Assembly (NCBI GenBank): GCA_021799355.1
Contig: JAJZAQ010000001.1
Coordinates: 89,448-153,447 of the forward strand
Origin: Pseudomonadota bacterium
Lineage (GTDB): Bacteria > Pseudomonadota > Gammaproteobacteria > Burkholderiales > Burkholderiaceae_C
DNA length: 64,000 nt
Reading direction: 5' to 3'
Below, piece after piece: positions 1-64,000 of the stretch. Position 1 is the first letter of the stretch. Every line of letters begins with the position of its first letter. Under the pieces are notes generated by a model. The model ran no database searches. It worked only from the letters and a program-made list of their open reading frames with translations, and was not told the origin of the DNA. Position numbers and translations under genes: made by a program.

Positions 1-1
1 G

Positions 2-565
2 GGGTATCTGGCGCTGGCTCCCGATTTGTTCGTGCGGCAGGGCGACCCGATGGCCTACGGCAGCATTGCAGAAGTCATGACCCAGGTGATCGCCAAGGTG
101 CCAGACGCACAGGTGCTCGGCGATCTGGACGCCTGCAAGGACTGGGCGCTGGCGCATGGCGGACGCCCCGGGCATGTCGGCGTGATGGGATTTTGCTGGG
201 GTGGGCGCATCGTCTGGCTGTACTGCGCCCACGCCGCGGTGCAGGCGGGGGTGGCGTGGTACGGCAGGCTGACCGGCGCGACCACGGCGCTGACCCCGAA
301 AAATCCGCTCGACGTCGCGAAAGAGCTCAAGGCCCCCGTGTTGGGGCTGTACGGCGGGCAGGATCAGGGGATTTCGCAGGAATCCGTTGCGCAAATGCGC
401 CAGGCGCTGGCTGCAGGCGATTCGGCGGCGAAAGCGTCGCAGATCGTCGTTTACCCCGATGCCGGGCATGGCTTCCATGCCGATTACCGCGCGAGTTACA
501 ACGCCAAAGACGCACAGGACGGCTGGAGTCGCGCGTTGACTTGGCTGCAGCAACACCACGTGTGA
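2..565 (+). CDS. dienelactone hydrolase family protein (5' truncated by window edge)
   Basis: Open frame runs to the window edge (GYLALAPDLFVRQGDPM); GFCWGGR nucleophile motif, GxxD and DAGHGFHADYR catalytic-His region typical of DLH. Confidence 0.85.
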   Translation, partial: GYLALAPDLFVRQGDPMAYGSIAEVMTQVIAKVPDAQVLGDLDACKDWALAHGGRPGHVGVMGFCWGGRIVWLYCAHAAVQAGVAWYGRLTGATTALTPKNPLDVAKELKAPVLGLYGGQDQGISQESVAQMRQALAAGDSAAKASQIVVYPDAGHGFHADYRASYNAKDAQDGWSRALTWLQQHHV

Positions 566-647
566 ACGTCGCCCGCCGCCACCGGCGGGCTGCCTGCCGC
601 AGGTGGCCGTGGAGGTGATGGCAAGACGGGGACGCGCGGCCGTGGCG

Positions 648-1082
648 TCAGCGCACCACGAGCACCGGAAGTTTGGAGTGCGACAGCACGCGCGAGGTCT
701 GGCTGCCGAGCATCGCCGAGCCCAGCCCGCCGCGGCCGTGTGAGGCGATGACAATGGTGTCACAACCCTGTTTTTCGGCCACGGACAGCAGACCGCGCCA
801 GGCCTGTGCATCCTCCTCGACCACGGTGTCGCAGCTCAGGCCCGCGGCCTGCAGCTGATCCCGCATGCGCTGCAGCGCGGCTTGCGCCTGTTTGCGCACT
901 TCCTCCTGCCATTGATCCATCCCCACGGGCATGACTTCGATGGCGCCGATGTAGGGATACAGGTCGATCACCGAGGCGACGGTGATTTTGGCGCCAAACT
1001 TTTTCGCCAGTTCGACGGCGTACGGTACGGCTTTTTCCGCCAGCTCGGAACCATCGGTGGACAGCAGAAGGTGATTGAACAT
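648..1082 (-). CDS. universal stress protein (UspA family)
   Basis: N-term HLLLSTDGSELAEKAVPYAVELAK; C-term ASHGRGGLGSAMLGSQTSRVLSHSKLPVLVVR (ATP-binding GxxG-S motif). Confidence 0.93.
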   Translation of the reverse strand: MFNHLLLSTDGSELAEKAVPYAVELAKKFGAKITVASVIDLYPYIGAIEVMPVGMDQWQEEVRKQAQAALQRMRDQLQAAGLSCDTVVEEDAQAWRGLLSVAEKQGCDTIVIASHGRGGLGSAMLGSQTSRVLSHSKLPVLVVR

Positions 1083-1146
1083 GGGAGTGCTCCTGTGGTT
1101 GTGACATGCTCCGGGCGGCCCGTCACAGCGTCGCCCGGAACAGGAA

Positions 1147-1581
1147 TCAGCGCAGCACCAGGACCGGGATGGTCGAGTGTGTCAGCAGTTTTTGCGTCTC
1201 GCTGCCCAATAGCAGGGCCTGGACCCCGCGGCGGCCATGCGACGCGATGACGACCAGGTCGCAGCCGCGGTCTTTGGCCACGTCGAGCATCGCCTTCCAG
1301 GGGTGGATGTCCTCGGCGATGACCGACTCGTAGGTCACGCCGGCGCCGTTGCAGGCGTCCTGCAGCGGCTTGAGGGCGTCTTCGGCCAGCTTGGTGACGT
1401 GCACACGGTATTGATCGGCGGTGATCGGTACCGATTCAGCCAAGCCGGAATACGGGTAGGGGTCGGTGACGTTGAGCCCGACCAGTGTGGCGCCGCAGCT
1501 CTTGGCCAACGCCACGGCATGGGGAATCACCTTCGCAGCCGTCTCCGAGCCGTCGGTGGGAACGAGAATCTTTTTGTACAT
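1147..1581 (-). CDS. universal stress protein (UspA family)
   Basis: MYKKILVPTDGSETAAKVIPHAVALAK ... ASHGRRGVQALLLGSETQKLLTHSTIPVLVLR; ATG at 1581 preferred over the longer ORF start. Confidence 0.93.
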   Translation of the reverse strand: MYKKILVPTDGSETAAKVIPHAVALAKSCGATLVGLNVTDPYPYSGLAESVPITADQYRVHVTKLAEDALKPLQDACNGAGVTYESVIAEDIHPWKAMLDVAKDRGCDLVVIASHGRRGVQALLLGSETQKLLTHSTIPVLVLR

Positions 1582-1676
1582 GGCAATCTCCGTTTTGAGT
1601 GGGGAAGCTGATGAGGGCGGTCTTCGCACTATGCCGGCCGCCGTGGATATGCTGCTCCCGCAATGTATCGTCAGAC

Positions 1677-1690
1677 TTGTTGCAGATCAA
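1677..1690 (-). promoter_or_regulatory. FNR/ANR-box-like site upstream of the Usp pair
   Basis: TTGTTGCAGATCAA against TTGAT-N4-ATCAA: 9 of 10 conserved positions; about 100 nt upstream of the Usp start at 1581. Confidence 0.5.
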
Positions 1691-1769
1691 ATCAGCCGGG
1701 TTGCCGCCACTCCCACTGCCGTCTCATTCGCGCCTCAACCCCGCATTGGGGTGGCGACAAAGGCCGGTT

Positions 1770-2633
1770 TCAAGCCTTGCCAGGCACCGCTCCGGTTGCC
1801 ACCGGACGGCTGGGATCGGCGCACCACTCGCTCCACGATCCCGGATAGAGCAAGCCTCCATCCAGACCGGCATGCGCCAGCGCGAGCAGGTTGTGACAGC
1901 CGGTGACGCCCGAGCCGCAGTGGTGAATCACGTCGCGTGGATCCCAGTCTTCGAGCAGGGCGGTGTACTCGGTGCGGAGCTGTTGCGCGGATTTGAACGT
2001 GCCGTCAGGCAGCAGATTGGTCTGAAAAAAGCGGTTTTTTGCCCCCGGGATATGCCCAGCCACCGGGTCGCGGTCTTCGATTTCGCCGCTGTAACGCTCC
2101 GGGGCACGGGCGTCGACCACGAGGTGCTTGCCGGATTGCAGATTGTCGAGCACCCCGTGTGCCGATACCGTGCCGACCAGCGCCGGGCGGCGCTGAAAAT
2201 TTCCCCGCGCACGCTGCGGCGGCGCCGAGGTGTCGCGTGCGCCACCTGCCGCCATCCAGGCCTGCCAGCCGCCGTCGAGCACGGCCACCGCATCGTGCCC
2301 GAGCCAGCGGAGCATCCACCACAAGCGCGCGGCGAACGCACCGCCGCTGCGATCGTAGGCGACGACCTGCTGCTCCTGACGCAGACCGAGGTCGGCGAGG
2401 CGCCGGGCGAATGCATCGGCGTCGGGTAGGGGGTGGCGGCCATTGCGCCCGGTTGGCGACGCCGACAAGTCTTCGTCCAGATGGAGAAAAATCGCTCCGG
2501 GGATGTGCCCGGCAGCGTAGGCGTCACGTCCGGCCTGCGGGTTGGACAAGTCGTGCGAGCAGTCGACGATGAAGGCATCTGGCAACTGGCGCAGGGCGTC
2601 GGCCGAAATCAGCGTGGTGTAGCGGGCGGTCAT
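1770..2633 (-). CDS. sseA: sulfurtransferase with two rhodanese domains (3-mercaptopyruvate sulfurtransferase-like)
   Basis: VVAYDRSGGAFAARLWWMLRWLGHDAVAVLDGGWQAW and C-terminal active site HHCGSGVTGCHNLLAL; ATG at 2633. Confidence 0.88.
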   Translation of the reverse strand: MTARYTTLISADALRQLPDAFIVDCSHDLSNPQAGRDAYAAGHIPGAIFLHLDEDLSASPTGRNGRHPLPDADAFARRLADLGLRQEQQVVAYDRSGGAFAARLWWMLRWLGHDAVAVLDGGWQAWMAAGGARDTSAPPQRARGNFQRRPALVGTVSAHGVLDNLQSGKHLVVDARAPERYSGEIEDRDPVAGHIPGAKNRFFQTNLLPDGTFKSAQQLRTEYTALLEDWDPRDVIHHCGSGVTGCHNLLALAHAGLDGGLLYPGSWSEWCADPSRPVATGAVPGKA

Positions 2634-2659
2634 GGTCAGCGGCGCGGGGTGGTCAAAGC

Positions 2660-3766
2660 TCAGGCCGGAACCTGCAGCTTGTTGCGGTACCACGCATGGA
2701 AGTGGCGCATGCCATCTTCCATCGGGGACTGGTAGGGGCCGTGCTGATCGTCGCCGCGCTCCATCAAGGCTTTGCGCCCGGCATCCATGCGCTCGGCGAT
2801 TTCGTCGTCCTCGGCACAGGTTTCCATGTACGCCGCGCGCTCGGCCATGATGAATTCCCGCTCGAACGCAGCGATCTCCTCCGGGTAGAAAAATTCGACC
2901 ATGTTCAGCGTTTTTTGCGGCTCCAGCGGGAACAGCGTGGAAATCACCAGGACGTGCGGGTACCACTCCAGCATGATGTTGGGGTAGAGCGTCAGCCAGA
3001 TGGCGCCGTGCTCGGGCAACTGTTTGTCCGAGCGGAAATTCAGCACCGCCTGATGCCATTTGCTGTAGACCGCGCTACCCGGGTGCTGCAGGCCCTCGTA
3101 CACGCCCACCGTCTGCACGCTCCACTCCGGGGCGAACTGCCATTGCAGCACGCTGCAATCGACGAACTTGCCCAGTCCCGGGTGGAACGGGACGACGTGA
3201 TAGTCCTCGAGATACACCTCGATGAACGTCTTCCAGTTGTAATTGCAGATGTGCATTTCGGTGTGGTCGTGGACGAAACCGGTGAAGTCGAACTCTTTGA
3301 GCACCGAGAGCTGCTCCATGGTCTGCGCCACGGGATAGCCGTTGTCCTCGAACAGCATGCCGTTCCAGCGCTGCAACGGGTAGCTTTGCAGATGCAGGCA
3401 GGGGTCCTGCTCGAAATGCGGGGCGCCGACGAGCTGGCCGTCCAGACCGTAGGTCCAGCGGTGCAGCGGGCAGACGATGTTTTTGCCCGTGCTGCCCATG
3501 CCGCGCAGCATCACCGCCTGACGGTGGCGGCAGACGTTGGACAGCAACTGGATGCCGTCGTTGGTATGCACCAGGGCGCGGCCTTCGCCCTCCTGCGCCA
3601 GTGCGGCGTAGTCGCCGATTTTGGGTACCGTCAGTTCATGTCCGATGTAGCGTGGGCCGGAACGGAAAATCTGTTCGAGTTCGAGTTTGAACAGATCTTG
3701 GTCGAAATAGGTGGAAACCGGCAACTGCAGATGGTCTTGCGACAAGCGGATGCTCAGATCGGACAT
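2660..3766 (-). CDS. Rieske-type aromatic ring-hydroxylating oxygenase, alpha subunit
   Basis: Rieske motif CRHRQAVMLRGMGSTGKNIVCPLHRWTYGLDG followed by a ring-hydroxylating catalytic domain (NWKTFIEVYLEDYHVVPFHP). Confidence 0.88.
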   Translation of the reverse strand: MSDLSIRLSQDHLQLPVSTYFDQDLFKLELEQIFRSGPRYIGHELTVPKIGDYAALAQEGEGRALVHTNDGIQLLSNVCRHRQAVMLRGMGSTGKNIVCPLHRWTYGLDGQLVGAPHFEQDPCLHLQSYPLQRWNGMLFEDNGYPVAQTMEQLSVLKEFDFTGFVHDHTEMHICNYNWKTFIEVYLEDYHVVPFHPGLGKFVDCSVLQWQFAPEWSVQTVGVYEGLQHPGSAVYSKWHQAVLNFRSDKQLPEHGAIWLTLYPNIMLEWYPHVLVISTLFPLEPQKTLNMVEFFYPEEIAAFEREFIMAERAAYMETCAEDDEIAERMDAGRKALMERGDDQHGPYQSPMEDGMRHFHAWYRNKLQVPA

Positions 3767-3922
3767 GATGGGGGCACACCTCCAGAAGAATAGAAAAGGG
3801 GAAAAGCCGGCCGATTGTAGAACCCCGGCAGCCAGGCGGATCATTGCTCCAGCCTAAAATCAGCAACATTTTCCGACGGCGGCCCTGCGGGTGCGCAGCA
3901 GCCGCCAACCGGTGTCACGCTC

Positions 3923-4192
3923 ATGCCTTCTGCCAAACATTCCCGCCAAGCCGAGACGGCTCCCGCCAGCTATGAACAGGCCGTGGCCGAGCTCGAACAG
4001 ATCGTGCAGGCGATGGAGACGGGGCAGCTCAGCCTCGACGACACCCTGGCGGCGTACAAACGGGGCAATCTGCTGCTGAACTACTGCCGTGGCAAACTCC
4101 AGGCGGTGGAGCAGCAGGTGCAGGTGCTCGACAGCGCACAGCAACTCCAACCCTTGCCGGCCCATTTCGAGGCGCAGACCGATGGTGACTGA
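3923..4192 (+). CDS. xseB: exodeoxyribonuclease VII small subunit
   Basis: SYEQAVAELEQIVQAMETGQLSLDDTLAAYKRGNLLLNYCRGKLQAVEQQVQ; directly upstream of ispA. Confidence 0.95.
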   Translation: MPSAKHSRQAETAPASYEQAVAELEQIVQAMETGQLSLDDTLAAYKRGNLLLNYCRGKLQAVEQQVQVLDSAQQLQPLPAHFEAQTDGD

Positions 4193-5135
4193 AACCGCAT
4201 CGCCTCTGGCGACGGCGCCGGCCGATCTGCCGTTCGATGCCTGGATGCGCCAGCACCAGGAGCGGGCGCAGAGCCTCATCGCCCGTTTCGTGCCGCAGGC
4301 GCATCCGCTGGTGCCGAGCCTGCACGAGGCGATGCATTACGCCGCCGCGCTCGGCGGCAAGCGCGTGCGTCCCCTGCTCGTCTGGGCAGCGGGCGAGTGC
4401 GTGCAGGCCGACGGCGAAGCCCTCGACCGCGCCGCCTGTGCCGTCGAGCTGGTTCATGCCTACTCGCTGGTGCACGACGATCTGCCCTGCATGGACGATG
4501 ACGTGCTGCGCCGTGGTCAGCCGACGACCCACGTGCGCTTTGGCCAGGCATTGGCGTTGCTCGCCGGGGACGCCTTGCAGGCGTTGGCCTACGAGGTGCT
4601 CACCCCGGAAGACGAGGGCATGGCTGCAGCGCTGCAGGCCAGACTGTGCGCCCTGCTTGCCCGCGCTTCGGGCGCCGAGGGGATGGCCGGGGGCCAGACG
4701 CTGGACATTCTCGCCACCGGTCGGGCCATCGGTGCCGACGATCTGATGCAGATGCACAGCCGCAAAACCGGCGCTCTGCTCAAAGCCAGTGTGCTCATGG
4801 GCGCGGCCTGCGGCAAGGTCGAGGCGGCGCAGCAGCCGGTGGTCTGGGCGGCGCTGCAGGCTTACGGGGATGCCGTCGGCCTGGCCTTCCAGGTGGTCGA
4901 CGACATTCTGGACGTCACCGCCGACTCGGCGACGCTGGGCAAGACCGCGGGCAAGGATGCGCAGCAAAACAAATCCACTTACGTCTCGATTCTGGGACTG
5001 GATGCCGCTGGGGCGCTGGCGCGGCGGCTGCGCGACCAGGCGCAGGCGGCACTCGATACCCTGCCGGTGGCGCAACGCGCGTCGAGCCGGCGCTTGCGCG
5101 AACTGGCCGATCTGATCGTGCTGCGCGGGCACTGA
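4182..5135 (+). CDS. ispA: farnesyl/geranyl diphosphate synthase
   Basis: GGKRVRPLLVWAAGE, DDLPCMDDD and DDILD motifs; start overlaps the xseB stop. Confidence 0.95.
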   Translation: MVTETASPLATAPADLPFDAWMRQHQERAQSLIARFVPQAHPLVPSLHEAMHYAAALGGKRVRPLLVWAAGECVQADGEALDRAACAVELVHAYSLVHDDLPCMDDDVLRRGQPTTHVRFGQALALLAGDALQALAYEVLTPEDEGMAAALQARLCALLARASGAEGMAGGQTLDILATGRAIGADDLMQMHSRKTGALLKASVLMGAACGKVEAAQQPVVWAALQAYGDAVGLAFQVVDDILDVTADSATLGKTAGKDAQQNKSTYVSILGLDAAGALARRLRDQAQAALDTLPVAQRASSRRLRELADLIVLRGH

Positions 5136-5163
5136 CGCTGCGCGGCACCCCACGGAGTCTGCT

Positions 5164-5661
5164 ATGACACGTTTTCCCCGGGCCGAAGCCGTGCGCACCG
5201 CCGCGCCGGCGCTGGCTGCCGCCACCGCCTGCGGCGCGCTCGGCGGCGCGTTGTGGCTGCAGCGCAAAGGATTTGCGCCGTGCCCGCTGTGCATTTTGCA
5301 GCGCATGGCCTACCTGGCGGTGCTGTCGTTTTCGCTATTGGCTGCCGGCCTGTTGCGCACGGGCTGGCGCCGCCTCGCGCTGGGACTGGCGATGCTGGCG
5401 GCGCTGCTCGGCCTGGGTGTCGCCGGGCGCCAGATCTGGCTGGTGTTGCATCCCGGACAGCTTTGCGGCCTGGACCCGTTGGCTGCGGTGATCAACCGCT
5501 GGAGCGTGACGCACTGGGCGCCGTGGATGTTCCGTGCCGATGGCCTGTGCGCCGACACACCGAGCGTTTTCGGTGTGGCACTGCCATTCTGGTCGGCGGC
5601 AGGGTTTGCCGTTGCTTGTGTCTTTTTGCTTGCTGCGGGGTGGCGCCGCAGTGGTTCCTGA
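5164..5661 (+). CDS. dsbB: disulfide bond formation protein B
   Basis: Four-TM protein with CPLCILQR redox pair (CxxC) and periplasmic Cys residues. Confidence 0.9.
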
Positions 5662-5671
5662 TCGCCTGCCG

Positions 5672-7588
5672 ATGGTCACGACTGCCTTCCCTCTGTTGTC
5701 GCGTATTGCTTCTCCCGACGATGTGCGCGCGCTGGATCGGGCGCATCTGCGCCAGCTCGCCGTCGAATTACGCGAGTTCATCGTGCAGTCGGTGTCGCGC
5801 ACCGGCGGGCATCTGTCGTCCAACCTCGGCACGGTGGAACTCACCATCGCGCTGCATGCCGTGTTCAACACCCCGGAAGACCGGCTGGTGTGGGACGTCG
5901 GCCACCAGACCTACGCCCACAAAATCCTCACCGGGCGGCGCGAGGCCATGCGCGGGCTGCGGCAAAAAGGCGGCATTTCCGGCTTTCCGCGGCGCGAGGA
6001 GTCGCCATACGACACCTTTGGCACGGCGCATTCATCCACCTCGATTTCCGCCGCGCTGGGCATGGCGCTGGCGGCGCAGCGCAAGGGCGAGAAACGCCGG
6101 GTGGTGGCCGTCATCGGCGACGGCGCGCTCACCGGGGGCATGGCGTTCGAGGCGCTGAACAACGCCGGGGTGCACCCCGAGGCCGATCTGCTCATCGTGC
6201 TCAACGACAACGACATGTCGATCTCGCCACCGGTGGGCGCGCTCAACCGCCACCTCACCAGCCTGCTGTCGGGCAGTCTGTTCACCGCCGCGCGCAGCAC
6301 CGCCAAGCAGGTGCTCAGCGCCGCGCCGCCGCTGCTCGGGCTGGCGCGGCGGCTGGAGGAATACGCCAAGGGCCTGGTCGCCCCGTCGCCGTTGTTCGAG
6401 GAACTCGGGGTCAAGTATTTCGGCCCGATCGACGGCCACGACCTCGATGCACTCATTCCTGCTTTGCAAAACTTGCGTGACCTGCACGGCCCGGTACTGC
6501 TGCACGTCGTCACCAAAAAGGGCCAGGGCTACAAACTCGCCGAGGCCGACCCGGTGGCCTACCACGGCCCCGGCAAGTTCGACCCGGCCGTCGGCCTGGC
6601 GCCGAGCGCACCGGGGAAAAAGCCGACGTTCACCCAGGTGTTCGGCCAATGGCTGTGCGACATGGCGCAGGCCGACGCGCGGCTGGTGGGCATCACCCCG
6701 GCGATGCGCGAGGGGTCGGGGCTGGTCGAGTTTGCCGAGCGCTTTCCGCAGCGGTATTTCGACGTCGGCATCGCCGAGCAGCATGCCGTGACTTTCGCCG
6801 CCGGGTTGGCGTGCGAGGGGATGAAGCCGGTGGTGGCCATCTATTCCACGTTTTTGCAGCGCGCCTACGACCAGGTCATCCACGATGTGGCGATCCAGAA
6901 CCTGCCGGTGCTGTTCGCCGTGGACCGCGCCGGCATCGTCGGCGCCGACGGGGCGACGCACACCGGCGCGTTCGACATCGCCTTCCTGCGCTGCGTGCCC
7001 AACGTGGCCGTGCTGACCCCGGCTGACGAAGCCGAATGCCGCCGCGCGCTGACGACGGGGTTCCGCCACCCCGGCCCGGTGGCGGTGCGCTACCCGCGGG
7101 GCAGCGGTGTAGGTGTGGCGGTCGAGCGCGATCTGGATGAGCTGCCCTGGGGGCAGGCGCAGCCCCGCCGCGCCTGCGGTGCGCCTGTCGGGCGGCGTAT
7201 CGCCATCCTCGCCTTCGGCCCGGTGCTTTACGCCGTGTTGCGCGCGGCGGAGGAATTCGACGCCAGCGTGATCAATATGCGCTTTGTCAAACCGCTGGAC
7301 ACCGCTGCCTTGCTGGCCGCAGCGCGCAGCCACGACGCGTTGGTCACGGTCGAGGAAGGGGTCGTGGCAGGCGGCGCAGGCAGCGCCTGCCTGGAGGCCT
7401 TGCAAGCCGCGGGGGTGCAGATACCGGTGCTGACGCTGGGCTTGCCCGATGCCTGGATCGAACACGGCGACCCGGCGCAGATCGCCGCCGATCTCGGCCT
7501 GGACAGCGCCGGTATCGCCGCGGCGATCCGGCGTCGCTTTGCCACGCTGCTTGCTCCCGGTGCGCTCAAACGCGCGGCCAACGACTGA
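5672..7588 (+). CDS. dxs: 1-deoxy-D-xylulose-5-phosphate synthase
   Basis: [34 protein letters not shown] motif, [20 protein letters not shown] at 5672 inside the longer ORF. Confidence 0.97.
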
Positions 7589-7601
7589 GCGGCTACGGCG
7601 C

Positions 7602-8564
7602 TCACGACGCTGTTTTCGCCCCCAGACATTGACTCAGGTTGCGGGCCAGGCCACGCAGCAACTGCTCGTAACCCGCCAAGCCCAGCGGGCCTTTGGCACC
7701 GAGCGGATCGAGCGTGCCCAGGCGCGCCGAGGTGCCTTCGACCAGGGTGTGCACCAGCCGCGGCTCGAACTGCGGCTCGCTGAACACGCACACCGCGCCG
7801 AGCGACCGAATTTTGTCCCGCATCTGGCTCACACGGCGGGCATTGGCCATCGCTTCAGGAGTGACCAGGATCGAGCCGACGGCGTGCAGGCCGTAGGCAT
7901 GTTCGAAATACTGGTACGCATCGTGAAACACGATGAACGGCTTGTCGCGCACCGGCGCCAGCTCGGCGACGAGTTCGGCGTTGAGTGCATCCAGGCGCTG
8001 CACCGCGCGCTGCGCGTTGCTCTGGTACTGCTGCGCGTGCGCCGGATCGACCGCCGCCAGCGTTTGTGCGGCAGCGCGCAGGATGGTTTTGGCATTGTCT
8101 GGAGACAGCCAGATATGACCATCGAAAGCACCCTGCAGTGCGGCCGCGCCGCTGGCTACGGCGCGCGGCGCCGGATGCCGCCGCTCCCAGTCCCCGCCGG
8201 TGCGCGGCGCCAGCAGGGTGATCCCGGGCAGGGTGGACAGCGTGACCACCCGGGTCGTCTGGGGAAGGGTCTGGACGATGCGCTGCAGCGCCGGTTCCAC
8301 CTGCGGGCCGATCCAGAACAGCACTTGCGCCTGCTCCGCAGCAGCGCGCTCGGACGGCTTGAAGGCGTAGGTGTGGGGCGAACTGCCGGGCGGGATGAGC
8401 ACCGTTGGCGAGCCTACTGCGGCCATGACGGCGGCAACGAGGTCGCCAACGGGTTTGATGCTCACGGCCACGCGCTGCGGGGTTTGCGCCTGGGCGGCCA
8501 GAGGGGCGAGGACGGCGGTCAGGGCGAGTCGGCGCAGCAAATGACGGCGGGTGACGGGCAGCAT
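7602..8564 (-). CDS. znuA: zinc ABC transporter substrate-binding protein
   Basis: Signal peptide; VSIKPVGDLVAAVMAAVG, GSSPHTYAFKPSE metal-binding His, divergent from znuC/znuB. Confidence 0.88.
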   Translation of the reverse strand: MLPVTRRHLLRRLALTAVLAPLAAQAQTPQRVAVSIKPVGDLVAAVMAAVGSPTVLIPPGSSPHTYAFKPSERAAAEQAQVLFWIGPQVEPALQRIVQTLPQTTRVVTLSTLPGITLLAPRTGGDWERRHPAPRAVASGAAALQGAFDGHIWLSPDNAKTILRAAAQTLAAVDPAHAQQYQSNAQRAVQRLDALNAELVAELAPVRDKPFIVFHDAYQYFEHAYGLHAVGSILVTPEAMANARRVSQMRDKIRSLGAVCVFSEPQFEPRLVHTLVEGTSARLGTLDPLGAKGPLGLAGYEQLLRGLARNLSQCLGAKTAS

Positions 8565-8583
8565 GGCAACACTCCGAAGAAAA

Positions 8584-8596
8584 GTTACAATATAAC
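8584..8596. promoter_or_regulatory. Zur-box-like palindrome in the znuA/znuC divergent promoter
   Basis: GTTACAATATAAC against GTTATA-N-TATAAC core: one mismatch; lies in the only AT-rich stretch between the divergent genes. Confidence 0.75.
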
Positions 8597-8621
8597 AATC
8601 GAAACCAAAACATTCCAGGTC

Positions 8622-9431
8622 ATGACTTTTCTCGACGCGCCGGGTCGCCAGACAGGTCACGATGGCGCACAGGCGTTACTTCGCCTGGACGGCATCAGTC
8701 TGCAGCGCAACGGCGCGCTGCTGCTCGATGCGGTGAGCCTGCAGATTTTTCCGCGCCAGATCGTAACCCTCATCGGCCCCAACGGCGCCGGCAAGACGAC
8801 ACTGGTGCGCGTGTTGCTTCGCCTGCTGCAGCCTGACAGCGGCAGCGTCTGGCAGCGTGACGGACTGGTGATCGGCTACGTGCCGCAGCGCTTTTCCCCT
8901 CCGGCCAACCTGCCGCTGGACGTGGACGGATTTTTGCGGTTGGCCGGACGCAGCACGCCGCAGCAGCGGCAGCAAGCGCTGGCTGAAATCGGCGTGGCGC
9001 ATTTGCGCCATCGGCCGCTGCGTACCTTGTCCGGCGGCGAGATGCAGCGCGTGCTGCTGGCGCGTGCGCTGCTGCGCCGTCCCGCGCTGCTGGTGCTCGA
9101 CGAGCCGGCGCAAGGCTTGGACGTGCACGGTCAGCAGGAGCTGTACGCGCTGATCCGGCGCCTGCGCGATGACACGGGCTGCGCCGTGTTGATGGTTTCG
9201 CACGACTTGCACCTGGTGATGGCGGCGACCGACCAGGTCGTCTGTCTGGAGCGCCATATTTGCTGTGTCGGCAGGCCGCAGGACGTCAGCGCGCATCCCG
9301 ACTACCTGCGCCTGTTCGGCGCGGACGTTGCCGGCATGGCACCGTACCGGCATGAACACCGCGACCCCATGCACGATGTCCACGGCGACGTCGTGCCACG
9401 GGCGCAGCCACGGCACGGGGAGCGGGCATGA
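8622..9431 (+). CDS. znuC: zinc ABC transporter ATP-binding protein
   Basis: Walker [10 protein letters not shown], signature [27 protein letters not shown]; His-rich C-terminus; ATG 8622. Confidence 0.92.
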
Positions 9432-10225
9432 ACGCGCTGCTGCCCGATTTCGTCTGGCGTGCGCTGCTCGGAGGCGCCGGGGTGGCGCTGCTGGCCGGGC
9501 CGCTGGGGTGTTTCGTCGTCTGGCGCCGCATGGCGTATTTCGGCGAGACGCTGACGCATGCGGCGTTCCTCGGTGTCGGTCTCGGGCTGCTGCTGCATCT
9601 GAACCCGCTGTGGGGCGTGCTCGGTGTGAGCCTGCTGATCGCCGCGCTGCTGGCGCGCCGCGACCCGGCAGACGGCCTGGCCGAGGATACCCTGCTGGGC
9701 CTGCTCGCCCACGCCAGTCTGGCGCTCGGCTTGGTGCTGCTGGCGTTCATGGAGGATGTGCGCGTCGACTTGTTCTCGTATCTTTTCGGCGACATCCTGG
9801 CGCTGCGCGGTGCCGACCTGGTCTGGATTGCCTTGCTCGACCTGGCCGGTCTCGCACTGCTGGGCTGGCTGTGGCACGGTCTGCTGGCGCTGACGGTGCA
9901 CGAGGAACTCGCCGCCGTCGAAGGGCGCAGGGTGCAGGCGCTGCGGCTGGCGTTCATGCTGCTGCTGGCCGTCTTCGTCGCGCTGGCGATGAAGCTGGTG
10001 GGTATTTTGCTGACGGTGTCGATGCTCATCATCCCGGCCGCAGCGGCACGGCGGCTGGCGCGCACCCCGGTGCAAATGGCCGTCGGCGCTGCGTGCATCG
10101 GTGTGCTGTCGGTGCTGCTCGGACTGCTGGCGTCGATGCACTCGGACCTTCCCTCCGGCCCGGCAATGGTGGTGGCCGCGTCGGTGCTGTTTTTGCTGCT
10201 GCGCGTGGTTCCGGCGCGCGGTTGA
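9428..10225 (+). CDS. znuB: zinc ABC transporter permease
   Basis: Multi-TM protein ([29 protein letters not shown]) overlapping the znuC stop. Confidence 0.92.
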
Positions 10226-10341
10226 CGCGGATCAATTCCGCAAGTCCGGCATGGATCTGCGTCCTCCCGGATAATGGCGTCACTGTTCCAACAATGCCCC
10301 GGGACGGTGGCGCTGCGGCGCGCCGCCACACCCGTCACCTC

Positions 10342-11130
10342 ATGAACAAACCCTTCGAATCCATCCCCGACATTCAGAGCACGCTCGACGAGCGCCACAT
10401 CGCCATCCAGCGTGTCGGTGTGAAGGGATTGCGTTACCCGCTCAACGTGCGTCTGCGTGACGGCAGCGTGCAGCCGACCATTGCGCAGGTCACCGCCGAC
10501 GTGGCCCTGCCGGCGGAAAAAAAGGGCACGCACATGTCCCGCTTCGTCGAACTGCTCGAAGCCATGCCCGAGGCGATCGACGGGGCCGCCTGCACCGCGT
10601 TGGTGCGACAGATGCTGCCCAAGCTCGGGGCGAACGCCGGACGGCTGGAATTTGCCTTCACGCTGTTTTTGCGCAAAACCGCCCCGGTATCCGGGGTGCA
10701 AAGCCTGCTCGACTACGAGGCGGGATGGATCGCCCAGGCGCGGGGAGATCAAGTCCGGCTCACTGCCCGGGTGATGGTGCCGGTGAAGTCACTGTGTCCC
10801 TGTTCGAAGGAAATTTCCGACTACGGCGCGCACAACCAGCGCTCGCACATCACCATCACCGCCGAGCTGCTGCAGCCCGTGGCGCTGGAAGAACTCATCC
10901 GCATCGCCGAGGAGGAGGCGTCGTGCGAGATCTGGGGCCTGCTCAAACGTCCCGACGAAAAATTCGTCACCGAACACGCCTACGAAAACCCCAAATTCGT
11001 CGAAGATCTGGTGCGTGATGTCGCCGCGCGGCTCAACGCCGATCCGCGTATCGGCCATTACGTGGCCGAGGCGGAAAATTTCGAGTCGATCCACAACCAC
11101 TCGGCCTACGCGCTCATCGAGCGCGTCTGA
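10342..11130 (+). CDS. folE2: GTP cyclohydrolase FolE2 (type IB)
   Basis: [56 protein letters not shown]; follows znuCB on the same strand. Confidence 0.95.
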
Positions 11131-11179
11131 TCGTCGAGCCGCAGCAGGCGGGTTCTGCCTGCCTGCCGGCGGGGGGCCC

Positions 11180-13762
11180 TCAGTCGCCGGTGCACAGGTC
11201 TTTGAGCCGGTACAGCGCGTCCAGCGCCTGCCGCGGGGTCAGGGCGTCGGGGTCCAGTGCCTGCAGTGCCTGGACTGCCGGGTGCGGCGCAGGCGCTGCG
11301 GCGGCCGGCGCAGGGTCCGCGGCGGCGAACAAATCGAGCTGTGGCTGCTGCGCGCGGTGCTGCCGCTCCAGCGCGTCCAGGCGCTTGCGCGCGTCGCGGA
11401 TGACGGCAGCGGGCACGCCGGCGAGCTGTGCCACCTGCACTCCATAGCTGCGGCTGGCCGGGCCTTCGCGCACTTCGTGCAGAAACACGATGCCGTCGGC
11501 GGTTTCCGCCGCGCCGACGTGGACGTTGGCGGCGTGCGCATGGTTTTGCACCATCTCGGTCAGCTCGAAATAGTGGGTGGCGAACAAGGTCAGACTACGG
11601 TTGCGGTCGTGCAGCTGCGCGGCGATGGCTGCCGCCAGCGCCAGGCCGTCGAACGTCGATGTGCCGCGGCCGACTTCGTCCATCAGCACCAGGCTGTGCG
11701 GCGTGGCCTGGCGCAGGATGGCAGCGGTTTCGGCCATTTCGACCATGAAGGTCGACTGACCGCCCGCCAGGTCGTCCGAGGCGCCGATCCGGGTGTAAAT
11801 CGCATCCAGCGGGCCGATGCGCGCGCGACGGGCAGGCACGAAGCTGCCGACGTAAGCCAGCAGGGCGATCAGCGCGGTCTGCCGCATGTACGTCGATTTG
11901 CCGCCCATGTTTGGGCCGGTGAGGATGAGCAGGCGGCGCTGCGCATCCAGCCGGCAGTCGTTGGGGATGAAGCGATCGACCCGGCTTTCGATCACCGGAT
12001 GACGGCCGGCTTCGATGTCCAGCCCCGGCGTGGGCACCAGCTCGGCGCAGACCCAGCCGAATGTGCTGGCGCGTTCGGCCAGCGCGGCGAGCACGTCGAG
12101 CTGTGCCACCGCCTGCGCCGCACGGCGGATCGCCGGCAGTTCGGGTTGCAGCGCGTCGAGCACTTCGTCGAACAGCAGCCTTTCGCGTGCGAGTGCCCGG
12201 TCCTGCGCCGACAGCGCCTTGTCCTCGAACGTCTTGAGTTCCGGGGTGATGTAGCGCTCGGCGCCCTTGAGCGTCTGGCGGCGGCGGTAATCGGCAGGCA
12301 CTTTGTCCGTCTGGCCGTGGGTGACTTCGATGAAAAAGCCATGCACCTTGTTGTATTGCACGCGCAGGTTGCCGATGCCGGTGCGCGCCCGCTCGCGCCG
12401 TTCGATGTCCATGAGCACGCTGCCGCAGTCGTGCCCGATGGCGCGCAGGTCGTCGAGTTCGGCGTCGTAGCCGGCGGCGATCACCCCGCCGTCACGCAGG
12501 TAGACCGCCGGTTCGCTGGCGATCGCCGCCTGCAGCAGGTCGGCCGCGCGCGGCGGCACATCGAGGTCGGCGTCGATGGCGTCGAACAGATCGCCGCGGT
12601 CGAACTGCGCCGCCCGCGCCCGCAGCGCCGGCAGGGCGATCAGGCTGTCGCGCAGCGCCGCCAGCTCGCGCGGCTTGACCTGTTTGAGCGCGACCCGCGC
12701 AGCGATGCGCTGCAAGTCGGCGACGCCGCGCAGTTGCGCACGCAGCGCAGTCCACGCCCCGTCGAGCAGGGCTTGCACGGCGGCGTGGCGGGCCCGGGCG
12801 ACGGCGGGATCGCGCTGCGGCGATTGCAGCCATTCGCGCAGCAGGCGACTGCCGCCGGCCGTCTGGCAGGTGTCCAGGTGCGACAGCAAAGTCGGCCCGT
12901 CGTCGCCGCGCAGCGGCTGCACGATTTCCAGATTGCGCCGCGCCACGGCATCCAGCCGCAGCGTGTCGTCGGCGCGCGCCACGTGCAGATCGGCGAGCAG
13001 CGGCAGCGTGCCGCCCTGTGTCTGCTGCGCGTAGGTCAGCAGCGCTGCGGCAGCGGCGTGCGCCGCACCGAGGTGTTGCGCGCCGAAACCGTCCAGATGC
13101 GCCACTTTCAGCTGCGTGCACAGCAGGCGCAAGCCCAGCGCCGCGTCGAAATGCCAGTCGGGCCGCGATGTTGCGAACGTCAGCGACAGCTGCGCGGGCG
13201 GCGGCGTCTGCTGCGGCCACAACACTTCGGCGGGACCGATGCGTGCGAGCCAGTCGGGCAGCGCGGCGGCGTCGCATTGCGCCAGGGTGATCGCGCCACC
13301 GGTCAGCGCCATCCATGCCAGGCCGTACACGGCGCGCGCCGAGCGCGGCGGTGACACGGCCAGCAGTACGGCGTCGCGCTTGTCATCGAGCAAGGCCTGG
13401 TCGGTCAGCGTGCCCGGGGTGACGACACGCACCACGCGGCGCTCGACCAGGCCCTTGGATTGCGCCGGATCACCGATTTGCTCACAGATCGCGGCGGATT
13501 CGCCCAGCCTGACCAGTTTGGCCAGGTAACCGTCGAGGGCCTGCACCGGGATGCCGGCCATGATCACCGGCGCGCCGGCGGACTGTCCGCGACGGGTTAG
13601 GGTGATGTCGAGCAGACGCGCGGCTTTTTCCGCGTCGTCGTAGAACAACTCGTAAAAGTCGCCCATACGGCACAGCAGCAGAGCATCGGGATGCTCGGCC
13701 TTCATCTGCAGGTATTGCTGCATCAGCGGCGTATGGGCGGAGAAATCAGAGGTCTCGGGCAT
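11180..13762 (-). CDS. mutS: DNA mismatch repair protein MutS
   Basis: [78 protein letters not shown]. Confidence 0.98.
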
Positions 13763-13847
13763 GGAGCAGGCAGGAATGAGGCCGCTATTTTGCCTGCGGT
13801 GAGCGTGCGGCCACAGCCTGAGGACGGCCGGCAGGTCTGCGAACGTC

Positions 13848-13893
13848 TTGACACGATAAGAAATAAAAAGAAAAATGCGAACCGTTCGCAATT
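13848..13893 (+). promoter_or_regulatory. sigma-70-like promoter overlapped by a Fur-box-like inverted repeat
   Basis: TTGACA (13848-13853), 17-nt spacer, AAAAAT (13871-13876); AAATGCGAACCGTTCGCAATT (13873-13893) resembles AAATGAGAATNATTCTCATTT. Confidence 0.6.
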
Positions 13894-13909
13894 ACGAAAT
13901 GGAGTCGAT

Positions 13910-14824
13910 ATGCTGTGCAGGGGAGAGTTGGGGCGGGGGAGTCGCAGGTTCGCGCTGCTGGCCGCGCTGTGGGCCAGCGCCGCGGCGCCGGCGGCGTTCG
14001 CCGACGAAAATCTGCTGGGCTACACCATCGGCGCGGAAACGCTGCCGGCGGGTCGGTCCGAAGCGTATTTCTGGCTGACGGATTACGGCGGCAAACGTCG
14101 CGGCAGCTATTCGGCGCAGCAGTTTCGTGCCGAGTACGAATACGGCGTGACCAACAGCCTGAGCGCCTCGCTCTACCTCAATGGCTACCGCCACAGCTAC
14201 GACTGCGGCAGCGTGGGTTGCGCCGGCCCCCTGTCCGAACCCGAGATCACCGGCAGCCGCCACGGCACGCAGTTCAGCGGCGTGTCGGTCGAGCTGAAAA
14301 AAATGCTGCTGTCGCCGTACAAGGATGATCTCGGCGTGGCGCTGTACGGCGAACTGACCTACGACACGGTCGACGCCATCACCGGCGACAGGGGCACGGG
14401 CTACGAAGTCGAAACCAAATTGATTTTGCAAAAGCCCTACCTGGATGGGCAATTGCAGTGGCTGACCAACCTGGAGTTGGAAGTCGAGTCGTGGCGACCG
14501 GATGCCGGCGGTGGAACCGAGGTATCGATTGCACCTCGTCTGCGCACCGGGCTGGCGTATCGCTTCGCGCCGAACTGGTTCATCGGTGCTGAAGGGTGGA
14601 TCGACGCCGAACTGCGCCGCCCCGCAGGGCAGTCGTGGACGTTCGACCACTGGGACGTGTTCGCCGGGCCGTCGATCCACTATGGCGGCAAGTCGTGGTG
14701 GGCGACGCTGACCTGGGCGCAGCAGCTCAGGGGATCGAACGAGGCGGAGGACAACCGCGCCGGCCTACACCTGGCCGACCATTCGCGGCGCGAAATCCGT
14801 CTGAAGGTCGGCTACAACTTCTGA
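13910..14824 (+). CDS. predicted outer-membrane beta-barrel protein of unknown function
   Basis: Signal peptide (LLAALWASAAAPAAFADE), alternating aromatic beta-strand pattern, terminal KVGYNF ending in Phe. Confidence 0.7.
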   Translation: MLCRGELGRGSRRFALLAALWASAAAPAAFADENLLGYTIGAETLPAGRSEAYFWLTDYGGKRRGSYSAQQFRAEYEYGVTNSLSASLYLNGYRHSYDCGSVGCAGPLSEPEITGSRHGTQFSGVSVELKKMLLSPYKDDLGVALYGELTYDTVDAITGDRGTGYEVETKLILQKPYLDGQLQWLTNLELEVESWRPDAGGGTEVSIAPRLRTGLAYRFAPNWFIGAEGWIDAELRRPAGQSWTFDHWDVFAGPSIHYGGKSWWATLTWAQQLRGSNEAEDNRAGLHLADHSRREIRLKVGYNF

Positions 14825-14834
14825 GGAGCCCGCA

Positions 14835-15383
14835 ATGACACCCTCATGGCCGGTTTACGCCTTCCTGCCCGTGGCCGCCTTCGTGGCGGCCCCTGTGGGG
14901 GCGACACAGTATCTCACCGTCGAGCAGGCGCAGAAGGCGCTGTTTCCGGAAGCCGAGCGCTTCGTTGCCGCACCAGTGCAGCTCACCGCAGCGCAAAAGG
15001 CGCAGATCGAGGAACAGTCCGGGCTGAAACAGCGCTGGGACAAGCAGGACGTCTGGCGCGCGGAAAAGGCCGGCAAGCTGCTCGGCTGGGTGGTCGTCGA
15101 TGACGTGGTGGGCAAGCACGAATTCATCCACTACGCCGCCGGCCTGTTACCCGAAGGCCGGGTGCGGGGAGTGGAGGTGCTGATCTTCCGCGAAACCTAT
15201 GGCGACCAGATCCGCCAACCCGAATGGCGCCGGACGCTTGCCGGCAAGACGCTGGCCGATCCGTTCAAGCTCGACCAGGACGTGCCCAACATCAGCGGGG
15301 CGACGCTGTCGTGCAGAAATGTGACGAACGGCGTCAAGCGCCTGCTCGTACTGCAGCGCGTGGCGCTGCAGTCGGCGCCATGA
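14835..15383 (+). CDS. secreted FMN-binding-domain protein (ApbE flavinylation substrate)
   Basis: Signal peptide; DVPNISGATLSCRNVTNGVKRLL contains the SGAT motif typical of ApbE-flavinylated FMN-binding proteins. Confidence 0.85.
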   Translation: MTPSWPVYAFLPVAAFVAAPVGATQYLTVEQAQKALFPEAERFVAAPVQLTAAQKAQIEEQSGLKQRWDKQDVWRAEKAGKLLGWVVVDDVVGKHEFIHYAAGLLPEGRVRGVEVLIFRETYGDQIRQPEWRRTLAGKTLADPFKLDQDVPNISGATLSCRNVTNGVKRLLVLQRVALQSAP

Positions 15384-16243
15384 GCGACAGCCTGCGCTGG
15401 GTCGCGCGCTTGCAGCCGCAGCTGGGCACGTGGGTGGAAATCCGCGCCTGCGGCCCGGCGCAGCGCATCGAGCGCGCGGTGCGCTGTGCGTACGGGCACA
15501 TCGCGCGCGTGCAGCAGCGCATGAGCTTTCATCACCCCGACAGCATGCTCACCCGGCTGAACCTGCACGCGCACCGCCAGCCGCAGCCGGCGGATGCGCT
15601 GACCTGGGCGGTTTTGCGCAAGGCGCTGGCGATGTGGCGCGCCAGCGGCGGCGTATTCGACGTCACCGTGGCGGCGCCGCTGGTGCGCCGCGGCGTGCTG
15701 CCCGATCATGGTTTTTCCACCCTGCGCGCGCCGATCGGCAGTGACGCGCTGGTTTTGCTGCCACAGCGGCAGGTGGCGCTGCGCCGCCCGGTGCTGCTCA
15801 CCCTCGACGGTATTGCCAAGGGCGAGGCCGTCGATCGCGCTATCGCCTGCCTGCGCCGCTGGGGAGTGGTTTCCGCCGTGGTCAACGCTGGCGGTGATTT
15901 GCGCGCTTTCGGCACCAGGCCCGTGCCGCTGGCGGTGCGCGCCAGCGACGGCGTGGTCCACGCCGCGGGCAGCTTGCAAAACGCTGCGGTGGCCAGCTCG
16001 ATGCAGGGTCAGAGCGGGGAGCAGCAACGTCGCTTCCCCGGCCGGCTGCTCCACCCGGCGCAGCCCGCCCGGCCCGATGGCGCGACGCAGGTCTGGACGG
16101 TGATGGCCGCGCAATGCTGGCGGGCCGATGCGTTGACCAAAGTCGCGGCGTTGGCTGAAGCGCCGCAGCGCGCGGCGCTGGTGGCGCGGCTTGGGGGGCG
16201 CCTGCTGCAGGTGGAAGCTTGGGACGGAGGGCAGGCGGCGTGA
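15380..16243 (+). CDS. apbE: FAD:protein FMN transferase (ApbE family)
   Basis: MSFHHPDSMLTRLN, GGVFDVTVAAPL, LTLDGIAKGEAVDRA, VNAGGDLRAFG motifs; ATG overlaps the upstream stop. Confidence 0.9.
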   Translation: MSDSLRWVARLQPQLGTWVEIRACGPAQRIERAVRCAYGHIARVQQRMSFHHPDSMLTRLNLHAHRQPQPADALTWAVLRKALAMWRASGGVFDVTVAAPLVRRGVLPDHGFSTLRAPIGSDALVLLPQRQVALRRPVLLTLDGIAKGEAVDRAIACLRRWGVVSAVVNAGGDLRAFGTRPVPLAVRASDGVVHAAGSLQNAAVASSMQGQSGEQQRRFPGRLLHPAQPARPDGATQVWTVMAAQCWRADALTKVAALAEAPQRAALVARLGGRLLQVEAWDGGQAA

Positions 16244-16773
16244 AAACCTATCCGCGCGGCTTTGGACTGTTGCTGCATACCGTGCTGCTGGCTTTGCTCG
16301 CCAGCGGGCTGCTGCTCTTTCCCGGGGCGTTGCGCACGCACTGGGAGTGGGACTTGCCGTGGGCCTTGTCCGCAGGCCAGCGGGTTGGGGTCGCGGCACT
16401 GCATGCCGCCGCCTTCATGGCGGTGTTGACCGTGCTCGGCGCGCTGTGGACGGTGCACATCCGCGCCGGCTGGGTACGGCGGGAAAACCTGCGCAGCGGG
16501 GTCGCGCTGTTGGGATTGTTCGGCCTGCTGGCCATCAGCGGTCTCGGGCTGTACTACGCTGGCAACGAGCACCTGCAGTCGTGGAGCGCTTTGGCGCATC
16601 TGCTTGCTGCTGGGCTGCTTCCCGTGGCCTATGTCGCGCACCGGCTGGGCGCGCGCGCAGCCGCGGCCCGGGCGTGGCCGGTCTGGTGCCGGCGCGGTCA
16701 GCCTCCGCAGGCGCGGGCGGCCACGACGCGCACGGCACCGCCAGTGTCGCAAACGGTTTCGACCCCGTCGTAG
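16240..16773 (+). CDS. integral membrane protein, possible b-type cytochrome/DUF4405-like
   Basis: About four TM segments with His residues (LLLHT, LHAAAFMAVL, VHIRAGW, AHLLAAG); GTG start overlaps the apbE stop. Confidence 0.6.
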   Translation: MKTYPRGFGLLLHTVLLALLASGLLLFPGALRTHWEWDLPWALSAGQRVGVAALHAAAFMAVLTVLGALWTVHIRAGWVRRENLRSGVALLGLFGLLAISGLGLYYAGNEHLQSWSALAHLLAAGLLPVAYVAHRLGARAAAARAWPVWCRRGQPPQARAATTRTAPPVSQTVSTPS

Positions 16774-17648
16774 CCCGGGTGCTTGTGCAGCAGTTGCACC
16801 ATCGCATCGCCCTGGCCCAGGCCGACCTCGATCGCCAGCCAGCCGCCCGGGCGTAGCAGCGGCGGGGCTTCGCGGATCAGCCGCATCAGAATACGCACGC
16901 CGAACGGCCCGCCGTCGAACGCCAGATCGGGCTCGAAACCGATGATTTCCGCCGGCATGGTTGCCATGCGGGCGGTGGAAATGTAGGGCGGGGCCGAGAC
17001 GATCAGATCGACCTGCCCGGCCAGTGCCTGCGCCACGGGCTGCATCAGGTCGCCCACATGCCACTGCACCCGCGACGCCAGGCCGGTGTGCGCGGCGTTG
17101 TCACGCGCCAGGGCGATCGCTTCGGGCGAAATGTCGGCGCCATGCACCTGCGCGTCGGCGACGTTGTCGGCCAGCGCCAGCGCGAGATTGCCCGAGCCGC
17201 AGCACACATCCAGCACCACCGGCGCGTCGCGCCCGGCGAGCTTGTGCAGCGCGACGGTGGCGAGCATTTCGGTTTCGGCGCGCGGAATCAGCGCGGCCGG
17301 CGAGGCCAGCAGATCCAGCCCCATGAAGCGCTGGCGGCCGACGAGGTAGGCCAGCGGCTCGCCGGCGGTTCGACGCGCAAGCAGATCATCCAGCCGTTGC
17401 AGTGCGGCGGTGTCCAGCGGCGGCAGCGCGGTCTCGCTGGCCGCATGCAGCGACAAGGGCTGTCCGCCGGCGCAATGCCATAGGGTGCGCAGCGCCGCGG
17501 CCGGGGTTTCCTCCGGCTTGTCGGGCACGGTCTGCAAAGTGGCGGCCAGTAGCGCCAGGCGTTGCTGGAAGGCGAGCACACCGTCGATGCCCAGCGCGTC
17601 ACATTCATCGGGTTGCAGGCCGGTCAGCGGCAGGTCGACGGCGTTCAT
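16698..17648 (-). CDS. HemK/PrmC-like SAM-dependent methyltransferase with divergent motif
   Basis: LIPRAETEMLA, VLDVCCGSGNLALALA, and VSAPPYIS where PrmC has NPPY. Confidence 0.8.
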   Translation of the reverse strand: MNAVDLPLTGLQPDECDALGIDGVLAFQQRLALLAATLQTVPDKPEETPAAALRTLWHCAGGQPLSLHAASETALPPLDTAALQRLDDLLARRTAGEPLAYLVGRQRFMGLDLLASPAALIPRAETEMLATVALHKLAGRDAPVVLDVCCGSGNLALALADNVADAQVHGADISPEAIALARDNAAHTGLASRVQWHVGDLMQPVAQALAGQVDLIVSAPPYISTARMATMPAEIIGFEPDLAFDGGPFGVRILMRLIREAPPLLRPGGWLAIEVGLGQGDAMVQLLHKHPGYDGVETVCDTGGAVRVVAARACGG

Positions 17649-18652
17649 CGGGTGGGCTCCTCGAGGGTGTCGTTGTCAATCGGTTCGACCAGCACCGGCC
17701 GCGCATGCAGATAGCGGGCGGTGCGGCGCTTGGCGTCGATATCGGCGAGCACCGCCTCTGCCTGCTGCTCGCTGATGTTCAGCGCGGCAGCCAGTTCGGC
17801 GGCGCTGCGGCCATGGTTCTTCGCCCAGAGCGCCAGGTCCGTCTGCTGCCACGGCAGGGCGAAATAGAACTCGTCCTGCCCCTGCGGCAGGCTGTAGGTG
17901 TCGGTGGTCGGCACGGCGGTGCACACCGCTTCGGGCAGCCCAAGGTGCCGTGCCAGCGCATACACCTGGGTTTTGTAGAGATGGGCAATGGGCTTGAGGT
18001 CAGCCGAGCCGTCGCCGTTTTTGACAAAAAAGCCCTGGTCGTATTCCAGCCGGTTCGGGGTGCCGATGACCGCGTAGTTCAGCCGGTCGGCGTGGAAGTA
18101 TTCGAGGGTTTTGCGCAGCCGCTGCTTGTGGTTGGTCGCGGCGACGATCTGCAGGTACTGCCGCAGCGGCAGCCGCACCTGGTGCAGCGCACCGTCGGGG
18201 GACTGGGCGACGAGCTGGAAGTGGTTGATGCCGCCTTGCAGCCCACCGCTGATCGCGAGTTTGATTTTCCACTCGAGGGTGTAGTCCGGCAGCAGCGCGC
18301 GCACCGCGTCGTCGCGCCAGCGGTAGCAGCCGATGGCCTCCAGCGCCGGGGCGAGGTCTTCGACGGCGTACTCGATGCCCAGCTGCTGCGCGACCTGCGC
18401 GCCCAGGCTGCGGCTGGCGAGGCTGGAATCGCGCTCGGGCATCAGCAGCCCGAACACCCGCTTGGCCCCCAGCGCCTGCACCGCCAGCGCGGCGCACACC
18501 GAGCTGTCCACCCCGCCGGACAACCCGAGCACCACCCCGCGTTTGTTGAAGGAGCGAAGGGTGGCGACGATGAACCCGGCGATGCGCGCGGTTTCGGCCG
18601 CGCAGTCCAGCGCAAGCACCTCGGGGCCGAGCGGCGGGGCAGAGGAAGGCAT
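17645..18652 (-). CDS. NadE-like ATP-pyrophosphatase (NAD synthase family)
   Basis: GVVLGLSGGVDSSVCAALAVQALG PP-loop; GTPNRLEYDQGFFVKNGDGSADLKPIAHLYKTQVYALARHL. No glutaminase domain. Confidence 0.82.
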   Translation of the reverse strand: MPSSAPPLGPEVLALDCAAETARIAGFIVATLRSFNKRGVVLGLSGGVDSSVCAALAVQALGAKRVFGLLMPERDSSLASRSLGAQVAQQLGIEYAVEDLAPALEAIGCYRWRDDAVRALLPDYTLEWKIKLAISGGLQGGINHFQLVAQSPDGALHQVRLPLRQYLQIVAATNHKQRLRKTLEYFHADRLNYAVIGTPNRLEYDQGFFVKNGDGSADLKPIAHLYKTQVYALARHLGLPEAVCTAVPTTDTYSLPQGQDEFYFALPWQQTDLALWAKNHGRSAAELAAALNISEQQAEAVLADIDAKRRTARYLHARPVLVEPIDNDTLEEPTR

Positions 18653-18684
18653 GGGGTTCTCGGCGACGGAGGTCGATGGGCCGA

Positions 18685-18945
18685 TCAGGCCGCCGCGGTG
18701 GCCCGCTTGCGCTGCACGAAGTCGGCGATCGCGGCGACGCTGTCGAGGTTCTCGGGCACCATTTCCGCGTCCTCGACCTTCACGCCCCAGGTCTCTTCGA
18801 GGAACAGGATGAGTTCGAGCACCCCGGTGGAGTCGAGAATGTGCAGATCGAGCAGCGAGTCGGTGTCGGCGTAGGCGGTGTCGCGCGCGCCGAGCAGGAA
18901 GTTGTCGTCGATGTACTGGCGAATGGTCTGGCGAATGTCGCTCAT
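18685..18945 (-). CDS. free-standing acyl/peptidyl carrier protein
   Basis: 86 aa; HILDSTGVLELILFLEETWGVKVEDAEMVPENLDSVAAIADFV, with DS phosphopantetheine attachment site. Confidence 0.9.
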   Translation of the reverse strand: MSDIRQTIRQYIDDNFLLGARDTAYADTDSLLDLHILDSTGVLELILFLEETWGVKVEDAEMVPENLDSVAAIADFVQRKRATAAA

Positions 18946-18965
18946 TCAGGGTCTCCTGCGGGCCG

Positions 18966-20513
18966 TCAGCGCAGCCCGGTTTTCTTGATCTTGCCGGTGT
19001 CGGTGCGCGGCAGCGCATCGACGAATTCGACGGTTTTGGGCGCCATGAAGTTTTCGATGTGCGCCAGGCAATGCTTGATGACGTCGCGTTCGCTCAGGCT
19101 GCTGCCGGGCTGCCGTACGATAAACGCCTTGACCGCTTGGCCGAGCAGTTTGTCGTCCACGCCGATGACCGCGGCTTCGAGCACGCCGTCGATGCCGTAG
19201 ATCACGTTCTCGACCTCGCGCGGGCTGACTTTTTCGCCACGGGTCTTGATGATGTCGTCCTTGCGCGCGACGAAATACAGCCAGCCTTCGGCGTCGGTGC
19301 GGAACAGATCGCCGGAATACAGCACCATCTCGCCGGGCATCGGCCCCGGGCGCAGGCGTTCTGCGGTCTGCGCGGGTTTGCGCCAGTAGCCGCGCATCAC
19401 ATGGCTGCCGCGGATCACCAGCTCGCCGGTCGCCCCGTTGGGCAGACGGTTGCCGGCCTCATCGACCAGCCAGACCTCTTCGTTGGGCATGCCGCGGCCG
19501 ACGCTGGTCGGGCGGATGTCGAGCTGCTCGGGCGGCAGATAGGTCACGCGCTTGCATTCGGTCAGGCCATACATCGAATACAGCGTGGCCTGCGGAAACA
19601 GCGCACGGATCTGCCGGATCTGGCTTTCGGGCAAGGCAGCCGCGGTGTTGGTGATCAGCCGCAGCGCCGACAGGTCGTGCTCGCGCAGGGTCTTGATCTG
19701 GGTGAGCAGGGTGAACATGGTCGGCACCCCGGGGAACACGGTGGCGCGCTCGCTGACCATGCGCTCCAGTACTTTCACCGGGAAGGTGAACGAGCGCTCC
19801 AGCTGCACCGTCGCCCCCAGGCTGAACGCCATGAGGATCTGGTACAGCCCATAGTCGAACGCCAGCGGCAGCGCGCAGACGATGACATCTCTCTCGCGCA
19901 GCCCGAGGTAACTGCGCACCGAGCGCAGCGCGGTGAGCATATTGAGGTGGGTGAGCATCACCCCCTTGGCGTCGCCGGTGGAGCCTGAGGTGTAGATGAT
20001 CGCTGCCAGGTCCTGGTCGATCAGCACCGGCGGATCGCTGCCGGGCGCGCCGCTGGCCGCAGGCGGTGGGAACGGGCGTTCGCGCGGGTCGGGGGTGCCG
20101 GGGTCGGGCCGGCCCTGGGCGTAGGCGGTGCACATCCAGCAGGTGCGCACACTGGGGCTGGCGGAGAGCGCTGCGCGCGCCGTCTCAGCCAGCTCCTGCT
20201 GGGTGAGCAGGGCGCAGGCCTCGGCGTCGTTGAGGATGTAGGCGAGCTTGTCCGCCTTGGTCAGGGTGTTGACCGGCATGAACACCGCGCCGACCTTGAG
20301 CACCGCGTAGATCGCCGCGACCATTTCGACGCAGTTGTCGAGAAACAGCGCCACCCGCTCGCCGCGCTGCACCCCCGCCTCGCGCAGCGCTGCGGCGATG
20401 CCCTCGACCCGCGCGGCGATGTCGCCATAGCTCGTGGCCACGCCTTCGCGGCTGATCGCCCGCTTGTGCGGCAGCCGTGCGGCGGTGTGTTCGAAGGTGT
20501 GGTGCAGCAGCAT
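18966..20513 (-). CDS. AMP-forming acyl-CoA/acyl-ACP ligase
   Basis: IIYTSGSTGDAKGVMLTH, SMYGLTECKR, YSGDLFRTDAEGWLYFVARKDDIIKTRGEKVSPREVE, PRTDTGKIKK. Confidence 0.93.
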   Translation of the reverse strand: MLLHHTFEHTAARLPHKRAISREGVATSYGDIAARVEGIAAALREAGVQRGERVALFLDNCVEMVAAIYAVLKVGAVFMPVNTLTKADKLAYILNDAEACALLTQQELAETARAALSASPSVRTCWMCTAYAQGRPDPGTPDPRERPFPPPAASGAPGSDPPVLIDQDLAAIIYTSGSTGDAKGVMLTHLNMLTALRSVRSYLGLRERDVIVCALPLAFDYGLYQILMAFSLGATVQLERSFTFPVKVLERMVSERATVFPGVPTMFTLLTQIKTLREHDLSALRLITNTAAALPESQIRQIRALFPQATLYSMYGLTECKRVTYLPPEQLDIRPTSVGRGMPNEEVWLVDEAGNRLPNGATGELVIRGSHVMRGYWRKPAQTAERLRPGPMPGEMVLYSGDLFRTDAEGWLYFVARKDDIIKTRGEKVSPREVENVIYGIDGVLEAAVIGVDDKLLGQAVKAFIVRQPGSSLSERDVIKHCLAHIENFMAPKTVEFVDALPRTDTGKIKKTGLR

Positions 20514-20710
20514 GGGGGTCAAAAAAAGCCGATTGCTCCGAGCATACGGGGCAGGGTGGCGGTTTTGACACCCCGCATTCAGGATGGGGGCACGAAATGT
20601 GACATTCTGTGCCAGTCGGCAGAGGGGCAAATCCGCCTGCAGACGCCGCTGGCGCGGCAGCTCGAAGCCGCGCGCAGGTTATGCTTGGCGCTTTGATCCG
20701 GGACGGTGAC

Positions 20711-21508
20711 ATGGGTCTGGGGCTTTACATCATCGGTGATGAAATTCTGTCGGGTAAACGGCAGGACAAGCATTTTTCGCATGTGCTGGGTTTGCTCGCC
20801 GCCCGCCGCATGCGGCTCAACTGGGTGCAGTACCTCGGCGACGATCCGGCGCTGCTGGCCGCGGCCTTTGCGGCCAGTTTCGGCCGTGGTGACGTGGCGC
20901 TGAGTTGCGGCGGCATCGGCGCGACGCCGGACGACCACACCCGGCAGAGCGCGGCGCAGGCGCTGGGCGTGCCGCTGGAATTGCATCCGCAGGCCAGGGA
21001 ACTCATTCAGCAGCGCATCCGCGACGCCGGGTTGGGCGATGTAGACACTGCGGCCAACCGGCAGCGGCTGCAGATGGGCATGTTTCCGCAGGGCAGTGCG
21101 ATCATCCCCAACCCGTACAACCGCATTCCCGGTTTTTCCATCCGTCAGCACTTCTTCGTTCCAGGATTCCCGGTCATGGCCTGGCCGATGCTCGAATGGG
21201 TGCTCGACGGGCCTCTGGCGCACCTGCACGGCCTCGGTCACCAGGTCGAGCGCGCGGTGATCGTGCGCAACGCCCTCGAATCCGACCTCACCCCGTTGAT
21301 GGAAGACATCGAGCGGCGGTTTGCCGGGATCAAGGTGTTCAGCCTTCCCAGCGTCGATCATCCCGTCTGGGGCCGGCATATCGAACTGGGAGTCAAGGGC
21401 GATGCCTCGGTGGTCGAGCAGGCATTTGCCTATCTGCGCGAACACCTGCCGCCCGGAGTCTGGGAAGATGCACCAATTTCGACCGATTCGCACCAAACAA
21501 GTGCGTGA
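20711..21508 (+). CDS. molybdopterin-binding / CinA-like domain protein
   Basis: YIIGDEILSGKRQDKHFSHV, LSCGGIGATPDDHTRQSAAQALG, typical of MoaB/CinA N-domain proteins. Confidence 0.87.
   Translation: MGLGLYIIGDEILSGKRQDKHFSHVLGLLAARRMRLNWVQYLGDDPALLAAAFAASFGRGDVALSCGGIGATPDDHTRQSAAQALGVPLELHPQARELIQQRIRDAGLGDVDTAANRQRLQMGMFPQGSAIIPNPYNRIPGFSIRQHFFVPGFPVMAWPMLEWVLDGPLAHLHGLGHQVERAVIVRNALESDLTPLMEDIERRFAGIKVFSLPSVDHPVWGRHIELGVKGDASVVEQAFAYLREHLPPGVWEDAPISTDSHQTSA
21489..21505. promoter_or_regulatory. NtrC-binding-site-like inverted repeat (distal)
   Basis: CGCACCAAACAAGTGCG, 17 nt, against TGCACC-N5-GGTGCA. Confidence 0.7.
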
Positions 21509-21516
21509 TGGCATGA

Positions 21517-21533
21517 TGCACCAAAAACGTGCG
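21517..21533. promoter_or_regulatory. NtrC-binding-site-like inverted repeat (proximal)
   Basis: TGCACCAAAAACGTGCG, 17 nt, against TGCACC-N5-GGTGCA. Confidence 0.7.
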
Positions 21534-21614
21534 ACGACAGAGATTTGTATTTGTCTCCCTGGGCAACTGACCGCCTGTCCGCAGCCGGGGAGGCTGGCGA
21601 AGGCTTCGGCTGCC

Positions 21615-21628
21615 GGCATGCTTTCTGC
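21615..21628 (+). promoter_or_regulatory. sigma-54 (-24/-12) promoter of glnA
   Basis: GGCATGCTTTCTGC: exact GG-N10-GC spacing, about 110 nt upstream of glnA and downstream of two NtrC-like sites. Confidence 0.7.
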
Positions 21629-21736
21629 TAGATTGCATGGACAGCGCGGCGATCGCAGCCGGTGACGCCGGGCGCCGTCTTTTTTGGATGCGGACACGCA
21701 CACCCGAACGCATTTACAACCTGACAGGAGAGTTTT

Positions 21737-23152
21737 ATGAGCAAATCAGTCGCTGACGTCATGGGCATGGTCAAGGAGCACGACGTCAAGTTTGTCGATT
21801 TCCGCTTCACCGACACCCGTGGCAAAGAGCAGCACGTCACCGTGCCGATTTCGGCGTTCAACGAAAGCAAGTTCTCCGAAGGGCATGCGTTCGACGGGTC
21901 GTCGATTGCCGGGTGGAAGGGTATCGAAGCCTCCGACATGCTGCTCATGCCCGATCCGAACACCGCCAACATCGACCCGTTCATGGAGGAGACCACGCTG
22001 CTGCTGTCCTGCGACGTGCTCGAACCCGCCGACGGCAAGCCGTATGACCGTGACCCGCGCTCCATCGCCAAAAAGGCCGAGGCGTATCTGAAGGCTTCCG
22101 GCCTGGGCGACACCGCCTACTTCGGCCCGGAACCCGAGTTTTTCATTTTCGACCAGGTGCGCTGGAACGTGGACATGTCCGGCTGCTTCGTCAAAATCGA
22201 CTCGGCCGAGGCCGCCTGGGCCACCGGCGACAAGCTCGAAGGGGGCAACCTGGGCCACCGCCCGGCGGTCAAGGGCGGTTATTTCCCCGTGCCGCCGATC
22301 GACAGCCTGCAGGACATCCGTTCCGAAATGTGCCTGCTGCTCGAACAGATGGGCGTGCCCGTCGAGGTGCATCACCACGAAGTGGCCAACGCCGGCCAGT
22401 GTGAAATCGGCACCAAGTTCTCCACCCTGGTGCAGCGCGCCGACTGGACGCAGATCCTGAAGTACGTGGTGCAGAACGTCGCGCAGGCTTACGGCAAGAC
22501 CGCGACCTTCATGCCCAAACCCATCGTCGGCGACAACGGCAGCGGCATGCACGTGCACCAATCGGTGTGGAAAGACGGCAAAAACCTGTTCGCCGGCAAC
22601 GGCTACGCCGGTCTGAGCGATTTCGCCCTGTACTACATCGGCGGCATCATCAAGCATGCGCGTGCGCTCAACGCCATCACCAACCCGGGCACCAACTCCT
22701 ACAAGCGCCTGGTGCCGGGCTTCGAAGCCCCGGTGATGCTGGCGTACTCGGCGCGTAACCGCTCGGCGTCGATCCGCGTGCCCTTCGTGCAGAGCGACAA
22801 GGCCCGTCGCATCGAAGTGCGTTTCCCCGACCCCACGGCCAACCCCTACCTGGCGTTTGCCGCCATGCTCATGGCCGGTCTGGACGGCGTGGAAAACAAA
22901 ATCCATCCGGGCGAAGCCGCGAGCAAAAACCTCTACGACCTGCCGCCGGAAGAGGAGGCCAAGATCCCGACCGTGTGCTCTAGCCTCGACCAGGCGCTGG
23001 ACTATCTGGACAAAGACCGTGCCTTCCTCACCAAGGGCGGGGTGTTCAGCGACGATTTCATCAGCGCCTACATCGAGCTGAAGATGGAAGAAGTCACGCG
23101 TTTCCGCATGACCACGCACCCGGTCGAGTTCGATATGTACTACTCGCTGTAA
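21737..23152 (+). CDS. glnA: glutamine synthetase type I
   Basis: [85 protein letters not shown] adenylylation site. Confidence 0.98.
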
Positions 23153-23172
23153 GCCATCGGCACAGGAGGCAA

Positions 23173-23197
23173 AGCGGCCGGCAGGCCGCTTTTTTTT
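23173..23197 (+). terminator. intrinsic terminator after glnA
   Basis: AGCGGCC-GGCA-GGCCGCT perfect 7-bp stem followed by T7. Confidence 0.9.
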
Positions 23198-23284
23198 GCC
23201 GGTTTGCAACGCGCTGTCAGCCGTTTGGCGGTGTCGTGCGTTGCCGGCTTACACTCCCGCAGGTTTTCACGCTATCGTTAGCCC

Positions 23285-23836
23285 ATGACCCAGATCGTTC
23301 GTTTTTCCGGCTGGATGGCGGCACTGGCTGCCGTGACGGCATTGACTGTGCCCGGCATGGCGCAGGCGCAGACCGATCCGCAACGAGTCTACCGTTGCCC
23401 CGACAACTCCTACACCAACGATTTGTCGGAGGTGCGGGAAAAAAACTGCAAGCTGATCGACAACGCCAACGTCAGCATTCTGTCCAGCCCGGGCATGCCG
23501 CCGAAAGTCATCGGCTCCGGGCCGCGTGAGGGAGGCTCGAAGGCCGCGCCGGGCAATCAGGCGGTGCGCGTCGCTCCGGCCACGCAAAAGGAACGCGACG
23601 CCGAGGCGCGACGAATTCTGGAGCAGGAGTTGCAGCAGCAGCAGGCGCGGCTGGAGCAGCTGCTCAAGGAGTACAACAACGGTCACCCCGATTACCTGCC
23701 GAGCGAGCGCATCGCCGGCGGCGGCGTCAAGGGCGGCGAGTATGCACAGCGGGTGGCCGAAATGAGAGACCAGATCGCCATGACGCAGGCGAATATCGCG
23801 GCATTGCAGCGCGAACTGCAAAAATACCCGCAATGA
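23285..23836 (+). CDS. DUF4124-like secreted protein with coiled-coil C-terminus
   Basis: Signal peptide; QRVYRCPDNSYTNDLSEVREKNCKLID; Gln-rich coiled coil. Confidence 0.7.
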   Translation: MTQIVRFSGWMAALAAVTALTVPGMAQAQTDPQRVYRCPDNSYTNDLSEVREKNCKLIDNANVSILSSPGMPPKVIGSGPREGGSKAAPGNQAVRVAPATQKERDAEARRILEQELQQQQARLEQLLKEYNNGHPDYLPSERIAGGGVKGGEYAQRVAEMRDQIAMTQANIAALQRELQKYPQ

Positions 23837-23881
23837 ACCGCGCTACGGCAGCGCACGTGCATCGCTCCAGACGATCCGCTC

Positions 23882-24940
23882 GTGGCCATCGGGTTGACTG
23901 AATGTCCTGCGTTGGACTGGCTGGCGTCGATGGCGGCGCTGGTCGATGCACAGGGCCTGATCCGTTACGCCAACCCGGCGCTGGAAAACGGCCTGGGTGT
24001 GTCCCGCCGCATGCTCGCCGCGCAAAGCCTCGGCCACTGGCTGGACTGTCCGGCGGTGTGGCAGGCTGCGCTGCAGCAGGTGCAGCGCGACGAGTTCAGC
24101 AATAAGCGCTTCGATTGTCTGCTGCGGCTGCGCGAGCCCATTCCCGTCCAGGTCATCGTCGGCCGCACCGATCATCCCGAAGGCTGGCTGCTGGTCGAAC
24201 TCGTCGAGGTCAGCCAGCAAACCCGGCTGGAACGCGAGGAGCAGTGGCACAACCAGGCGCAGGCAAACAAAGAACTCATCCGCAACCTGGCGCACGAAAT
24301 CAAAAACCCGCTGGGGGGCATCCGCGGCGCGGCGCAGCTGCTTCACGCCGAGTTGCCGTCTGCCGAACTGCAGGAGTACACCCAAGTCATCATCGCCGAG
24401 GCCGACCGTCTGCAGACCCTGGTCGACCGCCTGCTCGCCCCCCATCGCAAGCCCCACGTCGTGGGTGACGTGAACATCCACGAAATTTGCGAGCACGTGC
24501 GCACGCTGCTGCTGGCGGAGTTTCCCCGCGGGCTGGTCGTCGAGCAGGACTATGACGCCAGCCTGCCCGAATTTCGCGGAGACAAAGAGCAGCTCATCCA
24601 GGCTGTGCTCAATATCGCGCACAACGCGGCGCAGGCGCTGCAGCAGCGCATCGCGCAGGGAGATGCTCGCATCGTGCTGCGCACCCGGGTGGCGCGGCAA
24701 GTGACCATCGCGCGCCAGCGGTACAAACTGGCACTGGTCTTGCATATCGTGGACAACGGCCCCGGAGTGCCGGCGGAACTGAAAGATCGCATTTTTTTCC
24801 CGCTGATTTCCGGGCGTGAAGGAGGCAGCGGCCTGGGCCTGACCCTGGCGCAGACCTTCGTGCAGCAACACCAGGGAACCATCGAATGCGACAGCCAGCC
24901 CGGACACACCGATTTCCGCATCACCATTCCCCTGCCGTGA
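23882..24940 (+). CDS. glnL: nitrogen regulation sensor kinase NtrB
   Basis: PAS-like N-term; LIRNLAHEIKNPLGGIRGAAQLL H-box; DNGPGVPAELKDRIFFPLISGREGGSGLGLTLAQ; followed by ntrC. Confidence 0.95.
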   Translation: MAIGLTECPALDWLASMAALVDAQGLIRYANPALENGLGVSRRMLAAQSLGHWLDCPAVWQAALQQVQRDEFSNKRFDCLLRLREPIPVQVIVGRTDHPEGWLLVELVEVSQQTRLEREEQWHNQAQANKELIRNLAHEIKNPLGGIRGAAQLLHAELPSAELQEYTQVIIAEADRLQTLVDRLLAPHRKPHVVGDVNIHEICEHVRTLLLAEFPRGLVVEQDYDASLPEFRGDKEQLIQAVLNIAHNAAQALQQRIAQGDARIVLRTRVARQVTIARQRYKLALVLHIVDNGPGVPAELKDRIFFPLISGREGGSGLGLTLAQTFVQQHQGTIECDSQPGHTDFRITIPLP

Positions 24941-24965
24941 ACGCGGTGCAGCCGAGGGGCGGGCG

Positions 24966-26453
24966 ATGAAGCCGATCTGGGTGGTCGACGACGACGCCTC
25001 GATCCGCTTCGTGCTGGAAAAGGCGCTGCACAAGGCCGGGCTGCAGGTGCGCTGCTTTTCCAACCCGCGTGACGTGCTGGCGGCATTTGCCGAGTCCTGC
25101 CCGCAAGTGCTGGTCAGCGACATCCGCATGCCCGGAGGCAACGGCATCGAACTGCTGCAGCATATCCGCCAGTCGCATCCGGCGGTGCCGGTGATCATCA
25201 TGACGGCGTACTCCGACCTGGACAGCGCGGTCGCCGCTTTGCAGGGCGGGGCGTTCGATTACCTGAGCAAGCCGTTCGACGTCGACAAGGCGGTGGAGCT
25301 GATCGGCCGCGCGGTCGACGAAAGCCTGCGCGAGGAGCAGGCCGAGGAACAGCAAAACGGTGCCCCCGAGTTGCTCGGCCAGGCCCCGGCCATGCAGGAG
25401 GTGTTTCGTGCCATCGGCCGGCTGGCGCATTCGCAGGTGACCGTGCTCATCACCGGTGAGTCGGGAACCGGCAAGGAACTGGTGGCGCGTGCGCTGCACA
25501 AACACAGCCCGCGCGCCGGCGGGCCGTTCGTCGCCATCAACACCGCGGCGATTCCCCGCGACCTGCTCGAAAGCGAGCTGTTCGGCCACGAACGCGGCGC
25601 TTTCACCGGGGCGCAGACTATGCGGCGCGGCCGCTTCGAGCAGGCCGAGGGCGGAACGCTGTTTCTCGATGAAATCGGCGACATGCCGCTGGAACTGCAG
25701 ACCCGCCTGCTGCGCGTGCTCTCCGATGGGCATTACTACCGCGTCGGCGGGCACAGCGCGATTCAATCTCACGTGCGGGTGATCGCGGCGACGCACCAGA
25801 ACCTGGAACAGCGGGTGGCGCAGGGCCAGTTCCGCGAAGACTTGTTTCATCGACTGAACGTCATCCGCCTGCGGCTGCCGCCGCTGCGTGAGCGCAGTGA
25901 AGACATCGCGCCGCTGACACGGCATTTCCTGCTGCGCAGCGCGCAGCAGCTCGCCGTCGAGCCCAAGCGGATTTCGGCCGAAGCCCTGCAGGTGCTGCAG
26001 CAGTTTGCCTTTCCCGGCAACGTGCGCCAGCTCGAAAATCTGTGCCAGTGGCTCACGGTGATGGCCCCGGCGCAAACCATCCAGGTCAAAGACCTGCCGC
26101 CTGAACTGCGTCCAGAACCAGCCGCACCGGGGCATCCCGTGGCGTCAGCAGCCGAAGTTGCTGCGGCGCGCCCCGGCGGCGAGGTTGCGCCTGCCGGGCC
26201 GGCGGCAGCGCCGTTGCCGGCCACTGCGGGTGGCGAGTGGGAGCGCGGCGTCGAACGCGAGGCGCTGGCCTTGATGCGCAGCGGCATGCGTGACGTGATG
26301 GAACTGCTCAGCCAGCGCTTTGAGCGCGCGGTGATTGCCGCGGCGCTGGCGCACACTCACGGACGGCGCATCGAGGCGGCGCAAAAACTCGGCATCGGCC
26401 GCAACACCATCACCCGCAAGATTCACGAACTCGGAATGGACGATGCCGGCTGA
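24966..26453 (+). CDS. glnG: nitrogen regulation response regulator NtrC
   Basis: WVVDDDASIRFVLEKAL receiver, GESGTGKELVARALH and ESELFGHERGAFTGA AAA+ motifs, Fis-type HTH at C-term. Confidence 0.96.
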   Translation: MKPIWVVDDDASIRFVLEKALHKAGLQVRCFSNPRDVLAAFAESCPQVLVSDIRMPGGNGIELLQHIRQSHPAVPVIIMTAYSDLDSAVAALQGGAFDYLSKPFDVDKAVELIGRAVDESLREEQAEEQQNGAPELLGQAPAMQEVFRAIGRLAHSQVTVLITGESGTGKELVARALHKHSPRAGGPFVAINTAAIPRDLLESELFGHERGAFTGAQTMRRGRFEQAEGGTLFLDEIGDMPLELQTRLLRVLSDGHYYRVGGHSAIQSHVRVIAATHQNLEQRVAQGQFREDLFHRLNVIRLRLPPLRERSEDIAPLTRHFLLRSAQQLAVEPKRISAEALQVLQQFAFPGNVRQLENLCQWLTVMAPAQTIQVKDLPPELRPEPAAPGHPVASAAEVAAARPGGEVAPAGPAAAPLPATAGGEWERGVEREALALMRSGMRDVMELLSQRFERAVIAAALAHTHGRRIEAAQKLGIGRNTITRKIHELGMDDAG

Positions 26454-27211
26454 AACGTGGCGATGACTGGCGCGTGGTCGCTGGGGCGCTCGTTTTTGCG
26501 CGGGGCTTTGTCGATGGTGCACGACAGCAGTTGCTCGCGCAGCGCGGCGCTGACCAGGATATGGTCGATGCGCAGCCCCTGGTTTTTGCGAAACGCCAGA
26601 TTGCGATAGTCCCACCACGTCCAGCTTTTCGGCGGCTGCTCGAAGGCGCGGAAGGCATCGGTCAGCCCGAGGGCGAGCAGTTGCCGGAAGTGTTCGCGTT
26701 CCTGCGGTGTGCAGTGGATCTGTCCGTCCCAGGCGACGGGGTCGTAGACGTCGCGGTCTTCAGGGGCGATATTGAAGTCGCCGAGCAGCAGCAGCCGCGG
26801 AAAGCGTTGCAGCTCGGTGGCAAGCCAGGCCTGCAGCGCGTCGAGCCAGCGCATCTTGTAGCTGAATTTATCGCTGTCGGGTGCCTGGCCGTTTGGAAAG
26901 TAGGCGTCGATGATGCGCACGCCCTGCACCGTGGCGGCGAGCACGCGGGCCTGATCGTCGTCGAAACCGGGGATGTTGCGCTGCACGGCGTCCAGCGGCA
27001 AGCGGCTGAGCAGGGCCACGCCGTTATAGGTGCGCTGGCCGAAGCTGACACTCTGATAGCCGGCTGCGGCGAGTGCGTCGTGGGGGAATTTGTCGTCACT
27101 GAGCTTGGTTTCCTGCAGCGCCAGCACGTCGGGCTGATGGGCCTGCAGCCAATCGAGCACTTGCGGCAGACGCACGGCCAGCGAGTTCACGTTCCAGGTG
27201 GCGATTTTCAT
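26423..27211 (-). CDS. xthA: exodeoxyribonuclease III
   Basis: MKIATWNVNSLAVRLPQVLDWL, LQETKLSDDKFP, LLLGDFNIAPEDRDVYDP, RIDHILVS, SDHAPV. Overlaps ntrC tail-to-tail by 31 nt. Confidence 0.95.
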   Translation of the reverse strand: MKIATWNVNSLAVRLPQVLDWLQAHQPDVLALQETKLSDDKFPHDALAAAGYQSVSFGQRTYNGVALLSRLPLDAVQRNIPGFDDDQARVLAATVQGVRIIDAYFPNGQAPDSDKFSYKMRWLDALQAWLATELQRFPRLLLLGDFNIAPEDRDVYDPVAWDGQIHCTPQEREHFRQLLALGLTDAFRAFEQPPKSWTWWDYRNLAFRKNQGLRIDHILVSAALREQLLSCTIDKAPRKNERPSDHAPVIATFQPASSIPSS

Positions 27212-27293
27212 GGTGGGACAGGCAAAATCTGCATTGTGCCTGCGCAGCAGGCGGGTCGGGTTTACATTCGGACGCAATGTCAGCCGTCCCTGA

Positions 27294-27306
27294 GTTATAA
27301 AGTAAC
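27294..27306. promoter_or_regulatory. Zur-box-like palindrome upstream of the second metal ABC transporter
   Basis: GTTATAAAGTAAC against GTTATA-N-TATAAC: two mismatches; 30 nt upstream of the SBP start. Confidence 0.6.
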
Positions 27307-27336
27307 ATCATCTGCTCCCATTTCTTCTCCGTCGTG

Positions 27337-28233
27337 ATGTCCATTCGTCGCATCCTGTCTGCCTTGCTGCGCGGTTGTCTGCTGTGGGTCGGCGCCCTGG
27401 CCGCGGCAGCGCATGCCGCGCCGGTGCCGGTGGTCGCGGCAGAAAGCACATACGGCGTGATCGCCCAGGCCATCGGCGGTGACCAGGTCACCGTCGACAG
27501 CATCATCCGCAACCCCAACGTCGACCCGCACAGCTTCGAGGCCACGCCCGAAGTGGCGCGACAGGTGGCGCGTGCGCGTATCGTCCTGCTCAACGGCCTG
27601 GGTTACGACGCCTGGATGCAGCAGCTGCTGGCCGCCAACCCGGCGCCGCAGCGCGTGGTCATCGTGGCCGCGCAGCTCGATCCGTCGCGGATCATGGCAG
27701 ACAGGAATCCCCATGTGTTTTACGACCCGGTGGTGATGCAGCGGGTGGCGCAGCGTCTGACCGGTGAGCTGCAGCGCCTCGATCCGGCGCATGCCGCACA
27801 GTTCGCGCAGCGGCTGGCCGCGTTCGACGCCGGCTTGCGGCGCCTCATCGCGGCACAAGCCGCGCTGGCCATGGCGCATCCGCGGTTGCAGGTCAGCGCC
27901 ACCGAGCCGGTGGCCGGCTATCTGCTGCGGCAGTTGGGGTGGGTGAGCCTGGGGCAGAAACTGCAATTCGACGTGATGAACGGCACCGAGCCGTCACCCG
28001 CCGAGGTCGCCCGGTTCGAGGACGATTTGCGGCAGCACAAAGCCGCATTGCTGTTCTACAACCGCCAGGTCAACGATCCGCTGACCAGCCGTCTGCGCGC
28101 CATCGCCCGGCAGGCCGGAGTGGCTGTGGTCGGTGTGGACGAATTCGTTCCGCCGCAGACCAGCTACGTGCAATGGCAACTGCAGACGCTGGACGCCATC
28201 GGCCGGGCCTTGCGCAAGGACAGCCGGCATTGA
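27337..28233 (+). CDS. metal (Zn/Mn-type) ABC transporter substrate-binding protein
   Basis: Signal peptide; VVAAESTYGVIAQAIGGDQVTVDSIIRNPNVDPHSFEATPE; NGLGYDAWMQQLL. Confidence 0.9.
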   Translation: MSIRRILSALLRGCLLWVGALAAAAHAAPVPVVAAESTYGVIAQAIGGDQVTVDSIIRNPNVDPHSFEATPEVARQVARARIVLLNGLGYDAWMQQLLAANPAPQRVVIVAAQLDPSRIMADRNPHVFYDPVVMQRVAQRLTGELQRLDPAHAAQFAQRLAAFDAGLRRLIAAQAALAMAHPRLQVSATEPVAGYLLRQLGWVSLGQKLQFDVMNGTEPSPAEVARFEDDLRQHKAALLFYNRQVNDPLTSRLRAIARQAGVAVVGVDEFVPPQTSYVQWQLQTLDAIGRALRKDSRH

Positions 28234-29090
28234 ACGCGCTGACTGCAGCAGCATCGCCGGATTGGGCGATCGATGCCGAAGGTCTGCGCTGTCTGCTCGG
28301 CGGCCGCACCGTGGTCGATGGCCTGGATCTGCGTATCGCCTCAGGGCAGTTCGTCGGTGTGTTCGGTGCCAATGGCGCGGGCAAGACCACGCTGCTGCGC
28401 GCGTTGCTCGGTCTGGTGCCGGTGCAGGCGCAGCGCCTGCGGCTGCTCGGTGCCGAAGGCGTCAGCCGCCGCACGCAGGTGGGCTATGTGGCGCAGCGCG
28501 ACCCCGTCGGTGCCGACAGTTTTTTGCGCGTGCGCAGTTTCGTCGCCGCGGCGTGGCAGGGTGAGCGCTGGGGTCTGGGCTGGTCGCAGGCGGCGCAGCG
28601 CAATCTGGCGGTGGATCGGGCGCTGCGCGCCCTGGAAATCGGCGATCTGGCCGAGCGCGGGATGGACACGCTGTCCGGCGGGCAGCGGCAGCGCGTGCGC
28701 ATCGCCCAGGCGCTGGTCAATCCGGTGCGCATGCTGCTGCTCGATGAACCGTTGTCCAACCTCGATCCGCAGGCGCAGCAGCGCATTCTGCTCACCGCCC
28801 GCAGGCTGTGCAGCGAGCAGGGGATCACCGTGCTGATGACCGCGCACGACATCAACCCCCTGTTGCCGCACATGGATCGCGTGCTCTATCTGGCCGAAGG
28901 CCGCGGACGGCTGGGTACGGTGGACGAGGTGGTCAACGGCCCGGCGCTGAGCGCGCTCTACGGCGTGCCGATGGCCGTGGCGCGCGACGCAGGCTATGTG
29001 TTCATCCACCCCGCGCACGGCTTCATGGCCGAGGGCGCGGCGCATTGCTGCGACCCCGATCACGCGGCAAGCCACCGGGAGGGGGCATGA
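28230..29090 (+). CDS. metal ABC transporter ATP-binding protein
   Basis: [51 protein letters not shown] start overlaps the SBP stop. Confidence 0.9.
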   Translation: MNALTAAASPDWAIDAEGLRCLLGGRTVVDGLDLRIASGQFVGVFGANGAGKTTLLRALLGLVPVQAQRLRLLGAEGVSRRTQVGYVAQRDPVGADSFLRVRSFVAAAWQGERWGLGWSQAAQRNLAVDRALRALEIGDLAERGMDTLSGGQRQRVRIAQALVNPVRMLLLDEPLSNLDPQAQQRILLTARRLCSEQGITVLMTAHDINPLLPHMDRVLYLAEGRGRLGTVDEVVNGPALSALYGVPMAVARDAGYVFIHPAHGFMAEGAAHCCDPDHAASHREGA

Positions 29091-29902
29091 TCCTCGGTCT
29101 GGAATACGGTTTCATGCGGCATGCATTCGTCGCCGGCAGTGCCATTGCCGTGCTCGGCGCTGCCGTGGGCTATTTCATCACCCTGCGCCGTCAGGCGTTT
29201 GCCGCGCATGCGCTGTCGCATGTCGGTTTTGCCGGTGCCGCCGGGGCGATTTTGCTCGGCGCCAGCGCCTATCTCGGCCTGTTCACTTTCACCCTGGCCA
29301 GCGCGCTGGGGCTGGCGTTGACCGCAGGACGCCTGCGCGAGCGCGACGTGGGCATCGGCATGGTGCTGATGTTCGCCCTGGGGCTGGGCGTGCTGTTTCT
29401 CAACCTCTACACGGCAAACGCGCAATCGGCGATGAGCATTCTGTTTGGCAGCATCGTCGGCGTGACCGCGGCGCAGGCAGGGCTGTCGCTCGCCGTGTGC
29501 CTGGCTGGTCTGGCCGCGCTGGCGGTGATGTACCGGCCGCTGTGTTTCGCCAGCTTCAACCCCGAAGGTGCACAGGCGCGCGGTGTGAACACGCGGCGGC
29601 TGGATCTGCTGTTTCTCCTGCTGGTCGCGGTGACGGTGGCGATTGCCGTGCCGGTCATCGGGGCGCTGCTCATCTTCGCCCTGCTCATCGGCCCGGCGGC
29701 CACGGCACAGGCGCTCAGCCGCAGCGTGGGCGGCGGTATGGTGTTATCGATGGTGCTCGGCCTGATCGTCACCTGGAGCGGCCTGGCCGCTGCCTACACC
29801 ATCGGCTATCCAGCCAGCACGTGGATCGCCACGCTGAGTTTTGCCGCCTACGCGCTGGCCTTGCTCTGGCGCGCCCGACGGCATGCCGTGGTCGCCGAGT
29901 GA
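29087..29902 (+). CDS. metal ABC transporter permease
   Basis: LRRQAFAAHALSHVGFAGAAGAILLG and multi-TM permease; ATGA overlap with the ATPase. Confidence 0.9.
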   Translation: MILGLEYGFMRHAFVAGSAIAVLGAAVGYFITLRRQAFAAHALSHVGFAGAAGAILLGASAYLGLFTFTLASALGLALTAGRLRERDVGIGMVLMFALGLGVLFLNLYTANAQSAMSILFGSIVGVTAAQAGLSLAVCLAGLAALAVMYRPLCFASFNPEGAQARGVNTRRLDLLFLLLVAVTVAIAVPVIGALLIFALLIGPAATAQALSRSVGGGMVLSMVLGLIVTWSGLAAAYTIGYPASTWIATLSFAAYALALLWRARRHAVVAE

Positions 29903-29987
29903 TCCGCCCGCGCCGTTCCGTACTTCCCAACCCTTCCGACGTATGAGCCAAACCCCCGCAAACCACCAGAGCACGCCGGCAGTCCCG

Positions 29988-30344
29988 ATGCGCGTGATGC
30001 TGCGCGCCAAGTTGCACCGCGCCACGCTCACCGGCGCCGACCTGCACTACGAAGGCTCTTGCGGCATCGACCAGACCCTGCTCGATGCCTGCGACATCCT
30101 CCCCGGCGAACAGATCGAGATCTACAACGTGACCAATGGTGCGCGGCTGAGCACCTACGCCATCGCCGAGCCGCCGGGCAGCGGCCGCATCACCCTGAAC
30201 GGTTCGGCGGCGCGCCACGCCGCGCTCGGTGACCTGCTCATCATCTGTACTTACGCCCCGATGGACGACGCCACCGCGCGCGCATTTCGCCCGCGGATCG
30301 CGTTGCTCGATGCCGGCAACCGCATCGCCAGCATGAAGGAGTGA
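29988..30344 (+). CDS. panD: aspartate 1-decarboxylase precursor
   Basis: MLRAKLHRATLTGADLHYEGSCGID (GS self-cleavage site), NGSAARHAALGDLLIICTYAPM. An in-frame ATG at 29943 is an alternative start. Confidence 0.95.
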   Translation: MRVMLRAKLHRATLTGADLHYEGSCGIDQTLLDACDILPGEQIEIYNVTNGARLSTYAIAEPPGSGRITLNGSAARHAALGDLLIICTYAPMDDATARAFRPRIALLDAGNRIASMKE

Positions 30345-30423
30345 GACCGGCAGGCCAGCAGCGCCGACGCCGCCTGGCGGGCAGACAGGCGGCGAGCCGG
30401 CGGCGTGTCGCCGTGACGGGCGT

Positions 30424-32112
<1,689 letters not shown>

Positions 32113-32272
32113 GGCTGGCAAGGAAGGCAAAACGTCAAAATTGCAATTGTCGCGCGAACGCGGCGCAGGCACTTTGCGCAAACCGGGTGGCAGACGTATC
32201 CAAAGGTAAATCCTGCCCCCGCGCCGGGCGCAGGGAGCGATTGCACGTGCCGACCCCGTACACTTCACGCCC

Positions 32273-33100
32273 ATGCTAGTTCACCCCGACTTCAACCCCA
32301 TCGCCCTGCAACTCGGCCCGATCAAGGTGCACTGGTATGGCATCATGTACCTGCTGGGCTTCATCACCTTCTGGCTGCTGGCGCAAAAGCGGCTGAAAGA
32401 CCAGCCTTACGCGCGCCAGGGCTGGACATCACGCGACATCGAGGACCTGCTGTTTGCCGGCGTGCTCGGGGTGATTCTGGGCGGGCGCACCGGTTACGTG
32501 CTGTTTTACCAGCCGGGGTACTACTTTTCGCACCCCGGCCAGATCGTCGCCGTGTGGGACGGCGGCATGTCGTTTCACGGCGGTCTGCTCGGCGTGATGG
32601 TCGCGGCCTTCTGGTTCGCGCGCTCACGGCGCTATTCATGGCTGCAGATCATGGATTTCGTCGCTCCGCTGATCCCGCCCGGACTGGCGTTTGGCCGCAT
32701 CGGCAATTTCATCAACGGCGAACTGTGGGGGCGTCCGGCGCCGGCGTGGTGGCCAGGGGCGATGATCTATCCCGAATCCGGCAGCATGGTGCCGCGGTTT
32801 CCGTCCGAACTGTACGAGATGTTTCTCGAAGGCATCGTGCTGTTTGCCGTGCTGTGGTGGCTGTCGCGCAGGGAGCGGCCGCGCGGCTTCATCGCCGGGT
32901 GTTTTGCGCTCGGCTACGGCCTGGCACGGTTTACCGCCGAATTTTTCCGCCAGCCTGACGCCTTCCTCGGTTACCTCTGGCTGCATCTGACCATGGGGCA
33001 GCTGCTGTCGCTGCCGCTCATCGCCCTGGGCATCGGCATGATCTGGTGGTCGCTGCGCAGGCAAAAACGCTTGCTCGCGCAGGGATTGTCGGCGAGCTGA
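32273..33100 (+). CDS. lgt: prolipoprotein diacylglyceryl transferase
   Basis: [55 protein letters not shown]. Confidence 0.97.
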
Positions 33101-33113
33101 CTGTGTGACGGTT

Positions 33114-33557
33114 TCACCCCGGCGGCTGCGCCTGCTCCGGGGCGGCGATGTCCAGCCCGAAAGGCTGCGCACGTCGGGCCAGTCGCAACACGGCGCGGTC
33201 GCGGCTCAACAGCCAGCGAGCCTGCCGGGCCAGCGCCAGGTCGATGAACATCTGGTCATTGCGGTCGATGCAGCGTAACTGCGCGTGTTGCGGTGCGGCA
33301 GTGCAGGGTTCGCCCCAGCGGCTGAACGCTTGCGACAGCTTGTCGGTCGATTGCTGTGCATCGAACCGTCGACTCAGCGCTGGGTACTGCGCCACGCGCA
33401 GCGCCTCGGCGAGCATCGCGGCGGTGTACAGCCAGCGGATGCGCTGCGCAACGATGGCCTGTGTCCAGGGCTGCACGCGCGGGTCGCCGAACAGCACCCA
33501 GTCGAGCACGATCTGGGTGTCGATGACCACGGCGGCGCGATCGGTGAAAGAGGCCAC
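33114..33557 (-). CDS. PIN-domain protein (putative ribonuclease)
   Basis: VVIDTQIVLDWVLFGDPR ... DRNDQMFIDLALARQARWLLSRDRAVL: acidic PIN-domain pattern. Confidence 0.75.
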   Translation of the reverse strand: MASFTDRAAVVIDTQIVLDWVLFGDPRVQPWTQAIVAQRIRWLYTAAMLAEALRVAQYPALSRRFDAQQSTDKLSQAFSRWGEPCTAAPQHAQLRCIDRNDQMFIDLALARQARWLLSRDRAVLRLARRAQPFGLDIAAPEQAQPPG

Positions 33558-33577
33558 AGGGTGCAGGTGCGGGGAAG

Positions 33578-33757
33578 GGTGTCTGCCGAAACCCGCGCGG
33601 GTGTTGATCCCTGAACCCTACTGGGACAGGTGGGCGAGGTCACTGTGTTTTGGGGACATCTGCGCGAGACGTCGCGCGCCCACACAAAATTTCCAAGCCC
33701 GAGGCACACATTTATCGGTTCAAGAAATGCCGACCCGAACGAGCCCGGCAGACAGCG
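33578..33757 (-). ncRNA. ssrS: 6S RNA
   Basis: About 180 nt downstream of zapA; closing stem TGTCTGCCG/CGGCAGACA; TTGAACCGATAAA...GGGTTCAGGG pairing and central open region typical of 6S RNA. Confidence 0.82.
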
Positions 33758-33794
33758 GCATTCTACCCCTGCCGCAGCCGAGCGGGCAGGACGT

Positions 33795-34130
33795 TCAGAG
33801 CAACTGGCCGTCGGCGCCCAGGGCTTCGTCGAGCCGCTGGCTCAGCCGCGCCAGAACCTGGGCGTCTGCAGCATCCTGCGCTGCGTCGGACGCAGCCTGA
33901 GGGGGCGGCGCGCCCAGCGCCTGCCGGGCCTCGATCAAGCTGTGCGCCAGGTTGAGCGCGGCAAGCACGGCGATGCGCTCTCTCGCCCGCACCTTGCCCA
34001 TGTCGCGGATGGCGCACATTTCATTGTCCACTTCGCGCACCGCGGCCAGCAGCGCGGCCTGCTCGTCTGCAGGGCAGGCCAGGGTGTAGATCTGGCCCAT
34101 GATGTTCACATCCAACGTCGTGGTGGTCAT
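33795..34130 (-). CDS. zapA: cell division protein ZapA
   Basis: LDVNIMGQIYTLACPADEQAALLAAVREVDNEMCAIRDMGKVRARERIAVLAALNLAHSL. Confidence 0.93.
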   Translation of the reverse strand: MTTTTLDVNIMGQIYTLACPADEQAALLAAVREVDNEMCAIRDMGKVRARERIAVLAALNLAHSLIEARQALGAPPPQAASDAAQDAADAQVLARLSQRLDEALGADGQLL

Positions 34131-34369
34131 GCGGAAGTCTCGGGCTTGCCGGGGATGGAGGTCGTCTGCTCCAGCCGCAACAGCAGTTTGTCGATACGCT
34201 GCGTGGCGTCGAGCAGGCGCTGCCGCAGCTGGTCGCGCTCGGCTTCGAGCTGCTGCAGGCGCTCGCTGAGCAGGGCATTGGTGCGCTGCAGTTCGGCATG
34301 GCGCAGCAGCAGGCGCTCTACGCGCTCCTGCAACTGGGCCACGGCGGCAGAGGGCTGGCGTTCGTCCAT
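34127..34369 (-). CDS. small coiled-coil protein upstream of zapA (TIGR02449/ZapB-like)
   Basis: VAQLQERVERLLLRHAELQRTNALLSERLQQLEAERDQLRQRLLDATQRIDKLL; overlaps the zapA start. Confidence 0.8.
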   Translation of the reverse strand: MDERQPSAAVAQLQERVERLLLRHAELQRTNALLSERLQQLEAERDQLRQRLLDATQRIDKLLLRLEQTTSIPGKPETSA

Positions 34370-34436
34370 GCCCCCATTCTACGGGGCGACGGCGGCACGG
34401 CGGCAAACCCGGGTGCAAACGACGTTAACATGCAGG

Positions 34437-34645
34437 ATGTTGGTGCTCGCGCGGCTGTGGCCGCGCAGTTAAACGGGAAACAGGAAGAGCGCTGCCGCCG
34501 GCATGTCCTCCAGCCTGTGCTGCCCCCGCAACGGTCAGCGGCCGAAGGCGCATGCCTTCCGTCCGGACACGCGCCCCACTGAACCCAGCAAGGTTTGGGA
34601 AGGGGGTCCGGATCGTGCCGCCAGCCCGGATACCGGCCAACGACG
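34437..34645 (+). ncRNA. cobalamin riboswitch
   Basis: GGTGCTCGCGCG, ACGGGAAACAGG, GCTGCCCCCGCAACGGT, CACTG...GGGAAGG and B12 box GCCAGCCCGGATACCGGCC, upstream of btuB. Confidence 0.95.
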
Positions 34646-34809
34646 AGAGGGCGGAGCCTCGGGCGGAGGCGGCGCATCCCAGCCAGGGTTGCGCAGCCGA
34701 ACCACGCTGCCCTGAACCGGTGATGCCCGCAGCCAGCCGCAGACCCGCCCTGACCGCGCCCAGCCGTGCGGGGGAACACGGCGGCGCATCCTCATCCGGA
34801 ACGTTGACC

Positions 34810-36753
34810 ATGTTCGAGCAGTTTGTCGCCCCCGGCGTCGCCGCGGCCGCCTCATGTCCGCGGCGCACAACCTCGCAGACCGTCGCCCAAACAACCGCGT
34901 TGCCGCGCAATGCGCTGGCCATTGCGCTGGCATTGCTCGCCGCTGGCGCGCATGCACAATCGACCGTACCCGACACGTCCCTGCCTCCCGTCGTGGTGTC
35001 CGCCACCGGCTATGCGCAGCCGCTGTCGCAGGCGCTGCCCAGCGTCAGCGTGATCACCCGCGAGCAGATCGAACAAAGCGGTGCGCAGAACCTCACCACG
35101 TTGCTGCAACAGGTCGCCGGGGTGCAGGTCACGAGCAACGGTGGGCCAGGGCAGAGCGGCAATGTCTATCTGCGTGGTTTTGGCGGCCCGGATGTGCTCG
35201 TGCTGCTCGACGGCGTGCCGATCAACGCGCAGGACAGCACCGGGGTGGCTTACCTCAACAACTTCACCACCGACCAGATCGAACGGGTGGAAATCATCCG
35301 CGGCAACGTCTCGGCGATCTACGGTTCCGGGGCGATCGGCGGCGTGGTGCTGATCACCACCCGCGGGGGCAGCAAGACACCGCAGGCCTCCGTGGGCATG
35401 ACGGCCGGCAGCCGCGGCACCTACACGACCTCGGCCAACGCCAGCGGAGTGGTCGGCAACACCGCGCTGCAGGCTGGGATCAGCCGCTACACGACGCAGG
35501 GCTTCAGCGCCGTCAACCCGGCGCAATGGGCCAACGCCAACCCCAACGCCAATGGCTACCGCAACACCACGCTGAACGGTTCGATCGCGCAAACGCTCGC
35601 CCCCGGGCAGACCCTCGGACTACGCGCGTTCCGCAGCGAAGGCCGCGCCAGCTACGACAGCTACGGCGCTTATGCCAGCCCGACCGACACGAACCTCAGT
35701 TCGACCACGCAAGAGCTGGTTCAACTCTTCAGCGACAACCGCCTCACCGCCGCCTGGCAGTCTCACCTCAGCGTGTCGCAACAGAGCACGACCAACACCG
35801 CGGAGAATTTCAGCGCCTATCCCTACAGCGGCAGCTACCGCACACGCATCCAGCAGCTGTTGTGGCGCAATGTGGTGTGGCTGGGGGCAGGCTGGACAGC
35901 CACCGGTGGGGTCGACTGGCAGCAGCAGTCGATTTCATCGATCACCGGGTCGATCGCCAGCAGGCAGCGCAACGCCAGGGCGGTGTTTGCCGGTGTCGAT
36001 GGCGCGTTTGGCGGTAACGACTTCCAGCTCAACCTGCGGCATGATGCGATCGACGGCTATAGCGGACAAAACAGCGTGTATTTGGGTTATGGCCGTGAGC
36101 TGGGCGCGGGTTTCAAGGCGATCGCCAGCTATTCCACCGCGTTCAATGCCGCGCCGCTGGGTTACCTTTACGCGCCGTACTACGGCAACCCCGATCTGCG
36201 GCCAGAGAAGGCGCACTCGGCCGAAGCGGGCCTGCAGTGGTCGCAGAGCGGCAATGTGCTGCGTGCCATGCTGTTCCAGACCAAGGCCACCGACCAGTGG
36301 CAGTACGACTTCACCACCAGCACCTTCCAGAACATCGCCAGTAGCCGCACGCGGGGGGTCGAGTTCAGCGGCCGTGGCGCGTGGAACGGCTGGGGGTACG
36401 ATGCCAATCTGACGCTGCAGCAGCCGGTGAATACCAGCCTACCGGGAGATCCCACGTTGCAGCGCCGCGCCCGCAGCATGGCCAACGTCACGCTCAACCG
36501 CGAAATTGGCGCGGTGTTGCTCGGCGCGGCAGTGCACTACAGCGGTGCCCGCTGGGACAATGGCCCCAGCGGGCGTGTCACCCTGGGCGGCTATACCACG
36601 GTCGATCTGACAGCCAGCGGTGCGATCACCCCGCAGTGGAGTTGGAACGCGCGGCTGCAAAACCTGTTCGACAAAAAGTACCAGACGGTTTACGGCTACA
36701 ACCGCGAGCCGTTTGGCGTGTTTGTCGGCGTGACCTGGCGGCCGGCGCTGTGA
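34810..36753 (+). CDS. btuB: TonB-dependent cobalamin receptor
   Basis: TonB box-like PPVVVSATG, plug domain ITREQIEQSGAQNLTTLLQQVAGVQV, terminal Leu of a beta-barrel; controlled by a B12 riboswitch. Confidence 0.92.
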   Translation: MFEQFVAPGVAAAASCPRRTTSQTVAQTTALPRNALAIALALLAAGAHAQSTVPDTSLPPVVVSATGYAQPLSQALPSVSVITREQIEQSGAQNLTTLLQQVAGVQVTSNGGPGQSGNVYLRGFGGPDVLVLLDGVPINAQDSTGVAYLNNFTTDQIERVEIIRGNVSAIYGSGAIGGVVLITTRGGSKTPQASVGMTAGSRGTYTTSANASGVVGNTALQAGISRYTTQGFSAVNPAQWANANPNANGYRNTTLNGSIAQTLAPGQTLGLRAFRSEGRASYDSYGAYASPTDTNLSSTTQELVQLFSDNRLTAAWQSHLSVSQQSTTNTAENFSAYPYSGSYRTRIQQLLWRNVVWLGAGWTATGGVDWQQQSISSITGSIASRQRNARAVFAGVDGAFGGNDFQLNLRHDAIDGYSGQNSVYLGYGRELGAGFKAIASYSTAFNAAPLGYLYAPYYGNPDLRPEKAHSAEAGLQWSQSGNVLRAMLFQTKATDQWQYDFTTSTFQNIASSRTRGVEFSGRGAWNGWGYDANLTLQQPVNTSLPGDPTLQRRARSMANVTLNREIGAVLLGAAVHYSGARWDNGPSGRVTLGGYTTVDLTASGAITPQWSWNARLQNLFDKKYQTVYGYNREPFGVFVGVTWRPAL

Positions 36754-36775
36754 CGCACGCCCAGCCCCGCGCGCG

Positions 36776-37720
36776 ATGAAGCTGCAAGTGGCAGCCGCTC
36801 GTGTGCTGCGGCCGCGGCTGTGGCGCTGGGGGCTGCCGCTGCTGCTTGCGGCGGTCGTTGCCGTGGCGCTGGCGGTGGGGGAGGGCGGCTGGGATGCGGC
36901 GCTGATCTGGCAGTTGCGGCTGCCGCGGGTGCTCGCCGGAGCCGGCGTAGGCGCGCTGCTGGCGCAGGCCGGGCTGGCAATGCAGATCGTGCTGCGCAAC
37001 CCGCTGGCCGATCCGTATGTGCTGGGTGCATCCGGCGGTGCCGGGTTGGGGGCGATCATCGCCCTACTGCTTGGAGCGGCGCTGTGGGCGGGCAGCGTGC
37101 TGGGCGCCGCAGCTGCGCTGCTGCTGCTGTTGCTCCTCGGCCGGCGCCTTCTGGCCAGCCGCGACGATGAAGCCGCGGCCCAACTCATTCTGCTCGGCGC
37201 CATGCTCGCCGCGCTCGCCGCGGCACTGTCCACCCTGCTGCTCAGCCTGGTGCCTGACGCGCAACTGCGCGGCGCGATGTTCTGGCTGGTGGGCAATCTT
37301 TCCGGAGCGGCGCATGGGGCTTGGCTTTGCGTCCTCGCGGTGTTCTTGAGCCTCTGGCTGGGCTGGCGGCAACGGCGTTACGACCGGCTGATGCTCGGCA
37401 GCGACGTTGCCTGGCTGCTCGGCGAGCCGGTGGCGCGCGCGCGGCTCGAACTGGTGCTGCTGGCCGCACTGGGCACGGGGGCGTCGGTCGCGGTCGCCGG
37501 GGCGGTGGGCTTCGTCGGACTGGTCGTGCCGCAGGCGTTGCGGCTGCTCGGGCTGCAGCGGCTGCGGGACCTGGCGTGGGCGGTGCCGCTGGCCGGCGCG
37601 GCGCTGGTGGTCGCCGCCGACACGCTGGCGCGCGCTGCAGCGATGCCGTATGAGCTTCCGGTCGGTGCGGTTACTGCGCTGGTGGGCGCGCCGGTGTTCA
37701 TCTGGATGTTGCGGCGTTGA
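36776..37720 (+). CDS. btuC: FecCD/BtuC-family ABC transporter permease
   Basis: LRLPRVLAGAGVGALLAQAGLAMQIVLRNPLADPYVLGASGGAGLGA. Confidence 0.92.
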   Translation: MKLQVAAARVLRPRLWRWGLPLLLAAVVAVALAVGEGGWDAALIWQLRLPRVLAGAGVGALLAQAGLAMQIVLRNPLADPYVLGASGGAGLGAIIALLLGAALWAGSVLGAAAALLLLLLLGRRLLASRDDEAAAQLILLGAMLAALAAALSTLLLSLVPDAQLRGAMFWLVGNLSGAAHGAWLCVLAVFLSLWLGWRQRRYDRLMLGSDVAWLLGEPVARARLELVLLAALGTGASVAVAGAVGFVGLVVPQALRLLGLQRLRDLAWAVPLAGAALVVAADTLARAAAMPYELPVGAVTALVGAPVFIWMLRR

Positions 37721-38484
37721 GCATGAAGACGCAGACCGGCTTGCACGTGCAGGCGCTCGACATCGTCGCCGCGTCCCGTTGCGCGCCGCTGGCGCATGCC
37801 GTGGATTTCTCGCTGCGTCCGGGTGACCGTCTGGGCGTGATCGGCCGAAACGGCGCGGGTAAATCGACCCTGCTGCGGCAGATCGCGGGCTTGCTGCCGC
37901 TGGCTGGAATGGGCGCGTGTGTCGCGCTCGATGGCCAGCCGCTGCACGCACTGCAGGCCGAGCGGCTGGCGCGGCTGCGCGCCTTCATGCCGGCGCAACC
38001 GCGGGATCGCTTTTCGCTGCCGGTGGCGGCTTTGCTCGAACTGTCGCAGCCGCGACCCGACACGATGGCGGCGCGCGACGTTTTGCAGCGGGTCGATGCC
38101 TGGGAGCTGCGCGACCGCGACGTGCTGGCGCTGTCTGCCGGAGAACGTCAGCGCGTGGCCTTGGCGCAGGCCCTGGCGCAGGACTGCCCGCTGCTGTTGC
38201 TCGACGAACCGGTGGCGTTTCAGGATCCGGGACACCAGGCGCTGGTGGGTGCCGTGCTGCGGCAGTTGAACGACCGCATCGTGGTGTTCTGCGGCCACGA
38301 CGTCAACTGGGTGGCACAGCAGGCCACGCATGTGCTCGGCCTGGGGTTGCACGGGCAGGAACAGGCATGGTTTTTCGCCCCGGGCGATACGGCGTGGCAG
38401 GTGCAGCGCCTGCAGCAGGTGTACGGCTGCGGCTGGAGCCAGTTACACGACGCGCACGGACACCGCGCCTGGTTCGCGGCGTAA
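37717..38484 (+). CDS. btuD: cobalamin ABC transporter ATP-binding protein
   Basis: GVIGRNGAGKSTLLRQIAG, LSAGERQRVALAQALAQDCPLLLLDEPVAFQD. ATG at 37723 is an alternative start. Confidence 0.9.
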   Translation: MSMKTQTGLHVQALDIVAASRCAPLAHAVDFSLRPGDRLGVIGRNGAGKSTLLRQIAGLLPLAGMGACVALDGQPLHALQAERLARLRAFMPAQPRDRFSLPVAALLELSQPRPDTMAARDVLQRVDAWELRDRDVLALSAGERQRVALAQALAQDCPLLLLDEPVAFQDPGHQALVGAVLRQLNDRIVVFCGHDVNWVAQQATHVLGLGLHGQEQAWFFAPGDTAWQVQRLQQVYGCGWSQLHDAHGHRAWFAA

Positions 38485-38528
38485 CGTCGTCCTGGCCGTC
38501 GCGGGACGCAATCGCCGATACTTACGGC

Positions 38529-39773
38529 ATGACCACGGCGCAGACCCCTTCGCAATCCCCTGCAGACGTGCCCAAGGGCGGGCTGTGGCGCACGCTCAGG
38601 GCACGGCTGGGCCGGACGGCCCGGCTGCTGCTGCAGGCATGGCAACGCAGCGGTCCGCAGGCGCTGGCGGCGCTGCTCGCCTTGGCCAGCGGCTGGGCGC
38701 AAATCAGCCCGCAGTTCCTGCATCTGCGGCTGGCGGTGCTGGGCATCGTCGAGCACGGGGCCGAAGGTATTTCGCGCCTGGCCGATCTGGCGGCGTTTCC
38801 GCATGTGGTGATCGGCGTCGGCTTGGTGCTGATGATTCCCGGTCTGCTGCTGCGCGCGCGTGTGGCCTGGGTGCTGAGCGTGCTGCTTGGCCTGCTTTCC
38901 GCCGGGCTGGCGTTCTGGGCGGCGCGACGGCCCGACGGCGTCGTCGCGCTGTCCGCTGGGCTGCTCTTCGTCCTGCTGCTTTATCCCCGGCACTTCAGCC
39001 GCAGCAGCCTGGCGGCCAGTTCGCTATTCGCCCTGCTCGGCGTGGGCAGCCTGCTGATTTATGGCGTGCTGGGCAGCCTGTGGTTTGGTGCGGGCTACGC
39101 GCCGCCGATCCGCAGCCTGCCCACGGCCTTTTATTACACCATCGAAACCATGTCGACCGTGGGCTATGGTGACATCGTGCCGCGCACGGTGCAGGCGCGC
39201 ATGTTCACCGTGTCGATGATCGTGCTGGGGATTTCGGTGTTCGCCACCACGCTGTCCGTGGTCATCGGGCCGCTGGTGGGCGGCAGCCTCAAGCGGGCGC
39301 TGGAGGGAAAAATGCAAAAGCAGCAACGCAAGAATCATTACGTCATCATCGGGGCGTCGAGCCTGGCCTATGCCATGTGGAAAGAACTCACCAGTCGCGG
39401 CGTTGCCGTCACGGTCATCGCTCCGGCCGGCCACACCACGCCGTTTCCCGAGGGCGCAGACGTGATCACCGCAGACGCCACGCGCAATGAAACGCTGGAA
39501 CTGGCGGGCGTGCCGCATGCCAAGGCGGTGCTCACGCTGCGTGAAGACGATGCCGAAAACGCCTTTGCCGTGCTCGCGGTGAAGGAACTGGCGCCGGGGG
39601 TGAAGACCATTGCCGGGGTGAACGATGTGCGGCATGTGAGCAAAATCCGCCGCGTGCAGCCCGATGTGCTGTTTGCGCCGCAGCTGCTGGGCAGCCAGTT
39701 GCTGGCGCGCGATCTGTTCGACGAGCCGATCGACAACCAGACCGTGCACCAGCTGCTGTTCCTGCACGACTGA
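38529..39773 (+). CDS. kch: voltage-gated-type potassium channel with TrkA-N (RCK) domain
   Basis: AFYYTIETMSTVGYGDIVPRT selectivity filter and NHYVIIGASSLAYAMWKELTSRGVAVTVI Rossmann domain. Confidence 0.9.
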   Translation: MTTAQTPSQSPADVPKGGLWRTLRARLGRTARLLLQAWQRSGPQALAALLALASGWAQISPQFLHLRLAVLGIVEHGAEGISRLADLAAFPHVVIGVGLVLMIPGLLLRARVAWVLSVLLGLLSAGLAFWAARRPDGVVALSAGLLFVLLLYPRHFSRSSLAASSLFALLGVGSLLIYGVLGSLWFGAGYAPPIRSLPTAFYYTIETMSTVGYGDIVPRTVQARMFTVSMIVLGISVFATTLSVVIGPLVGGSLKRALEGKMQKQQRKNHYVIIGASSLAYAMWKELTSRGVAVTVIAPAGHTTPFPEGADVITADATRNETLELAGVPHAKAVLTLREDDAENAFAVLAVKELAPGVKTIAGVNDVRHVSKIRRVQPDVLFAPQLLGSQLLARDLFDEPIDNQTVHQLLFLHD

Positions 39774-39821
39774 GACAGGGCCAGACCCGCCGCAGAGCGG
39801 GGGCAGACAGATTCATTCGGC

Positions 39822-39835
39822 ATGATGTAAATCAA
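39822..39835 (+). promoter_or_regulatory. FNR-box-like site upstream of phasin gene
   Basis: ATGATGTAAATCAA against TTGAT-N4-ATCAA: 9 of 10 conserved positions; center about 68 nt upstream of the ATG. Confidence 0.6.
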
Positions 39836-39896
39836 TTCCCTTGCGCAGCGCAGCAAGCAGACTGCACGTCACGGAAGCGAAGAGCGGAGGTGCGTG

Positions 39897-40409
39897 ATGA
39901 ATCCGGTCGAATCCTTGCAGGCGCTGCAGAAAGCCGAGATCGAATCGGTGTTTGCGCTGAGCCAGACGCTGTTGCGCGGCTTCGAGCAGCTCACCCGGCT
40001 GCAGCTGCAGATGATGCGCGACGGGCTGCAACAGTCGGCGCAAACCCTGCAGCCGGCAGATGCGGTGCACAGCGTCCCCGCGGTCGACGGCGCTCGCCTG
40101 CTCGGCCATTGGCAAACATTTGCGCAAATCCTCGCGGCGACACAGGCCGAAATCAGCCAGACCCTCGGTGCGAATCTGCGCCAGTTGCAAGACCTGGCGC
40201 AGGATGGGCAACAGCCCGTAGCAGACGGCACGTTGCCAGGCGCAGCACCGCTGCAGACCTTGCTGCAGTCGGCGATGCAGACGACGACGCAGGCCATGCA
40301 AGCCTGGCTGAGCGCGCAGCAACAGGCTGCGGCATCGCTGGCCGAGCGGGCGGGCAGCCCGCGCACCGGCGGCAAAAAAGCGGCCGCCCGCCGCACACGC
40401 GACGATTGA
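39897..40409 (+). CDS. phasin family protein
   Basis: Amphipathic Gln-rich helices (VFALSQTLLRGFEQLTRLQLQMMRDGLQQ), Ala/Lys-rich C-terminus. Confidence 0.75.
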   Translation: MNPVESLQALQKAEIESVFALSQTLLRGFEQLTRLQLQMMRDGLQQSAQTLQPADAVHSVPAVDGARLLGHWQTFAQILAATQAEISQTLGANLRQLQDLAQDGQQPVADGTLPGAAPLQTLLQSAMQTTTQAMQAWLSAQQQAAASLAERAGSPRTGGKKAAARRTRDD

Positions 40410-40440
40410 ACGACGGCGACTTGACACAAAGGAGATCACC

Positions 40441-40800
40441 ATGACTTCGACCCCGATGCATGACCGGTTGCGCGAAATCGAATCGCTGCTGTCCACGCTC
40501 GGCAAAAGCCATCCGAATGAAGTGCAGGCCTTCATGAACTTCATGGGCAAGGCCGAATCGGGGCCGGCGTTGTCGTCCAAGCAAAAAGAGCTGATCAACG
40601 TGGCGCTGTCGGTCGCTGCGCAGTGCGAATGGTGTATCGCGTTTCACGTCAAGCAGGCCGCGCAGGCCGGCGCCCGGCGTGACGAATTGATCGAAGCCGG
40701 CTTTCTTGCCGTGCTCATGCACGGCGGCCCGGCGATGATGTATCTGACCCCGCTGCTGCAGGCGATCGACGAATTCGTCGCCGCGTCCGCCGGGGCCTGA
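40441..40800 (+). CDS. carboxymuconolactone decarboxylase / AhpD-like protein
   Basis: LSSKQKELINVALSVAAQCEWCIAFHVKQAAQAGARRDELIEAG; CxxC + H motif. Confidence 0.88.
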   Translation: MTSTPMHDRLREIESLLSTLGKSHPNEVQAFMNFMGKAESGPALSSKQKELINVALSVAAQCEWCIAFHVKQAAQAGARRDELIEAGFLAVLMHGGPAMMYLTPLLQAIDEFVAASAGA

Positions 40801-40828
40801 AGGGCACGGTGAGAGCTGGAACGCTTGC

Positions 40829-41122
40829 ATGAAAGACAGAACACCGCCGCTGTCGCCGGAAAAAATGCGCGCGTTCGACGAGTTCATCTGGCGGGCGATG
40901 GGCCGGCTCGATGGCGCGCAGTGGCACGATCTGCTCGATGCGCAAACCGAACTCGGCAAGGCCGCGCGGGCGTACTACGAGGAACTCGCCGAGGGCCGGC
41001 ACTGGAACGAAATGGCCGATTACCTGGCTCCTCTGGGCAGCGACGCGCTGCCCGAGCGGCTGCCCGAGCAGCCGCCGCTGCAACCACCGCTGCAACCTTC
41101 TGACCTCGAACCCGGAGACTGA
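40829..41122 (+). CDS. hypothetical protein, Pro/Gln-rich C-terminus
   Basis: 97-aa ORF between co-directional genes ending 3 nt before ppk2; tail LPERLPEQPPLQPPLQPSDLEPGD. Confidence 0.6.
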   Translation: MKDRTPPLSPEKMRAFDEFIWRAMGRLDGAQWHDLLDAQTELGKAARAYYEELAEGRHWNEMADYLAPLGSDALPERLPEQPPLQPPLQPSDLEPGD

Positions 41123-41124
41123 AG

Positions 41125-41919
41125 ATGGCGAAAGCGCCGCACCCCCCAACGCTGCAGACCGGTGAGGACCGGGATTACCGCAAGACCCTGCGCTTGCTGC
41201 AGATCGAGCTGGTGAAATTCCAGAAACACCTCATCGCCCAGGGGGACCGCATCCTCATCCTGCTCGAGGGCCGCGACAGCGCGGGCAAGGATGGGGCGAT
41301 CAAGCGCATCATCGAGCACCTTTCCCCGCGTGACACGCGGGTGGTGGCGCTGAACAAACCGTCCACGCGCGACCAGTCCGAGTGGTATTTCCAGCGCTAT
41401 GTGCCGCACCTGCCGGCTGCAGAGGAATTCGTCCTGTTCAACCGCAGCTGGTACAACCGCGCCGGGGTCGAATGGGTCATGGGTTTTTGCACCGAAGCGC
41501 AGTATGAAGAGTTCATGGAGACGGTGACGGTGTTCGAGCAAATGCTGGTGCGCTCGGGCATCCAGCTGTTCAAGTATTACCTCGACATCGACAAGGCCGA
41601 GCAGAAGCGCCGGCTGAAAAACCGTCTGACCGATCCGCTCAAGCAGTGGAAAATGAGCCCGATCGACGCCGCGGCGCAAAAACACTGGAAAGACTACTCG
41701 GTGGCGCGCAACGCGATGTTTGCCCGTACCCATACGCCCGTGGCGCCGTGGACCATCGTCCGCGCCAACGACAAAAAACGCGCCAGGATCAACCTGATCA
41801 TGGATTTGCTTTCCCGGCTCGACTACGAGGACAAAGATCATTCCCTGCTCTGCCCAGACCCGGAGGTGGTGTTCAACTACACCCACGACGCGGTGGCCCA
41901 GGGACGTGTGGCGGCCTGA
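41125..41919 (+). CDS. ppk2: polyphosphate kinase 2
   Basis: ILLEGRDSAGKDGAIKRIIEHLSPRDTRVVALNKPSTRDQSEWYFQRYVPHLPAAEEFVLFNRSWYNRAGVEWVMGF. Confidence 0.96.
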   Translation: MAKAPHPPTLQTGEDRDYRKTLRLLQIELVKFQKHLIAQGDRILILLEGRDSAGKDGAIKRIIEHLSPRDTRVVALNKPSTRDQSEWYFQRYVPHLPAAEEFVLFNRSWYNRAGVEWVMGFCTEAQYEEFMETVTVFEQMLVRSGIQLFKYYLDIDKAEQKRRLKNRLTDPLKQWKMSPIDAAAQKHWKDYSVARNAMFARTHTPVAPWTIVRANDKKRARINLIMDLLSRLDYEDKDHSLLCPDPEVVFNYTHDAVAQGRVAA

Positions 41920-41950
41920 CTGTATGTAACCTGTAATCGGGGACGCGCGC

Positions 41951-43468
41951 ATGACTGCAGCCACCGAGGCCCCCACTGGCGATGCGCCGTCTGCAGTCCA
42001 TCCGGATCATGCACAGATCATCACGCTGCTCGATGGCGCGCCGCTGCATCTGCCGCACTACCTGGCCTGGGGGCTGTCGAGCGGCGGCACGCTGCTCGAC
42101 GGCCTGTCGGTGTTCATGCTCGGCATGGCGATTCCGCTGCTGGGCGTCGATCTGGGTTTGACACCGCTGCAAACCGGTCTGCTCGGCGCCGCACTGGTGG
42201 CCGGGGCGATTGCCGGCGCGGCCGTCGGCGGCCGCATGGCCGACCGGCTGGGACGCAAGAGCGTGTTCCTGCTGGACATGCTGCTGCTGGCGGTAGCCGC
42301 CGGTGCCAGCGCGCTGAGCTGGAACGCATGGGGCCTGGTGGCGGCGCAGCTCGCCGTGGGTGTTGCCGTGGGGATGGACTTTCCCGTCAGTGGCAGCTAC
42401 GTGGCCGAATGCATGCCGCACAACCGGCGCAGCCAGATGATGGTCGCCACCATCGCCTGCCAGTCCATCGGTCTGCTCGTCGCTGCCCTGCTGTGCATGG
42501 CGCTGCTGCATCTGGCCGCTGACATCGGCGTATGGCGCTGGTTTTTTGCCAGCGAGGCGGTCGTCGCCGTGCTGTTCCTGCTCGGGCGGCTGAACATGCC
42601 AGAAAGCCCGCGCTGGCTCATGGGGCAGGGGCGCAATCTGGAAGCCGTGCACATGCTGGGCCGTTTCGTCCCGGCCGACCGGCGGCTGCTCGACCGCATG
42701 GCCGCGCGCCTTGGATCGACGGTGCATTTCGTCGCGCGCGTGCCGCAGAGCGGCAAACCGATCGGCTATGCCACCCTGTTTCATCCGGCGTATGTGCGCA
42801 GCACGCTGCTGAGCACGGTGCCGTGGTTCCTGATGGACATCGCCACATATGGCGTGGGGCTGTTCACTGCCGTGCTGCTGGCCGAACTGCACGTCTCGGG
42901 CAACGGTCTGCCGCTGGTGTCGCAAGTCGCCGCGCTGGCCCGCGGCACGGGATTGATCGATGTGTTTCTGGTGCTCGGGTTCGTCATCGGCATCTGGACC
43001 GTCAGCCGCTTCGGCAGGATCCGCATGCAGCTCATCGGCTTTGCCGGCATGGCGGTCGGCATGGCCCTGCTCTGGCTGAGCGCCGTACAGCCCGGAGGTG
43101 CCGCGTCGCACGTGCTGTGGGTGTTCGGTGGTTTTGTCGTGTTCAACCTGTTCATGAACATGGGGCCCAACAGCACGACGTACATTCTGCCGACCGAGCT
43201 CTATCCCACGCAGCTGCGTGCCACCGGGGCAGGGTTTGCCGCTGCGGTGGCCAAAGTCGGCGCCACGCTGGGGGTGTTCGCCCTGCCACTGGTCAAGGCA
43301 GAGCTGGGAGTGCCCGCGGTGCTGGCGATCACTGCGGGCATCAGTGTGCTGGGTCTGCTGGCGACCTGGGCGTTTGGCATGTACGGGCACGGCCTGACGC
43401 TGGAACAGCATCAAACGCAGCTGTTGCCCACCCGTCCGCCCAGATCCGCGGCGGTGGCAAACACGTAA
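41951..43468 (+). CDS. MFS transporter
   Basis: 12-TM pattern; GGRMADRLGRKSVFLLDMLLLAV and PTELYPTQLRATGAGFAAAVAKVGA (sugar/acid symporter-like motifs). Confidence 0.88.
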   Translation: MTAATEAPTGDAPSAVHPDHAQIITLLDGAPLHLPHYLAWGLSSGGTLLDGLSVFMLGMAIPLLGVDLGLTPLQTGLLGAALVAGAIAGAAVGGRMADRLGRKSVFLLDMLLLAVAAGASALSWNAWGLVAAQLAVGVAVGMDFPVSGSYVAECMPHNRRSQMMVATIACQSIGLLVAALLCMALLHLAADIGVWRWFFASEAVVAVLFLLGRLNMPESPRWLMGQGRNLEAVHMLGRFVPADRRLLDRMAARLGSTVHFVARVPQSGKPIGYATLFHPAYVRSTLLSTVPWFLMDIATYGVGLFTAVLLAELHVSGNGLPLVSQVAALARGTGLIDVFLVLGFVIGIWTVSRFGRIRMQLIGFAGMAVGMALLWLSAVQPGGAASHVLWVFGGFVVFNLFMNMGPNSTTYILPTELYPTQLRATGAGFAAAVAKVGATLGVFALPLVKAELGVPAVLAITAGISVLGLLATWAFGMYGHGLTLEQHQTQLLPTRPPRSAAVANT

Positions 43469-43477
43469 TCCCACGTC

Positions 43478-45979
43478 ATGGCAGAAGACAATACACCGTC
43501 GGTGGATGCGAAGACGGCGGCGGGGCTGCCGGCGCAGGACCTGCTGCACCTGCTGCGCAGCCAGCCGCAGGGCCTGACGCAGGCGGAGGCCGCTGGGCGG
43601 CTGGCGCAAAGCGGCCCCAACAGCCTGCCGGAGCCCCACGCCGGACTGCTGCAGCCCATGGCGCGCTACTTCTGGGGGCCGATTCCGTGGATGATCGAAA
43701 CCGCGGCGCTGCTGTCGGCCATCGTGCGGCATTGGCCCGATCTGGTCATCATCGTGCTCTTGCTGCTGTTCAACGCAGCCATCGGTTTCTGGCAGGAGCA
43801 CAAGGCCAACAGCGCCTTGGGCGCGCTCAAACAGCAGCTCGCGCTCCAGTGCCGCGTCAAGCGCGACGGGCAATGGGGCACGCGCGACGCGGCGCAACTC
43901 GTCGATGGGGACATCGTGCGCGTGCGCCTGGGCGACATCGTTCCGGCAGACATCAAATTGCTCGATGGTGAGTATCTCAGCGTCGATCAATCCGCGCTGA
44001 CCGGTGAATCGCTGCCCGTCAGCCGCAAGCCGGGCGACGTGGTGTTTTCCGGCTCGATCGTCCGCCAGGGCGACATGACCGGGGTGGTGTATGCCACCGG
44101 TATCCGCACCTACCTCGGACAGACGGCGCAACTGGTGCAAAAAGCCGGGGCCGCGTCGCACTTTCAGCGCGCTGTGCTCAATCTCGGCGACTTCCTCATC
44201 GTCATCAGCCTGACACTGGTGGCGGTGCTGCTGCTGGTCGAACTGCAGCGCGGGCAGGCATGGATCGACCTGCTGCAGTTTGCGCTCATTCTCACCGTGG
44301 CATCGATTCCGGTGGCGTTGCCCGCAGTGCTGTCGGTGACCATGGCGCTTGGTGCGCTGGCCTTGTCCAGGCAAAAGGCCATCGTGGCCAAACTCGAATC
44401 CATTGAGGAACTGGCGGCAGTCGATGTGTTGTGCACGGACAAAACCGGCACGTTGACGCAAAACAGGCTCACCCTGGGCGACACGCTGCCGCTGGCGGCG
44501 GCCGATGCCGCGACGCTGACCTTGCACGCGGCTTTGGCCAGCCAGGGTGGCAGCGGCGATGCCATCGACCAGGCGGTCTACGCCGCCGTGCCCGGCCAGG
44601 CCTTGCCAGCGGGTTTCACCGCTCTCGGATTCACCCCGTTCGACCCGGTGAGCAAACGCAGCGAAGGCCGGTGGCGCGACGCGCAAGGCGTGCAGCTCGC
44701 TGTGACCAAAGGGGCGCCGCAAGTCATTGTCGATTTGTGCGCACCCGATGCGCAAACGCGGCGCAGGGCGCAGGATTGGATCGATGCGCAGGCCGCCCGG
44801 GGGCTGCGCACTCTGGCGGTGGCGAGCAGGACGGGCGAAGGCGCATGGAGGCTCGACGGACTGCTGGCGCTGTTCGACCCGCCGCGGGCCGACTCCAGAC
44901 ACACCATCGCCGCGGCCCGCGATCATGGACTGGCGGTGAAAATGATCACCGGCGACAACGTGGCGATCGCTCGTGAAATCAGCGGCCAACTGGGCATCGG
45001 CACGCGCATCGTGGCCGCCTCAGACGTGTTTGCCATGGACGCGCAAACCCCCGGGGTGAGCCTGGCCGAGAAGGTGGACGCCGCCGACGGTTTCGCCGAA
45101 GTCTTCCCGCAGCACAAATACGGCATCGTCAAAGCCTTGCAGGACGCCGGGCACCGCGTGGCCATGACCGGTGACGGCGTCAACGACGCGCCGGCGCTCA
45201 AGCAGGCCGACGTCGGCATTGCCGTGTCGGGCGCAAGCGATGCGGCACGCGCTGCGGCGGCGCTGATCCTGACCGCCCCGGGTTTGTCGACCATCGTCAA
45301 CGCGGTGGACGAATCGCGGCGGATTTTCGAGCGCATGAACAGTTACGCGATTTACCGCGTCACCGAAACCATCCGCATCATGGTGTTCGTCGTCGCCGCC
45401 ATGTTGATTGACGACATCTATCCAATCACTGCGGTGATGATCATTTTGCTGGCGTTTTTCAACGACGTGCCGATCATGACCATCGCCTACGACCGCACCG
45501 CCGTCGACCCGCAGCCGGTGCGCTGGGACATGCGCCGCATCGTCACCGTATCGATGGTGCTCGGTCTCATCGGTGTGGGCGAAACCTTGGGGCTGCTGTG
45601 GTACGCGCACGATGTGCTGGCGCTGGACATCGGCAGCATCCAGACCTTCGTTTTTCTCAAGCTTGCCGTGTCCGGCCATCTGACCCTGTTCGTCGCACGC
45701 AGCAAACAGGCTTTTTGGCAAAAGCCCTGGCCGGCGCCGGCGCTGCTGTGGTCTGCCGTGGTCACCAAGCTGCTGGCGACACTGTTCGTGTTGTTTCCGT
45801 TTGGCCTGATCGCCCCCATCGGCTGGAAAGCGGTGGTTGCCATCTGGGCGTATTGCGTGTTCTGGGCATTCGTCGAAGACCGGGCGAAACTTGCGGTCTA
45901 CCGTCGCCTGCAGCATGACACGCCGCGGCACCGGGATTTTGTGCAGTTGCTCAAGCAGCGCACGTTCAACCCCAGATGA
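43478..45979 (+). CDS. plasma-membrane H+-ATPase-type P-type ATPase
   Basis: LTGESLPVSRKPGD, CTDKTGTLTQNRL, MTGDGVNDAPALKQADVGIAVSGASDAAR; type III topology. Confidence 0.92.
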   Translation: MAEDNTPSVDAKTAAGLPAQDLLHLLRSQPQGLTQAEAAGRLAQSGPNSLPEPHAGLLQPMARYFWGPIPWMIETAALLSAIVRHWPDLVIIVLLLLFNAAIGFWQEHKANSALGALKQQLALQCRVKRDGQWGTRDAAQLVDGDIVRVRLGDIVPADIKLLDGEYLSVDQSALTGESLPVSRKPGDVVFSGSIVRQGDMTGVVYATGIRTYLGQTAQLVQKAGAASHFQRAVLNLGDFLIVISLTLVAVLLLVELQRGQAWIDLLQFALILTVASIPVALPAVLSVTMALGALALSRQKAIVAKLESIEELAAVDVLCTDKTGTLTQNRLTLGDTLPLAAADAATLTLHAALASQGGSGDAIDQAVYAAVPGQALPAGFTALGFTPFDPVSKRSEGRWRDAQGVQLAVTKGAPQVIVDLCAPDAQTRRRAQDWIDAQAARGLRTLAVASRTGEGAWRLDGLLALFDPPRADSRHTIAAARDHGLAVKMITGDNVAIAREISGQLGIGTRIVAASDVFAMDAQTPGVSLAEKVDAADGFAEVFPQHKYGIVKALQDAGHRVAMTGDGVNDAPALKQADVGIAVSGASDAARAAAALILTAPGLSTIVNAVDESRRIFERMNSYAIYRVTETIRIMVFVVAAMLIDDIYPITAVMIILLAFFNDVPIMTIAYDRTAVDPQPVRWDMRRIVTVSMVLGLIGVGETLGLLWYAHDVLALDIGSIQTFVFLKLAVSGHLTLFVARSKQAFWQKPWPAPALLWSAVVTKLLATLFVLFPFGLIAPIGWKAVVAIWAYCVFWAFVEDRAKLAVYRRLQHDTPRHRDFVQLLKQRTFNPR

Positions 45980-46041
45980 AGGGCAGCACGTTGGGCAGTT
46001 CGGGGCATTGCCAGGTTTTCACTGAAACAAGGAGGTTCGTC

Positions 46042-46428
46042 ATGGTGCATCGTCATGCCGTCGTCTGGGTCGATCATTCGCAGGCCCGCGTGCTGTTCAT
46101 CGATCCGGAAGACATCGAGAGGTCCATCATCCTGCCCAAGGAGCACCCCCATCTGCATGTCATGAGCGGCCAGATCGGCAGCGGCAGGGCAGCCGAAGAT
46201 CAGCACTACTACCACGCCGTGGCGCGCGCGCTGTCAGGCGTTGCCGAGGTGCTGATCACCGGTCCGGGGCAGGCCAAGCTCATGCTGTTCAAACACCTGC
46301 AGCAGCACGACCCTGCGGTCGCGCAACATGTGCTGGGCATCGAGTCGGCCGACCATCCGACAGACGCGCAACTCGTCGCTCATGCACGGCATTACTTCAG
46401 GGCCAAAGACCAAATGCTCGGCGTTTGA
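46042..46428 (+). CDS. eRF1-domain-like 'translational machinery' protein of unknown function
   Basis: HRHAVVWVDHSQARVLFIDPEDIE ... YYHAVARALSGVAEVLITGPGQAKLMLFKHLQQHDPAVAQHVLGIESADHPTDAQLVAHARHYF. Confidence 0.7.
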   Translation: MVHRHAVVWVDHSQARVLFIDPEDIERSIILPKEHPHLHVMSGQIGSGRAAEDQHYYHAVARALSGVAEVLITGPGQAKLMLFKHLQQHDPAVAQHVLGIESADHPTDAQLVAHARHYFRAKDQMLGV

Positions 46429-46475
46429 TCGATCCGGTCGTCTCACCGCTCTTCACTTTCAAGGCGTTTCCCATC

Positions 46476-46925
46476 ATGTCCACTTACAAAAAAATTCTGG
46501 TTCCTCTGGACGCCAGCCGCACGGCGCAATTCGCTGCGGCGCAGGCCACGACACTGGCGCAAGACCAAGCCGCGGCGATCCGTTTCATCACCGTGATCGA
46601 GTCCAACGGGCTGCTTGCCGCGACCCCGGAGCTGCTCGGCGTGATCGGCAGCGATGCGCGCCTGCTGCTCGATACATGGGTCAACAAGGCGCAAGCCCCC
46701 GGCATGGACGTCAGTTCCGCGGTGGTCGAAACCTCTCAGGCACACCCCCGCGTGGCCGATGCCATTCTGTCCGAGGCGCGGCGCTGGGGCGCCGACCTCA
46801 TCGTCATCGGCAGCCACGGCCGCAGCGGCGTGCGCCGCATGATCTTGGGCAGTGTGGCCGAAAGCGTGGCGCAGGGCAGCACCATCCCGGTGCTCATCGT
46901 CCACCCCAACGACCACGCCACCTGA
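46476..46925 (+). CDS. universal stress protein (UspA family)
   Basis: MSTYKKILVPLDASRTAQFAA ... IVIGSHGRSGVRRMILGSVAESVAQGSTIPVLIVHP. Confidence 0.93.
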   Translation: MSTYKKILVPLDASRTAQFAAAQATTLAQDQAAAIRFITVIESNGLLAATPELLGVIGSDARLLLDTWVNKAQAPGMDVSSAVVETSQAHPRVADAILSEARRWGADLIVIGSHGRSGVRRMILGSVAESVAQGSTIPVLIVHPNDHAT

Positions 46926-47045
46926 GCCATTGTCCGTGGCAGACGATGCACGACCCTCGCCGGTCTCCGTCCGGATGAGTGGGGGAAGACATGCGCCGGT
47001 GCCGGAAATCGTTAGCATAGGAGGCTACAGAACCGACACATCTCC

Positions 47046-47813
47046 ATGAAACGCCAACCCATCCCGCCGCAGTTCCGCTCGCATCATCCGCACCCCTGCG
47101 ATGGCCGTCTGCCTCCGGGCCTGCCCGCCGAGCTGCAGCAGCAGGTGACCGAGCTGGCGGCGAGCACGGTGGAACTGAACCGGGGTGAAACACTGGCACA
47201 CAGCGGCACGGCGTTCGATCACCTCTACCTCGTGCTCAGCGGGGCGTTCAAGGCGGTCAAACTCGGCGCCGACGGCGCGTCGCAGATCGTCTGCTTTTAC
47301 GAGCCACGTGAACTCATGGGGCTGAGCGGCTTTTCCCACCGCGTTTACACCACCGATTTGGTCGCGCTCGCGCCGTCGGTGGTTTGCGAGTTCCCGGTGC
47401 AGGCGATCGAATCGGCGGTCAGCCACAACCGGCCCTTGCTCGACGGCCTGCTGGCTGCGGTGTCCGAAAGCCTGGAGCGGGCCGAACTCGACCAATTCAT
47501 CCTCGGCAGTTTGACAGCGCCGCAAAAAATGGCCTGCTTTCTGCTGCACATGCAGGCCAGGCGCCGGCGTTGCGGCGACGACACGCATCACTTCGAACTG
47601 CCGATGACCCGGGAGGAACTCGGTAGCTACCTTGGCCTGACCATGGAGACGATCAGCCGCCTGTTGTCGCACTTGCAGGCCGAAGGCGTGGCGCAGATCG
47701 ACAAACGGCAGGTCCACATCTTGCGCGACGATTTGCTGCACGTCTGGCGAGAAGGCGGGGTGGACCTGCCGATGCCCAGGCGAAAAAAACCGCAGCAGCT
47801 CAAATTTGCCTGA
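47046..47813 (+). CDS. Crp/Fnr-family regulator, FNR-type recognition helix, no N-terminal Fe-S cysteine cluster
   Basis: cNMP-like domain (RGETLAHSGTAFDHLYLVLSGAFKAVK) and HTH MTREELGSYLGLTMETISRLLSHLQ with ExxSR. Confidence 0.9.
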   Translation: MKRQPIPPQFRSHHPHPCDGRLPPGLPAELQQQVTELAASTVELNRGETLAHSGTAFDHLYLVLSGAFKAVKLGADGASQIVCFYEPRELMGLSGFSHRVYTTDLVALAPSVVCEFPVQAIESAVSHNRPLLDGLLAAVSESLERAELDQFILGSLTAPQKMACFLLHMQARRRRCGDDTHHFELPMTREELGSYLGLTMETISRLLSHLQAEGVAQIDKRQVHILRDDLLHVWREGGVDLPMPRRKKPQQLKFA

Positions 47814-47981
47814 TCGGCGTCACAGCAGGGCAAGCCAGGCGTCTGGCCTGCGGGCAGAGCGGGGCGTCGCCTGCCGGCGGCAAGTCCTGCCCACCGTGTT
47901 TTTGCCTGGCCGAACGTGCCAACGCCCGCGCGGGGCGGGCGTTGAGGGTAGGGAGCCAGCAGCAGATCGCTGCCGCCGCGA

Positions 47982-48770
47982 TCACTCGGTGATCTTCGCC
48001 TTGGCGCGCAATTCGTTTTGATATTTGGTGATTTCTTCTCGCTGCAATTCGGCCTGGATTTGCGGCTTGAGTTGATCCAGAGTCGGCGGCTTGGCCGGGC
48101 GGGTGGCGTCGAGTTTGATGACGTGCCAGCCAAACTGGCTCTGTACCGGCGTCTGGGTGTATTCGCCCGGCTTGAGCGCCTCCAGCGCCTTGGCAAACGG
48201 CGCGACGTAGTTGGCCGGGGACGACCAACCCAGATCGCCGCCATTGGCTGCGCTGCCGGTGTCTTTGGAGTATTTTTTCGCCAGTTCGGAGAACTTGGCA
48301 CCTTTTTTCAGTTGCGCAATGATGTCCTGCGCTTCTTTTTCGCTCGGCACCAGAATGTGCTGGGCCTTGTATTCAGTCGTGCCAAACGATTTGACGAACT
48401 CGTCGTACTTGGCCTTGATCTGTGCCTCGGTGACCGGATGTTTCTTTAAGTAAGCCGCCAGCGTTGCATTGGCCAGAATGTTCAAACGGTTGACGACAAT
48501 CTCATCCTCAACTTGTGGAGTTTTGTCTAGACCCTGGCGAGCGGCTTCCTGGGACAGGATTTCCAAATCAATTAGGCGGTTTTTGACAGCATCTTTGATC
48601 TGTGGGGTCACAGGCTGTCCTTGCTGTTTGGCCACATTGCTCGCAATGGAATCGACCAGCGACTGCGGAATCGGTTTGCCATTGACCGTGGCGACGTTTT
48701 GCGCCCAGACAGGGGCGGTGCAGGCGCAGGTCACGAGCGCTGCGGCCAGAATGCGGGGGAGTGTCGGCAT
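47982..48770 (-). CDS. periplasmic parvulin-type peptidyl-prolyl isomerase
   Basis: Signal peptide; YKAQHILVPSEKEAQDIIAQLKKGAKFSELAKKYSKDTGSAANGGDLGW. Confidence 0.94.
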   Translation of the reverse strand: MPTLPRILAAALVTCACTAPVWAQNVATVNGKPIPQSLVDSIASNVAKQQGQPVTPQIKDAVKNRLIDLEILSQEAARQGLDKTPQVEDEIVVNRLNILANATLAAYLKKHPVTEAQIKAKYDEFVKSFGTTEYKAQHILVPSEKEAQDIIAQLKKGAKFSELAKKYSKDTGSAANGGDLGWSSPANYVAPFAKALEALKPGEYTQTPVQSQFGWHVIKLDATRPAKPPTLDQLKPQIQAELQREEITKYQNELRAKAKITE

Positions 48771-48809
48771 GAAATCTTCCAGAAAAGGGGGAACACACTG
48801 CGGAAGCGT

Positions 48810-49121
48810 CTATCGGTCCGGCTCGCTGGCAGACGACAGGCGTTCTCCGGGAGCTTGGCAATCGAGCACCAGGGCGTGAATCTCCTGGCGCAGCATTGAA
48901 GCCAGCGCATCATACACGAGGCGGTGACGCGCCAGCCGCGGCAGACCGGCAAACCGGGCGCTGACGATGCGCACCCGAAAATGGCTGCCCAGCGGGTCGA
49001 ACCCGCCGTGGCCGGCGTGCGACGCAGAATCGTCGATCACCGTCAGGGTTTCGGGCTGCAGCGCGTGTTGCAGACACGCCCGAATCCGCTCGGCGCGCGA
49101 GCCTGGGTTGGTGCGGGTCAA
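48810..49121 (-). CDS. bolA: BolA family protein
   Basis: [29 protein letters not shown]...[35 protein letters not shown] start overlaps the yciB stop. Confidence 0.9.
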
Positions 49122-49657
49122 GCGTTTTCGTCCAGTCGCAGGTGCCGGGCCAGCAGCAGGGACTGACCGACGACGAACGCCAGCGTCAGCCCGAGACTGC
49201 CGAACAGCTTGAAATCGACCCACAGATTGGTCGACACGCTGTAGGCGATGGCGATGTTGAGAAGGCCCATCAGGCTGAAAAACGCCACCCACGACCAGTT
49301 CACCCGGTGCCAGATGGCATCGGGCAATTGCATTTGCTTGCCCATGAGCGCGCGCATGAGGTTTTTGCCCTGCAGCAATTGCGCCCCGGCAAGAATGGCG
49401 GCGAACAGCCAGTACAGCACTGTGGGTTTCCACTTGATGAAGGTGTCGTTGTGGAACAGCAGGGTCGCGCCGCCGAACACCACCACCACGGCCAGGCTCA
49501 ACCAGAGCATGGGTTCGACTTTGCGGTATTTGATCCAGACCCAGCCGATTTGCGCGAACGTGGCGGCAATGGTCACTGCCGTCGCGGCGTAAATGCCGGA
49601 GAGCTTGAAGGTGATGAAAAACAGAATGATGGGGAAAAAATCGAAGAGCAGCTTCAA
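49118..49657 (-). CDS. yciB: septation protein A / inner membrane protein YciB
   Basis: [28 protein letters not shown] ... [19 protein letters not shown]; likely TTG start at 49657. Confidence 0.92.
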
Positions 49658-49848
49658 GGCAGTGGTCCGAAACGACGAATTCGGCAAAAATGGGACAGCG
49701 CCGCTTGATGGGGCAGGGCAGGCAAACGCTGCCGACATAGAGTCGGCAACCGCGGCCGGGTTCGCCGGCAGCGTCAAATTTAACATTGCTGCGGCAGAAG
49801 GCGCTGCTGGCGCAGAACGCAAGCGATACGCTTAAAATTCTGCCCCGG

Positions 49849-49925
49849 CAGCCCGTAGCTCATCTGGATAGAGCACAAACCTTCTAAGTTTGGGGTAACT
49901 GGTTCGAGTCCAGTCGGGCTGGCCA
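49849..49925 (+). tRNA. tRNA-Arg (anticodon TCT)
   Basis: Cloverleaf: acceptor CAGCCCG/CGGGCTG, anticodon stem CAAAC/GTTTG with loop CTTCTAA, T arm ACTGG-TTCGAGT-CCAGT, encoded CCA. Confidence 0.96.
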
Positions 49926-50011
49926 TCCACGATGTCCGGTCTGCCCTGCAGCGGTGCTGCGCGCCGCCTGCTATTCAGGCGACGCGCCCGCCCGGCGCGC
50001 AAAACGCGGTC

Positions 50012-50596
50012 TCAAGCGAAGTTCTTTTCGGCAAACTCCCAATTCACCAGCTTGTCGAGGAAGGTGGTGACGAAGTCCGGGCGGCGGTTGCGGAAGTCGA
50101 TGTAGTACGCGTGTTCCCAGACGTCGATGGTCAACAGCGCCTTGTCCGCAGTGGTCAGCGGGGTCTGACCGTTGGAGGTGTTGACAATGTCCACCGTGCC
50201 GTCAGGCTTTTTCACCAGCCAGGTCCAACCTGAGCCGAAGTTGCCGACGGCTGATTTGTGGAACGCCTCTTTGAACGCGGCGTAACTGCCCCATTTGGCG
50301 TCGATGGCCGCAGCCAGCGCGCCCTTGGGTTGGCCGCCGCCGCCGGGCTTGAGGCACAGCCAGAAAAACGAGTGATTCCACACCTGCGCGGCGTTGTTGA
50401 AAATGCCCCCGGCTGGCGCTTTGCGAATGATGTCCTCCAGCGGCAGATCCTCGAATTCGGTGCCTTTGATCAGCGTGTTGGTGTTGTTCACGTAAGCCGC
50501 ATGGTGCTTGCCGTGGTGGTATTCGAGGGTTTCACGCGACATGTGCGGTTCGAGTGCGTCGGCGGCAAAGGGCAGGGCAGGCAGTTGGTGTTGCAT
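50012..50596 (-). CDS. sodB: superoxide dismutase (Fe-type)
   Basis: [53 protein letters not shown]. Confidence 0.96.
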
Positions 50597-50699
50597 GAGC
50601 GTCTCCGGTGAGAGGAAAAAGCGAATGCAGGGCATTCTAGGCAGAGCCTTGCCGCCGTGCAGCGCCACGGTGTCCGCGGCCTGCGGCGGCACGCCGGCC

Positions 50700-51404
50700 T
50701 TACTCCGTGGCGCTCGAACTCCAGAACGCCTGGCGCACATATGGCAGGCTGGAAAGCTGCTGGGTGATGCGGTCGAGCTCGCCGGGTTCGACCGAATTGG
50801 CCAGCAGACGCACCTCGATTTCCACATCCTGCGCGCCAAACGGATGCACATCCATGTCCTGGTGGGGGTAGTGCGCCAGTTCGAGCAGATTTTCCAGCAT
50901 CGCCCGCGCGTCTTTCTGAAATTCGCGCTGTGCGATCAGCACGACGTTGACGGTGAGCTCGACCCCGGAGGTGTCGACCGGCTGGCGGCTGATGAAATTG
51001 ACCACAGGCCGCAGCAGGGTATTGGCGGCGAGGACGAACGCCGCGGCCAGGCCGGCCTCGGGCAGCAGACCGGCACCGCAGCACGCGCCCACGGCCGCCG
51101 ATCCCCACAGTGTCGCTGCGGTGTTCAGCCCGCGCACATTGCCTTCCTCACGCATGATGACCCCGGCGCCAAGAAAGCCGATGCCCGACACCACGTAGGC
51201 CAGCACGTGGACGGCGCCGGCGGCCTGCTCGATCCGCCCGGCCAGTCCGACGAACACCGCGGCGCCGAGCGCCACCAGCACATTGGTGCGCAGCCCGGCG
51301 GTACGCTGGCGGTATTGCCGCTCGACACCGATCAGCCCACCGAGCACGAAAGCGGCCAGCCAGTGCACGCCCATCGCGGCCAAGCCGTGGTCTTCCGGCG
51401 TCAT
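50700..51404 (-). CDS. MgtC/SapB family protein
   Basis: [67 protein letters not shown]. Confidence 0.93.
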
Positions 51405-51448
51405 GTCATCCCTTTGCGGCAAATGCTGCCGGGTGCGACGTGGAGGCG

Positions 51449-52641
51449 TCAGAACTCGAGGTGAAGCCGCACGCCCAGCACGGTGGCCGGCGGGTTGCTG
51501 CCGCCGGGATGCCACAGACGCTGCAGATCGGGCTGGATGTATACCCCGGATGCGGCTTTGTACGCATAGTTCAGTTCCACCACCGTTTCGGGGTGCGGCT
51601 GCGTCGCCAGATTGGCGCGCGCCAGCCCGAGGCTGAAGTTGTCGTCCGGACGCGAGGCGAACGGACGCTCGACACGCAGCCCGGCGCCGAGATAGTACGG
51701 CACGGGGTTGACCACGCCATTGCTAGCGGCGAGCTGGACGAATACGCCGAGCCGCGGGCCGCTGCGCAAATCCCAGCGGTGCTCGCCGATGGCGTAGGTA
51801 CCGCCGGTGGAGGGGCCGAGCTGCGGGTTGTTCTGCCGCAGATGCCACACGCCGAGTTTGACCACGTCCTGCGCCTGGCCATCGGCCAGCGCTCCGCTGC
51901 GTCGCGCCAGCTCCAGCAGGGCCAGCGCGCCGCTGCGCCAGATGCCGCTGAACCGCGGCGGGTTGGCCTGCCACACCCCGGCCTGCACGGCGTAGCCGTG
52001 ACCCAGATCCGCACCGGCCATGGCGCCCACCCCCGGCGTGGGGAAGGTGGCGATGTCGGCGTTGGCCGTGAGTGTGGGAACCGGCCCGAACGACGCGTTT
52101 TGCAACTGGCTGGCCAGGCCGACGCTGGCGAAGTAGTAATTCACGTCCATGATCCCGGCGCGGACAAAGGCCTTGCCGACATCCTGACGGTAGGTGAACT
52201 GGTACAGCCGCAGGAAATTGCCCGCCCAGTCGTTGCTCGTCGTCTGTACGGCGCCGGTTTGCGCCGGCAGGTTCCCCGTGCTGCGCAAACCCATCACGCT
52301 GAATTCGAACAGGCCACCTGACCACAGCCCGGCTTTGGCCGTGTCGAACTCGCCGCCGAGCTGTAGCAAAGAATCGGCGGCGGAACCCCGGCGCAGCCCA
52401 CCGGCCAACGGCGTGATGATTTCGCTGTCCCAATGGCCGGAGAATGACAACCCGTTTTCGAACGTCTTGAACGGGGGCAGCACCGGGGCGTTGAACGGCG
52501 CGACCTGGAATTCACCGGGGTTGTCTGCCGCGCTGGCAACCGCCGCATCGGGCAGGGTCTGCGCCGAAGCCGGCCAGCCCCCAGGCCCAGGGCCCCGGCC
52601 AGCACGGCGGAAAAAATCGCGGAATGTCGGCGTTGCAGCAT
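51449..52641 (-). pseudogene. carbohydrate-selective (OprB-like) porin, frameshifted in its signal peptide
   Basis: Mature barrel (ENGLSFSGHWDSEIITPLAGGLRRG...[10 protein letters not shown]) in one frame; MLQRRHSAIFSAVLAGALGLG in another. One extra base at the C5/G5 tract 52579-52583 restores a continuous ORF ending the signal peptide in ASAQ. Confidence 0.75.
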
Positions 52642-52773
52642 GATGAAAGGTGCATTGTGGCGGCGCAAGGATGACGCGCACATGACGACGCAAAAGCGCC
52701 TCCGTCCCGGCGAGGAACCGGGAGTAAATAATAATGATTCGCAAATGCGGGCCAGCAGGCCGGCTGAACGGGC

Positions 52774-53001
52774 TCAGCCGGCCACCCGGCCGCTGGTGAA
52801 TGCCCAGGCGACGATGACCGTCAAAACGACGATGTACAGGCGCAGCCCCCAAAACAGGGCGTGCTGCCAGGGCTTGAGGTGGGTGGCGCGATGCACCTCG
52901 GGCAGAGGCTGCAGCCAGCCTTCCTGCTGTGCAATCTGTGCCAGGCGGGCCGATTCGGCCTCGGTCGCATGCCGGCGTTCAGCGGGGGTATGGTGTTGCA
53001 T
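52774..53001 (-). CDS. small single-TM protein downstream of the NRAMP-family gene
   Basis: 75 aa; C-terminal TM segment HALFWGLRLYIVVLTVIVAWAFTSG. Confidence 0.65.
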   Translation of the reverse strand: MQHHTPAERRHATEAESARLAQIAQQEGWLQPLPEVHRATHLKPWQHALFWGLRLYIVVLTVIVAWAFTSGRVAG

Positions 53002-53020
53002 GGCCGGTTCTCCAGGACGG

Positions 53021-54388
53021 TCAGTTGCCGAAGGCGTGAGGAAACAGCGTGGCGATGCCGTACAGCACGTTGCACACGATCAGGCCGGTCATCACCGCCC
53101 AGCTCAGCGCGTTGCGCAGCGGGGTATTGACATACTCGCCCATCAACTCGCGGTCGTTGAGCAGCAGCAGGAGGAACAGCAGCGCCGATGGCATGAACAC
53201 GGTGGCGATGACCTGCACCGACAGGTTGAGGAAACCCAGCGGCACGTGCGGCAGCAGCACCACCGCGGCGGCCAGCGTGGTGCCGGCCAGCGCAGGGGCG
53301 TAGAACCAGACAGCCTGGCGCGGCGGCGCGTTGATCGACCGCGGAATGTCGAAGGCCTCGCCGATGGCCCAGGCGGAACTCGCGGTGATGACGATCGAGG
53401 CGATCAGCCCGGCCTCCATCAGGCCCAGGGCGAACAGCGCCATCGGCACGTCGCCGAGTTTGGCATCGATGCTTTTGAGCACGGCGTCGAATTCCAGGTT
53501 GCTGGCGTCGGGTGCACCATGCAGCGTTTGCGCCGCCAGAATGATCAGCGCCATGGCCACGAGCATCATGCCAACGATGCCTAGCTTGAGTTCGCGACGG
53601 CTGGCGACGATGTCCTTGGGCAGCACGCCTTTGTCGACGACGCACGATTGCTGGAAAAACAGCTGCCACGGAGCGATGGTCGTGCCGATATTTGCCGACA
53701 GCAGCACCAAGAACGTCACGGAAAGGAAACCCCCGGGCACGACCCAGCCGTGTCCGCCGAAAGCTGCGGCCACGGCGTGCCAGTCAGGATGCGCCATGAA
53801 CGCCAGCGGCACGAACACCAGGTTGAACGCAGCCACGGCCAGCGCCACCCGCTCCCAGGTGTAATAGCGCAGCGCAATCAGCGTGAAGGCAATGAACGCC
53901 AGCGCCGCCGGCACGGTGATCCACGCGGCAATGCCCAGCACCTCGCCGCCAATGCGGATGCCGACGAACTCGGTCATCAGGGTCAGGACGTTGGCCGCGA
54001 CCAGATCGATCAGCGAGAACCAGCCCCAGAACGGGCCGTAACGCTTCCAGATCAGCTCGGCATGGCCGCGGCGGGTGACGGCGCCCAGCCGGATGGTCAT
54101 TTCCTGCACCAGATAGGCGATGAAACCCAGCAGAATCATCATCGGCAGAAAAATCCCCAGGCCGTAGGCGGCACCGGTTTGCGCATAGGTGAGGACGCCG
54201 CCGGCATCGTTGTCGCCGAGCATCACCAGCACGCCGGGCCCGATCAGCGCCAGGCCGAGCGCCAGACGGTTCCACAGCCCGCGGCGGCTGCGCAGTTCGT
54301 GCAGCATCAGCCGGTCGCGCAGGCGGTGTTCCAGCCCGGCCAGGTCGGGGTTGGCCGGGGCCAGGACGTGTTCTTGCGGGGCGCTCAT
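53021..54388 (-). CDS. divergent NRAMP-family divalent metal transporter
   Basis: GPGVLVMLGDNDAGGVLTYAQTGAAYG and LLSANIGTTIAPWQLFFQQS in the positions of TM1 and TM6; 11-12 TM. Confidence 0.85.
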   Translation of the reverse strand: MSAPQEHVLAPANPDLAGLEHRLRDRLMLHELRSRRGLWNRLALGLALIGPGVLVMLGDNDAGGVLTYAQTGAAYGLGIFLPMMILLGFIAYLVQEMTIRLGAVTRRGHAELIWKRYGPFWGWFSLIDLVAANVLTLMTEFVGIRIGGEVLGIAAWITVPAALAFIAFTLIALRYYTWERVALAVAAFNLVFVPLAFMAHPDWHAVAAAFGGHGWVVPGGFLSVTFLVLLSANIGTTIAPWQLFFQQSCVVDKGVLPKDIVASRRELKLGIVGMMLVAMALIILAAQTLHGAPDASNLEFDAVLKSIDAKLGDVPMALFALGLMEAGLIASIVITASSAWAIGEAFDIPRSINAPPRQAVWFYAPALAGTTLAAAVVLLPHVPLGFLNLSVQVIATVFMPSALLFLLLLLNDRELMGEYVNTPLRNALSWAVMTGLIVCNVLYGIATLFPHAFGN

Positions 54389-54579
54389 TCCACTCCCCCC
54401 TGGCGGTGCGGTGCAGACAGCGAAACACCGAGCGCGGCGGCGTGTAGCCGCGGCCAGCCACTGGCTGGCGCCTGCGGGCTGCGCGGCGCTGGCCGCGATG
54501 CAGACGGGTTGGGCAGGGCGCCGAGCTGGCGCAGCCACAAGCCGCGGTGTGTCACGCGGAAAAGATCCTGGATCTGCAT
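54385..54579 (-). CDS. short proline-rich leader ORF upstream of the NRAMP-family gene
   Basis: MQIQDLFRVTHRGLWLRQLGALPNPSASRPAPRSPQAPASGWPRLH...; strong SD GGAAGGAGG; TGA overlaps the transporter ATG. Confidence 0.5.
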   Translation of the reverse strand: MQIQDLFRVTHRGLWLRQLGALPNPSASRPAPRSPQAPASGWPRLHAAALGVSLSAPHRQGGVE

Positions 54580-54757
54580 ACCTTCCTCCTTCCGTCTGCG
54601 GCGCGGGCAGACGGCAAACTCACCGGGACGAACCCGATGTGACTGCGGCATGGATGCCCACACCGCAGCGGTTGACAACAAGAAGAGGGGGGATGCTGCG
54701 CCCCGCTTGCGCCAATCCGCGGCATGGGTTGCGCGGAAGGGCTGCGTTGCACGCGGG

Positions 54758-54849
54758 GCGTCGCGTCACCACCGGCCGGTAGCGGCCGGGCGACGCAGGA
54801 ATTGTCGACAGGCCGCCTTCAGGCGTTCACTTCACGAATCGATCGACAA
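54758..54849 (-). other. structured 5' leader (two compound hairpins) upstream of the NRAMP leader ORF
   Basis: TTGTCGA...TCGACAA enclosing CGCC-TGAA-GGCG, then GCGTCGC...GCGACGC enclosing CCGGCC-GCTACC-GGCCGG. Confidence 0.45.
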
Positions 54850-54975
54850 CTACCAGAACTGTCCATTGAGTCACACTGCGCCGCAGTCGGCGCAATTCAC
54901 CAAAGCACAAAATCATAATCGCAGTTTGCGCGCTGCAACAAGGGGTATGGCAGCGTGCGCGGCAGAAAAATGCAA

Positions 54976-56382
54976 TCAGATGTCACCGTGATGCCTGGGC
55001 CGCGCGGCGCACGGGGACTGCGGCTCATCCAGCGGATGGCGCAGCGTGGAAATCTGCGCGATCTGCAACTGCCTGGCCTGGCTGGCGTCGGCCAGCTGCA
55101 CCACCTGTCCGCTGTGCAGCGCGGCCAGATGCAGGGCGCGACCGCTGGCGTCCAGACCGAGCAGGTAGCCGCGCGCCAGGGTGGCGCGCGGGCTGAGCAG
55201 CTGCAGGTGCGCGGCGGCCCGGTCCAGGCGCAACTGCAGGCGTTCGAGCTGGCGGTGCACGACGTCGGGCAGGCGTTGGCGCAGCAGCGTCAGCGCCTGC
55301 GCCTGGGCGGATAGGCGCTGCTGCGTGGCATGACGCAGCCGTTGCTCCAGGGCCTCCAGGCGCGTTCCCTGCCGAGCGGGCAGGGTGGTGAGTGCGCGCT
55401 GCAGCGTCCAGCCCAGCTCGGTCAGGCGGCGCTGCGGCGCCGCCAGCAGGGCGGCGGCCTGCGGCCAGCGCAGCGCCAGCCGGTCGCAACGCTGTTGTTC
55501 GCGTTGCAGCTGGCGTTGCATGGCGTGGCGCAGCCGGCGCGTGAGCTGGTCGAGCTGCGCACCGAGCTGGGCCTGCGCGGCCACGCCGAGTTCGGCCGCT
55601 GCCGTCGGTGTGGGCGCGCGCAGGTCGGCGGCGAAATCGGCCAGCGTGAAGTCGGTTTCATGGCCCACGCCGCTGACCACCGGCAGGGTGCAGGCGGCAA
55701 TGGCGCGAACCAGGGTTTCGTCGTTGAACGCCCACAGATCGTCCAGACTGCCGCCGCCGCGCACGAGCAGCAGCAGATCGACCTCCTGGCGCGACTGCGC
55801 CGTGCGCAGGGCGGCGGTCAACTCGGCAGGCGCCTGCGGCCCCTGCACACTGGCCGGGTAAACGACGACCGGCACGTGCGGGCTGCGGCGGCGCAGGGCC
55901 GTGAGCACATCGCGCAGCGCCGCGGCCTGCAGCGAGGTGATGATGCCCACGGCACGCGGCAGCACCGGCAACGGGCGTTTGCGTGCGGCGTCGAACACGC
56001 CTTCGGCCTGCAATTTGGCTTTGAGCCGCATGAAGGCTTCGAGCAAGGCGCCAGCGCCATCGTGCTGCACACTGTCCACCAGCAGCTGCAGATCGCCGCG
56101 CGGTTCGTAAATCGTCACCGTGGCGCGCAGCCGCACGCGCAAGCCGTCGCGCAGCACCAGCCCGGCGGCGGCTGCACGCTGGCGAAACAGCACGCAGCGT
56201 AGTTGTGCCGTGCCGTTTTCGTCCTTGAGGTTGAAGTAGGTGTGACCGCTGGCGGCGCGGACCACGGCGGAGAGCTCGCCGCGCACGGTGACGGTGTTGA
56301 AGCGCGACTGCAAAGCGTCAGCGAACGCCTGGACCAGGTCGCCGACCGTCCACACGCTGGCATCTGCGGAGGCGAATTTCAT
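54976..56382 (-). CDS. xseA: exodeoxyribonuclease VII large subunit
   Basis: WTVGDLVQAFADALQSRFNTVTVRGELSAVVRAASGHTYFNLKDENGTAQLRCVLF; RGGGSLDDLWAFNDETLVRAI; GVGHETDFTLADFAADLRAPTPTAAAEL. Confidence 0.97.
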   Translation of the reverse strand: MKFASADASVWTVGDLVQAFADALQSRFNTVTVRGELSAVVRAASGHTYFNLKDENGTAQLRCVLFRQRAAAAGLVLRDGLRVRLRATVTIYEPRGDLQLLVDSVQHDGAGALLEAFMRLKAKLQAEGVFDAARKRPLPVLPRAVGIITSLQAAALRDVLTALRRRSPHVPVVVYPASVQGPQAPAELTAALRTAQSRQEVDLLLLVRGGGSLDDLWAFNDETLVRAIAACTLPVVSGVGHETDFTLADFAADLRAPTPTAAAELGVAAQAQLGAQLDQLTRRLRHAMQRQLQREQQRCDRLALRWPQAAALLAAPQRRLTELGWTLQRALTTLPARQGTRLEALEQRLRHATQQRLSAQAQALTLLRQRLPDVVHRQLERLQLRLDRAAAHLQLLSPRATLARGYLLGLDASGRALHLAALHSGQVVQLADASQARQLQIAQISTLRHPLDEPQSPCAARPRHHGDI

Positions 56383-56494
56383 GGCAGATTTTCCAGGCGG
56401 GAGCGGGCTGCGGCAGCAGGATGTGCACAGCACAGGCAGGGCAGGGCGCTGGCGGCGTGCAGCGGAAAAACCGCTGGGGCTATTGTGCAAGTCA

Positions 56495-56509
56495 TTGATT
56501 TCAAATCAA
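56495..56509. other. perfect 15-bp palindrome in the xseA/exbB divergent intergenic region
   Basis: TTGATTTCAAATCAA (7-1-7). Confidence 0.5.
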
Positions 56510-56788
56510 AAAATGTTGATTAAAAAAGCGTCACATTAAGCCGAAGGCTTGATTTTGCGGCATTTGGCCCGGCGATCCAGCGTTTGCCCACAGAGTTGTC
56601 CACAGAATGTTGGGATAACTGCGGCCGGTGGAGCCGACGGGAGCAGGGCTACGGTTTCTGCGTGAGCGGGCGGGATGAGGGCCCGAGGGCGTTTGCCGCT
56701 TGGCGTGCGGCGTGGCCGGGCATAATGCGCGGTTGCATGGGGAGAGTCAACGTCCGGCGTGGCCGGAATGGACGAGAGGGACGATTGC

Positions 56789-57409
56789 ATGTTTCACATG
56801 GTGCAGGCCGCAGGCTGGCCGATCTGGCCGTTGATTTTGTGCTCGATCGTGGCGCTGGCGGTGATTTTCGAGCGGCTGTCTGCGCTGCGACGCGCACGCA
56901 TCCTGCCGCCCAAATTGCTCGACGAAGCGCTGACCGTCTCGGCACGGCAGTTGCCGACGGAGGACGTGATCGACAAACTCGAACGCAATTCGCCGTTGGG
57001 GGCGGTGCTGGCCAGCGGGTTCCGCTCGGTATTGCGTCCGCACGCCAGCGCCGAGGGGCTGCAAGAAGATCTGGAAAACGCCGGGCGGCACCAGGTGTAC
57101 CGGTTGCAGAAATACCTCAACGCGCTGGCCACGGTGGCGTCGGCTGCGCCACTGCTCGGCCTGCTGGGCACCGTCGTGGGGATGATCGAAATTTTTGGCT
57201 CGCAGACTGCCGCGGGAACGGACCCTGCGGTGCTCGCCCACGGCATTTCGGTGGCGCTTTACAACACGGCGTTTGGCCTGATCGTGGCCGTGCCGTCGCT
57301 GATTTTCTACCGTTATTTCCGCAGCCGGGTGGACGACTACACCGTCGATCTGGAGCAGGCCGCACGCCGGCTGGCAACCCATTTGCAAATGTATCTGCCG
57401 CGCGATTGA
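56789..57409 (+). CDS. exbB: ExbB/MotA/TolQ proton channel family protein
   Basis: APLLGLLGTVVGMIEIFGSQTAAGTDPAVLAHGISVALYNTAFGLIVAVPSLIFYRYF. Confidence 0.93.
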   Translation: MFHMVQAAGWPIWPLILCSIVALAVIFERLSALRRARILPPKLLDEALTVSARQLPTEDVIDKLERNSPLGAVLASGFRSVLRPHASAEGLQEDLENAGRHQVYRLQKYLNALATVASAAPLLGLLGTVVGMIEIFGSQTAAGTDPAVLAHGISVALYNTAFGLIVAVPSLIFYRYFRSRVDDYTVDLEQAARRLATHLQMYLPRD

Positions 57410-57422
57410 GCCGCTGTCCGCC

Positions 57423-57845
57423 ATGAACTTCAAGCGCCAGACGACGGAAGACCCCGAGGTCAACCTCATTCCGCTGATCGACGTGTTGCTGGTCATCCTG
57501 ATTTTTTTGATGATCAGCACCACGTATTCCAAATTCACCGAGCTCAAAATCACCCTGCCGACCGCCGACGCGGAAAAACTCCAGAGCAACCCGCAGGAAA
57601 TCGTCGTCGCCGTCAGCAGCGGCGGGGAGTACGCGGTGAACAGGCACATCCTGCCGCAGCGCAGCGTTGCGGCGCTGACGCAGGCGCTGCTCGACGCGGC
57701 CAAGGGCAAGCCGGACAGCATGGTGATCATCAGCGCGGACGCGCAGGCCACGCAGCAGTCCGTGGTCAACGTCATGGAAGCCGCGCGGGCCGCGGGTTTG
57801 AGCCGGCTGACCTTCGCCACGCAAAAATCGCCGGCCGGGGGATGA
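57423..57845 (+). CDS. exbD: ExbD/TolR biopolymer transport protein
   Basis: EVNLIPLIDVLLVILIFLMISTTYSKFTELKITLPTADAE. Confidence 0.95.
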   Translation: MNFKRQTTEDPEVNLIPLIDVLLVILIFLMISTTYSKFTELKITLPTADAEKLQSNPQEIVVAVSSGGEYAVNRHILPQRSVAALTQALLDAAKGKPDSMVIISADAQATQQSVVNVMEAARAAGLSRLTFATQKSPAGG

Positions 57846-58888
57846 GCGCGTCGGCGGCAGACACCGGCTGGCCGCGCTGCTGGCAGCAGCGCACGGCGCT
57901 GAGCGGGGTGCTGTGGCCGCTATCACGGCTGTTTGCCGCAGTCAGCGCGCTGCGCCGCGCCGGCTACCGTCACGGGCTGCTGCGGGCAACCCGGGTCGGC
58001 GTGCCCGTCGTCGTGGTGGGCAACTTGACCGTCGGCGGGGCGGGAAAAACTCCGGTGATCGCCGCGCTGGCAACGGCGCTGCGGCAGGCCGGCTGGCAGC
58101 CTGGGGTGATTTCCCGCGGTTACGGTGGCCGTGGCGGCAGGCGCGGCTCGCTGCCGGTTCACGCGGACAGCGACCCCGTGCAGTGTGGAGACGAGCCCGT
58201 GCTGCTGGCGCGGCTGACCGGCTGCCCGGTGCAGGTCGGGCGCGACCGCGCGCAGGCGGCGCGCGATTTGCTCTCCGCGCATGCGGCGGTCGATGTGCTG
58301 CTCAGCGACGACGGACTGCAGCATCTGGCGCTGGCGCGCGACGTCGAACTGGTCGTGGTCGACGCGCGACGCTGGGGCAACGGCCTGCTGCTGCCCGCCG
58401 GGCCGTTGCGTGAACCGGTCTCGCGCCAGCGCGACGCCACTCTGGGGCCTGCTGCGGTGCTGGCCGAGATTGCCGGCGGCGGCAGGCATTTCGCCATAGA
58501 CCGCCACCTCGGTGACATCACCCACCTGACCAGCGGCGAGCGGCTCAACCCTGAGGAGTTTGCCGCGCGGTATGCCGGGCAGTCGCTGGGCGCGCTGGCC
58601 GGCATCGGCCATCCGGGGCAGTTTTTTGCCATGCTGCGCGCGGCCGGGTTGGCGGTGCAGGGTGCCGCCGTCGGCGACCACCAAGCGCTACGTGAGGCCG
58701 ATTTTTCCCGCTTCCCGCCCGCCTGCCCGGTGCTGGTGACGGAAAAAGACGCCATAAAATCGGCGCATCTGCCGCCGGCGCTGCGCCAGCGCATGTGGGT
58801 GGCGGGCTTGCGGCTGAATCTTCCTGCCGACCTGCTGCCCTGGCTGGAACACAAATTGGAGAATGCGCGTGGACTCCCGACTTCTTGA
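57842..58888 (+). CDS. lpxK: tetraacyldisaccharide 4'-kinase
   Basis: [80 protein letters not shown]. Confidence 0.96.
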
Positions 58889-59084
58889 CCTACTCGTCTG
58901 CCCGATTTGCAAAGGATCGCTGCAGTACGACCGCGACGCGCAGGAGCTCATCTGCCCGCGCGACAAGCTCGCCTATCCGGTGCGCGATGGCATTCCGCTG
59001 ATGCTGGTCGACCTGGCGCGGGACCTGACAGCTGCCGAGCCGCCGGTAGCCGGTCCCCGTGCCGATACGGGCGTGGCGGCGTGA
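58863..59084 (+). CDS. Trm112 family protein
   Basis: [50 protein letters not shown]. Confidence 0.94.
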
Positions 59085-59884
59085 GCACTGCTGCGCCGCC
59101 GTTTTGGGTGTTGATTCCGGCGCGGCTGGCGTCGAGCCGGCTGCCGCACAAACCGCTGGCTGACATCGGCGGAGCGCCGATGGTCGTGCGCGTGGCCCAA
59201 CGCCTGGGGCGCAGTGGGGCGCAGGCCGTGGTCGTCGCCTGCGACGACGCGTCCATCGTCCAGGCCTGCGCGGCGCACGGTGTGCAGGCGGTGCTGACCC
59301 GTGCCGATCACGCCAGCGGCACCGACCGGTTGGCCGAGGCTGCGGCGCTGCTGGGTGTGCCCGATGACGCCATCGTCGTCAATGTGCAGGGTGACGAGCC
59401 GCTGATCGAGCCGTCGCTGGCTGCCGCCTGCGCCGCACTGCTGCACGCCACGCCGCACGCCGACATGGCGACCTGCGCGCACCGCATCGACGATGCCGCG
59501 GAGATTTTCAGCCCGCACGTGGTCAAGGTGGTGCTCGATGCCCGCAGCCTGGCGCTGTACTTTTCGCGTGCGCCGATTCCCTGGCAGCGTGACGCCTATG
59601 TGCTGACCGACCGCGGCTGGCAGCTGCAGGGCGATGGCGCGCAGCCGGTGTACCGGCACATCGGCGTGTACGCCTACCGCCATGCGTTTCTGCGCCGCTA
59701 CGCCGCCTTGCCGCCCGCGCCGCTGGAACACAGCGAGGCGCTGGAACAATTGCGCGCGCTGTGGCACGGCCATCGCATCGCCGTTCACCTCACGCCGCAC
59801 GCCCCAGGGCCGGGGGTGGATACTCCGGCGGACCTGCAGCGCGTGCGCGCCGTGTGGGCGCGGCAGCAGGCGGACGCACCCTGA
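59081..59884 (+). CDS. kdsB: 3-deoxy-manno-octulosonate cytidylyltransferase
   Basis: [79 protein letters not shown] start. Confidence 0.96.
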
Positions 59885-59985
59885 TGCGCTGTGCATGCGG
59901 TCTGCGCAGACACGTCCGGGGCGGCGCTGGTCAGCGTCGCGGCAGACCGGTCTGCTATTCTGAAATGCTGCAGATCGACAACTGA

Positions 59986-60651
<666 letters not shown>

Positions 60652-60672
60652 ACCCGTAGGCAGGAGATCGCG

Positions 60673-61431
60673 ATGCAACTGACCGGTCACAGCGCAGTCA
60701 TCAGCGGCGGAGCCTCCGGGCTGGGTGCGGCCACGGCAGCGCGGCTGGCCGGGCGCGGCATGCGGGTGGTCATCGCCGACGTACAGGATCAGGCCGGTGC
60801 GGCGTTGGCTCGGGAACTCGGCGGGCGTTTCGTGCACTGTGACGTCACGGTCGAGGCGGAGGTGCAGGCTGCGGTCGACGCGGCGCAGGAACTGGCGTCG
60901 CTGCGCGTGGCGGTGAGCTGCGCCGGCATCGCCCCGGCGGCGCGCACCCTCGGACGGCAGGGGCCGCACGCGCTCGATCTGTTCCGCCGGGTGATCGACA
61001 TCAATCTGGTGGGCAGCTTCAACCTGGCGCGACTGGCCGCGGCGGTGATGGCGCAGCAACCCGCTCTGGACGACGGCGAGCGCGGTGTCCTCGTCAACAC
61101 CGCCTCGGTGGCGGCGTTCGAAGGGCAGATCGGCCAGGTGGCGTATGCCGCGTCCAAAGCCGGGATCGTCGGCATGACGTTGCCGCTGGCGCGCGATCTG
61201 GCGCGCGACGGCATCCGCGTCATGACCATCGCCCCGGGGATTTTCGAAACCCCCATGCTGCTGGGCATGCCGGCGGACGTGCAGGCGGCGCTGGGGCAGA
61301 TGGTGCCGTTTCCCCAGCGCCTGGGCAAACCGCAGGAATTCGCCGCCCTGGTCGAAGCCATTGTCGACAACCGCATGCTCAACGGCGAAGTCATCCGGCT
61401 CGACGGCGCCATCCGCCTGCAGCCAAAATGA
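60673..61431 (+). CDS. short-chain dehydrogenase/reductase (3-hydroxyacyl-CoA dehydrogenase type-2-like)
   Basis: VISGGASGLGAATAARLAGRGMRVVIADVQ; YAASKAGIVGMTLPLARDLARDGIRVMTIAPGIFETPML. Confidence 0.9.
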   Translation: MQLTGHSAVISGGASGLGAATAARLAGRGMRVVIADVQDQAGAALARELGGRFVHCDVTVEAEVQAAVDAAQELASLRVAVSCAGIAPAARTLGRQGPHALDLFRRVIDINLVGSFNLARLAAAVMAQQPALDDGERGVLVNTASVAAFEGQIGQVAYAASKAGIVGMTLPLARDLARDGIRVMTIAPGIFETPMLLGMPADVQAALGQMVPFPQRLGKPQEFAALVEAIVDNRMLNGEVIRLDGAIRLQPK

Positions 61432-61482
61432 CACCGCGCCGGGCGTGCCGCCATGCCGGCATGCCTTGGGGTGTTTTGCACC

Positions 61483-63375
61483 ATGCAGCAGCGCATTCCC
61501 CCCGGTTTCATCCAGGAACTGCTGGCCCGCGCAGACATCGTCGAAGTCGTCGGCCAGCACGTCCAGCTGAAAAAATCCGGCAGCAATTACAAGGGCCTAT
61601 GCCCGTTCCACGGGGAGAAGACGCCCTCGTTCACCGTCAGCGCGAGCAAGCAGTTCTATCACTGCTTCGGCTGCGGCGCGCATGGCACGGCCATCGGCTT
61701 TCTCATGGAATACGCCGGTCTGGGTTTTGTCGACGCGGTCAAAGACCTCGCTGCGCGCTACGGCCTGACCGTGCCACAGGCGGATCTCGACCCGCAACAG
61801 CAGCGCCAGTTGCAGCGCAGCCGTAGCCTGCAGGCAACCCTGCTCGACGTGCTGCGCACGGCTGACGACTTTTACCAGCACCGGCTGCGGCATAGCGACA
61901 AGGCAAAAAACTATCTCATCGCCCGCGGGGTGCAGGGACAGGTGGCCAAGCGCTTCGGATTGGGTTACGCCCCCGACGATTGGCAGGCGCTGGCGGGGGC
62001 GTTTGCCAATTACAACGCCGATGCGCTGGTGCAGGCGGGGCTGGTGATCGCGCGCGATGCACAGGGCGAGCCGATCGAGCCGCAGGCCGAATCCTTTGCT
62101 GCGGCGCAGCGCCGTTACGACCGCCTGCGCGACCGCATCACCTTTCCCATCCGCAATCTGCGCGGGGAGGTCATCGGCTTCGGTGGCCGGGTGATCGGCC
62201 AAGGCGAGCCGAAGTATCTGAACTCGCCCGAAACCGAAGTCTTCCACAAAGGCGAGGAACTGTACGGACTGTTCGAGGCGCGCGGTGCCATCGCCCGCGC
62301 CGGGTATGCGTTGGTGGTCGAGGGCTATCTCGACGTCGTTGCGCTGGCGCAATTCGGCATCGAGCAAGTGGTGGCCACTCTGGGCACCGCCTGCACTGCG
62401 CAGCAGTTGCAAAAACTGTTTCGTCACACCGGGCAGGTGATTTTCAGCTTCGACGGCGACGACGCCGGTCGCCGTGCCGCACGCCGCGCGATGGAAAATG
62501 CCCTGGCGTTGCTCACCGACACGCGGGTGGTCAAGTTTTTGTTTCTGCCGCCCGAGCACGACCCCGACTCCTATATCCGCGAGCGGGGGGTGGACGCTTT
62601 CGAGCGCGAAATCGCACGTGCGCAGCCGTTGTCGGAATTTTTGTTCGCCAGTCTGTTCGACGGTATCGCGCTGGGCAGCGCCGAGGGGCGGGCGCAGGCC
62701 ATCCATCAAGCCGCTGCGCTGCTGGCGCAAATCCACGCTCCAGCGTTGCGCGGGCAGTTGCTGACCGACCTCGCCCGCCGTCTGGACATGCCGCTGGCCG
62801 ACTTGCGTGAGGTGCTGCACGCGGCCAGCCCGCGTCAGGCCCCGGTAGAGCGGCACACTCCGTCAGGCGCACCACCGGGATTGGCCCCCGATGCGCCACG
62901 CCGTGGCGCGCGCGCACCGCTGCGCGCATTTGCCGCGCCCACCGACGCCTTGCGCCAGGCCCTGCCGCTGCTGCTGGCGCATCCGGCGTTGTGGTGGGAC
63001 ATCAGCCCGGCACAACACGCGCTGCTGGCGCAAGAGTCCGGAGCGCTGCAGCCGCTGGTGCACACCGTGGAAGCCGTGCTGGAAGATCAGCCGGACTGCT
63101 CGGCGGCGGCGCTGTGGGAGGCGTTGCGCGCCGCCGGCCATGCTCCCGAACAGGTCTTGGCGCAGTCGCCCGATCCGCTGGAAATCGAGCCGGAGGTGGC
63201 ACGGCATGATCTGCTGGCCTTGCTGCTGCGCCTGGAGCGCCACAGCGTGCTGCGGCGGCAGGATGCGCTGGTTGCCGCCGGACTGGTCAGCGACGCCGAC
63301 CGGGCCGAGTATCGCAGCCTGGCGGCGCGGTTGCGGGAAATCGACCTGGCGCAGCGCGCTTCCGGTGCCGCGTGA
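61483..63375 (+). CDS. dnaG: DNA primase
   Basis: LKKSGSNYKGLCPFHGEKTPSFTVSASKQFYHCFGCGAHG zinc finger; EGYLDVVALAQFGIEQVVATLGTACT; SFDGDDAGRRAARRAMENAL. Confidence 0.97.
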   Translation: MQQRIPPGFIQELLARADIVEVVGQHVQLKKSGSNYKGLCPFHGEKTPSFTVSASKQFYHCFGCGAHGTAIGFLMEYAGLGFVDAVKDLAARYGLTVPQADLDPQQQRQLQRSRSLQATLLDVLRTADDFYQHRLRHSDKAKNYLIARGVQGQVAKRFGLGYAPDDWQALAGAFANYNADALVQAGLVIARDAQGEPIEPQAESFAAAQRRYDRLRDRITFPIRNLRGEVIGFGGRVIGQGEPKYLNSPETEVFHKGEELYGLFEARGAIARAGYALVVEGYLDVVALAQFGIEQVVATLGTACTAQQLQKLFRHTGQVIFSFDGDDAGRRAARRAMENALALLTDTRVVKFLFLPPEHDPDSYIRERGVDAFEREIARAQPLSEFLFASLFDGIALGSAEGRAQAIHQAAALLAQIHAPALRGQLLTDLARRLDMPLADLREVLHAASPRQAPVERHTPSGAPPGLAPDAPRRGARAPLRAFAAPTDALRQALPLLLAHPALWWDISPAQHALLAQESGALQPLVHTVEAVLEDQPDCSAAALWEALRAAGHAPEQVLAQSPDPLEIEPEVARHDLLALLLRLERHSVLRRQDALVAAGLVSDADRAEYRSLAARLREIDLAQRASGAA

Positions 63376-63768
63376 GCACATGGGGCCAGGGGCGGCTGCT
63401 TCCAGCTCGCGGGCTTTTCAGTAAAATCCACTGTTTGGCGAAAATCGCGGCGAACCCGGCGTTCCCATTGGGGTCGAACGCAAAGGGTGGGGTATTGGCG
63501 GGCGCGATGGAAAGGCGACCGGCAGGCAAATGGGGCAGCAGCAGCGGGGGCGAGAGCGGGCACAGCGGCGAGCGACGCCCAGAGCAGTCGCTGCGCGGTG
63601 TGGCCCATGCGCGAACCGCGGCGCCGCACAGATGATGGCGCAATGGTGTGCCGGTGTCCCCGATTCTGCTGATGGTTCTCCCATTTGAAATTCCCCCCGC
63701 CACCCACATACTGCAATCGAATCGCTTCATCTTTTTCTTGCCGAACTCTCGGTCGGTTGAGGTCCATC

Positions 63769-64000
63769 ATGACAAAAGCCCCTTCCAAAACCCCGGCTTC
63801 CGAAAACGGATCCGCCACGCGTAAAACGTCTTCTGCCGCCAAGGCCGGCGCGAACGCGGCCAAGCCGCGCGACGTCGCTGCGGCCGAGGTCACGGCGGCT
63901 GACACCACGCCAGCGACCAGGCGCGGCGCAGGCAGTGCGGCGCAGGCCACGGCGCAGCCCGCGCCCAAGCGCGGTCGCCCGGCCAAATCGGCCCCGCCTG
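63769..64000 (+). CDS. rpoD: probable RNA polymerase sigma factor RpoD, Lys/Ala-rich N-terminal extension (3' truncated)
   Basis: Open frame MTKAPSKTPASENGSATRKTSSAAKAG...PKRGRPAKSAPP to window end, directly after dnaG; only the disordered N-terminus is visible. Confidence 0.6.
   Translation, partial: MTKAPSKTPASENGSATRKTSSAAKAGANAAKPRDVAAAEVTAADTTPATRRGAGSAAQATAQPAPKRGRPAKSAPP

Follow-up and report, generated by a model that had tools for sequence, protein, structure and literature searches.

What the leader in front of an NRAMP-family metal transporter gene senses, and by what means, is the question raised by this locus. The window (the whole stretch of DNA analysed, 64,000 nucleotides) carries the gene on its minus strand, and the initial annotation read the region upstream of it as a possible Mg/Mn-sensing attenuator with a proline-rich leader ORF. 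Our analysis gives a probability of about two in three to an explanation in which this region serves a magnesium-import operon as its 5′ leader and belongs, as a divergent member, to a leader family shared by nrmT, mgtA and OprB-porin operons. Part of the same explanation is the proposed mechanism, in which translation of a short upstream ORF (uORF) would read out Mg2+ and switch a structure masking a Shine-Dalgarno (SD) sequence, in a manner similar to MgtL but unrelated to it. The transporter gene and its downstream neighbours are:

53021–54388, minus strand: 455-aa transporter of the NRAMP family, NRMT (magnesium) type (Pfam PF01566, 204.6 bits)
52774–53001, minus strand: 75-aa small protein with a single TM, directly after NRMT
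51449–52852, minus strand: OprB-family porin (Pfam PF04966), start codon uncertain
50700–51515, minus strand: MgtC/SapB-family protein (Pfam PF02308)

The metal site of the transporter consists of DNDAGG in TM1 (D60–G63) and GTTIAPW in TM6 (T235–A238), corresponding to DxxG/TxxA. The combination of DxxG in TM1 and TxxA/T in TM6 is the signature of NRMT magnesium transporters (PMC8806188), and the same DxxG + TxxA signature is found in NrmT/NRMT of Clostridium and Eggerthella (PMC4072509, PMC8806188). In the window's genome, a canonical NRAMP (L001) carries GATVMPH in TM6 instead. These residues support the assignment of the window transporter as a magnesium-type NRAMP. This putative Mg2+ transporter differs from the Clostridium and Eggerthella proteins in its conserved 75-aa neighbour and in belonging to a clade that occurs mainly in acidophiles (acidophilic Proteobacteria with 66%–76% identity: Rhodanobacter, Acidocella, Acidiferrobacter and MAGs); relatives at 65% identity are located on Acidiphilium plasmids. 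One NrmT, from Acidobacterium, acted as a Mn transporter (PMC4072509), so the Mg2+ specificity of the window NRMT is uncertain. In Bacillota, the M-box Mg2+ riboswitch (ykoK, RF00380) occupies the same place as the window leader, directly 5′ of all four orthologous NRMT genes examined (54%–58% identity). Counterparts of the 75-aa protein (tblastn, 36%–61% identity) follow nearly every NRMT ortholog, including those in Bacillota; the protein has no Pfam or NCBIfam match and is a possible partner of the transporter. In Acidocella and Acidiphilium, too, an MgtC gene lies 3′ of NRMT.

The leader contains the following features, in the direction of transcription:

54912–54941, minus strand: candidate promoter TTGTTG-18-TATGAT just 5′ of the leader, a weak match read from the sequence
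54877–54894, minus strand: P0, a small GC hairpin (TGCGCCG-ACTG-CGGCGCA) separating the candidate promoter from the uORF, read from the sequence
54819–54866, minus strand: uORF of 15 codons, MDSSGSCRSIREVNA, with positional and peptide equivalents in NRMT and mgtA leaders
54798–54854, minus strand: P1 hairpin, in which the uORF coding region pairs with the sequence directly 3′ (predicted fold)
54762–54797, minus strand: P2, a strong GC-rich hairpin corresponding to the 2:3 hairpin of mgtA-type leaders (predicted fold)
54699–54760, minus strand: P3, a third hairpin, compound in the window and simple in relatives (predicted fold)
54682–54692, minus strand: C-rich tract CCCCCCTCTTC, a candidate anti-SD element
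54585–54593, minus strand: SD GGAAGGAGG of the 64-aa ORF, predicted to be masked by the C-rich tract
54385–54579, minus strand: 64-aa small ORF with an ATGA overlap with the transporter ATG (54388–54386)

The two hairpins described in the initial annotation were recovered in the fold as P1 (54854–54798) and P2 (54797–54762), and its view of a structured leader stands; it had overlooked the 15-codon uORF, P3 and the C-rich tract. The arms of P1 (54854–54842 with 54809–54798) enclose an inner hairpin, GCC-UGAA-GGC (54831–54810), within which the uORF stop codon TGA is located, and the arms of P2 pair 54797–54783 with 54778–54762. In folding calculations, the 301-nt leader was more stable than every one of its 100 dinucleotide-shuffled versions (z = −2.78). 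The topology of P1 is the same in L006, L007, L024, L025, L027, L104 and L026, and its 5′ side is formed by uORF coding RNA in the window, L006, L007, L024–L027 and L104. Small GC hairpins resembling P0 are present 5′ of the uORF in L007, L024, L025, L027 and L104. The candidate promoter was not called by a consensus scan; TTGAC-17/18-TAnnnT sequences are found at the equivalent place in L007, L024, L027 and L104. At the C-rich tract, CCCCCTCTTCGTG is kept in L006, L007 and L027, with a similar sequence in L104. The window leader has a C/U-rich tract and lacks an intrinsic terminator, the sole terminator-like site being 5′ of the uORF.

The window uORF matches the pattern NTG-[DGE]-[SC] at the 5′ end of the leader. 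The equivalent peptide is MDCDPSRSSLSA in L007, L024, L025 and L027, MDSDSCRSVK in L006, MDSCPSRSCSK in L026, MGSYCCHPLK in L104 and MGSSSDTFSA in the Acidiferrobacter-type leaders. Judging from these peptides, the conserved leader peptide is encoded by the short Ser/Cys-rich uORF 5′ of the 64-aa ORF and is not Pro-rich.

A covariance model trained on six NRMT leaders, with the window excluded (R2), matched the window at 54866–54764 on the minus strand (E = 2e-5), the top match in the 2.9-Mb genome. The uORF pattern TGGACAGTN{0,12}AGTCGATC, searched gene-blind in 399 genomes of the order, gave 11 matches vs. 1 with the reversed control. Nine of these loci were inspected: five were 5′ of a P-type ATPase, one of an OprB porin and one of an NRMT, one was a leader copy in inverted orientation to which no clear gene could be assigned, and the ninth, L132, with a spacing of 4 and no SRS motif, was probably a chance match. 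The two other matches were the known NRMT leaders of G069 and G114. The P-type ATPase was identified as MgtA by TIGR01524 (1142 bits vs. a cut-off of 610.75). A model built from mgtA leaders (R1) found 21 leaders in 18 of the 399 genomes, covering 14 genera; six of the 21 were its training sequences or near-copies. According to ORF translations, supplemented by family searches for examples, mgtA was located 3′ of 15 of these 21 leaders (once behind a porin and once behind a 258-aa ORF), a porin alone of two, and a NitT/TauT-like ABC permease with an AAA_assoc_C ATPase of three, with no clear gene for the remaining one. No leader was found by R1 in 274 genomes sampled from the class, which speaks for its specificity and is silent on divergent members. 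R1 gave no direct match to the window, and matched the NRMT leaders L006 (E = 6e-5), L104 and L105 (E = 0.002–0.003); R2 matched the mgtA leaders L128, L134 and L137 (E = 0.001–0.002). Since the two models matched each other's leaders, the mgtA and NRMT leader sets are homologous. The earlier reading of a possible Mg/Mn-sensing attenuator holds in part: a structured leader with a leader peptide precedes a magnesium-type NRAMP, and the NRMT signature, the Bacillota M-boxes and the homologous mgtA leaders all speak for the link to Mg2+, whereas Mn sensing is unsupported.

Some leaders occurred in other arrangements. In Ralstonia soli (L069), two leader copies appear to be present in one operon, the first (3710–3853) before an OprB porin and the second (5440–5573) before an NRMT. 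At L170 and L192 (G057 C308), a near-identical inverted leader copy with no clear gene of its own was found 3′ of mgtA, L192 being an inverted copy of the L178 leader. At L196, L198 and L199, the uORF leader was 5′ of a 577-aa ABC permease and an AAA_assoc_C ATPase, with no adjacent gene for a binding protein observed; this permease and ATPase are a candidate Mg2+ importer.

Translation of the uORF was weighed against a true riboswitch, in which the conserved NTGGACAGT..AGTCGATC would form part of an aptamer binding Mg2+ or another ligand and the uORF would be incidental. The strong nucleotide conservation, including the wobble positions (AGT, TGT, CGA), and the covariation of P1 are consistent with an aptamer, as are the result of a codon-substitution test in the uORF, which detected no synonymous excess (15% synonymous in frame 0), and the absence of an SD in the window's subgroup. 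Given this lack of synonymous excess, conservation of the uORF may be largely at the RNA level, and the case for translation rests on the SD, the start and stop codons and the in-frame indels. However, an SD was correctly spaced before 33 of 46 uORFs (partly non-independent) vs. 2.0 expected, and before nearly all uORFs among 20 mgtA-type leaders. No SD was found before the uORFs of the window and its close relatives, which start with ATG, as do nearly all uORFs without an SD; the missing SD is a trait of this subgroup. Furthermore, the start codons alternate among ATG, GTG and TTG, the stops are in frame, and insertions occur in multiples of three. P1 is also short, and several relatives have a different sequence in its place, unlike an aptamer core. 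Scans of the window, the leader and relatives against Rfam 15, at curated and loose thresholds, detected neither a Mg nor a Mn riboswitch in any of the proteobacterial leaders; in particular, no covariance-model match was obtained for the M-box (RF00380) in the window or the mgtA-type leaders, or for the yybP-ykoY Mn2+ riboswitch in the window or its leader. The remark in the initial annotation that the hairpins fit no recognised riboswitch was borne out, with zero Rfam matches even at permissive settings. A riboswitch is, on balance, unlikely, and we infer that the window's own uORF is translated. Elsewhere in the window, a cobalamin riboswitch (RF00174, 70.9 bits) is located at 34424–34655 on the plus strand.

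The codon choice of the uORFs is distinctive. Ser and Cys account for 53% of uORF codons 2–9, mostly as AGU and UGU. Within these codons, Ser is encoded by AGU in 85 of 137 cases, compared with 9 of 239 in transporter genes; the corresponding counts are 22 of 25 vs. 7 of 272 for CGA among Arg codons and 30 of 45 vs. 5 of 32 for UGU among Cys codons. The codons dominating the uORFs are mostly rare. This composition might also indicate a serine/cysteine attenuator, in which scarcity of charged tRNA-Ser(GCU) or tRNA-Cys would stall the ribosome and make Mg2+ import depend on amino-acid status, a role played by proline in the case of MgtL. The attenuator-typical exclusive 1:2 and 2:3 pairings around the uORF stop, which the mgtA-type leaders share with amino-acid biosynthesis attenuators, would fit as well. 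Unlike such attenuators, however, the window leader has no intrinsic terminator, and the targets are ion transporters and porins rather than Ser/Cys biosynthesis; moreover, the Bacillota orthologs use a Mg2+ riboswitch. A response to Ser or Cys supply is accordingly quite unlikely.

Covariation was assessed in an alignment of 20 mgtA-type leaders (A6); 2:3 and P3 were part of the model used for this alignment, and P1 and the 1:2 helix, in which the end of the uORF pairs with the 5′ arm of P2, were left out of it. P1, the 1:2 helix and the intervening hairpin together showed 21 double-changed cells vs. 6.7 in shuffled data, and P1, 2:3 and P3 showed 54 vs. 14.5. In P2 (2:3), 97% of the cells were paired and both-side changes occurred in 5 of 13 pairs; in P3, they occurred in all seven pairs. 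As far as these alignments indicate, 1:2 and 2:3 are mutually exclusive in mgtA-type leaders, in the manner of an attenuator, and the 1:2 alternative is also supported in Acidiferrobacter-type leaders. Covariation, for which a search on ortholog leaders had been suggested in the initial annotation, was found for P1, 1:2, 2:3 and P3 of the mgtA-type leaders; in the window, by contrast, 1:2 was no better than chance (527 of 1000 shuffles), as in L006, L007 and L027, so that a switch in this subgroup would have to act through P1 itself. A constitutive leader, whose hairpins merely stabilise the mRNA without regulation, might be considered in a GC-rich genome, but the uORF and the pairings are kept across genera and before different transporter families, making this very unlikely.

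Pairing of the C-rich tract with the SD of the 64-aa ORF was predicted with P = 0.99 in the window, 0.85 in L007 and L104 and 0.61 in L027, and was weak in L006 (0.18 for pairing with the pyrimidine tract). In mgtA-type leaders, similar modelling predicted that tracts mask the first-gene SD in some cases (e.g., L177, L178, L187 and L194) and not in others. The Acidocella and Acidiphilium NRMT leaders (L041–L046, L049, L125 and L126) carry another uORF, of the MNPRST..SDSRR type. Read by eye, their anti-SD and SD arms appear to co-vary (AUCCCUCC/GGAGGGAU, GGCCUCC/GGAGGCC); MAFFT misaligned these alphaproteobacterial segments, so no pair counts are claimed for them. Their relation to the rest of the leader family is putative.

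The proposed mechanism builds on what comparison of the leaders has shown at the sequence level, namely their homology, their association with particular genes, the SD and frame of the family's uORFs, and the covarying, exclusive pairings of the mgtA type. By analogy with MgtL, the ribosome is most likely the sensor. It would translate the very short Ser/Cys-rich uORF, the coding RNA of which doubles as part of P1, and its progress would set which downstream pairing forms and whether the first-gene SD is masked, the masking being a structure prediction. Rho might also stop the transcript, depending on ribosome progress. At low Mg2+, stalling or drop-off in the AGU/UGU/CGA run would favour 1:2 and turn the operon ON; at high Mg2+, complete translation of the uORF would lead to 2:3 and SD masking, and the operon would be OFF. 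We infer Mg2+ as the signal and this ON/OFF polarity, and hypothesise that slow decoding of AGU, UGU and CGA serves as the Mg2+ readout. A broader proposal is that this leader-peptide family senses Mg2+ by codon rather than by peptide, through slowing or drop-off at rare wobble-read codons at low Mg2+, and that a single leader design has been put to use repeatedly: 5′ of two or more unrelated Mg2+ importers, of a porin and of a predicted new ABC importer for Mg2+. This proposal is tentative and rather doubtful.

Mg2+-reporting leader peptides are known from enteric bacteria, and none was described for the bacteria concerned here in the open-access literature searched. MgtL of enteric mgtA, which acts through intrinsic ribosome destabilisation and Rho, is likewise a short uORF with which the mRNA of a Mg2+ importer begins; both it and the new family precede mgtA, and in both, translation of the uORF is proposed to determine how the RNA 3′ of it folds. 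In MgtL, low Mg2+ causes ribosome drop-off at the EPDP motif (PMC11282234). Whereas MgtL is an EPDP-type acidic/proline peptide, the peptides of the new family lack EPDP and are Ser/Cys-rich with AGU/UGU/CGA; the new family also differs in its predicted SD masking and in its occurrence before NRMT, OprB and ABC transporter genes. Membership of the window leader in MgtL was ruled out by the missing acidic/proline motif, and its earlier description as an unrelated analogue agrees with the absence of this motif from the uORF peptides. The pe20 M-box of M. tuberculosis (PMC12810186) likewise belongs to a leader linked to Mg2+, has a translational platform and is separated from its operon by a conserved small ORF; the switch there is an M-box aptamer, which the window leader does not contain. 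Neither Rfam 15 nor the open-access literature searched contained this leader family, its peptide, the range of taxa in which it occurs or its position 5′ of NRMT and porin genes, which points to a so far undescribed family within a known kind of control, that of Mg2+ importers by leader peptides. Homology between the leaders of MgtA and NRMT would mean that genes for Mg2+ uptake are marked by one RNA/peptide switch, and would support Mg2+ as the substrate of this NRMT clade. It would also nominate new Mg2+ genes, namely OprB-type porins, the ABC permease with the AAA_assoc_C ATPase and the 75-aa NRMT neighbour. With a rare-codon peptide free of the acidic/proline motif, ribosomal Mg2+ readout becomes directly testable.

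The 64-aa ORF, its SD GGAAGGAGG (54593–54585) and the overlap of its stop with the transporter ATG are all present as the initial annotation had described them. Positional equivalents of 63–68 aa are found in L006, L007, L025, L027 and L104 and have a common C-terminal DVRLASLG-like core, which has diverged in the window. The proposal that this Pro-rich ORF is itself the sensing leader peptide could point to its SD, the ATG overlap and its eight prolines, but it is the least probable of all the readings, because the prolines vary among homologues in number (2–8) and spacing, a DVRLASLG-like core is conserved instead, and the ORF is followed by just the ATGA overlap, with no attenuator structure 3′ of it. 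A more fitting reading of the 64-aa ORF is that of a small gene with translational coupling to NRMT, in a position comparable to that of the small ORF 3′ of the pe20 M-box in M. tuberculosis (PMC12810186).
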